NCBI GenBank assembly: GCA_030018005.1
Contig: JASEGT010000018.1
Location: forward strand, 1 to 36,483
Origin: Actinomycetota bacterium
GTDB taxonomy: Bacteria > Actinomycetota > Aquicultoria > Aquicultorales > Aquicultoraceae
Length of the DNA: 36,483 nt
Direction: 5' to 3'
The position numbers and the translations under genes were made by a program. Under the pieces are notes generated by a model. The model was not told the origin of the DNA and searched no databases. It worked only from the letters and a program-made list of their open reading frames with translations. Shown in pieces: positions 1-36,483 of the stretch (positions are counted from its first letter, which is position 1; the number at the start of each line of letters is the position of its first letter).

Positions 1-1
1 C

Positions 2-1099
2 GATTGGTGCCACGGCACCGGCGCAGGCTCTGGATACAACATCCAGATGGACAACGACGACAGCTTCACGCAAGAGTATAACGTCGGCCACACCATGGGC
101 TTCGGTATGAGTACCGGCAAATGGAGGGCGCCGGACGACACCTACCCGGCCTACACGCCTAACTATTGGCAGGGTGGTTTCTCTTGCTTCGACTGCCACA
201 GCCCGCACGCCAACCCGGCAAGAATGCTCGGCTTCAACGATGCCGGGGATGCGGTCGGCATACGCGCTGTCGTAAACAGTGCGGTAACGCCGCAGAGCGC
301 TCAAGTCCTGAACGGCAAAGTCTACGGTATCGTAAACTCCGGCGGTGACGACTGGGCCAACATACTATTAAAGGCTAACAACCCGCAGCGCACCAACAAA
401 CCGTTCTGGCTCTCAGGCAGCTGGCTTCTGATCAAGAATCCGGACCGCGAGATCGCCTCGACGACAACCGCGGCTGTTTCAAGTGGCGTATTGACGCTCG
501 GCGGCACAGAGATGGCAAATATTGTCTTCGACACACTCGGCTTGCCGGTCTTGGGTGCGGAGAGTGTTACGACGATTACCGCTGGTCAAGAGATTCCTGA
601 TTATATCACGGCTAATCTCTACGAGTTCGACAGCGCGACGTCGTATCCGGTCAACAAGATCCCAATCGACTGGGACTCCCCTATGGGTAACGCCAGAACC
701 CTGTGGAAGGTGTCCGACACTCTCGGCGTAACGGCAAACTACCTCCTGAGCAACGGCAAGCCTGCGGGCTTCCTCGGTTTCAATGTGCGCCGTTCAGAGG
801 CGCTAAGAATCTGGGAAGACTCGGGCACGGTATCGCCGGTAGACAAGTTCATAGAAAACTATGACGGCACAAGCTCGCAGGCGGACGTAGGTGCTCCGTG
901 TAACGTATGGAGCGTCAGCGACTTCTGCACCGATTGTCATGACGGTAACGCGGGCAAGCATACTGTCCAGGCGCCGCTCTTCAGTGAGGATCGCGCGTTG
1001 AGAAATAGCGCGGTTACCTCTGGCAGCGATGAGAACACGGCTAACGCTAGGGCTAACTACGACCTGGCATACGGCCACGATGTGCAGCCAAGGCACTGA
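2..1099 (+). CDS. Multiheme c-type cytochrome, upstream part (5' end outside window, ends at in-frame UGA)
   Basis: The frame is open from the left edge, so the true start and signal peptide lie outside the window. Haem-attachment motifs of the CxxCH type are visible at 185-199 (CFDCH) and 926-940 (CTDCH). The first codons read DWCH, which would be a third motif whose first Cys is just off the edge. The rest is rich in Asn, Gly, Thr and Asp and has many His residues, as in periplasmic or extracellular electron-transfer cytochromes. The frame stops at a TGA at 1097-1099 and continues without shift to 1789 with three more CxxCH motifs, so this is probably the front part of one protein (see the UGA entry). 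Likely role: extracytoplasmic electron transfer. The partner reductase cannot be told from the sequence. Confidence 0.8.
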   Translation, partial: DWCHGTGAGSGYNIQMDNDDSFTQEYNVGHTMGFGMSTGKWRAPDDTYPAYTPNYWQGGFSCFDCHSPHANPARMLGFNDAGDAVGIRAVVNSAVTPQSAQVLNGKVYGIVNSGGDDWANILLKANNPQRTNKPFWLSGSWLLIKNPDREIASTTTAAVSSGVLTLGGTEMANIVFDTLGLPVLGAESVTTITAGQEIPDYITANLYEFDSATSYPVNKIPIDWDSPMGNARTLWKVSDTLGVTANYLLSNGKPAGFLGFNVRRSEALRIWEDSGTVSPVDKFIENYDGTSSQADVGAPCNVWSVSDFCTDCHDGNAGKHTVQAPLFSEDRALRNSAVTSGSDENTANARANYDLAYGHDVQPRH

Positions 1100-1145
1100 G
1101 GCCGTATGATGGTGTTCAATCCGGAGGATGAACAAGATTTCGGCC
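1097..1145 (+). promoter_or_regulatory. In-frame UGA followed by a SECIS-like stem-loop (candidate selenocysteine site)
   Basis: The UGA (1097-1099) is the only stop between two halves of one cytochrome frame. Directly after it, GGCCG (1100-1104) can pair with CGGCC (1141-1145). Inside lies a second hairpin: TGTTCA (1113-1118) pairs with TGAACA (1129-1134), then after a bulged A, TCC (1120-1122) pairs with GGA (1126-1128), leaving the loop GGA (1123-1125). The loop begins 24 nt after the UGA and starts with G. As I recall the bacterial SECIS pattern, it needs a short stem, a small apical loop with an early G, and roughly 16-37 nt of spacing, and this hairpin fits. The alternative is a plain nonsense mutation or a sequence error at a Cys, Trp, Arg or Gly codon. 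Confidence 0.4.
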
Positions 1146-1789
1146 CGCACTGCCGCAACTGCCACCGAGGCTCAAGCAGGTGTGCAGCCTGCCACAATAC
1201 TGGTGGCGCTGTAATTGCCAGGAGTGATGCCAACCTTGCCACTGCGGCAAACAACAGCGCAAGCCCAGCGAAGTCATACTTTACAATGGCTTTGACGAGC
1301 AACGACACAACTAATACCATCGGTAGCACCAACACGACAGACACCCTCATGAGCTGGAGTGGGTGGTCAGATGCATCTGCTGCAACCATGCAAGGCTTCT
1401 TCAAGCAGTCCCGCACTACCGATTGGGCGTCCGACTGGCGGACGACAAGCAATTCTGTCGCTATGGGGCAAAGGCTTACCAGTGCTGGTGTCGCCGCCAA
1501 CTGCTCCGACGACGGCTTCAGCTGGCCGCACCGCACACTCGGCTGGAAGATGCTCAAAGACGACCTCTTCGGTCTGAACTTTGACAACAACACCTGGGTC
1601 GGCGTCGGTGAAGAGCGGTTCGATGGAACAACGACCCATACGGCGCATGACCTCGACAGTGTGTGCTTGGATTGCCACAACCCGAACGTCTGGAGGGCGA
1701 CAAACACTGGTGATGGTAATCGCCTTGACACGCCAAGCCTGTCGAGTGACGATCACAACGACGAGCTGCTCACTCGCGGCTTGCCGTAG
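1106..1789 (+). CDS. Multiheme c-type cytochrome, downstream part (same frame, after the UGA)
   Basis: This continues the frame of the upstream cytochrome segment. Coordinates are given from the first ATG after the UGA, but independent initiation is doubtful because the product would begin MMVFNPEDEQ with no signal peptide, and haem attachment needs export. CxxCH motifs lie at 1151-1165 (CRNCH), 1181-1195 (CAACH) and 1664-1678 (CLDCH), giving six for the whole visible protein. The first two are only about five residues apart, typical of packed haems. Both halves keep good coding character, which argues that the break is recent, is read through, or is an error. A strong terminator follows about 200 nt after the stop. 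Confidence 0.7.
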   Translation: MMVFNPEDEQDFGPHCRNCHRGSSRCAACHNTGGAVIARSDANLATAANNSASPAKSYFTMALTSNDTTNTIGSTNTTDTLMSWSGWSDASAATMQGFFKQSRTTDWASDWRTTSNSVAMGQRLTSAGVAANCSDDGFSWPHRTLGWKMLKDDLFGLNFDNNTWVGVGEERFDGTTTHTAHDLDSVCLDCHNPNVWRATNTGDGNRLDTPSLSSDDHNDELLTRGLP

Positions 1790-1993
1790 CAGTAGTACCC
1801 GTGCCTCAGGGCACACCGCCAACCCTCCGACGGGTGGGCTGGCATTGGTAGTAAATGTCATATACGGTTCGGATGAACGTGAGCGGACGCCAAGAGCGGA
1901 CGTATCCGCAAGGCTCCCCGACACGGGAGCAACGAGATGGACGTAGCGCGGCACACACATCCATGAGAAACGATTAAAGCAATTGCGCGCAAT
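1790..1993 (+). other. Structured 3' region without a recognisable gene
   Basis: No convincing coding frame is seen between the cytochrome stop and the terminator. The stretch has several short hairpin-forming pairs, for example GTGCC/GGCAC near 1800-1813 and CTCCC/GGGAG near 1914-1929, and a repeated CGGACG at about 1884-1905. It may be a structured 3' UTR or a small RNA ended by the terminator at 1994-2024. I cannot match it to a known RNA family. Confidence 0.25.
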
Positions 1994-2024
1994 ATAAGGG
2001 CTCGCTTGGCCAGCGAGCCCTTAT
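1994..2024 (+). terminator. Rho-independent terminator of the cytochrome transcript
   Basis: A perfect 13-bp inverted repeat (1994-2006 with 2012-2024) encloses the 5-nt loop TGGCC. It is followed by CG and a short T-run. The stem centre is GC-rich, which is the classic intrinsic terminator layout. Confidence 0.9.
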
Positions 2025-2130
2025 CGTTTTCTAAATTAAGTTCTTTAGCAGGAAAAGCGCCGTCATAGGCTCCGCGATGTCCCTGGCCCAGTTTTCAACG
2101 AACTCTTCTTCCCTGCGAAACCCTCCCCTA

Positions 2131-2139
2131 TGTTATAAT
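2131..2139 (+). promoter_or_regulatory. Candidate extended -10 promoter of the GGDEF gene
   Basis: TGT followed by TATAAT (2134-2139) forms an extended -10 element about 80 nt before the start codon at 2220. No good -35 is seen, which extended -10 promoters can tolerate. The span from the terminator to 2219 shows no other feature. Confidence 0.45.
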
Positions 2140-2219
2140 AGCTAAAGCTTCAAATCGCCATGACGATATTTTCGTAAGAGGGCTTTTAGAGCCGTCAGAC
2201 CAATTGGGGGTAGCAAGCC

Positions 2220-3578
2220 ATGAGCAACAACGACACCATAAACATCGCAATCATCGGCGCTGGTAATGAAGGTTTCTATCTCGTATCCGCACTTAGCGAG
2301 TGCCCATCCGCGAACATTGTAGGCTTCTGTGGTCGAAGCGGCGACCCGCGCAACACCGCGCTCGTATCCGAGCTAAACATCCCTATCTTCGAAAAACTTG
2401 AGGAGCTGCCATCTATCGGCGATGTCGATATCATAATCGATACAGGCGATAGCGATGCATCCCTGCCGGGCGGACTGGAAGCACTCGGTGATGTCGAGAT
2501 TCTCCGGGGTCGAGGCGCTGATATCCTACGTGCCTTGGCCGAGAAGAGCCGGGGCGACCATGAGAGCATGGGCAGCATCTTCGCGTCGGCGGTCGAGCTT
2601 GCCGCGAAAAAAGAGAGCAAGGGCATCTATCGCGCCATCGTTGAGGGCGCGCTTGAGCTTACCGGGTGCGCGACAGGAAGCCTCCTCATTTTCGACGAGC
2701 GAACCGAAGTTTGCCATCTCGCAGACGCTGTAGGCTACGCCAAGGACTTGGAAGACTATACAAGCTGGGAGATCGAGCCGGGAGGAATAACCGAGCTCCT
2801 ACTCGATAAGGAAAGCCCGATATACATCGCAGACGCCACCCAAGAACCGCTCTTCGACAATCCTGTCATGAACGAGGGAACGATGTCGGTTATCGCCACC
2901 GCGCTTCGCGAAGGCGAGACGGTTATCGGCCTTCTATTCGTCGGTGATTTTGTAAACCGCGTATTCTCGGATAGTGAACTCCGGGTGTTCTACGCTTACG
3001 CCGCTCAAGCCGCGATGGCCCTACAGAAAGCGCTTCTGCTCGAGAAAAACGAGGAGCTGACGACGACCGATACACTCACCGGACTCAACAACAGCCGGCA
3101 CTTCTTTGAACTACTCGACTCGGAGATCAGAAGAGCGAAGCGCTACGGCGGCTACTTCTCCGTTCTCATGATGGACATAGACAACCTCGCGCTTATCAAC
3201 GATGCCTTGGGGCACACTAAGGGTGATTGGGCCATCAAGCAGGTTTCTGAGATAATCAATTCCTGTTCACGCCTGACCGACTACAAAGCCCGCTATGGGG
3301 GTGACGAGTTTGCGCTCGTCCTACCGAGCACCAGCTGCCGGCAGGCTTCGGTCCTTGCAAACCGTATCAGAAGGCAAGTTAACGATGTCTTTGTCTCGGG
3401 CGACCAAGACGAGATGCGCCTCTCGATAAGCGTTGGTATCGCGGAATTCCCCTGTCTGGGGACTGACGCTGACAGCCTGGTGGCCGCCGTAAACACGGCG
3501 CTTACGATATGTAAGCAGCGGGGTCGCAACCTCGTCTGCTGTTACGAAGATTCGGGTGAGCCGGCAAGCATGCCCTAG
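2220..3578 (+). CDS. Diguanylate cyclase with N-terminal Rossmann-like domain and GAF domain (GGDEF)
   Basis: The 452-residue protein has three parts. Residues about 7-100 look like an NAD(P)-type Rossmann fold, with the glycine motif GAGNEG at about 13-18. Residues about 125-275 are GAF-like. Residues about 280-445 form the GGDEF domain. The catalytic GGDEF signature is intact at 360-364 (YGGDEF), with the upstream metal-binding stretch MDIDNL. An RxxD inhibitory site (RLTD, 351-354) lies exactly five residues before GGDEF, so the enzyme should make c-di-GMP and be product-inhibited. The N-terminal half could read a dinucleotide or redox signal; this is inference. No transmembrane segment is seen, so it is probably cytoplasmic. 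A GGGGG stretch about 10 nt upstream may serve as ribosome-binding site. Its stop shares the CTAG at 3575-3578 with the convergent neighbour's stop. Confidence 0.88.
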   Translation: MSNNDTINIAIIGAGNEGFYLVSALSECPSANIVGFCGRSGDPRNTALVSELNIPIFEKLEELPSIGDVDIIIDTGDSDASLPGGLEALGDVEILRGRGADILRALAEKSRGDHESMGSIFASAVELAAKKESKGIYRAIVEGALELTGCATGSLLIFDERTEVCHLADAVGYAKDLEDYTSWEIEPGGITELLLDKESPIYIADATQEPLFDNPVMNEGTMSVIATALREGETVIGLLFVGDFVNRVFSDSELRVFYAYAAQAAMALQKALLLEKNEELTTTDTLTGLNNSRHFFELLDSEIRRAKRYGGYFSVLMMDIDNLALINDALGHTKGDWAIKQVSEIINSCSRLTDYKARYGGDEFALVLPSTSCRQASVLANRIRRQVNDVFVSGDQDEMRLSISVGIAEFPCLGTDADSLVAAVNTALTICKQRGRNLVCCYEDSGEPASMP

Positions 3579-5575
3579 CGACCCTCGGTGCGCTCTAAGA
3601 CACCCGGCTGCATCTTCTCAATAAGCTTTAGATACTTCGTGACTTGCTCGTTATCATCGAGCCGCCGCGCTTCTGCGAGCAAGACATAGTAGGCCCGAAC
3701 ATCCTCTTGCCCCTCGCCGACCATCTCGCGCGCTTTTGCGAGCGCCTTCTTGTTGTCGCCTTTTAATACGGCGACCTCCAGCAACTTGCTGTCTATAAAG
3801 GTCAACTGCGGCCAAAGCTTCTCGGTCGCCTCAAAGTAATCCTGGGCTCTCGCCAACGATAACGGATTTTCCTTAAAGCGGTAGCTGAGAAGACTTGCCT
3901 CTCCCGCGTAGTATGTCAACTCAAAATCACGCTCATTATACGCAAGCCCCTGCTCGGCGATGAGCGCTGCGCGTTGGGCGAAGACGTCGTTCCTGGCGTA
4001 AACGGCGTAATCCAGATAAAACTCGGCGGCTATTTTCGAGTAAGCCGTCTGGTATGGGTAGAGCCTCAGGGCGCTCTCGATATCTGGGGCCGCCATCTCG
4101 GGAGCGACCATCTCGAAGGACTCCCAGGCTGCTTGCTGGCCTTTATAAATACGCAGGTCGGCCACGACAGGCAAGAACGACGCCAAAGCGAGCGCCGCAC
4201 ACACGGCGCCGGCAACGTAAGCTAACGCAGGCGACCCAAGCCATGCCGGCAGCTTGACTTTCGTCGCCCGGCTTTGACCGGACATGTTCATGGAGACGGC
4301 CAAGAGCATCCAGATGAGAGGCGTCATAAAGACCGCTGGAATCCCGGTTTGCGCCTGAGCGAAATAACCGGTGAGCGCGGCAAATAGCGCGCCGGCATAA
4401 GGTGTTGCGCGCCTGCCGCGATATAGGCTCAGTACAACCGCTATTATCATCCACAAGAAGAAGAGGAGTCCGGGCAAGCCGGAGTCGACCGCTGTTTGCA
4501 GAAAATCGTTATGTGTACGATCCGTGACCGCGCTTGGTGCGATTTTCGAGTGCCGCTCGGTCTTAAACAGCGGAAACCAGTAGCCCATTTGCTCTAAGCC
4601 GAAACCGGTCAGCGGCCGGTCGGCGATCATAGAGAGCGATGCTTTCCAAATCTCGATACGCGTAGAGACCGAGCCCTCCGAGAAAGCGAAGGTGGAAATA
4701 AAGCGCTTCTCGAGATTGTCTGTCGGAAGAAGTGCGAAGAGCGCGATTAAAACGATCACGACGCCCGTGATAATATAAATTGCGCGCAAGCGTCTGCCCT
4801 GCTCGTCGCGGTTCCGTCGCTTTTTTTTCACATGTGCCGTAGAAGGCGGTCTCCCCAGCACGAAGAGTGCGATGATGCTTGCGCCCAGGCCGACCCAGGC
4901 GCCCCGAGACTCGGTCAGAAGAATATTTGCGAAGAGCGCGGGCATCAACAACCACGCAAGCATGCGCCAATTCGGCTGAGAGCTATTCCTGCCCAGGCCA
5001 AATAAGAGCGGCAGCATGACCACCAGATAGGTGCCGAGCAAAATCGGGTTGCCCAGACTCGACTGAACCCTATTCTCAAAGAGACGCACTCCCGGGAAAT
5101 CATACCCGGCGGCCTGCGCAAAGCCGTAGAGCACGACCGGAATCAGGCCGGCGGCGAGAATCTTAAGGAGCCGCTCGAAGCTCTTCTCGTCGCGAATGGT
5201 CTGAGCGGCAATAAAATAGACGACCGCAAACGAAAACAACGCGGGAAGGCCTTCGTAGCGCTTGTATTTGCCTACCAGACCCAAGAGCGGCTGGTCGGAG
5301 ATTAGCAGTGAGATGGTAACCACCGCTACATAGAGAAGGACTATGGTGTCGAGCGGCGAGCGATAGATGGTGAACCTCTGTGCGGCCGCCGCGTATCGAA
5401 AATAGAGAAAGAGCAACAGCAGAGTCGTGACTGAAAGAAAAGTCGCCTTGGGCAGCGCATACACATCCGCCATAAGCGGATACATGGTGAGCTGCAAAAG
5501 CATCAACGACACCGCGAGAATCACGACGAGCGGCGCGAACGTATTCTCTTCCTTTGTTCTTGGCTTCTTACCCAT
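3575..5575 (-). CDS. O-antigen ligase-like polytopic membrane protein with C-terminal TPR region (paralogue 1)
   Basis: The 666-residue protein begins with about ten to twelve hydrophobic segments (residues about 12-480). They contain family-typical stretches such as SSLGNPILLGTYL and RIEIWKASLSMI, which belong to the Wzy_C/O-antigen ligase fold. The C-terminal 170 residues are soluble and helical with TPR-like spacing. Such proteins join lipid-linked glycans or polymerise polysaccharide at the outer face of the membrane; the acceptor is unknown here. GGGAGT sits just before the ATG. A clear paralogue is at 8769-10805, with matching motifs (RIEIWKTSLLMI). Its 3' end overlaps the GGDEF gene by 4 nt, and no terminator is seen between the convergent genes. 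Confidence 0.85.
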   Translation of the reverse strand: MGKKPRTKEENTFAPLVVILAVSLMLLQLTMYPLMADVYALPKATFLSVTTLLLLFLYFRYAAAAQRFTIYRSPLDTIVLLYVAVVTISLLISDQPLLGLVGKYKRYEGLPALFSFAVVYFIAAQTIRDEKSFERLLKILAAGLIPVVLYGFAQAAGYDFPGVRLFENRVQSSLGNPILLGTYLVVMLPLLFGLGRNSSQPNWRMLAWLLMPALFANILLTESRGAWVGLGASIIALFVLGRPPSTAHVKKKRRNRDEQGRRLRAIYIITGVVIVLIALFALLPTDNLEKRFISTFAFSEGSVSTRIEIWKASLSMIADRPLTGFGLEQMGYWFPLFKTERHSKIAPSAVTDRTHNDFLQTAVDSGLPGLLFFLWMIIAVVLSLYRGRRATPYAGALFAALTGYFAQAQTGIPAVFMTPLIWMLLAVSMNMSGQSRATKVKLPAWLGSPALAYVAGAVCAALALASFLPVVADLRIYKGQQAAWESFEMVAPEMAAPDIESALRLYPYQTAYSKIAAEFYLDYAVYARNDVFAQRAALIAEQGLAYNERDFELTYYAGEASLLSYRFKENPLSLARAQDYFEATEKLWPQLTFIDSKLLEVAVLKGDNKKALAKAREMVGEGQEDVRAYYVLLAEARRLDDNEQVTKYLKLIEKMQPGVLERTEGR

Positions 5576-5869
5576 TACTCCCGCTGTCGCTCGAACACTA
5601 TACCGGCAAAGACGAAGAGAGCGCCACGCCGAGTTGACTTGCGCACTCGCCTCGCGTATGGCAAGTCCCCAGCAATAAACCGCGCTTCCTCTGCTAGCTT
5701 AAGTATAAGCATTCCGCAGACCCAAATCAAAAGCAAAAGGTTGTGCTGCTATGGCGCGAGGCGGAGCCTTTAAGCCCCGAGCAGGGTCGCAGAGAAGTCG
5801 CGCAGTTGCATAGTTAAGCCGAGAGCCGACAGAGAGCTGTGACACCTCTAAAATTGTTTTACAAAGTAG
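5576..5869. other. Divergent intergenic region between ligase 1 and fur
   Basis: This holds no convincing gene. It must contain the leftward promoter of the ligase; a TATACT-like element is visible on the minus strand near 5700-5715, without a clear -35. Nothing else is recognised before the fur promoter at 5870. Confidence 0.3.
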
Positions 5870-5899
5870 TTGACACGACCACGGACTTTGTATTATTAT
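5870..5899 (+). promoter_or_regulatory. Promoter of fur/feo
   Basis: A perfect -35 TTGACA (5870-5875) is followed after 18 nt by TATTAT (5894-5899), one mismatch from the -10 consensus. The -10 overlaps the operator at 5898-5916. Confidence 0.7.
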
Positions 5900-5916
5900 T
5901 GAGATACATTCTCAAT
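5898..5916 (+). promoter_or_regulatory. Fur-like operator, 7-5-7 inverted repeat
   Basis: ATTGAGA (5898-5904) and TCTCAAT (5910-5916) are perfect inverted arms around the 5-nt centre TACAT, 19 bp in all, the size of a Fur box. It overlaps the -10 and lies just before the fur start, which fits autoregulation. The bases differ from the classic GATAAT hexamers, so the binding protein is inferred from position. Confidence 0.6.
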
Positions 5917-5926
5917 GGAGCGTGTT

Positions 5927-6367
5927 ATGAGGCCTGAAACGCAGCAGTTTATGAAGTTTATAGAGACAAAGGGGCTGCTCTTTACGACGGAGCGTAAATC
6001 GGTCGCCGAAGAGGTCTTCTCGACTCACGACCACCTCGACGCCGAAGAAGTGCTCAAGAAACTGAAGAGCACCGGGAGCAAAGCATCCCGCGCAACGGTC
6101 TACCGCACCCTCGACCTTCTGGTCGAGAGCGGGCTGGTGGAAAAGATAGACCTCGGCGAGGGTCGCTCCGCGTATGAGCACACGGCGGGCCACCCCCACC
6201 ATGACCATCTCGTCTGCACGGTCTGCGGCGAGGTGCAGGAGTTCGAGGAGCCGCTCATCGAGCAGCTTCAAGAGTGGGCGTGTGAAAAAGCGGGCTTCAG
6301 GGCAATCGGGCACAGCCTGAACATCTATGGTTGGTGCGCCAAATGTAAGCTTGCCGTTAAAGCATAG
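5927..6367 (+). CDS. fur: Fur-family metalloregulator
   Basis: This is a Fur/PerR/Zur-type repressor of 146 residues with an N-terminal winged helix (TTERKSVAEEVF, then SRATVYRTLDLL as recognition helix) and a C-terminal dimer and metal domain. Visible metal ligands are the HPHHDHLVC stretch, CTVC, and a final WCAKC, so two CxxC pairs can hold a structural zinc. The start at 5927 is chosen because GGAG (5917-5920) lies six bases before it, while the in-frame ATG at 5915 falls inside the operator. It is directly followed by feoA and feoB, so iron-responsive control of ferrous uptake is the simplest reading. PerR or Zur specificity cannot be excluded by sequence alone. Confidence 0.88.
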   Translation: MRPETQQFMKFIETKGLLFTTERKSVAEEVFSTHDHLDAEEVLKKLKSTGSKASRATVYRTLDLLVESGLVEKIDLGEGRSAYEHTAGHPHHDHLVCTVCGEVQEFEEPLIEQLQEWACEKAGFRAIGHSLNIYGWCAKCKLAVKA

Positions 6368-6389
6368 AGAAATTTTTTTGATGAAAGAT

Positions 6390-6410
6390 TGAGATGGAGT
6401 CACAATCTCA
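6390..6410 (+). promoter_or_regulatory. Inverted repeat before feoA, half-sites like the fur operator
   Basis: TGAGAT (6390-6395) and ATCTCA (6405-6410) are inverted around 9 nt. The left arm lies within ATTGAGA (6388-6394), identical to the arm of the fur operator, but the spacing differs. It may be a second, weaker regulator site or chance. Confidence 0.3.
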
Positions 6411-6429
6411 GATAGACGAGGAGAGCACT

Positions 6430-6672
6430 ATGTGCCTGGATCAAATTAAAACCGGCGAAGAGGTAATAATCAAAGAAATCCCTGACAGTATGGCGAAGAC
6501 GCAGTTCATCCGATTCGGTATCGGCGAAGGCAGCAGCGTCATATGCCACACCAAAATCCCCTTCGGCCCGGTGGTGTTAAGAAAGAACCGTCAAGAGATC
6601 GCAATCGGCCGCGAGCTGGCCAAAACGATTACGGTCGAAAGGAGCACGCATGTCCGAGGAAAAAACGCCTGA
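6430..6672 (+). CDS. feoA: FeoA, ferrous iron transport accessory protein
   Basis: This is an 80-residue SH3-like FeoA. It has the typical pattern of an N-terminal strand, an RFGIGEGSSV turn and a C-terminal GPVVLRKNRQEIAIGRELA stretch. FeoA is a small cytoplasmic protein that acts with FeoB. The start at 6430 (MCLDQIKTGEEV) has GAGGAG upstream. An earlier ATG at 6394 in the same frame would add twelve residues with no family match and overlaps an inverted repeat. It overlaps the feoB start by 23 nt, so the two are translationally linked. Confidence 0.9.
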   Translation: MCLDQIKTGEEVIIKEIPDSMAKTQFIRFGIGEGSSVICHTKIPFGPVVLRKNRQEIAIGRELAKTITVERSTHVRGKNA

Positions 6673-8551
6673 GAAAGAACTGGGCGCCGTCAAGACTACT
6701 CATGGGGGCCACTCACATACCGGCTCCCTAGCCATAAGTCTGCCCGAGGGCTGCAAGAGAATAGTACTCGCGGGAAACCCCAATGTCGGCAAATCGGTCT
6801 TTTTCAATTACTTTTCGGGTTTGTACGTCGATGTCTCGAACTATCCGGGAACAACGATCGAAATATCACAGGCGCGCTATGGTGACGACGCCATAGTCGA
6901 CACCCCGGGAATCTACGGGGTCTCCTCCTTCAACGACGAGGAGATCGTCGCACGCGACATAATTTTAAGCGCCGACATGGTCGTAAATGTCGTCGATGCA
7001 GTCCATATCGAGCGAGACCTATTCTTGACGCTGCAGCTGATCGATATGGGCCTGCCGATGGTGGTAGCCCTCAATTTCATGGACGAAGTCGAGGAACAGG
7101 ACCTCGAGATAGATGTCGACCTCCTCTCGGACCTCCTGGGGGTGCCCGTCATACCGACGGCAGCCGTAAAGAAGCGGGGTCTGGCCGAGGTCACGGCCGC
7201 GCTGGATGACGCGCGAGAAGGCAACCAGGATCCCTTTCTCCACAAAAAGCTACACGAGATGCTGTCGCGCGTCGGCTCGCAGCCCGAGGCACTTATGGTC
7301 CTCGAAGGCGACGAGCATGTCGCCGCGCGTCATGGAATAAAACCCGGCGCCGACCGGGAAGTGATTTACGTCAGACGCCGTGAGCGGGTCAACGATATTG
7401 TCGGCCACGTCGTAAAAGAGAAGGCGCTCGTCGAGACGGTGCGGCAAAAGATGGGCCGGCTCGTCTTGAACCCGCTCACCGGTGTGCCATTCCTCGCCCT
7501 GGTTCTTTATGGACTATATCAACTGGTCGCGGTATTCATCGCGCAAATCGTCGTAGGCGTCACGGAAGAGGCCCTCATGCAGGGCTACTGGGAACCGTTT
7601 ATCCGCGGCATCGTCGAGCCGATCGTGAGCGAGAGTACGCCGCTGGGCGAGATTCTCATCGGAGAGTTCGGTGTGCTGACCATGACCGCCACCTACCTTC
7701 TGGGACTGCTTTTGCCGCTGGTGCTCGGTTTTTACCTGGCGCTGGCCTTGATGGAGGACTCGGGCTACCTGCCGAGACTGGCGACCCTGGTCGACCGAGC
7801 GCTAAACGCGATAGGCTTAAACGGCCGCGCCGTCGTCCCCCTGATATTGGGCTTCGGCTGCGTGACCATGGCAACGATTACGACGCGGCTTCTGGGGACC
7901 GAGCGCGAAAAGACCATCGCTACCGCGATATTGCAGTGGGCGATTCCCTGCTCGGCGCAGCTTGGTGTCATCACCGTTCTTTTAGCGGCAATCGGCGGAT
8001 TTTACATCCTGCTATATATAGGAATCGTCTTTTTGACCTTGGCCATTATCGGCACGGTCCTGTCGAGGGTGCTTCCGGGTAAATCGGCTCCGCTCCTCAT
8101 CGACCTGCCGCCGTTGCGCCTGCCGCGCCCTGATAACGTGGCGCGAAAAGCCGTGACCCGCACCTACTACTTCATGAAGGAAGCGATTCCGTGGTTCGCC
8201 ATCGGTGCGCTGGTAGTCTCGGTAATGAAGATCACCCACGCGCTGACCGCCTGGCAGGACGCATGGGCGCCGCTCACGACCGGCTGGCTCAAGCTTCCCA
8301 AGGAGGCGTCTACCGCCTTTGTCATGGGCCTTGTCAGACGGGACTTCGGCGCGGCGGGGCTCTTTGAGATGAACCTGGCGCCGATGGAGACGCTCGTCGC
8401 GCTGGTGACGATAACACTATTTGTGCCCTGTATCGCCTCGCTGATGATTCTTTTCAAAGAACGGGGCTGGAAGCAAGCGATTCCGATTTGGCTGGGCAGC
8501 TGGGTGCTCGCCTTCGGTATCGGCGGCATACTCGCCCAGCTGTTGCTGTAA
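6650..8551 (+). CDS. feoB: FeoB, GTP-dependent ferrous iron transporter
   Basis: The 633-residue protein has an N-terminal G domain and a C-terminal membrane part. G1 is GNPNVGKS (42-49), the G2 Thr lies in NYPGTTIE, G3 is DTPG (84-87) and G4 is NFMD. Two Gate-type hydrophobic repeats and a closing helix follow, with about eight to ten transmembrane segments, including the LALMEDSGYLPRLA and MGLVRRDFGAAGLF stretches typical of FeoB. It moves Fe(II) across the inner membrane. The N-terminus before G1 holds HGGHSHTG, a His-rich extension that might bind metal. AAAGGAG precedes the ATG. It is shorter than the E. coli type of about 770 residues but is within the family range. Confidence 0.95.
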   Translation: MSEEKTPEKELGAVKTTHGGHSHTGSLAISLPEGCKRIVLAGNPNVGKSVFFNYFSGLYVDVSNYPGTTIEISQARYGDDAIVDTPGIYGVSSFNDEEIVARDIILSADMVVNVVDAVHIERDLFLTLQLIDMGLPMVVALNFMDEVEEQDLEIDVDLLSDLLGVPVIPTAAVKKRGLAEVTAALDDAREGNQDPFLHKKLHEMLSRVGSQPEALMVLEGDEHVAARHGIKPGADREVIYVRRRERVNDIVGHVVKEKALVETVRQKMGRLVLNPLTGVPFLALVLYGLYQLVAVFIAQIVVGVTEEALMQGYWEPFIRGIVEPIVSESTPLGEILIGEFGVLTMTATYLLGLLLPLVLGFYLALALMEDSGYLPRLATLVDRALNAIGLNGRAVVPLILGFGCVTMATITTRLLGTEREKTIATAILQWAIPCSAQLGVITVLLAAIGGFYILLYIGIVFLTLAIIGTVLSRVLPGKSAPLLIDLPPLRLPRPDNVARKAVTRTYYFMKEAIPWFAIGALVVSVMKITHALTAWQDAWAPLTTGWLKLPKEASTAFVMGLVRRDFGAAGLFEMNLAPMETLVALVTITLFVPCIASLMILFKERGWKQAIPIWLGSWVLAFGIGGILAQLLL

Positions 8552-8598
8552 TGCCACGGTGGTCTGGTCGAAAAACATTATGGAAAGGTGGCGAAAAC

Positions 8599-8757
8599 AT
8601 GAGGTGCGCTAGTAAGAAACCCGAACCGAAAGTCTGCAAAACGTGCGGCTTTAAGACAGAGGATTTGCTCATACTGGTATGCCCGCGCTGCATGAACCCG
8701 CTCCAGGGTCACGCAACGTGTAGTGGCGGCTGCGGGAGCTGCTCGCTCGGAAAATAA
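8599..8757 (+). CDS. Small Cys-rich zinc-ribbon-like protein linked to feoB
   Basis: The 52-residue product lies 47 nt after feoB. It has CKTC (13-16) and CPRC (28-31), the two knuckles of a zinc ribbon, and a C-terminal CSGGCGSCSL tail with three more Cys. No transmembrane helix is seen, unlike the FeoB-associated Cys-rich membrane proteins. AAAGG lies about 10 nt before the ATG. The position suggests a role in Feo function, for example as a cytosolic metal or redox partner comparable to FeoC; this is inference. A longer reading in the same frame starts inside feoB at 8488 and is less likely. Confidence 0.7.
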   Translation: MRCASKKPEPKVCKTCGFKTEDLLILVCPRCMNPLQGHATCSGGCGSCSLGK

Positions 8758-8768
8758 TTGTTTCCGCT

Positions 8769-10805
8769 TCAGTCTTTGCTCGCCGCTTCTTTCGTGCCCG
8801 CAGCCGAGCCGGGCTTGAGTTCTACCAGCCATCCCTTGATGCGCGAAGCGTTGGGGTCTAGCTTGGTTGCTTCTTTGTAGAGCTGCTTGGCTTCGGCGCC
8901 CCTGTTTAGGGCCTCAAGCGCGACCACCCGTGCTACCATTGAACGAACATTGTTATTCTTAAACGAGCCGACAAAGTCGGCCGTCTCGAGTACCGCCCGG
9001 TAGTCCCCTTTAAGGATATAAAGTTCGAGCAGGTCCTCGTTTATGCTCAGCATCAGCGGCGTTAATTCATGTGCCTTCTGCAAGCTTTCGGCTGCTTTCT
9101 CGATGTCCGCTTCTTCTCTTGTAAACTCGGCTATAGCCAGATATGCGGTTCCCCGCACAAGCCGCAGCTCAGAGGCGTTTGGAGCATACTTCAGTGCGTG
9201 CTCGACGATTTCGGCGGCTTCGCGTGCATAGCGGGGGTCTTCGAGCTCGGCTCCGAATGTCAGGTAGATTCTGGCCAGGTTAGCCTCGTAGTAGGGTTGA
9301 GCAACCAAATATTTACCAGCCTGTCGTGCGTGCTCCAAGGCCCCGCTGCTCAAAGTCAACTTGGCCTCCTCGGAGGCGATTAGATACCGCGCCTCCGCAC
9401 CTAAGGGGAAAAGGATTGCAGCTAAACCAATTACAGCTAGTGCGCTTACCGCCACGACTTGAGGCTTTCCACTAGAGAGCCTCAGCTTGACTTCACGCTG
9501 TCGGCCGTGGGAGGCGAGTCCAACAATGGAGCCCATGACAAACCAGACGAAGAGCTCCTGGTCCACTGTGGCGATGCCCGTCAGTCCCTGTGCGAAAAAG
9601 CCGAGTAAAGATCCGAGGAGGCCTGCGACCACGTAATCATCGGGATGACTCCTCAAGTGGCGCATGCCTTTGAGCACAACAAACAAGAAGAGCCAGAGAT
9701 TGGCGAAGAGCAACGGAATTCCGCCATCGAGGCCCATCTGTAGGAATATGTTATGCGCCCGGCCGTGCAGGGTGTTCTCGAGCCCGGCCAGCCCTTCGGT
9801 CATGTAGAGGTTGAACCAGTCCTTGGTCTGGTCTAAGCCAAAACCAAAAAGCGGCTTGTCCCCAATCATTAGCAGCGAGGTCTTCCAAATCTCGATGCGG
9901 CTTGCGAGCGAACTCGACGAGCCGGCCGCGTCCACGATACCGCCGATATCGGAGCCGGCCAGCATAGAGACTATTCCGACTCCCGCCAAGAAAGCGCCGA
10001 CGAGGAGGAGTGTCCACAGCACGACTACCCTCATCGGTTTCTGCCCGCTGCGTGCCCAAAAATATACAACAGCAGCGAACCCGGCGGCCACGCCCATCCA
10101 GGCGCCCCTCGAAAGCGAAGTAAAGAGCATCGCTAAGCCGAATAATAGCAGTGCGGCGGCCACCCCTCGCGTCCGAACAGCCGAGGCGGTCTTCTCCGAA
10201 AACATTACCGCTTTAGACAGAAGAATCGGCAGCGTTATAGCAAGAAACGCGCCGAAAAAAACCGGGTTTCCGAGGGTAGAGCTGACCCGAACCCCGTGTG
10301 TACCTTTCATGCTTAGAACATCGAGCCCCAGGATCTCAAGTAGGCCATAGATAGTTACTATAAAAACAACGGGGATAAAGAGCGTCTCGAAGCGCTCGAT
10401 AAAAACACGCTTATGCGCCGCGTATTTTAGGGCAAACCAAAAGACTATGGCGTAAGAGATGAGGCCGGGCAGGCTGTTGTAACGGTTAAAGCGTCCGGTT
10501 ATGCTGGCAAGCGGTGTTGCCGACATCGCGACCGAGACGACGGCGACCAACAAGAGTACGGCGACGGGCAGCAATGCCGGGCTTGAAGGGACCTCGATAC
10601 AGCCCTCGGCCAACCATCGTCGGGCCTGAAAATATAGGAGAAATAGGGTTCCGATATATAATGCTGAGAGCTTGGGCAACCCGAAGAAGTCATAGTTTAG
10701 CGGAAAAAACGCCAGCGCGACGATGAACGGTGCGGCAATAGTTCCCCAGCCAATGATTTCATCGAGTTCCGCGATAAACTGCTTCTTGCCGACCGAGGCA
10801 TTCAT
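8769..10805 (-). CDS. O-antigen ligase-like polytopic membrane protein with C-terminal TPR region (paralogue 2)
   Basis: The 678-residue paralogue of the protein at 3575-5575 has the same order: about a dozen hydrophobic segments, then about 200 soluble residues with TPR-like repeats (for example NEDLLELYILKGDY). Shared signatures include SSTLGNPVFFGAF, LFTSLSRGAWMGV and RIEIWKTSLLMIG. The expected role is transfer or polymerisation of lipid-linked glycan outside the membrane. Its ATG overlaps the htpX stop in an ATGA (10802-10805), so the two are translationally coupled. It converges with the Feo cluster, ending 11 nt from it, and no terminator is visible. Confidence 0.85.
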   Translation of the reverse strand: MNASVGKKQFIAELDEIIGWGTIAAPFIVALAFFPLNYDFFGLPKLSALYIGTLFLLYFQARRWLAEGCIEVPSSPALLPVAVLLLVAVVSVAMSATPLASITGRFNRYNSLPGLISYAIVFWFALKYAAHKRVFIERFETLFIPVVFIVTIYGLLEILGLDVLSMKGTHGVRVSSTLGNPVFFGAFLAITLPILLSKAVMFSEKTASAVRTRGVAAALLLFGLAMLFTSLSRGAWMGVAAGFAAVVYFWARSGQKPMRVVVLWTLLLVGAFLAGVGIVSMLAGSDIGGIVDAAGSSSSLASRIEIWKTSLLMIGDKPLFGFGLDQTKDWFNLYMTEGLAGLENTLHGRAHNIFLQMGLDGGIPLLFANLWLFLFVVLKGMRHLRSHPDDYVVAGLLGSLLGFFAQGLTGIATVDQELFVWFVMGSIVGLASHGRQREVKLRLSSGKPQVVAVSALAVIGLAAILFPLGAEARYLIASEEAKLTLSSGALEHARQAGKYLVAQPYYEANLARIYLTFGAELEDPRYAREAAEIVEHALKYAPNASELRLVRGTAYLAIAEFTREEADIEKAAESLQKAHELTPLMLSINEDLLELYILKGDYRAVLETADFVGSFKNNNVRSMVARVVALEALNRGAEAKQLYKEATKLDPNASRIKGWLVELKPGSAAGTKEAASKD

Positions 10806-11635
10806 GCCTGCCTTAGTCTCGCAACCCGCTCCTGAACGGGTGGATGGGTGCTGAACAGCGCCGCCATACTCCTCCCCGACAGGGGGTTGACGATAAACAT
10901 GTGCGACGTCGCCGGGTTCACCTGCATAGGAATAGCCTGGGAGCCGCGCTCGAGTTTGAGCAACGCGTTGACGAGCCCATCGGGTCGCCCGGCAATCTTG
11001 GCCCCGGCAGCGTCGGCGCCATACTCCCGCGAACGAGATATCGCCATCTGAACGACCATCGCCGCCAACGGCATAACGATAATCGTGACCAGCAGCCCGA
11101 CGATACCGAATGGGTTGTCATCATCATCGCCCCCGCCAAAGATAAGACTCCACTGGGCGATGTTGGCGATAGCGCTGATCGCGCCGGCCATCATCGCGGC
11201 CATCGAGCCTACCAGGATATCACGATTCTTGATATGGGCGAGTTCGTGTGCGAGTACGCCCTCGATCTCATCGCGCGAGAGCAAGCTCATCAGGCCGTCG
11301 GTCACGGCGACGACCGCTTTTTGCTCATTTCGGCCGGTCGCGAAGGCGTTCGGCTGCGGTGACGGCGTCCTGAACAGACGCGGCATCGGCATGCCCGCCC
11401 GTAGCGAGAGGTTGCGCATCATCGAGTATAGTTCGGGTGCCTCGGCCTCGGTAACCGGTTGGGAGCGCGTCATCTTGATGGCCATCTTGTCACTCCACCA
11501 ATAGCTGGAGAAGTTCATCGCTATCGCAAAGACGAGCATAATCAGCATCAACGAGTTTCCGCCGATAAACTTTCCGGTCGTGACAAGAAGAACCGTGAGC
11601 GTTCCCATAAGGAGCCAGGTTCTAAAGTTGTTCAT
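10802..11635 (-). CDS. htpX: HtpX-type membrane zinc metalloprotease (M48)
   Basis: The 277-residue protein has the zinc motif HELAH at 130-134, with catalytic Glu 131. The third ligand is expected at Glu 204 in SREYGAD. Hydrophobic segments lie at about 5-20 and 27-43 and at about 140-165 and 178-200. HtpX degrades misfolded membrane proteins and is usually stress-induced. GGAGGT precedes the start. It is the first gene of a two-gene unit with the O-antigen ligase-like gene, which is an odd pairing. A TAAGAT with a TTGCGG 17 nt further upstream could be its promoter, but this is weak. Confidence 0.93.
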   Translation of the reverse strand: MNNFRTWLLMGTLTVLLVTTGKFIGGNSLMLIMLVFAIAMNFSSYWWSDKMAIKMTRSQPVTEAEAPELYSMMRNLSLRAGMPMPRLFRTPSPQPNAFATGRNEQKAVVAVTDGLMSLLSRDEIEGVLAHELAHIKNRDILVGSMAAMMAGAISAIANIAQWSLIFGGGDDDDNPFGIVGLLVTIIVMPLAAMVVQMAISRSREYGADAAGAKIAGRPDGLVNALLKLERGSQAIPMQVNPATSHMFIVNPLSGRSMAALFSTHPPVQERVARLRQA

Positions 11636-11785
11636 CTGTCTACCTCCAAAGTAATATATGAATTAATCTTACACTGATTCACTGCCGCCCGCAATAATCC
11701 CAGAGGCCTGCCCCCTTGCCGGCTTATTCGGTGCGCAACATGAATTCTCGCACCGCGAGTACGGGGGCGGCGCAGAAAGTCAGTG

Positions 11786-11814
11786 TTGTGAGCAGCGGGG
11801 CTTTGCGCTATAGT
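11786..11814 (+). promoter_or_regulatory. Sigma70-type promoter of the ychF-like gene
   Basis: TTGTGA (11786-11791) and TATAGT (11809-11814) are separated by exactly 17 nt, about 30 nt before the start codon. Confidence 0.7.
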
Positions 11815-11842
11815 GAAAAGGTTCTTCATGTTCGGAGGTAAA

Positions 11843-12889
11843 ATGAAAGTTGGAATCATCGGCCTATCCAGGGCCGGCAAGACTACGGTGTTCAATGCTA
11901 TAACAGGCTCGACGGCGCAGACCGGCTCTTTCGGGGCCAAAAAGGCGAACCTTGCCGTAATTAAGGTGCCGGACGAGCGCGTAACACACCTAAGCAGCGT
12001 CTATAAACCGAAAAAAACCACCTTCGCGGAAATCGCTTTTGTCGATGTTCCCGGAGGCGACGAGGGCTCACAGGCCGCGCTCGGCGGCACCCAGACCATC
12101 GACCTCATCAAAGGGGTCGATACCCTCGCCATCGTGGTCCGCGCCTTTAACGACAGCTCATACGCTACCGAAATGGCCGACCCGCTCGCCGAATTCGAAC
12201 AAGTCCTCGGCGAGCTTGTCGTGCTCGACCTTATCGTCCTTGAGAAAAAGCTCGAGCGGCTCGACAAAGAGCGGGCCAAGGGCACCGAATACGAGCTGTT
12301 CAAGCGCGCTAAGGAATGGCTTGAGGAAGAGCGGCCGCTGCGCACGCTAGAACTGGACGAAGCCGAGAAAAAACTTCTTTCGGGCTTTCAGTTCCTGAGC
12401 ATGAAACCCGTTCTGGTCCTCGCCAACACGGGCGAGACGGAAAGCGCAGAGCTGGGGCCGCTAGCAGCGGCGTGTTCCGTCCAGGGCGTGCCGCTGGTCG
12501 ATTTTTGCGGCGCCATCGAGATGGAAATCGCAGGGATGGACGAGGGCGAGCAGGCCGAGTTCTTGGAAGGCCTGGGGATAGCCGAGTCCGCCAAGGACAA
12601 ATTTATTCGCGAAGCTTACGCGCTATCGAGCCTAATATCCTTTTTGACCGTCGGCGAAGACGAGGTCAGGGCATGGACGGCAAAGAAAGGCTCGCTCGCT
12701 CCACAAGCCGGAGGAAAAATCCACTCCGACATCGAGCGCGGGTTTATCCGCGCCGAGGTCGTCTCCTTCGAAGACTTTGTCGAATACGGTGGTATCCCCA
12801 AAGCCAAAGAGGCCGGCAAGGCACGCCTCGAGGGCAAAGACTACGTGGTAAAAGACGGGGACATCATCAATTTCCGCTTCAACGTGTAA
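11843..12889 (+). CDS. YchF/Obg-like ATPase family protein with variant P-loop
   Basis: The 348-residue protein has the YchF layout. A P-loop G domain comes first with G1 GLSRAGKTT (7-15) and G3 DVPG (68-71). A helical insert follows (about 115-180), then the nucleotide-base motif NTGE (195-198), which corresponds to the NxxE of YchF that favours ATP. It ends in a TGS-like DUF933 domain. Canonical YchF has GLPNVGKST, so this is a diverged member, perhaps a paralogue of the true YchF elsewhere. Likely a ribosome- or stress-linked ATPase. The start at 11843 has CGGAGGT eight bases upstream; an ATG at 11813 lies inside the promoter and is rejected. Confidence 0.85.
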   Translation: MKVGIIGLSRAGKTTVFNAITGSTAQTGSFGAKKANLAVIKVPDERVTHLSSVYKPKKTTFAEIAFVDVPGGDEGSQAALGGTQTIDLIKGVDTLAIVVRAFNDSSYATEMADPLAEFEQVLGELVVLDLIVLEKKLERLDKERAKGTEYELFKRAKEWLEEERPLRTLELDEAEKKLLSGFQFLSMKPVLVLANTGETESAELGPLAAACSVQGVPLVDFCGAIEMEIAGMDEGEQAEFLEGLGIAESAKDKFIREAYALSSLISFLTVGEDEVRAWTAKKGSLAPQAGGKIHSDIERGFIRAEVVSFEDFVEYGGIPKAKEAGKARLEGKDYVVKDGDIINFRFNV

Positions 12890-12898
12890 TATGGAAGG

Positions 12899-12997
12899 AT
12901 GAATTTCTTGGCGGACTGGATGGTCGTAATCATCGTTGCAGTGGTTTACGTTGCCTTTAATAAGTGGGTCTTTCCGATGATGGGTCTTCCAACGTGA
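12899..12997 (+). CDS. Possible 32-residue single-pass membrane peptide
   Basis: The frame begins nine bases after the ychF-like stop. It encodes one hydrophobic helix (residues about 8-20, VVIIVAVVYVAF) followed by NKWVFPMMGLPT. GGAAGG lies immediately before the ATG, which is too close, so a TTG at 12908 is an alternative start. The layout, a helix then a Lys-Trp border and a short tail, looks like a real small membrane protein, but I know no function and nothing else supports it. Confidence 0.35.
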   Translation: MNFLADWMVVIIVAVVYVAFNKWVFPMMGLPT

Positions 12998-13083
12998 ATG
13001 GGCGCGCCCCAGCAGAAGGATTGTGAATCCGCTGGTGTCGAGGGTGTGCGGTCTGCGCACGAAGAGATAAAAACAGACTTACA

Positions 13084-13272
13084 CTAGGGGCTGATATCGT
13101 ATATTGCGCTTAGAAGAATCGTCGCCATAAACAATGACGTAAACGCACTAAAGCTCAGTCTCAGCTGCCACGATACGCTCCGAACTTCTTTTTGGCTGAG
13201 CCTAAAGGCAATCATAGCGCACATAGTAAGAATACTCCAAAGAATGAGAAACATAATTCTGTTAGATGCCAT
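13084..13272 (-). CDS. Small two-helix membrane protein, hypothetical
   Basis: The 62-residue product has hydrophobic segments at about 5-22 and 44-58 joined by a basic stretch (RLSQKEVRSVSWQLR), so a hairpin membrane protein with the loop inside is plausible. A GGGGG run about 13 nt before the start is a poor ribosome-binding site. No family is recognised. Coding status is uncertain; it lies alone between the ychF region and the ArsR promoter region. Confidence 0.4.
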   Translation of the reverse strand: MASNRIMFLILWSILTMCAMIAFRLSQKEVRSVSWQLRLSFSAFTSLFMATILLSAIYDISP

Positions 13273-13640
13273 CGATATCTAAACCCCCTACCAAATGCTT
13301 TTTATTCCATTATTCAGGTTAGAGCACAAATCTATTACAGGCTTCAGAGGTAGAACGTATCTCGTCTTATAGGTTTTAAGCCCCTACAAAGTTGCCCCAT
13401 TCTAATGACTCTTGATCAACCCGCAGCGACAGACGTCTCTAATCCCAGGCTTAACGCATATAATCCATAATAGTTATTATAACTATAAGCATGCATGATG
13501 TACAGGAGAAAAATAGCTATAATTGTCTATTTTATTAAGAGTCCGCGTCTACAACAAACGACCGTTGGCTTTTATAACTATCTTGTTGTCTTCACACGGT
13601 GCATGAATGCCTATTTCATAGCACCATAGATAATATTCCC
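13273..13640. other. AT-rich intergenic region with palindromes
   Basis: This holds no supported gene. It is clearly AT-richer than the flanking genes and contains the 17-bp palindrome at 13470-13486 and another copy of its half-site ATAACTAT at 13574-13581. It probably carries regulatory sites for the ArsR unit and perhaps for the leftward small membrane protein. Confidence 0.4.
13470..13486. promoter_or_regulatory. 8-1-8 palindrome, possible regulator site
   Basis: ATAGTTAT (13470-13477), a single T, and ATAACTAT (13479-13486) form a perfect inverted repeat. The half-site resembles the ArsR-adjacent palindromes at 13663 and 15300 (shared GTTAT/ATAAC core). Confidence 0.4.
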
Positions 13641-13675
13641 TTGACAAATTATATATAATAATATAACAATGTTAT
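13641..13675 (+). promoter_or_regulatory. Promoter with overlapping ArsR-type operator
   Basis: The -35 is a perfect TTGACA (13641-13646). A -10 such as TATAAC (13662-13667) follows with 15-nt spacing. The palindrome ATAACA-A-TGTTAT (13663-13675) overlaps the -10, so a bound ArsR dimer would block RNA polymerase. It lies about 50 nt before the arsR start, fitting autorepression. Confidence 0.6.
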
Positions 13676-13724
13676 TATATAAACCATGAACGCTTCGTCG
13701 TCCTTTAGGGGGAGGCAAATGGGC

Positions 13725-14066
13725 ATGAAGTCTACAGGAAACAGGGCTGAGCTGTTGAAGATAATTGCGAATCCTTTACGGGTTGAAATATTAGAGCAAC
13801 TCGAAGAGGGCGTAAAATGCGTAAGTGATTTCGAGGAATCTATTAATGCAAGCCAGCCCAACATATCACAGCACCTGGCGCTTCTTAGAAGGTCTGGTCT
13901 CATCGATTACTACAACGATGGAAGACTACGCTGCTATTTTCTCGTAGATCCGGTAGTCCCGGATATTTTAAAAATTCTAAGAAAACAGTATAGCGGCAAC
14001 CTGCCGGCTCCGGCTTGCTGTCCTGTTACTAAGAAAGGAACCTATCCAGGGATAAGGAGGCGTTAA
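13725..14066 (+). CDS. ArsR-family winged-helix repressor (first)
   Basis: This is a 113-residue ArsR/SmtB-type regulator. The winged-helix core includes ANPLRVEILEQL, the recognition helix SQPNISQHLALLRRSGL and the wing GRLRCYFL. Cys residues are at 32 (in VKCVSDF, the place of the arsenic site of classical ArsR), 70, and a vicinal pair 98-99 (APACCP) near the C-terminus, so a thiol, persulfide or thiophilic metal signal is plausible. The start at 13725 is chosen for the GGGGGAGG nine bases upstream; ATGs at 13719 and 13686 are alternatives. Its stop overlaps the DsrE start in TAATG. Co-transcription with sulfur genes favours a sulfur-species sensor over arsenic; this is inference. Confidence 0.85.
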   Translation: MKSTGNRAELLKIIANPLRVEILEQLEEGVKCVSDFEESINASQPNISQHLALLRRSGLIDYYNDGRLRCYFLVDPVVPDILKILRKQYSGNLPAPACCPVTKKGTYPGIRRR

Positions 14067-14386
14067 TGAAAATAGGGATTATTATTAGCTCAAATGACCC
14101 CGAGACCGTATGGAATGCGTTTCGCTACGGCGAGCACATTATTAAGGCGGGCGATAGCGTAAAGGTTTTCTTGACCGGCCCGGGTGTTGAAGCAGAGACC
14201 TTAAGTACTGAACAGTTTCCGGTTACAGAAATGATGAAAAACTTAGAGTCTTTAGGTGGAGAAATTCTCTGTTGCGGCACTTGCGCAAAAAAGCTAAGGG
14301 GCCTTGAACCCCAAGCTTGCCCTATCGGTGGGCTAAAAGATATGCATCAAATGGTTAAAGAAAGCGACCGGGTTGTAACTTTCTAG
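14066..14386 (+). CDS. DsrE/DsrF-like sulfur relay protein
   Basis: The 106-residue protein has a Rossmann-like DsrE fold: MKIGIIISSNDPETVWNAFRYG at the N-terminus and a C-terminal MVKESDRVVTF strand. The conserved Cys region is LCCGTCA (Cys 69, 70, 73), followed by ACPIGG (Cys 85). DsrE-like proteins carry persulfide sulfur between partners in the cytoplasm. It overlaps the arsR stop by one base and has AAGGAGG upstream, so it is the second gene of the unit. The transporter of the TauE/SafE type follows 48 nt later. The sulfur donor and acceptor are not visible here. Confidence 0.82.
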   Translation: MKIGIIISSNDPETVWNAFRYGEHIIKAGDSVKVFLTGPGVEAETLSTEQFPVTEMMKNLESLGGEILCCGTCAKKLRGLEPQACPIGGLKDMHQMVKESDRVVTF

Positions 14387-14434
14387 TCAGAAGATTGGTT
14401 GCGGCCCGAGTTTTATTTCTTGAATGGAGGAGTT

Positions 14435-15235
14435 ATGACTGAGACAGGTCTACTTATAACATTATTTTTAATAGGACTTGTTGGTGCATTTTTCTCGGGC
14501 CTATTAGGCCTGGGCGGTGCTATCATCCTGGTGCCGCTTCTATTATATCTACCTCCGTTGATTGGCGTTGGCGCCCTTACCATGAAGGAAGTATCCGGCA
14601 TTACGATTATCGTTGTTTTTGCCTCGGCGCTTACAGGTGTTCTTACACACAATAAGAATCGCCTTGTTTCGAGAAGCTTGGTTCTTATAATGGGAGGCAC
14701 TGCTGCTTTCACAGCACTTTTAGGCTCGATTTACTCGAAGCAAACTTCAAGCGAGACACTCCTGGTTATCTTTGCGTTCATGGCTGCTTTTGCTGCCATC
14801 ATCATGTGGTTGCCTAAGAAAGAGGTCGGTGAAGGCGTCGCTCCCGAGGATGTAACGTATAATAAGATTGGGGCGTTCCTTATCTCTGTTGCCATAGGCT
14901 TTATCGGCGGGATGGTCGGTGCGCCCGGTGCTTATATCTTTACGCCCCTTATGATTTACTTTCTTGGCATTCCAACCAAAATCGCCATTGGAAGCACTTT
15001 AGGAATAGCCTTTGCCGCGTCGATTTTTGGGGCCATCGGAAAACTTACGACAGGGCAAGTTCCTTATTTGCTAACGCTAGCTGTAGTACTAGGGGCTGTG
15101 CCTGGAGCGAGAATAGGGGCAAAATATACAAAAAAAGTACCGGCCGCTTCGCTTAAAAAGGCGCTGGGTGTTGTCATAGCCTTTGCCGCAATCCGTATGT
15201 GGCTAGATGTGTTACACAAACTTAATTACCTTTAG
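14435..15235 (+). CDS. TauE/SafE (TSUP) family membrane transporter
   Basis: The 266-residue protein has about eight hydrophobic helices in two halves. Each half starts with the family-type Gly-rich segment: FFSGLLGLGGAIILVPLLL near residue 18 and FIGGMVGAPGAYIFTPLM near residue 160. TSUP proteins move sulfite, sulfoacetate, thiosulfate or other sulfur anions. The start at 14435 has TGGAGG upstream; an earlier in-frame start at 14399 adds residues unlike the family. Being third after ArsR and DsrE, it is probably a sulfur-compound exporter or importer under the same repressor. The substrate is unknown. Confidence 0.85.
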   Translation: MTETGLLITLFLIGLVGAFFSGLLGLGGAIILVPLLLYLPPLIGVGALTMKEVSGITIIVVFASALTGVLTHNKNRLVSRSLVLIMGGTAAFTALLGSIYSKQTSSETLLVIFAFMAAFAAIIMWLPKKEVGEGVAPEDVTYNKIGAFLISVAIGFIGGMVGAPGAYIFTPLMIYFLGIPTKIAIGSTLGIAFAASIFGAIGKLTTGQVPYLLTLAVVLGAVPGARIGAKYTKKVPAASLKKALGVVIAFAAIRMWLDVLHKLNYL

Positions 15236-15287
15236 TAAGGTTTTATGATTTCAATTTCAACTTAACCGGCTTAGGTAGTGCTGCTGC

Positions 15288-15316
15288 TTGACACAACGCA
15301 TAACCTATTATATCGT
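15288..15316 (+). promoter_or_regulatory. Promoter of the second ArsR unit
   Basis: A perfect -35 TTGACA (15288-15293) is followed by TATATC (15309-15314, 15-nt spacing) or TATCGT (15311-15316, 17-nt spacing). Both candidate -10 elements lie inside the large palindrome, so repressor binding would mask them. Confidence 0.55.
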
Positions 15317-15347
15317 TATATTACGATATAACGATATAATAGGTTAT
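15300..15347. promoter_or_regulatory. 48-bp near-perfect palindrome, probable ArsR operator
   Basis: Two perfect 22-bp inverted arms (15300-15321 and 15326-15347) flank the 4-nt centre TACG. Each arm holds shorter repeats: CGATATAA occurs twice in tandem on the right (15324-15339), and its mirror lies on the left. Two or more repressor dimers could therefore bind side by side. It lies seven bases before the arsR start codon, so the transcript could also form a long hairpin close to the ribosome-binding site. Confidence 0.75.
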
Positions 15348-15354
15348 AATTAAT

Positions 15355-15741
15355 ATGGTAAGCATAGAACGACTAGTCGAGGTTTTTAAAGTCCTCGGCG
15401 ATACAACTAGGTTAAAAATAGTAAAGCTCCTTAGCGAGCAAGAGCTTCGCGTCGGCGAGATTGTCGAAATACTGGGCCTTGCCCAGTCCTCGGTATCCCA
15501 GCATTTAGCGAGGTTGAGAAGCGCAAAGCTGGTTACTGAAAGACGAGAAGGCCAGGTGGTCTATTATGCGCTTAATTGGGAAAACTTCTTGGCTTTCGAA
15601 CAATCATGTAAGCGCTTCATGGAAAGTGAGCTGGGCTCCATCGAGACAATGGAACATGAGTGTCAGCTATTGCAAGCTATTGTTGGCGGTAGGCAAGGTG
15701 GCGATGAAAGGAGTGAAAGGAGGTTGTGCGCTGGTAGATAA
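15355..15741 (+). CDS. ArsR-family winged-helix repressor (second)
   Basis: This 128-residue regulator begins MVSIERLVEVFKVLGDTTRL. Its recognition helix is SSVSQHLARLRSAKLV and its wing REGQVVYYAL. It lacks the Cys pair of arsenic-type ArsR in helix 3 (VGEIVEIL instead). Cys residues are at 85, 102 and 125 in the C-terminal part, so it senses differently from the first ArsR. No clear Shine-Dalgarno lies upstream because the palindrome ends seven bases before the ATG; translation may be leaderless-like or controlled by the hairpin. It precedes the NapH-like protein and DsrE2. Confidence 0.85.
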   Translation: MVSIERLVEVFKVLGDTTRLKIVKLLSEQELRVGEIVEILGLAQSSVSQHLARLRSAKLVTERREGQVVYYALNWENFLAFEQSCKRFMESELGSIETMEHECQLLQAIVGGRQGGDERSERRLCAGR

Positions 15742-15759
15742 TTTTTTTATCATTTGAAT

Positions 15760-15799
15760 ATCGGCTTATTATAATATGTGCATATTAAGATATGCCGAT
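15760..15799. promoter_or_regulatory. Nested inverted repeats upstream of the polyferredoxin gene
   Basis: ATCGGC (15760-15765) pairs with GCCGAT (15794-15799), and inside lies TAATATG-TG-CATATTA (15772-15787), a 7-2-7 palindrome. The span may be a hairpin, a regulator site or both. It sits 40 nt before the start at 15840. Confidence 0.4.
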
Positions 15800-15839
15800 T
15801 TCTCCTCAATGAAAAGGCTCGGATATTTAAGGAGGCTCT

Positions 15840-16487
15840 ATGATTAACGCACTCTACTCGCACAGACAATTTATCTTAAGCATCACATTTGTAATGCTTC
15901 TCATCGGTGGCTGGTTTTATCCCCCACTCGGCTACTTCATGGTGTTTTGTATGTTTGCCGCGATGGCGATTGGAGTCGTAAAAGGGCGCAAGTGGTGCGA
16001 TTGGTACTGCCCAAGAGGCAGCTTTTATGATTCTATCCTTAAGCGGTTTAGCCGAAACGTAGCTGTTCCGGCACTCTTTCGCCACCCCTTGTTTAGGGCT
16101 GGATGGTTGGCTCTGCTTATGTATATGGTGATCTCGAAATTAATCCCAGTCTGGGGCAATCTGTATCTAATGGGGAAACCATTTGTTCTGATACTTACGG
16201 TAACCACGGGAGTAGGCTTATTATTCGGCGCAGTTTATCAATATCGCATATGGTGCATGTTTTGTCCTATGGGAACAATGGCAAATCTACTTGGCCGCGG
16301 TAAGCAGCAAATCGCCATCGATGGGGATATGTGCACCGATTGCGAAACTTGCGCAGAGGTTTGCCGCATGCAAATTAAACCTTTCGGGTATAAAGAAGCC
16401 GGTCTGGTAAGCCATGGCGATTGCTTAAAATGTCAGCAGTGCATAGAGAATTGTCCGACAGGTGCGCTGTCCGACATTTTTATTTAA
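15840..16487 (+). CDS. NapH/NosR-like membrane polyferredoxin (4Fe-4S)
   Basis: The 215-residue membrane iron-sulfur protein has hydrophobic segments at about 10-28, 30-46, 88-102 and 112-132. Two short motifs follow helices: CDWYCP (53-58) and CMFCP (139-143), typical of the NapH/NosR/CcoG type. The C-terminus holds two full ferredoxin clusters, C165-x2-C168-x2-C171-x3-C175 and C195-x2-C198-x2-C201-x3-C205P. Such proteins pass electrons between the quinone pool or cytoplasm and a redox partner. GGAGG precedes the ATG. With ArsR before it and DsrE2 after it, it may supply electrons for a sulfur reaction; this is inference. No terminal reductase is present. Confidence 0.85.
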   Translation: MINALYSHRQFILSITFVMLLIGGWFYPPLGYFMVFCMFAAMAIGVVKGRKWCDWYCPRGSFYDSILKRFSRNVAVPALFRHPLFRAGWLALLMYMVISKLIPVWGNLYLMGKPFVLILTVTTGVGLLFGAVYQYRIWCMFCPMGTMANLLGRGKQQIAIDGDMCTDCETCAEVCRMQIKPFGYKEAGLVSHGDCLKCQQCIENCPTGALSDIFI

Positions 16488-16520
16488 AACCTGCTATTCG
16501 AATACGAGGAGGTATTTAAA

Positions 16521-16952
16521 ATGAATCAGCAACCGAAGGTAACTAAGCAAGTCTCAATAATGTGTTTTCATGACGAACTCTGCCAGGTCTTTAACGCCAT
16601 GATGACGGCCTTAAGCCTCTTAAGGTCAGGCTCAAAGGTTACAATATTTTTCGGCTCACGGGGCATAAACGCAGTTCATAAAGATAAAATCGATAGCCTC
16701 ACATGTCTGCCTGATCAACCAAAGGAGATAAGCGATGCTGTCATGAAAAGAATGGAGGCGATGGATTTGCCTGACGCGAGTCTGCTTCTTGAGACACTTT
16801 ATTTTGAAGGGGCAACCATCCTTGCCTGTCCGCTTAATCTACCAGTATTTGGTATGAGCGAGGCTGATTTAGTGCAGGGCGTAAAAGTTGCAGATCCATC
16901 TACCTATTACAAAGACGTTGTAATGCAAGCGGATATGAATCTAACTTTTTAA
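16521..16952 (+). CDS. DsrE2-like (DsrE/peroxiredoxin-like) sulfur protein
   Basis: The 143-residue protein has the DsrE2 pattern: an N-terminal strand VSIMCFHDELCQVFNAMM, the strand SKVTIFFGSRGINAV, and the Cys motif LACPLNLPVFGM with Cys 103 at the expected active position. Other Cys are at 15, 21 and 62. DsrE2 proteins, often membrane-linked, carry sulfur as thiosulfonate or persulfide. GAGGAGG precedes the ATG. It is the last gene of the second ArsR unit, 33 nt after the polyferredoxin. The two DsrE-type proteins in the window are only distantly alike. Confidence 0.82.
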   Translation: MNQQPKVTKQVSIMCFHDELCQVFNAMMTALSLLRSGSKVTIFFGSRGINAVHKDKIDSLTCLPDQPKEISDAVMKRMEAMDLPDASLLLETLYFEGATILACPLNLPVFGMSEADLVQGVKVADPSTYYKDVVMQADMNLTF

Positions 16953-17006
16953 GGAAACGCGCAAGCATCATCGCAGGTTTTGCGGGACGTGCACGGCCTT
17001 CAGGTG

Positions 17007-17024
17007 CTCGCGCGACTGCGCGAG
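17007..17024. terminator. GC-rich hairpin after DsrE2 (possible terminator)
   Basis: CTCGCGC (17007-17013) and GCGCGAG (17018-17024) pair perfectly around the loop GACT. No T-run follows, so intrinsic termination is uncertain. It lies between the convergent DsrE2 and SEC-C genes. Confidence 0.3.
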
Positions 17025-17036
17025 GTGTTACCTGCT

Positions 17037-17207
17037 TCAGCCGCGGGATGAGCACTGGCTGGCTCTTATCGCAGCCAAGCGCTTCTGGTCTTTTTCGAAG
17101 TGGCAGTGCTTGTATTTCTTGTCGCTACCACACCAGCACTTCTCGTTTCTGCCAAGCTCTTGCTCGGGGGGCTGGCTTTTACCAAATAAATTCTTAAATA
17201 AACTCAT
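17037..17207 (-). CDS. SEC-C motif microprotein
   Basis: The 56-residue product begins [14 protein letters not shown] and then carries a full SEC-C zinc motif, [18 protein letters not shown] (Cys 24, Cys 26, Cys 35, His 36), the element found at the C-terminus of SecA. A basic helix follows. Stand-alone SEC-C proteins of this size are common and are thought to bind zinc and perhaps ribosomes or SecB-like partners. No strong Shine-Dalgarno is seen. It is on the strand opposite to the sulfur units and 95 nt away from the ABC exporter end. Confidence 0.75.
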
Positions 17208-17302
17208 GTCAACATAATAACATGCTCGTTCAAATAATCAATTTTGACAGCGCCAACCTAATCCCGGTGCTTTTGAGTGCTACTATCGTACCTCCAGTCG
17301 AA

Positions 17303-18097
17303 TCAGACGCTTAGGTCTCTACTGTTGTAACGGAGATAAGCAGCTAGCAACATCACGGCGACAATGCCTAGAGAAATCGCAACATAGAGCGGGTCCAGCG
17401 AGTTATGGTTGATGATGACTCTGCCTTCGAAATATTTGAACGGTGTCAGATATTTGAGACCGGGATACTTTTTCGTGATATCCAACCACAAAGAGAGAAA
17501 AAACGCGGCGAGCAATAGACCGGTTGCCACGGGCGCCGCAAGCTTAGGCTTTTTGGATATTCCTGCGGCCGCTATTCCGATGGATAAGAATATGAGCTGA
17601 ACAAAGAATAGCCCGACCATGAGAAGAAGGATGACCGGTGTTACCGACTCGCCTGTGTTATACGCGCCTACCATAATAACCGAGGCCACGAGCGTTACCA
17701 GATTAAGCGCCAAGAGGTTGACCAGCGCTGCAAAGAGTTTTGACGTGACCACTTGTGTCCGGGTAACCGGTTTTGAAAACAAAAACTCGGCGGTTTTTTC
17801 TTGCTCTTCTTTAGAAATGATCTCCGCGCCGAGTAGCGAGCCGTGTATTGCCGTCATCACGAGTATATATAGGAATAAAACCGAATAGAACCCGATAGCC
17901 TGCGTTAAATCCACGCTCTCGATGCCAAACGCTGCGGCAAGACCGGGAAGTCCCTTAAATAGGTCATTTGCTGACTGACCCGAGTTGGCAAAACCTGAAT
18001 ATTTGGTCATGCCTGCCAGAATCAAAAAAACCATTCCGACCGACCACGCGATCAACGACTTCCTATGAGCTTTTAGTTCTCTCAAAACGATATTCAT
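17303..18097 (-). CDS. ABC-2 type exporter permease (downstream copy)
   Basis: The 264-residue protein has six hydrophobic segments in the ABC-2 layout, with a long first loop. It belongs to the same family as its upstream neighbour: both share TSKLFAALVNLL/TAKLLAAFISLL and a C-terminal YLTPFKYF motif, so they are tandem paralogues. They should form a heterodimeric channel with the ATPase at 18929-19804. The start at 18097 (MNIVLRELKAH) has AGAGG seven bases upstream; a GTG at 18115 is an alternative. The substrate is unknown; drugs, peptides or lipids are typical. Confidence 0.85.
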   Translation of the reverse strand: MNIVLRELKAHRKSLIAWSVGMVFLILAGMTKYSGFANSGQSANDLFKGLPGLAAAFGIESVDLTQAIGFYSVLFLYILVMTAIHGSLLGAEIISKEEQEKTAEFLFSKPVTRTQVVTSKLFAALVNLLALNLVTLVASVIMVGAYNTGESVTPVILLLMVGLFFVQLIFLSIGIAAAGISKKPKLAAPVATGLLLAAFFLSLWLDITKKYPGLKYLTPFKYFEGRVIINHNSLDPLYVAISLGIVAVMLLAAYLRYNSRDLSV

Positions 18098-18117
18098 ATA
18101 ACGCCTCTCAAACACGA

Positions 18118-18918
18118 TCAGGTTGAGCGAATATCTCGCTTAACATAGACGTAATAGCTGGTAATAATGGTTAATATCACAACAATCACTTCAATCAACA
18201 CGAACTGAAGCTCGTACGAGCTGTTCTTTACTATGTACGCGAAGTCAAAATATTTGAACGGCGTCAAATACCGTATCGCCGTGTTGCCGATTATGGAATC
18301 GAGCGCACCTGCTATGTAGAAGCCGAAAACAGTCGTCAAAGACACCGCCAAAACCGACCTAATCCTCGAAGCCCACGCTGATACCAGAAACCCCAGCCCC
18401 AGAAAGAACAGCTGAACGAAGAAGAGCGTAAACGACAACAGCAGAAAGGTCTTGATATCGATTATCGCGCCGGCCATAGCATTGATTATCAGCGGCACGG
18501 CAACCAGGTAGACGACGTTGGTGACAAGCAGGCTTATAAACGCCGCCAGGAGTTTTGCGGTTAGAATCTGAGAGCGGCGAACCGGTTTGGTCAGAAGGAA
18601 CTCGGCGGTCTTCCCGCGCTCTTCCTTGGAAACAATCGATGTCCCCAAATTCATCGCCTGGATGGAACCGGCCAGCATTATGTAAGATAAAATCATCGAG
18701 TAAAAGCCGGCTACCGTCGCGAAGCTCTCAAGCGTCACTCCAAATGCTTTCCTGAAGGTCGGCGGAAAGCCCTCGAGCATTTTGCGTAAAGTGTCCGCTT
18801 CTGTAACAAACGCCGGAAATATCGATAAATAGAGCGCGGCTCCTGCGACGAGCGATAAAGTCCATATTATTGTCGCTTTTTGATTTTGTCTCAGTTCATG
18901 TATGAGCATGTTCATCAT
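18118..18918 (-). CDS. ABC-2 type exporter permease (upstream copy)
   Basis: The 266-residue six-helix ABC-2 permease begins MMNMLIHELRQNQKATIIW, a cytoplasmic elbow helix followed by a membrane helix. It has the KPVRRSQILTAK stretch on the inner side, where the ATPase coupling helix lies, and YLTPFKYFDFAYI near the end. AGGGAT lies shortly before the start. It sits 10 nt after the ATPase gene and about 20 nt before its paralogue, so all three are one leftward operon. Confidence 0.85.
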   Translation of the reverse strand: MMNMLIHELRQNQKATIIWTLSLVAGAALYLSIFPAFVTEADTLRKMLEGFPPTFRKAFGVTLESFATVAGFYSMILSYIMLAGSIQAMNLGTSIVSKEERGKTAEFLLTKPVRRSQILTAKLLAAFISLLVTNVVYLVAVPLIINAMAGAIIDIKTFLLLSFTLFFVQLFFLGLGFLVSAWASRIRSVLAVSLTTVFGFYIAGALDSIIGNTAIRYLTPFKYFDFAYIVKNSSYELQFVLIEVIVVILTIITSYYVYVKRDIRST

Positions 18919-18928
18919 ATCGCTATCC

Positions 18929-19804
18929 CTATTCGTAATAGTGCAGAAAAATGTCTTCGAGGTCCGGCTCTTCGACCCACAGGGTCAGCAGGTCTATAGA
19001 GGCGACTATCTTTATGATGGAATTTATATCCCCCTTAAACATGAAGGTGACGGAATTATTCTCCATTTTCAGTCCACTCACGCCGTCGAGAGCAAAAAGG
19101 CTCTTCTCAATAGGAGTTCTCGATTCGAGTTTGAATCTGCTGTAATTGCTCTTTGCCAGGTCACTCATTTTTTCGACGTTGACGATCCTGCCTTCTTTAA
19201 TGATCGCCACTCTATCGCATAATCTCTGAACTTCGCCTAGGATGTGAGACGAGAGCAGTATCGTGACACCTTTGCTATTCTCTTCTTTAAGTAGATTAAA
19301 GAATTTCTGCTGCATCAGGGGGTCGAGGCCGCCGGTCGGCTCGTCGAGAATTATCAGCTTCGGCTCATGCAATAATCCCTGGACTATTCCGACCTTTTTC
19401 TTGTTGCCATAGGAAAGGTCATCGATTCTTTTGTGTGTATCGAGGTCCATGATCTCGACCAATTCCCGCATTCTTTTGGTGCAGTCTTTCTTATAAAAGC
19501 TCGCGGAATAGTTGAGCAAGTCCTTTACCTTCATGTTGTCGTAATAAAAGACCTCGGACGGCAAATATCCGATATCCTCCTTGATTTCGGCTCCAAATTC
19601 GACTACGTCTTTTCCAAATATCTTGGCGCTGCCGCTGGTCGGATAAATCAATGATAGGAGGGTGCGTATCGTAGTCGATTTCCCTGCGCCGTTGGGCCCG
19701 ATAAAACCATAGAGTTCGCCCTCTTCAACAACGAGGTCCACATCGATGATTCCCCTTGCCGTGCCACAGCTTTTTGTCAGCTTATTTGTCTCGATTACGT
19801 TCAT
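18929..19804 (-). CDS. ABC transporter ATP-binding protein (BcrA/CcmA-like)
   Basis: The 291-residue ATPase has Walker A GPNGAGKST, signature LSYGNKKKVG (the LSxGNKxK variant usual in exporters of the BcrA type), Walker B LIILDEPTGGLDP and the H-loop LLSSHIL. The last 80 residues form an accessory domain ending EEPDLEDIFLHYYE. The start at 19804 (MNVIETNKLTK) is preferred because GGGAGA precedes it; an in-frame start nine codons earlier has no family match. It heads the three-gene exporter operon and powers the two permeases. Confidence 0.9.
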   Translation of the reverse strand: MNVIETNKLTKSCGTARGIIDVDLVVEEGELYGFIGPNGAGKSTTIRTLLSLIYPTSGSAKIFGKDVVEFGAEIKEDIGYLPSEVFYYDNMKVKDLLNYSASFYKKDCTKRMRELVEIMDLDTHKRIDDLSYGNKKKVGIVQGLLHEPKLIILDEPTGGLDPLMQQKFFNLLKEENSKGVTILLSSHILGEVQRLCDRVAIIKEGRIVNVEKMSDLAKSNYSRFKLESRTPIEKSLFALDGVSGLKMENNSVTFMFKGDINSIIKIVASIDLLTLWVEEPDLEDIFLHYYE

Positions 19805-20202
19805 TCGATTCTCCCATTCGAAGCTTCTCAACCATCAACAGCGTCAAATAATCGCTTTTGCGTTTCTTTCTATTGTTGAACCAAAAAACTTTTTTGCAAG
19901 CATGCCGGGGGTTTCAAAGACGCCCCCATGTCGGATTCGAGGTATCGGCTTCAATCGCCTCCCGGTTGAAAACACCAGGCATGGTAAGAGCTCTCCCAAT
20001 ATGTTAATAACTGGTAAGTTGGTCTCACTTTGGTCATCAAACACCTAGAATTCATGGTAAAATACAGTAGGGCACAGGCTAGAGCAAAACAACAAATTGC
20101 GGCTCAACAACTAAATACGCAACATGCCACAGCAGCTCAGCAGGTTGTCTAAACATATGAGTGCTGGAATAGCACGCAGGAAGAGACCATCCAGGAGGAT
20201 TT
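19805..20202. other. Divergent intergenic region between ABC exporter and TerY-like triad
   Basis: This 398-nt stretch has no supported gene. It contains a GGGGG/CCCCC pair around 11 nt near 19906-19926 and an AAAAAAC/TTTTTT run near 19883-19895. A 32-codon Gln- and Ala-rich frame (20054-20152) lacks a ribosome-binding site. The promoters of both operons must lie here, but none is clear. Confidence 0.3.
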
Positions 20203-20895
20203 ATGTCAAGGCTTGAAGAGAGTATCGAAATTGCAAATCCCCAGCATCCGCATTGTGCCACAGTCCTTTTGCTCGACACGTCGGGGTCAATGATATCCAA
20301 TGGCAAGTTGAATCAACTTAACGAAGGCTTACGGTTCTTCAAGGAAGATGTCATATCTGATGAGCTAGCGAGCAAGAGGGTAGATTTAGCGATTATTACC
20401 TTTGGACAGGGGGTGGCCGTTGCCCACGACTTCTCATCGGTGGAACAGTTTGACCCGCCCACATTACAGGCCGGAGGCTTAACGCCTATGGGTGAAGCCA
20501 TTCTTAGGGCCATCGATTTAGTCGAAGAGCGTAAGCTTGAATACAAGAGCAGGGGTGTTGACTACTACCGCCCATGGATATTCTTGATCACGGATGGAGA
20601 ACCTTCCGACATGCAACCGGGCGACGCAACCTGGGATAAGGTAATTGCAAGTATTAATGACGGAGAGAATAACAAAAACTTCTTATTCTTTACGGTCGGA
20701 GTCGAGCCGGCGGATATGGACACACTAAAGCAGCTCTCACCCTCAAACCGAGCGCCAGTAAGGTTAATGCCCGGCAAGTTTAAAGCTATGTTCGAATGGT
20801 TGTCAAAAAGCCAAGGCAAAGTATCGGCATCTAAGGTCGGCGAAAATGTCCAACTCGATAGCCCTGCCGGATGGGCAGAGATCTCAACTATATAA
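20203..20895 (+). CDS. TerY-like von Willebrand factor A domain protein
   Basis: This 230-residue protein is essentially one vWA domain. The MIDAS metal site is intact: D25-x-S27-x-S29 in LLLDTSGSM, the Thr of GGLTPMGEA, and the Asp of LITDGEPSD. No signal peptide or membrane helix is seen, so it should be cytoplasmic. TerY-type proteins are metal-dependent adaptors in tellurite-resistance-like stress systems. GGAGG lies about 7 nt before the ATG. It is the first gene of a vWA-PP2C-kinase triad, known from comparative genomics as the TerY-P triad. There the vWA protein is thought to scaffold phosphosignalling; the signal is unknown. Confidence 0.87.
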   Translation: MSRLEESIEIANPQHPHCATVLLLDTSGSMISNGKLNQLNEGLRFFKEDVISDELASKRVDLAIITFGQGVAVAHDFSSVEQFDPPTLQAGGLTPMGEAILRAIDLVEERKLEYKSRGVDYYRPWIFLITDGEPSDMQPGDATWDKVIASINDGENNKNFLFFTVGVEPADMDTLKQLSPSNRAPVRLMPGKFKAMFEWLSKSQGKVSASKVGENVQLDSPAGWAEISTI

Positions 20896-20912
20896 GGCAC
20901 AGGAGGATATGG

Positions 20913-21698
20913 TTGAAAACAGATTCAAATCGGCCCTTAGCGAAGCCATATTTTTTTGGTGCGTCGGTCGTAGGTCCACTTCATGTCCAACTGACTATGG
21001 CGTGTCAAGATTCATTTGCATTTAAGACCATTGACGAAGATCTTGCGGTTGCCGCTATTGCGGACGGGCTTGGTAGTGCATCGAAAGCTGATATTGGAGC
21101 TAAGGTAGCCGTCAAAAGTGCTGTAAAGAGCGTGGAAAGAGCTATGAAGGCAACACCTGCCGATGTGGATATCTCGACCCTGGCGAAAGACGCGGTAACT
21201 GCAGCCAGGAGAGCGCTGGAGAATAGAGCCGAAACCGAAGCATGTAGCCTCCGTGACCTGGCATGCACACTTCTCGTCGTTATTACCCTTAGGGATTCGG
21301 TTGCAGCCGTTCATATAGGAGATGGGGCGCTCGTTATCGACTCGGATAATGGGCTTCATCTAATAGCAGGGCCGGGAGAATCCGAATACACCAACGAGGT
21401 CACGCCGCTGACAAGCCAGGATTGGGAGGGGTCGCTTGAGAGCACCTCGATAGTCTCCGGTGTAAATGGTATTGCGCTCTTTACCGATGGCTGCCAACGA
21501 GCTGGATTGAAAAAAGCCGATAATAGCTACACGCCGTTCGAAGGCTTTTTTAGACCGCTTTTTGCATATGCCGCGCAGATTGATGATTTTGAGCAGGCCA
21601 ACCAGGATATCTATGATTTACTCGCATCCGATAAGCTTAGCGAGCATTCAGAGGATGATAAAACCTTAGTTCTTGGCATTCTACCCAAAGGAACGTAG
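20913..21698 (+). CDS. PP2C-type Ser/Thr protein phosphatase (triad)
   Basis: The 261-residue PP2C-like phosphatase has the metal-binding pattern intact: the early Asp-Gly in AIADGLGSASKADIGA, the mid motif IGDGALV, the TDGC motif, and the final DDKTLVLG. It would remove phosphates placed by the kinase encoded next to it. I chose the TTG at 20913 as start: AGGAGGA lies five bases upstream and the protein then begins KTDSNRPLAKPYFFG. The ATG at 20871 in the same frame lies inside the vWA gene. The kinase gene starts three bases after its stop, so the two are made together. Confidence 0.87.
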   Translation: MKTDSNRPLAKPYFFGASVVGPLHVQLTMACQDSFAFKTIDEDLAVAAIADGLGSASKADIGAKVAVKSAVKSVERAMKATPADVDISTLAKDAVTAARRALENRAETEACSLRDLACTLLVVITLRDSVAAVHIGDGALVIDSDNGLHLIAGPGESEYTNEVTPLTSQDWEGSLESTSIVSGVNGIALFTDGCQRAGLKKADNSYTPFEGFFRPLFAYAAQIDDFEQANQDIYDLLASDKLSEHSEDDKTLVLGILPKGT

Positions 21699-21701
21699 CT
21701 A

Positions 21702-23153
21702 ATGCCAATTCATACGGTTTATGATCTGAAGGGCAAGAAAATCGGATTAAAAAGCACTAGTAAGAGCGGCGGCGAAGGGTCTATCTACGAAATTATCGGC
21801 AACGGTAATAGCTGCGCAAAGATTTATCATCCGCGAAAAGTCACTGCAGAACTTCACCAGAAAGTATTGAGCATGGTGGAAAACCCACCAGACGACCCTT
21901 CCCCCGATGCGAGACATCGATCAATCGGTTGGCCGGAAGACGTGCTCTATAGCGACTCGGCCAGAAGTTGGTTTGTTGGATATACGATGCCTCTGATAGA
22001 CACAAAGACATTTCAGGAGGCCCATAAATATTTTGACCCTTCTGATAGGTTAAAAGCGTTTGGTGGAAGCTTTACCTGGCAGCACTTGTTTACCGCAGCG
22101 TTTAATATGGCGAGTGCGGTTGCGGCGCTACATGAGAAAGGGCATCGTATCGGGGATTTGAGGGAAACCAATATTCTCGTATCTCCCAGTGCCCTGGTAT
22201 CGATAATCGACTGCGACTCGTTCCAGGTAAAAGACAGCACATCGGGTATTACATATTACACTCGGGTTGGAAGCGGTGAATTCTTGCCTCCTGAATTGAT
22301 GGGAGCGGATTTTAAGACAAACGATTATGACCGGTACTACTCAGACCTGTTTGCCCTGGGTATCATTGTGTTCAAGTTCTTATCGAACGGCGTCCATCCC
22401 TATCAGGCAAGAGGCCCTCTCGTTGATGACGCTCCATCCCCTGAGGAAAAGATTAGGAAGGGGTATTTCCCATATGCCGCACACATTAAGGGCATCGAAC
22501 CGCCTAGCTACGCGCTGCCATACGACATAATTCCGCCGTCTATCAGGGTTTTGTTCAATCGGTGTTTTGTTGATGGCCACACAGACCCGTTGAGGCGGCC
22601 TGCGGCAATCGAATGGTTTGATGCGTTGAAAGCCGAGGGTGTAAAGCTAAAACAATGTTCTAGGAATGAGTATCACTGGTATGGTAATCATCTTAGCGAC
22701 TGCCCGTGGTGCAACATTTTAATCAGTCTCGGCAAAGACTACTTTCCGAAGCCTTTTTATGCCGGTCAACAAATCGAGCTTATCGCGGCAAAATACGTGC
22801 CCGAATTGCCACAGGAAATACCGCCGGGGCAGGGGCAATCACAAATACACCTGCCGGCAACGGGCACTGCGCAAACAACCCCGCAGGCATATTTGCGACC
22901 GAGAGTAGCTAGAAAAAGCGCGAAGAAAAACCGGGTCCTCTCGAGAAACATTTGGGTCGGCTTTGCGCAGATACTTGGGGGCATGCTAGCTCTGTACGCC
23001 GGCTTTATGCTTTACAAATATGGCGTCTATGGGTTTAACCAACTCGACCCGTCCGTAGATGATTATGAAATATTTTTAGTGCAAGTTATGGCGTATGCGT
23101 TTCTTCTTGTGCTTGGAATTCATATAATACGTTCTGGTATTGATGACTGGTAG
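21702..23153 (+). CDS. Membrane-anchored protein kinase of the TerY-P triad with zinc-knuckle-like linker
   Basis: The 483-residue protein has an N-terminal kinase domain (about 1-310): Gly loop GGEGSIYEI, lysine strand CAKIYHP, catalytic loop HRIGDLRETN (148-157, with Asp 152 and Asn 157 kept but Gly before Asp instead of Arg), and DCDSF (170-174) in place of DFG. This deviant form is usual for triad kinases. A C-x(5)-H and CPWC cluster follows (KQCSRNEYHWYG, then DCPWCNI), probably a zinc knuckle. After a Pro/Gln-rich linker come two transmembrane helices at about 425-448 and 458-478, placing the kinase at the membrane. It is the third gene of the triad with the vWA and PP2C genes. Confidence 0.86.
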   Translation: MPIHTVYDLKGKKIGLKSTSKSGGEGSIYEIIGNGNSCAKIYHPRKVTAELHQKVLSMVENPPDDPSPDARHRSIGWPEDVLYSDSARSWFVGYTMPLIDTKTFQEAHKYFDPSDRLKAFGGSFTWQHLFTAAFNMASAVAALHEKGHRIGDLRETNILVSPSALVSIIDCDSFQVKDSTSGITYYTRVGSGEFLPPELMGADFKTNDYDRYYSDLFALGIIVFKFLSNGVHPYQARGPLVDDAPSPEEKIRKGYFPYAAHIKGIEPPSYALPYDIIPPSIRVLFNRCFVDGHTDPLRRPAAIEWFDALKAEGVKLKQCSRNEYHWYGNHLSDCPWCNILISLGKDYFPKPFYAGQQIELIAAKYVPELPQEIPPGQGQSQIHLPATGTAQTTPQAYLRPRVARKSAKKNRVLSRNIWVGFAQILGGMLALYAGFMLYKYGVYGFNQLDPSVDDYEIFLVQVMAYAFLLVLGIHIIRSGIDDW

Positions 23154-23297
23154 CTTGTATTCCTGCCTGTTTTTGTGGTTGCTACACTGCGCGAGCACTA
23201 CGTGCGACAGCACATCGACGTTAAGGAACAAACAGGGGCTCGTATTCAACGACAAAGAATCGGACGCTCGTCGTATAAAATACAAATAGGGGATCAA

Positions 23298-23741
23298 ATG
23301 ATCAAAAATCCTATCATGAGAAACATTCTTTCGGCTGTGGTCGTTGTAGCTTTTGGTTTTATTCTGTTGAATCTTACTTTTATGTTTTTCGCGCTCGTCA
23401 CTAAATTTTTTGAACTATTTCTGCCTTTCAATTTAGTACCAATTTCTGGTTTGATAGCAGGCAGCATGATTATCACCGTGCTTTCCTGGTTCATTTTCCG
23501 TTCCAAACTTGGTACCATCTATAAGGCGATTTATATGACAGTTCCGGTGGCGGTAGTGTTGGCGCTCATTGGCATTCTATTTTATCGATGGTCTTGGCTA
23601 TCCATTACGCTCGGCGGCTTGTTTTCAGTCTCAATCTTGATTTATTTGATTCGCGCTAGAAAGTCCTGGCTCTATTCGCTTAGTTTAATTTTGGTATCTT
23701 TGGTTTTATTGATTATGACCCTTCTGGGCATCGATATTTAA
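23298..23741 (+). CDS. Polytopic membrane protein, hypothetical
   Basis: The 147-residue product is almost entirely hydrophobic, with about five predicted helices (around 8-35, 46-65, 76-93, 98-117 and 124-145). It has no motif I can assign. AGGGGAT precedes the ATG at 23298; an upstream in-frame start at 23175 would add a polar, unlikely N-terminus. It is 144 nt downstream of the triad kinase on the same strand and could be a fourth member, perhaps the membrane partner of the signalling triad, but it could equally be independent. Confidence 0.6.
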   Translation: MIKNPIMRNILSAVVVVAFGFILLNLTFMFFALVTKFFELFLPFNLVPISGLIAGSMIITVLSWFIFRSKLGTIYKAIYMTVPVAVVLALIGILFYRWSWLSITLGGLFSVSILIYLIRARKSWLYSLSLILVSLVLLIMTLLGIDI

Positions 23742-23831
23742 GATATGCTTTTGAAGCATTTGACGTAGAGTGTCCAAACGCAGCTCAAATCGGACAAAAC
23801 ATAACCTCTGAAACATTGCCAACTCAGGTAA

Positions 23832-23906
23832 ATCGGGTAGGAGGCTAACCCTTAGTGGGTTAGCCGACCTCCCACAGAACCGTACGTACCGTTCGGTATA
23901 CGGCTC
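23832..23906 (-). ncRNA. Group II intron domains V and VI
   Basis: Domain V starts with GAGCCGTA (23899-23906) and closes with TACGGTTC (23877-23884), the catalytic hairpin. Domain VI pairs GGCTAACCC with GGGTTAGCC and has a GGGAGG/CCT-A-CCC base, where the unpaired A is the likely lariat branch point. Confidence 0.8.
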
Positions 23907-23915
23907 CTCCCAAGT

Positions 23916-25340
23916 TTACGCACGAACAGACTCGTAGTAATCGAGAAAATTAAAATATCCAGCCTTCTTAAGTCTCTCGGCAGAGATGGCTTTGGCAATG
24001 ATTGGGTTACGGGCACAGCGCCAGTAACCCTTTCTTATGTTTGCACCTTCTCTTGCTACCCAGTCTACAATGCCCAGTTTCTTAAGCATTGTGTATCGCG
24101 TTCTTACCCTTTTCCACTGTTTCCAGATAACCATCCGGATACGTCTCCGCAACCATTGGTCTGTTGTTTTCATTAGGGTCTTCATGTCCGCGAGTTTGAA
24201 GTAGTTGACCCAGCCAGTTATATACTGTTTGAGTTTTACCTTTCTCTGCTCGTATCCCATCCCGTTGCTTCTTGATGTGATTTGGCGTATCTTCGCCTTC
24301 ATCTTTGCAACACTTTTGGGGTGTACTCGCAGACCCGCGTCTCTGTTCTTGTTGATGTAGAACGCGTAACCTAAGAATTTGACCTTGCCTACATAGGCTA
24401 CTTCTGTCTTTTCCCTATTCACTTTGAGGAATAGTTTCTTCTCTATGAACGGGATTAGATTTTCCAGTGTTCTTTCTGCCGCCCTCTTGCTTTTGCAGAA
24501 GATGAGCATATCGTCCGCATAACGAACGAATCTGTGCCCTCTTCGTTCAAGTTCCCAGTCCAGTTCGTTCAGAAGGATGTTTCCACAAAGCGGACTTAAG
24601 GGTCCCCCTTGCGGCACACCTAGCTCCGTTTCCTCGAATCTGCCGACGCGTGTGACAACGCCTGCCCGGAGATATTTATGAATGAGGGATATGACTCTCC
24701 CGTCCTTAATGCTCCGTGACAGTATCTCTATCAGTTTGCTTTGATTTACCGTGTCAAAGAACTTTTCCAAGTCCATATCCACGACGTACTTGTATCCGTC
24801 ACGGATATTCTTCTGACACGCCCTGATAGCGTCATGCGTGCTTCTTCTTGGTCGGAATCCATAACTGTGTCTTAAGAACTGTGGCTCATAGATTGGCGTC
24901 AAAACCTGCGCTATTGCCTGTTGTATAACTCGGTCTACGGTTGTTGGTATTCCCAACTTTCTCTTTTTCCCGCCTTCTTTGGGTATTTCTACCCGCAGTA
25001 CGGGTTGCGGACGGTGTTTTCCGTCCTTGATGGCCTGCCGGATTTCCTCCCCGTTGTCTTTGAGATATTGCAGAAGGTCTTCCACTTGCATCCCATCGAC
25101 TCCGCCTGCGCCTTTGTTCTTCTTAACCCGTTTGTATGCTTGGTTAAGATTGCTTGGGGTAAGGATTTCCTCCAGCAGTCCATCCTCGGGTCTGTCGGCA
25201 TTGGTGATGTTGTTTTCAGTTATCCCAGAACCAGTAAGCGCTCCCGCATATTCTTTGTGTTCCGCACTATCCTTTTGCGGCCGGCCACTGCTTTCACAGT
25301 GTTTTCTGCTTTCTTTGTCCCGATTCCCGGTAACATTCAT
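23916..25340 (-). CDS. ltrA: Group II intron reverse transcriptase/maturase
   Basis: The 474-residue intron-encoded protein has the RT fingers and palm: KNKGAGGVDGM, KRKLGIPTTVDRVIQQAI, SYGFRPRRS, GVPQGGPLSP, and the catalytic YADD at 274-277. A maturase X domain follows (residues about 355-460). It ends EYY-like (NFLDYYESV) with no HNH endonuclease, which fits a class C protein that uses terminator hairpins or nascent DNA as target. No frameshift or stop is present, so the intron could be active. The protein binds its own intron RNA for splicing and reverse transcription. Confidence 0.95.
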   Translation of the reverse strand: MNVTGNRDKESRKHCESSGRPQKDSAEHKEYAGALTGSGITENNITNADRPEDGLLEEILTPSNLNQAYKRVKKNKGAGGVDGMQVEDLLQYLKDNGEEIRQAIKDGKHRPQPVLRVEIPKEGGKKRKLGIPTTVDRVIQQAIAQVLTPIYEPQFLRHSYGFRPRRSTHDAIRACQKNIRDGYKYVVDMDLEKFFDTVNQSKLIEILSRSIKDGRVISLIHKYLRAGVVTRVGRFEETELGVPQGGPLSPLCGNILLNELDWELERRGHRFVRYADDMLIFCKSKRAAERTLENLIPFIEKKLFLKVNREKTEVAYVGKVKFLGYAFYINKNRDAGLRVHPKSVAKMKAKIRQITSRSNGMGYEQRKVKLKQYITGWVNYFKLADMKTLMKTTDQWLRRRIRMVIWKQWKRVRTRYTMLKKLGIVDWVAREGANIRKGYWRCARNPIIAKAISAERLKKAGYFNFLDYYESVRA

Positions 25341-25746
25341 TTACTATCACCTCCAAGGGTTCCGCCCTTCACAGTACCGTCGACTGTACTGCTAGTATGG
25401 CTTCATCTGACTCCTCACGATAAATCTTGTTTCAACCGGCTTTCTGCAAATGCGCTTCCGCCGTCCGTGAGGCCTCCCCGGGTAAGAGCACAGTCTTTCT
25501 CTCCATCTACCTGCCGCATTTACATAAGCTGATTCCGTGTAGCTATTGGACTTCGACTTGTATTGCAGCCTTATCCTCAGCTTATGCCTGATGCGATTTC
25601 TGTTCGTCAGGCCGGAGATTTGCCGCCGCCTTCCTTCACACTCCACCTCGCGATGGACGCGCTTGGCCTTGGCTATACACTTCCCGCTACCGGGCGTGTT
25701 CGGGACTTTCACCCGTTAGACTGCGCCCATGCCGGGCGCACAATAA

Positions 25747-25774
25747 AAAGCTCCGGCATCTCTACCAGAGCTTT
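25747..25774 (-). terminator. Intrinsic terminator of the decayed tRNA-Ala copy, target of the intron
   Basis: On the minus strand AAAGCTCTGG pairs with CCGGAGCTTT around an 8-nt loop and runs into TTTTTATT. The intron begins at the end of this T-tract. The hairpin is a diverged copy of the one at 28316-28341, with paired changes that keep the stem. Confidence 0.85.
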
Positions 25775-25784
25775 AATTTCGGGG

Positions 25785-25844
25785 TGGAGGATAACGGACT
25801 CGAACCGATGACGTCCTGCGTGCAAGGCAGGCGCTCTCCTGAGC
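25785..25844 (-). pseudogene. Truncated tRNA-Ala (TGC) copy
   Basis: Bases 25785-25839 match the 3' 55 nt of the intact tRNA-Ala at 28355-28409 with two differences, covering the anticodon arm with TGC, the variable loop, the T arm and the acceptor 3' strand. Then four bases of the D loop are missing, TGAGC still matches, and the 5' acceptor strand and D stem are replaced by unrelated sequence. It cannot fold as a tRNA. It marks one end of the segment carrying the glycosyltransferase. Confidence 0.85.
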
Positions 25845-25942
25845 GTTTTCAAACTACGCTCCCGTTAAGCTGACTATAAGGCAGCTGTTGATTTATCTGC
25901 TGGTCTTCCAATCTCCTAAAGGAAATCGGGGCAGACATCCTC

Positions 25943-28162
25943 TTATACCGCCAAAGCTGTCTGCTTGTCAGCAGTCAACAAATCAATTAGTTCGCTATTA
26001 TTTACCAGCTCACGGTAGTTGGTGATTTCATAAATTAATATCCCTCGGGGATTCCGATTTGATAGTTCCAGATTCAACGCACATTCCAACGCTAATCCTC
26101 CATCAAAGCTCAGCGGGATTGTCATGCTTTTATACTCCCGAGCAGAGCTCACCACACAAAACTCGTAATTAAAGTCGTGAATATGCACGGAAACCGGGGC
26201 ACCGTCGCCATAAGCAAGAAACGTTTTATCTACAGCAATCCTTGGTAATTTCCGGTTCATTGCTAGAACATGTTTTCGCCGGCCCTTAAAATTCTTCATT
26301 AGGTTCAGATAGAAGACACTATCTTTTTGAGTCTTTTGAGGTGCCAGGGGCACTCTATCATAGAGAATCAGAAGCAATTGCTGAAAATCACTTTCATCTA
26401 TGTGGACGATACGAAAAGCATATTTGTATTTCTGTTCGAAATTATCGACATGAACTATCTTTGTAGAGAACTTTGCAGAATACCTTTGAGTCTTTATTCC
26501 TACAACATGAATTGAATCAGGGTCTAGATAGATCGGTCGGTCAAAGATTATTGTTACGCCTGTTTCCGAGATATCGTCAGTGGTTCCCCAAAACACCTTT
26601 CCAGCATGACCAATTTTCGCACCCGCACTAATCGGCATCCGCTCCGCACTGCGAAATTTTGGACGCTCTGAAGCAAAAAATATAGCCATAGCTAACAGGT
26701 AGAGATTATATGATAACCAGAAGAGGATAATTACGTAGCTTGATAAAAATCCTGTCGTAACCCATTGCATAGTTATCTTAACTATGCCGATCGAGGAGAG
26801 AGCGGCCAGCACTATTTGCACCCGAACTAGATTGAATTTATTAGAGAACCTTGTCCTTGTGATGTTATCTTTCGGGGTGACTTTAAAGTTTACCATCTTA
26901 AAACCAATAGTCTCTAAAATAACTCCTTTAGCGACGTGTGGAAAGAGAATAGTATCATAGATGTGGCTCCAGTTGGTAGTCCTGATATTTTCCGTAAATA
27001 ATTTAAAGACGATGTGTGTCAAGATAAACATAGGACCCCAAATCAACAACACGGATAATGCCGATGCCGATAGCACTACGATTCCAAACAGGGAATACAA
27101 AATCGGTGAACACAAGAAAATAAATCGCCACACACCAAAATACCAGTAAGAAAGGGCGCTGAAATACATCATCTTCTGCTTTAAGTCCAATCCTTTCATA
27201 AAAAAGGGGTTAAAAGCCTTGAAGGTTTGTACTACACCCCGACCCCACCGTATTCTCTGGTTGTAGAGACCCTCCAGGCTTTCCGGCGATAGACCGGAGG
27301 CATGAACCTCGTTTAAGTATATACATTTATAACCACGGCTCTGAATCAACATCCCCGTAGCAAAATCCTCTGTAATGGTTCCGACTACAAATCCCCCAAT
27401 ATCGGCCAGTGCCTGCCTGGAGATTACCGTGTTCGAGCCGGCATAGATCGCCGCGTTGTAATTGCTTCTTCCTGCCTGAATCAAGCGAGAAAACAATTGC
27501 TGTTCGTTCGGTATGTGGTTTTCTGAAAATAGATTGTATTGAAAAGGATCTGGATTGTAGAAGTTTTGCGGGATCTGAACGAACCCGATGGGCTCTTCTG
27601 TTAGAAAGAAGGGCATCGTTTTCTTAAGAAAATCATGCATGGGTATCATGTCGGCATCAAAGGTAACGATGTATGGTGATGTAGTTTTAGTCAAAGCGTT
27701 GTTGAGATTTCCGGCTTTTGCATGAGTATTTACCGTTCGAGTTATATATCCTACGCCCATTCGTTGACACAAATCCGCTATTTCACTGCGATTGCCGTCG
27801 TCACAAATGTAAATGTGAACCTTGGTTTGATCGGGATACTCCATGTTCTTACAGCCCACTATGGTTTTATATAAAAGATCTGGCGGCTCATTATAAGTGG
27901 CAACAAAAACATCCACATCGGGAAATTCGCCAACGTGTGCTCCGGGGGTGGTGGGTGTGCTTGTGTTTTTAATCGTCAGATAAAACATGATCGATTCAAT
28001 AAATCCCACGAACTCAGCCCAAAATAACAGTAATCCGAAAAAGATTGACAGGGGATCATACTTCAAAGGAAGCGTATACAGCGCTCTCCAGCCTAAATAG
28101 AAAATGTAACTTACGAAAAAGATTGCTAATAAGAATGGTTTTGCTGCCTGTTCTCTTGCCAT
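25943..28162 (-). CDS. BcsA-like family 2 glycosyltransferase with PilZ domain (c-di-GMP-controlled polysaccharide synthase)
   Basis: The 739-residue membrane synthase has two hydrophobic helices at the N-terminus and then a GT-2 domain with all processive motifs: DDG at 121-123, DAD at 169-171, TED at 264-266 and QRIRW at 302-306. Further helices follow, with the gating-loop motif FKVTPK at 426-431 as in cellulose synthase. A PilZ domain comes next with RxxxR (RPKFR, 500-504) and DxSxxG (DISETG, 530-535), the c-di-GMP-binding signature. It should polymerise and export a beta-linked glucan-like polymer when c-di-GMP is bound; the sugar is not proven. No BcsB or cellulase partner is next to it. 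It lies between the two tRNA-Ala copies and looks AT-richer than housekeeping neighbours. Confidence 0.9.
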   Translation of the reverse strand: MAREQAAKPFLLAIFFVSYIFYLGWRALYTLPLKYDPLSIFFGLLLFWAEFVGFIESIMFYLTIKNTSTPTTPGAHVGEFPDVDVFVATYNEPPDLLYKTIVGCKNMEYPDQTKVHIYICDDGNRSEIADLCQRMGVGYITRTVNTHAKAGNLNNALTKTTSPYIVTFDADMIPMHDFLKKTMPFFLTEEPIGFVQIPQNFYNPDPFQYNLFSENHIPNEQQLFSRLIQAGRSNYNAAIYAGSNTVISRQALADIGGFVVGTITEDFATGMLIQSRGYKCIYLNEVHASGLSPESLEGLYNQRIRWGRGVVQTFKAFNPFFMKGLDLKQKMMYFSALSYWYFGVWRFIFLCSPILYSLFGIVVLSASALSVLLIWGPMFILTHIVFKLFTENIRTTNWSHIYDTILFPHVAKGVILETIGFKMVNFKVTPKDNITRTRFSNKFNLVRVQIVLAALSSIGIVKITMQWVTTGFLSSYVIILFWLSYNLYLLAMAIFFASERPKFRSAERMPISAGAKIGHAGKVFWGTTDDISETGVTIIFDRPIYLDPDSIHVVGIKTQRYSAKFSTKIVHVDNFEQKYKYAFRIVHIDESDFQQLLLILYDRVPLAPQKTQKDSVFYLNLMKNFKGRRKHVLAMNRKLPRIAVDKTFLAYGDGAPVSVHIHDFNYEFCVVSSAREYKSMTIPLSFDGGLALECALNLELSNRNPRGILIYEITNYRELVNNSELIDLLTADKQTALAV

Positions 28163-28315
28163 TGATTCGAGCCCCGCTTCAAAAAAGCACAGTTAATATC
28201 TGCTACAGCTACTATCATCGGCATGGCACATCAGAGACATTATCGGTTTGCTTTATTAGCGCTTAATTGAAGTAAATCATAGCTTGCGTCTTTGCCATGG
28301 CTGCTATAAAACAAA

Positions 28316-28341
28316 AAGCTCTGGCATTTTTACCAAAGCTT
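28316..28341 (-). terminator. Intrinsic terminator of tRNA-Ala
   Basis: On the minus strand AAGCTTTGG pairs with CCAGAGCTT (one G-U pair) around TAAAAATG and continues as TTTGTTTT, just after the tRNA 3' end. Confidence 0.85.
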
Positions 28342-28354
28342 CTAAGTCTAGATG

Positions 28355-28427
28355 TGGAGGATAACGGGCTCGAACCGATGACCTCCTGCGTGCAAGGCAG
28401 GCGCTCTCCCAACTGAGCTAATCCCCC
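28355..28427 (-). tRNA. tRNA-Ala (anticodon TGC)
   Basis: The 73-nt cloverleaf has acceptor GGGGGAT with ATCCTCC, D arm GCTC/GAGC, anticodon stem CCTGC/GCAGG with loop CTTGCAC (anticodon TGC), and T loop TTCGAGC. The T stem has one T-T mismatch. CCA is not encoded. Its promoter is at 28508-28536 and its terminator at 28316-28341. Confidence 0.97.
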
Positions 28428-28507
28428 GTATGTGGCTATATGACCCGCTTGTGCCGGCTGTCTGCTTGCGCACAACACCCAGGAAAACCGGTGCGATGTC
28501 CTTGAAT

Positions 28508-28536
28508 ATTGTATAGTATATCGGTCGCAACGGCAA
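28508..28536 (-). promoter_or_regulatory. Promoter of tRNA-Ala
   Basis: On the minus strand TTGCCG (28531-28536) and TACAAT (28508-28513) are separated by 17 nt, about 80 nt before the tRNA. Confidence 0.6.
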
Positions 28537-28606
28537 CTTATTTCCAGCAAGGCCTCTCGAAGTCGCTTCATTCGCGCGGCGTGCCTCGGGGCTCTGTCGG
28601 TCCCGC

Positions 28607-29326
28607 CTATAGCTCCTCCTCGAAGATTCGCGCCGGGTTTTCGAGAACCAGGGCGCGCGCCGCTTCCTCGCCGACGATCTTGGCTGCGACGGAGAGTGCG
28701 GCGCTAAAATCCGGTGGCCGGTTCGCGGCACCATGGGAGTCGCTGGCGATGATATCCACCCACCCGCGCTTGAGAAGCGCGCCGGCTGTGTCGAGACATG
28801 AGCGCCCCAGCTCACCCGTGAGACTGCTGACATTGATATGGGTGAGGCAGCCCATATCAATAAACCTCGCAAGCCGCGCAGGTTTTCGCTGGATATCGTA
28901 GACCCGCTCCGGATGCGCGATAATCGGCTTCCAGCCTGCGGTGCGCAGGCGAAAGACGACCTCTTCCGAGAAGAGCGGTATCGTGTCGAAGTAAAACTCT
29001 ATCAAGACGTAGCTGCTCCCGGCGAGCGGAAGCGCGGTACGCGACGCGAGGCGCTCAGGGATATCCGGTGACATCCGAAGCTCACTCCCGGCATAGACCT
29101 CTACCGGTACGCCGCGCTCGCGTAGCACGGCTTGGAGCAGCTCAACGGCGGCGAGCGTCTCTTCTCCCGTAACGTGGTGCCAGTCGTTCTGGTGAGGCGT
29201 GGCGACGATGCGGGTGATGCCGTTTTGGTACGCGAGACGCGCCATCTCGACCGCTTCGTCGAGCGTCTCGGCCCCATCGTCGAGCCCGGGCAATATATGG
29301 TTGTGGATATCGACAAACCCGGCCAT
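28607..29326 (-). CDS. PHP-family protein-tyrosine phosphatase, CpsB/YwqE-like
   Basis: The 239-residue PHP-fold protein has metal motifs DIHNHILPGLDDGA near the start, ATPHQND, IIAHPERV and a final SDSHGA, the set seen in CpsB/Wzb-like tyrosine phosphatases that control capsule or exopolysaccharide synthesis. It would remove phosphate from a tyrosine kinase of the BY type, which is not in this window. GGGGAGG precedes the ATG. It lies between tRNA-Ile and tRNA-Ala and beside the BcsA-like synthase. A histidinol-phosphatase-like role is a less likely alternative. Confidence 0.85.
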   Translation of the reverse strand: MAGFVDIHNHILPGLDDGAETLDEAVEMARLAYQNGITRIVATPHQNDWHHVTGEETLAAVELLQAVLRERGVPVEVYAGSELRMSPDIPERLASRTALPLAGSSYVLIEFYFDTIPLFSEEVVFRLRTAGWKPIIAHPERVYDIQRKPARLARFIDMGCLTHINVSSLTGELGRSCLDTAGALLKRGWVDIIASDSHGAANRPPDFSAALSVAAKIVGEEAARALVLENPARIFEEEL

Positions 29327-29375
29327 CGCGCCTCCCCGTCCATGCTTGAGATAATTATACCTCTAAACAAAAAAA

Positions 29376-29391
29376 GCTCGCGGACGCGAGC
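29376..29391 (-). terminator. Terminator after tRNA-Ile
   Basis: On the minus strand GCTCGCG and CGCGAGC form a tight hairpin followed by a run of seven T, a few bases after the tRNA-Ile 3' end. Confidence 0.85.
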
Positions 29392-29397
29392 CATTCG

Positions 29398-29471
<74 letters not shown>

Positions 29472-29508
29472 GCGGCAAATCATGGCCAACTTTAGCGGCC
29501 AGCTTCAT

Positions 29509-29537
29509 ATTGTACAGCTCCTGCCTAAAAAATTCAA
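29509..29537 (-). promoter_or_regulatory. Promoter of tRNA-Ile
   Basis: On the minus strand TTGAAT (29532-29537) and TACAAT (29509-29514) are 17 nt apart, 38 nt before the tRNA 5' end. The remaining span to 29674 holds nothing I recognise. Confidence 0.7.
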
Positions 29538-29674
29538 GGCGGAGATTTCCCCTGCGCTAGGGCCCCGTACGATTGCCCTTTGTCACGCTTTTCACACGCA
29601 GCAAAACCGCTTAGGCCAGCCGCAAATCCCTCTTCTTCTTCGCCGGTGCTTGCTCCTCGGCCAACCAGCCTGGA

Positions 29675-29704
29675 TTGATTAATTGATTAAATCTTTGCTA
29701 TTGT
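29675..29704 (+). promoter_or_regulatory. Possible promoter of the bifunctional nuclease gene
   Basis: TTGATT (29675-29680) and TATTGT (29699-29704) lie 18 nt apart, about 40 nt before the start codon. Confidence 0.4.
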
Positions 29705-29743
29705 GAGCATAGACAATTAAGCGCGTTTTTCGAGGTGAAACTA

Positions 29744-30217
29744 TTGTTTGAAATGGAAGTTCACGGTGTCAATCTCGACATCTTGACGAACCAGCCGGTA
29801 ATCATACTGAGAGAGAGTTCCACCAGTAGGTACCTTCCTATCTGGATAGGCCAGTTTGAAGCAACGGCTATCCTCATGGAGATACAGGGAATCCGGCCAT
29901 CGAGGCCGCTCACGCACGACCTGCTTAAAACCGTCATCGATAAGCTCAGCGCCGCGGTCGAAAGTGTCGTGATTAACGACCTTAAAGAGGGCACCTTTTA
30001 CGCCCAAATCAATATGTCGATAAACTCGAGCAAGCTGCAGATAGATGCAAGGCCAAGCGATGCCATAGCACTTGCTGTCCGCACCAAAGTGCCGATCTTC
30101 GCAAATGAGTCGGTCTTAGACCAGGCCGCCATTTTAAGCGAGACGGGCGAAGATGAAGAGGTCGAACGGTTCCGGGAGTTTCTAGATAAGATCAGGCCTG
30201 AAGATTTTCAAGAGTAG
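29744..30217 (+). CDS. Bifunctional nuclease family protein (BFN/DUF151)
   Basis: The 157-residue protein is of the BFN/DUF151 type. It opens EMEVHGV, then PVIILRESSTSRYLPIWIGQFEATAI, then RPLTHDLL, and has the conserved DARPSDAIALAVRTKVPIFANE stretch. The family was named from a plant nuclease with RNase and DNase activity; its bacterial role is not settled. A C-terminal acidic tail follows. I chose the TTG at 29744 because GAGGTGA lies six bases upstream; a GTG at 29735 and an ATG at 29753 are alternatives. Confidence 0.85.
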   Translation: MFEMEVHGVNLDILTNQPVIILRESSTSRYLPIWIGQFEATAILMEIQGIRPSRPLTHDLLKTVIDKLSAAVESVVINDLKEGTFYAQINMSINSSKLQIDARPSDAIALAVRTKVPIFANESVLDQAAILSETGEDEEVERFREFLDKIRPEDFQE

Positions 30218-30252
30218 CGCGTTGTGACACAAGGGGCGCGGGGCCTTCGGTA

Positions 30253-30612
30253 TTAGAACTTGACCTCACCCAATACCGCCATGTTCTTGATGGTGCCCTT
30301 CGGGATGATATGAAAGTCATTGTGGCGGTAGCCGCGGCCGCGGTTTGTCAGGTCATAATCTTGAACTAGAACGATGTAGTCATCGGTCTCTTTCCACACC
30401 AAGCCAACGGTGATCTTCGATAGTCTAAATATTTCGAAATCATCGGGTATTTCGACCCTCGAATACGCGGTGATATCCTCCCACCATACAGCCGCCACAC
30501 ATTTAATCTGTGACTCGACTATTTCGTCCTCGCCAAGAAAGTCGACGCTGGCCTCGAAAGATACTTGCGATACCGCTTTGCCGCTTGTGTTTATTGGCTG
30601 TTCTTTCAACAC
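30253..30612 (-). CDS. Conserved-looking hypothetical protein
   Basis: The 119-residue product has no signal peptide or membrane helix. It alternates polar and hydrophobic residues in a beta-rich pattern and ends FHIIPKGTIKNMAVLGEVKF. Notable are VAAVWWEDITAY and TVGLVWKETDDY. The start is a GTG at 30612 with AAAGGAGA about seven bases upstream, which supports a real gene. I do not recognise the family. Confidence 0.65.
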   Translation of the reverse strand: MLKEQPINTSGKAVSQVSFEASVDFLGEDEIVESQIKCVAAVWWEDITAYSRVEIPDDFEIFRLSKITVGLVWKETDDYIVLVQDYDLTNRGRGYRHNDFHIIPKGTIKNMAVLGEVKF

Positions 30613-30880
30613 GTAACTCTCCTTTGTGGTGCTCCGGCTGGTTTGGGCCTATGGCAAGATTCTAAGCTTTATGAGCGGCGGTGTCAAACTATTTGTCATT
30701 AAAACAGCAGGTCATACGTATAGTTATTCAGCAATACACCGTTTGCTTGTATCTGATGGCGGTGTTTATCACAGCGCTTGGCTTAGATATAATCACATTA
30801 GATGTTTTATATCTGTAATGGCCGGGAATAACAATTCCAGGCGTAATACATCCGCACCTGGTAGGAAAGGCAGGCCGTGT
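30613..30880 (+). promoter_or_regulatory. Intergenic region with a TATAAT -10 before the STAS gene
   Basis: A TATAAT lies at 30788-30793, about 90 nt before the start at 30881, with only a weak -35. An open frame runs through this region into the STAS gene, but its sequence does not look like protein. Nothing else is seen. Confidence 0.3.
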
Positions 30881-31219
30881 ATGGAAATAATCAAAAGAGC
30901 GGTTGACCATGTGCCGGTTATAGAGATACACGGCCAAATCGACCTTAGCAACTGCCACAAGCTTCACGATGAGATTTTTTCCGCAGTAGAACAGGGCGAC
31001 TACCGCTTGATAGTCGATTTGAAAAAAATCAGCTACATCGACAGTTCTTGTCTCGGAGTCTTGCTCGGGGGACTCGATTTAGTCAGGAAGAAGGGTGGAG
31101 GGCTCGCCATCGTCGGCAATCCGCTTGTCGACAGGGTCTTCACGCTCACGGGCCTCACCCGGCTGTTTCCTTTTCATTCATCGGTTAGCGATGCTCTAGC
31201 GGGCCTCGATGCGAGATAG
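30881..31219 (+). CDS. STAS-domain anti-sigma factor antagonist-like protein
   Basis: The 112-residue single STAS domain resembles SpoIIAA/RsbV: VPVIEIHGQIDLSNCHKL, then LIVDLKKISYIDSSCLGVLLGGL with the Ser that is normally phosphorylated. Such proteins bind anti-sigma kinases and free a sigma factor when unphosphorylated. No kinase or sigma gene is nearby, so its partner lies elsewhere. The ATG at 30881 fits the domain edge; upstream in-frame ATGs would add an unrelated N-terminus. Confidence 0.85.
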   Translation: MEIIKRAVDHVPVIEIHGQIDLSNCHKLHDEIFSAVEQGDYRLIVDLKKISYIDSSCLGVLLGGLDLVRKKGGGLAIVGNPLVDRVFTLTGLTRLFPFHSSVSDALAGLDAR

Positions 31220-31284
31220 CGCCCGACCCAAAATGCTCGTTGTCAAAAAACGCCCGAGGTATTTCCTGTTTAGCCGGCGCCCCT

Positions 31285-31488
31285 CTATCCGAGCAAATCC
31301 GCGGCAATATTGTCTTCGGACAGGTCTGCGGTATGTATCTCTTTTATTGCGGTCAGCGGTATGATGACCTCGCCTTCCTCGCCTAGGTCGACGCGGACGT
31401 ACTCGGTTCCGGCCTCGGCGACCCTCACCTTCTCGGCGCGAAATTGGCGTTCTTCCCCGTCCATAAAGATTATCGTTGATATTAGCAC
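31285..31488 (-). CDS. Small hypothetical protein after rtcB
   Basis: The product of 67 residues is acidic and beta-rich (FMDGEERQFRAEKVRVAE, then EYVRVDLGEEGEVIIPLTAIKEIHT), resembling a small SH3- or PRC-barrel-like fold. AAGGAG lies five bases before a GTG at 31488; a GTG at 31494 overlaps that site. It follows rtcB on the same strand by 82 nt and may be the last gene of the gyr-rtcB cluster. Function unknown. Confidence 0.6.
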   Translation of the reverse strand: MLISTIIFMDGEERQFRAEKVRVAEAGTEYVRVDLGEEGEVIIPLTAIKEIHTADLSEDNIAADLLG

Positions 31489-31570
31489 CGGCACTCCTTA
31501 TCCTAAACGTCTCTACTGAATATTTGTTACCCATTTATGGTGCCCGCGAATCGAGCCGGTCTTCGCGCAC

Positions 31571-33025
31571 CTATCCCTTTATCACACCGATGGGGCGCAG
31601 CCGCGCCACTTTCTTGGCGATATTGGTGTTGTGACACACCTCGACCACTTGGCTTACGTCCTTATAGGCCCCCGGCGCCTCTTCTGCGAGGAGTGCCAGG
31701 TTGCCGGCGAGGATCCGGATGCCTTTTGCCTCCAGCTCGCTCTTGAGCGCCTGTCCGCTGATCTTGCGCTTGGCTTCACTGCGGCTCATCAACCGCCCGG
31801 CCCCGTGACAGGTAGAGCCAAATGTCTCCCTCATCGCTTCTTCGGTTCCGACCAAGACATAAGAGGCGGTGCCCATGTCGCCAGGAACGAGAACCGGCTG
31901 CCCGATATGGCGGAATTTCTCGGGGGTCAGGGCATGGCCCGGACCGAAAGCTCTCGTTGCTCCCTTGCGGTGGACGCAGACCTTCTTCACTTCGCCGTCG
32001 ACGAAGTGCTCCTCGAACTTGGCGATATTGTGGCAGACGTCGTAGAGAAGCCGCATCCCCATCGACTCCGCGCTTTTGACGAAGACGCGCTCGAACGATT
32101 CCCTGACCCAGTGCGCCATCACTTGACGATTGACAAAAGCGTAGTTTACCGCGCACGCCATCGCCGCGTAATAGTCGCGCCCCTCGCGCGACAGAATCGG
32201 CGCACAGCCGAGTTGCCGGTCGGGAAGCTCTATGCCGGTCGCACGCACCACCCGGTCCATCACCTTAATATAATCGCTGCAAATCTGGTGGCCCAAACCA
32301 CGCGAGCCGGAGTGGATCATGACGACGAGTTGCCCCTCAAAGAGGTCGAAGGCGTTCGCCGCCCGCTGGTCGAAAATCTCCGCCACCTCTTGTATTTCAA
32401 GGAAGTGGTTGCCGGCACCGAGGGTGCCGGGCTGGTCGTAGCCACGCTCAAACGCTCGGTCACTTACGGCGCCGGGGTCGGCGCCGGCCAAGCGGCCGCG
32501 TTCCTCTATAAATTCGGCATCCTCGTCCCAGGCATATCCATTTCTCTTCGCCCAATCGACGCCGTCTAACATGACCTTCTCGAGCTCCTTGCGCTCGACC
32601 CTGATCTTTCCCCTACTGCCCACCCCCTTGGGGATATTCCTTGCGATTTCGTGCATCAGGGCATCGATCTTGTCCATGACGTCTTTTGCCAAAAGCTCGG
32701 TTTTAAGAAGGCGTACCCCGCAGTTGATATCAAAACCGACACCGCCGGGCGAGATGACTCCCGTCTCGATGTCGGTCGCCGCTACGCCGCCGATTGGAAA
32801 GCCGTAGCCCCAGTGAATATCGGGCATCGCGTAAGAGGCTTTAATGATGCCGGGGAGAAACGCGACGTTTGCGACCTGCTCGACCGCTTTATCCTCGTGC
32901 GCCCTGAGCAACAGTTCCTCGCTAGCATAGATGATGCCGGGAACCCGCATCCCCTTTTTGTAGCCCACCGGTATTTTCCAGACGTATTCAGAGATTCTTT
33001 CGAGGGCTTCAAACATCTTTATCAC
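31571..33025 (-). CDS. rtcB: RtcB RNA ligase
   Basis: The 484-residue GTP-dependent RNA ligase joins 2',3'-cyclic phosphate or 3'-phosphate to 5'-OH ends. Metal- and GMP-site motifs are present: GGVGFDINCGVR (Mn-binding Cys), GTLGAGNHFLE, HSGSRGLGHQ, CHNIAKFE, VHRKGATRAFGPGH, and CHGAGRLMSR with the His that is guanylylated. It repairs or splices RNA in the cytoplasm. The start is either a GTG at 33025 or the ATG at 33016 (MFEALERIS), with GGCGGTGAT upstream. It lies three bases after the archease gene, its activator, so the two are an operon. Confidence 0.96.
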   Translation of the reverse strand: MIKMFEALERISEYVWKIPVGYKKGMRVPGIIYASEELLLRAHEDKAVEQVANVAFLPGIIKASYAMPDIHWGYGFPIGGVAATDIETGVISPGGVGFDINCGVRLLKTELLAKDVMDKIDALMHEIARNIPKGVGSRGKIRVERKELEKVMLDGVDWAKRNGYAWDEDAEFIEERGRLAGADPGAVSDRAFERGYDQPGTLGAGNHFLEIQEVAEIFDQRAANAFDLFEGQLVVMIHSGSRGLGHQICSDYIKVMDRVVRATGIELPDRQLGCAPILSREGRDYYAAMACAVNYAFVNRQVMAHWVRESFERVFVKSAESMGMRLLYDVCHNIAKFEEHFVDGEVKKVCVHRKGATRAFGPGHALTPEKFRHIGQPVLVPGDMGTASYVLVGTEEAMRETFGSTCHGAGRLMSRSEAKRKISGQALKSELEAKGIRILAGNLALLAEEAPGAYKDVSQVVEVCHNTNIAKKVARLRPIGVIKG

Positions 33026-33028
33026 CGC

Positions 33029-33445
33029 CTAGACATCAAAAATGACCTGGGCCGACCAGTCCTCGTTGTGCTCGATTTTGAGCATATGGTATGTGCAGGC
33101 TTTGATTTGGGTCTTTATCTGGTGGCGGCCGAGGTCGAGGGGTTCGCCGTAGGCTACGGCGCGCATGTGGTGCTCTTCATCCCATTCGACGATTTCGAAG
33201 CGCTTAAATACCATGTATTCGACTTCGAAGCGATACAAAAGCTCGTTCAGCCATTCGACGAGCATGCTCTCCTGGTCCTCGGCTTCGACTGAGATCTCTT
33301 GCGACGTCGACGGCTTGATGTTCTCGAGGTTCGTGATGAGACTGAACATGCCGGTAGCGGCGTTTTCGAACGCCTCCTTGAGGGTATGGCCGTGTGCCCT
33401 CAGGCCGACATCGGCGGTGTGATCTAAGACCTCAAACGGCAACAT
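33029..33445 (-). CDS. Archease, RtcB activator
   Basis: The 138-residue archease begins FEVLDHTADVGLRAHG, which carries the conserved acidic and His metal site, and continues with EWLNELLYRFEVEYMVF in the middle and an IKACTYHMLKIEH strand near the end. Archease speeds guanylylation of RtcB and lets it turn over many times. It sits 3 nt before rtcB and 83 nt after gyrA, all on the same strand. Confidence 0.93.
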   Translation of the reverse strand: MLPFEVLDHTADVGLRAHGHTLKEAFENAATGMFSLITNLENIKPSTSQEISVEAEDQESMLVEWLNELLYRFEVEYMVFKRFEIVEWDEEHHMRAVAYGEPLDLGRHQIKTQIKACTYHMLKIEHNEDWSAQVIFDV

Positions 33446-33528
33446 CGGCTCCCCCGGCGTGCGCTAAAACGGTTATCTCTAATCCATGCCTACATTATCT
33501 GGCGGTTTCCACAGACTCGTCGGTCGCC

Positions 33529-35991
33529 TTAAATCTCCGGCTCTTCGTTCCCGTCAGGCTTGTCCTTGTCGTCGACGATTAGTGCAACGGCGCTAACCGT
33601 ATCGTTCTCGTTGGTGTTCATAATTTTGACGCCTTGCGTGTTTCTACCCATTTGTGAAATCTGTTTAACCGGCGTTCGCATCACGATGCCTTCCGTCGAG
33701 ATTATCATGAGGCTGTGGCGTTCCTGAACCATCTTGGCAGCCGAGACCTTACCTCGCGCACTGGTCTCCTTGAGCGTCTTTACTCCCTTGCCGCCGCGTC
33801 CTTGTTGCGGATAGTTGTGCATCGGGGTGCGTTTTCCAAACCCGTTCTCGGTAATTATCAGGAAATCGGCTTCGTCCTTGGCAACCTCTACCGCAAGGAC
33901 CTCGTCGTCCTTGGAGAGCGTCATCCCTTTAACACCGGTCGCCGTGCGCCCCATCGGTCGCACGTCGGTCTCGTTGAACCGGATTGACATGCCGCCGCGC
34001 GACACCAATATTATATCGTCGGAGCCGCGGGTGATTTTGACCCCGATCAACTCGTCATCCTCGCGCATGCTGATTGCGAGAATCCCATCGCGCCGGGAGG
34101 TGTTGTACTCTTTAAACGGCGTCTTTTTGACGATGCCCTTCTTCGTGGCCATCATAAGGTACTGGTCTTCCTCAAAAGCTTTCGTCGAGATGACCGCGGC
34201 TATCTTCTCGTCCTGCGCAAACGGCAGCACGTTGACGATAGCGTGTCCGCGCGCCGTTCGGCTGGCGGTCGGCAACTCGTGTACTTTAAGCTTATATACC
34301 TTGCCCTTGTTAGAGAAGAACAGGATAAAGTTGTGGGTCGACGACACGAAGAGATGTTCCACAAAGTCGCCCTCTTTGAGGTTGGTGCCGGAGACTCCTT
34401 TGCCGCCTCGGGCCTGCTGGCGATAGGTCGTTACCGGTAGTCGCTTGATGTAGCCGGAGCGGGTAATCGTTATCACCATGTCTTCCTCGGCTATCAAATC
34501 TTCTATCTCGAGTTCTGCGGCCGCTGAGACGATTTGGGTGCGACGCTCATCGCCGAATCTCTCTTTGACCCCGGTGAGTTCCTCTTTTATGATATCGAGA
34601 ACCATCTGCTCGCTCGCGAGAATTCTCTTGAGGAGGGCTATCTTCTCCAGAAGTTCTTTATATTCCATCTCTATCTTCTGGCTCTCGAGCGCGGTGAGGC
34701 GCTGCAGTCTCATGTCGAGAATTGCTTGTGCCTGTATCTCGGAGAGGTTGAAGTTGGCTATGAGCCGCTTCCTGGCCTCGTCTACCGTCTTCGACTGCCT
34801 GATGGTCTTGATTACCTCGTCGAGGTTGTTCAGCGCTATAAGAAGGCCTTCCAGGATGTGCGCCCGGGCTTCGGCCTTTTCCAACTCGAATCGGGTGCGC
34901 CTGACGATTATCTCTTTCTGGTGCTCGATATAGTGGTGGAGCACCTGCGGCAAGCTCAGCGTACGCGGAATGCCTTCGACTAGAGCGAGCATGATGACGC
35001 CGAAGCTCGTCTCGAGCTGCGTGTGTTTATAGAGCTTATTTAGGACTACCTGGGGAATTGCCTCCCGCTTGAGTTCGACCACCAGTCGCATACCGCTACG
35101 GTCCGACTCGTCTCGAAGGTCCGATATCTCCGATATCTTCTTCTCGCGAACCAGCTCGGCTATCTTCTCGGTCAAACGTGCTTTGTTGACCTGGTAGGGC
35201 AGCTCGCTAATGATGATTCTCGTCTTGTTCGACTTGGTCTGCTCCATGTGCGCCTTACCGCGCACTTTGATGCTGCCGCGCCCGGTCTCATAGGCGTCCT
35301 TTATCCCCGCCCTGCCCATTATGGTGCCGCCGGTCGGGAAATCGGGGCCCTTGACGATTTGCATAAGGTCGCTGGGCTGGGAATCAGGATTGTCTATCAA
35401 TTTAATGGTGGCGTCGATGACTTCGTTAAGGTTGTGCGGCGGGATGTTGGTCGCCATACCTACCGCGATACCGGACGAGCCGTTTACAAGCAGATTCGGG
35501 TAGCGTGCCGGCAAAACGACCGGCTCCTGCTCCGTCTCGTCATAGTTGGGAACGAAATCGACGGTCTTCTTGTCTATGTCTCGCAACAGCTCGACGGCGA
35601 GCTTGGAGAGACGCGCTTCGGTGTAGCGCATCGCCGCAGGTGAATCGCCATCGACCGAGCCGAAGTTACCATGCCCGTCGATTAGTTCGTAGCGCATCGA
35701 AAAACTCTGAGCCATACGCACCAGGGTGTCGTAGATAGCGCTATCGCCATGGGGGTGGTACTTACCCATAACGTCACCGACCATGCGCGCGCATTTCTTG
35801 TAGGGTTTGCCGGGAAGGATGCCCATCTCGTGCATACCGTAAAGAATTCTCCGGTGCACCGGCTTCAAGCCGTCGCGCACATCCGGTAGCGCCCGCCCTA
35901 CGATTACGCTCATCGCGTAATCGATATATGAACTTCGCATCTCGTCTTCTATTTCAATTGTCTCTATTCTGCCGGTAAGGGCATCGACCAT
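33529..35991 (-). CDS. gyrA: DNA gyrase subunit A
   Basis: The 820-residue GyrA has the catalytic Tyr 123 in [11 protein letters not shown]. The quinolone region [15 protein letters not shown] carries Ser 84 and Asp 88, the drug-sensitive residues at the E. coli 83 and 87 positions. The C-terminal six-bladed beta-pinwheel holds the GyrA box in the form QARGGKG (near [13 protein letters not shown]), with a second QGRGGKG repeat. It cuts and rejoins DNA with GyrB to add negative supercoils. AAGGAGA precedes the ATG, and gyrB ends 27 nt upstream. Confidence 0.98.
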
Positions 35992-36018
35992 CGTGATTCT
36001 CCTTCTTGACCAAACTCG

Positions 36019-36483
36019 TTAAATATCCAGGAAGCGCACGTCTTTTGCGTGGCGCTGAATGAATTCCCTGCGTGGCTCGACTTTGTCCCCCATAAGCGTC
36101 GAGAATATCTCGTCGGCGGCGATGACATCTTCCAGGTTTACCCGCAAGAGCGTCCTCGTCTCCGTGTTCATAGTCGTATCCCAGAGCTGGTCCGGGTTCA
36201 TCTCGCCGAGGCCCTTATATCTCTGCAGACCGACGTTTTTCTCGATGCTTTTCATATATGCGTCGAGCTCTCTGTCTTTATAGAAGTATTTCGTCAGCCC
36301 ATCGTGTGTGACCTTATAGAGCGGCGGCTGTGCGATATAGATGTAGCCCGACTCTATCAGCGGTAACATATGCCGGTAGAAGAACGTAAGTATCAGGGTG
36401 CGGATGTGTGCGCCATCTACGTCGGCATCGGTCATGATTATTATTTTATGGTAGCGCGCGTTGCTGATATCAAAGTCTTCGCC
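36019..36483 (-). CDS. gyrB: DNA gyrase subunit B, C-terminal part (continues beyond the window)
   Basis: The visible 154 residues are the end of GyrB. They include the TOPRIM acidic motif [11 protein letters not shown], followed by [12 protein letters not shown], then [18 protein letters not shown], and the terminal [16 protein letters not shown]. The frame is open to the right edge ([16 protein letters not shown]). It is the ATPase subunit of gyrase and lies directly before gyrA. Confidence 0.97.

Follow-up and report, generated by a model that had tools for sequence, protein, structure and literature searches.

A family of predicted selenocysteine-containing heptahaem cytochromes in Actinomycetota

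Introduction

A 2026 review of prokaryotic selenoproteins counts 119 families or subfamilies, three of which are cytochrome-related: ExtKL, the GSU2204 family and the octahaem tetrathionate reductase-like proteins (PMC13188914). ExtKL (NF040886; GSU2937 + GSU2936) is a multihaem c-type cytochrome of Geobacter and a predicted selenoprotein (PMC1914089, PMC13188914). Its N-terminal part carries five haem motifs, its C-terminal part has no similarity to characterised proteins, and it has been reported from delta-proteobacteria (PMC1914089). The tetrathionate reductase family octahaem cytochrome (TIGR04315) has a GenBank-annotated Sec form (PMC13188914 Table 1), and the GSU2204 family CXXCH-containing protein (NF041027) is likewise a predicted selenoprotein (PMC13188914).

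Here we describe a cytochrome gene at the start of the window, by which we mean the whole 36,483-nucleotide stretch of DNA that was analysed (contig C38, bases 1-36483). The contig belongs to a 2.19-Mb draft genome that is 99.4% complete and whose nearest named relatives are Candidatus Aquicultor (Actinomycetota). The gene (2-1789, plus strand) is a 5'-truncated copy of a predicted secreted heptahaem c-type cytochrome gene and runs in a single frame through one UGA. Like ExtKL it encodes a multihaem c-type cytochrome with an in-frame UGA, but its family has haems on either side of the predicted selenocysteine and is found in Actinomycetota, and NF040886 gave no match at E <= 0.01 in 29 family members. 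The TIGR04315 proteins resemble it in being multihaem cytochromes with a single Sec, whereas the present family has seven haems and other conserved motifs; TIGR04315 matched none of the 29 members. The GSU2204 family shares the combination of CXXCH motifs with Sec but is described as an MtrB/PioB-like outer-membrane barrel, and NF041027 also found no match in the 29 members. Weak matches to the Pfam families Paired_CXXCH_1, Cytochrome_C7 and NrfB-like secreted multihaem cytochromes lie around single CXXCH pairs; they cover haem-pair segments only, and no match spans the protein. A profile search against PDB chains revealed no relative with a solved structure, the best match being a nitrite reductase at E = 0.25, and no sequence relation to the solved filament cytochromes of the OmcS/OmcE/OmcZ type. 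Our literature search turned up no relevant work on Aquicultor cytochromes or on Sec cytochromes in Coriobacteriia. Judged by sequence comparison, the Sec/Cys heptahaem cytochrome is a new family within a known kind, the Sec-containing multihaem cytochromes.

Results

The start of the contig cuts the cytochrome gene within its second haem motif (CDWCH), so that the signal peptide and haem 1 are absent from the window copy. What remains of this motif is DWCH (2-13), which is followed on the same strand by CFDCH (185-199), CTDCH (926-940), CRNCH (1151-1165), CAACH (1181-1195) and CLDCH (1664-1678), all assigned from the sequence and the alignment of homologues. The first-pass annotation had described a six-haem cytochrome, a count that needs correction: the window holds five complete motifs and one cut by the contig edge, and the full-length family members have seven CXXCH motifs in nearly all cases and eight in two. 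Two complete orthologues from the same genus (L064:6199-8538 and L068:2147-4480), which are 81 and 83% identical to the window copy over the shared part, have seven CXXCH motifs, a hydrophobic N-terminal signal-like segment and the C-terminus RGLP. The features expected of a multihaem c-type cytochrome, a signal peptide together with several CXXCH motifs, are thus met in the complete homologues, while the window copy lacks the N-terminus. The UGA (1097-1099) is codon 366 of the fragment and has cytochrome sequence on either side, as had been proposed; CRNCH starts 18 residues after it, which leaves the 17 intervening codons that the same annotation gave. The gene ends in a conserved Gly-Leu-Pro (1778-1786) that appears as RGLP or KGLP at the C-termini of homologues and has no assigned function. 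This [RK]GLP stands directly before the stop codon in nearly all homologues of both classes, and it may be a signal for assembly, docking or processing.

Within the genus, homologues were identified by searching all six frames and reading through stops; some have exactly one internal UGA and others none. The Sec and Cys forms have the site motif YGHD-x3-RH-[U/C] in common, and the alignment set from Aquicultoria has 21 U and 19 C in this column. Relatives with 28-36% domain identity were found in Coriobacteriia and other Actinomycetota by a scan of named genomes, most of them again with a UGA at the same codon, in the context HDAQPRHUARQM. A class-wide search of Coriobacteriia yielded 13 near-complete homologues with one UGA each, and Cys paralogues without UGA. 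Of the 56 members placed in a tree, 33 have UGA at the site, 20 Cys, two His and one Thr, so that the comparison with homologues called for in the first-pass annotation returned Sec or Cys in 53 of 56. The tree requires about ten changes between U and C, at least four of them on strongly supported branches, although it is a quick tree with support by SH-aLRT only. Recurrent exchange of Sec and Cys at one column is a classical selenoprotein signature.

These comparisons bear directly on whether the UGA could be a nonsense mutation or a sequencing error that leaves a broken gene or a truncated cytochrome. Such a reading can appeal to the contig ending inside the gene and to the hairpin after the UGA, which is not exceptional in fold energy. 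However, the UGA occurs at the same codon in 33 genes from some 20 separately assembled genomes, which excludes the sequencing error or private nonsense mutation that the first-pass annotation had held open, and neither UAA nor UAG was seen at this codon among the homologues examined. The codons past the UGA have omega values of 0.23-0.29, against 0.14-0.22 before it, when the window copy is compared with three Sec relatives; from these values we infer that the downstream codons are under purifying selection, as would not be expected of a broken gene. Together with the selenocysteine machinery described below, this makes a nonsense mutation or error scarcely credible.

Two further observations concern individual loci. 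Comparison of L009/L064/L094, L010 and L025 shows that dS between orthologues is two- to threefold lower before the UGA than after it, and that U and C paralogues of one genome have identical stretches just before the site; together these suggest that gene conversion occurs and could exchange the Sec and Cys alleles. At one further locus (L080, G004:C133) the copies of the Sec cytochrome seem to contain frameshifts or have an additional UGA past the site, and are possibly assembly errors or decaying copies.

The genome that holds the window contains a tRNA-Sec, which scores 72.6 bits (cut-off 47) and is also called by ARAGORN. SelA, full-length SelB and SelD are encoded with this tRNA-Sec on a single contig (C48 of G000; L061/L189), so that all four components that the first-pass annotation proposed to look for are present, and selD has an in-frame UGA of its own. 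The UGA reading would have been refuted by varied non-Cys residues at the site and a lack of machinery; the column is instead mostly U or C and the machinery is complete. Across the family, tRNA-Sec was found in 21 of the 23 genomes with a Sec cytochrome copy; the other two genomes have a completeness of 77% and 82%. Genome G005, from the same taxonomic family, lacks both tRNA-Sec and cytochromes of the Sec/Cys heptahaem family.

A SECIS-type hairpin (1113-1134, plus strand) follows the UGA. After 13 nt come TGTTCA (1113-1118), a bulged A (1119), TCC (1120-1122), the loop GGA (1123-1125), GGA (1126-1128) and TGAACA (1129-1134). The inner stem TGTTCA/TGAACA with a G-first loop had been predicted by the first-pass annotation and is present, with the loop starting 23 nt past the UGA and the stem extended by TCC/GGA across the bulged A. 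The outer GGCCG/CGGCC pair of that prediction (1100-1104/1141-1145) fared less well: it exists and forms in the predicted fold of the window gene, but it is not conserved in relatives, in which the inner hairpin and its apex are. The loop begins 18-27 nt after the UGA in the other Sec genes, and the usual description of a bacterial selenoprotein hairpin, a small G-first apical loop 16-37 nt downstream of the UGA, is satisfied.

Folding energy by itself does not set the hairpin apart: z is -1.4, and 22 of 200 shuffled sequences matched it in stability. When fold energy is compared with that of synonymously resampled sequences, Sec and Cys genes differ only weakly (P about 0.02-0.03). A mechanical search for bSECIS stems discriminates poorly between them (mean stem 5.7 vs 4.8 bp), and Rfam gave no bacterial SECIS match. 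Since the folding-energy signal is weak, the case for Sec rests on comparative evidence. In 18 of 18 Aquicultoria Sec genes the loop peptide NPED is encoded by AAT-CCG-GAG-GAT, whereas of ten Cys genes that also encode NPED only one uses these codons (Fisher P = 1.4e-6; the frequency expected from codon usage is 0.058). This points to selection on the RNA and not on the protein. The Aquicultoria hairpin has three compensated pairs, and its covariation score was reached by 1 of 500 shuffles and lies above all slid controls. Many of the 18 Sec genes are closely related, so that the Fisher P and the counts of covarying pairs both treat the genes as more independent than they are. In Coriobacteriia, hairpins of the NPG type show 100% pairing and three compensated pairs, and a second type has another hairpin sequence in the same place, e.g. 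CCCATCG-GGAC-CGATGGG, for which the covariation count on its own is not significant.

The selD gene of the window genome has GGTCC-GGG-GGACC after its UGA, and thus the same UCC-GGR-GGA apex as the cytochromes. A search of the whole genome for UGA followed by 14-22 nt and UCCGGRGGA gave five matches, against two for a control pattern; four of the five are the window gene, the Sec paralogues on contigs C67 and C68, and selD. The remaining match (C117:15477) is spurious and was rejected as a selenoprotein, being out of frame in a stop-rich stretch.

The hairpin common to selD also speaks against two other ways of accounting for the UGA, namely readthrough with insertion of a standard residue such as Trp, or translation of the halves from two separate genes, the second restarting at ATG 1106. 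A restart draws some support from the 227-aa open reading frame that begins at 1106. Yet the alternative residue in homologues is Cys and not Trp, and in the Cys paralogues the Met of the supposed restart lies inside the protein. These paralogues are single uninterrupted genes, so that the family is not one in which the halves always stand apart, the finding by which the selenocysteine proposal could have been overturned. Both accounts appear very improbable to us.

In both Aquicultoria and Coriobacteriia the Sec cytochrome is preceded, in the same order and on the same strand, by genes for a TPR protein and an NHL beta-propeller protein. The TPR-NHL-cytochrome arrangement occurs at L064 (13951-16163), L112 (590-2776), L058, L081, L083, L110, L198-L202 and other loci, and is a conserved three-gene cluster. 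Both neighbours have hydrophobic segments of the membrane-spanning type and are about 30-35% identical between the classes. They are probably assembly or docking partners of the many members beside which they are encoded. NHL-repeat genes presumably also accompany OmcS-type filament cytochromes in Geobacter, an assumption of ours for which a literature search gave no confirmation. Downstream of the window copy, and likewise of its orthologue in G002, lies a GAF-GGDEF gene instead; whatever stood upstream of the window copy is cut off by the end of the contig. In Aquicultoria the cytochrome genes often have beside them a gene for a spermidine-synthase-like protein whose N-terminal half is hydrophobic (L064:9205-10917, L083:5620-7326). 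Elsewhere in the window, at 5915-8551, a Fur-family regulator gene is followed by one for a FeoB ferrous iron transporter.

Discussion

Our results support the selenocysteine reading put forward in the first-pass annotation by the Sec/Cys column, the machinery and a hairpin conserved by sequence, covariation and synonymous codons. We put the probability that the UGA at 1097-1099 encodes selenocysteine at about 0.95, in the absence of any protein or translation data. SelB and tRNA-Sec would decode the UGA, aided by the hairpin at 1113-1134, whose UCC-GGA-GGA apex we take to be the same element as that after the selD UGA. The product would be a secreted heptahaem cytochrome.

The role of the residue is less certain. 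Apart from the haem motifs, two Cys positions are conserved in the family: position 366, which is U or C, and Cys501 (1502-1504), which lies in C-x-D-D-G-F-S-W-P-H-R in the window copy. The surrounding motif, C-x-D-[DG]-G-F-S-[WF]-P-H-R, has its Cys in every homologue that covers the site. An additional Cys, either adjacent to Cys501 or a few residues to its N-terminal side, is present in all three members without U or C at 366 and in only four others, a pattern suggesting that Cys501 has to be partnered by sulfur or selenium. These four relatives also keep Cys366, and the apparent swap of one Cys for another is thus only suggestive. Because Cys501 appears to need such a partner, a Sec-Cys redox pair beside the haems is favoured, and we lean towards Sec366 being the redox-active partner of the invariant Cys501. 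The proximity of the two residues remains unproven, since the AlphaFold2 models were of very low confidence (pLDDT 38.6 for a full-length orthologue with 29 rows and 43.1 for the C-terminal domain with 50 rows) and are unusable.

An alternate role, if the Sec coding is real, is that Sec/Cys366 serves as the distal axial ligand of one of the seven haems and tunes its potential. For seven haems only four His outside the CXXCH motifs are strictly conserved (H243, H282, H564 and H693 of the orthologue), with two more nearly so, and two paralogues have His at the site, as is usual where a Cys ligand is replaced. However, further conserved His (H178, H195 and H570 in Sec members) raise the count to seven in most members, one member has Thr at the site, and the extra Cys near Cys501 in the members without Cys366 would be left unexplained. 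We therefore regard ligation as unlikely, though it cannot be dismissed. The residue could also be mainly structural, for example in a selenosulfide that joins the halves of the C-terminal domain and assists folding without turnover. The conservation of both Sec/Cys366 and Cys501 on either side of an insertion of variable length is compatible with such a bridge, and disulfides are frequent in secreted multihaem proteins. A bridge would not need costly Sec, yet Sec has been kept or regained in two classes, and a purely structural role is in our judgement quite improbable.

Under the redox-pair reading, which we prefer, Sec366 and Cys501 would form a selenol-thiol (selenosulfide) pair beside the haem cluster and exchange electrons with the haem chain. 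By inference, the pair would add two-electron or thiol-type chemistry at the cell surface to one-electron transfer, and the Cys paralogues would do the same chemistry with a slower or less reducing thiol pair. A more tentative extension, which we offer as a possibility only, is that the selenol-thiol couple, wired to a seven-haem chain on the surface of these Actinomycetota, serves for two-electron catalysis or as a site of terminal transfer, with sulfur, metalloids or metals as conceivable acceptors, and that the paralogue sets swap Sec and Cys to tune its reactivity.

Standard annotation breaks all 33 Sec genes at the UGA, and so the family is likely to have been mis-annotated as pairs of truncated cytochromes. 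Such mis-annotation would distort the haem counts and the inventories of extracellular electron transfer in these lineages. The family lengthens the short list of selenocysteine cytochromes and is unusual in its breadth, with more than 30 Sec genes in two classes of Actinomycetota. Single genomes hold sets of paralogues between which Sec and Cys have been exchanged repeatedly, and with this series one can test directly why a bacterium should pay for selenium in an electron-transfer protein. If the proposed surface couple is real, these proteins would represent a new class of selenium-dependent extracellular electron-transfer enzyme with a dedicated pair of TPR and NHL partners.
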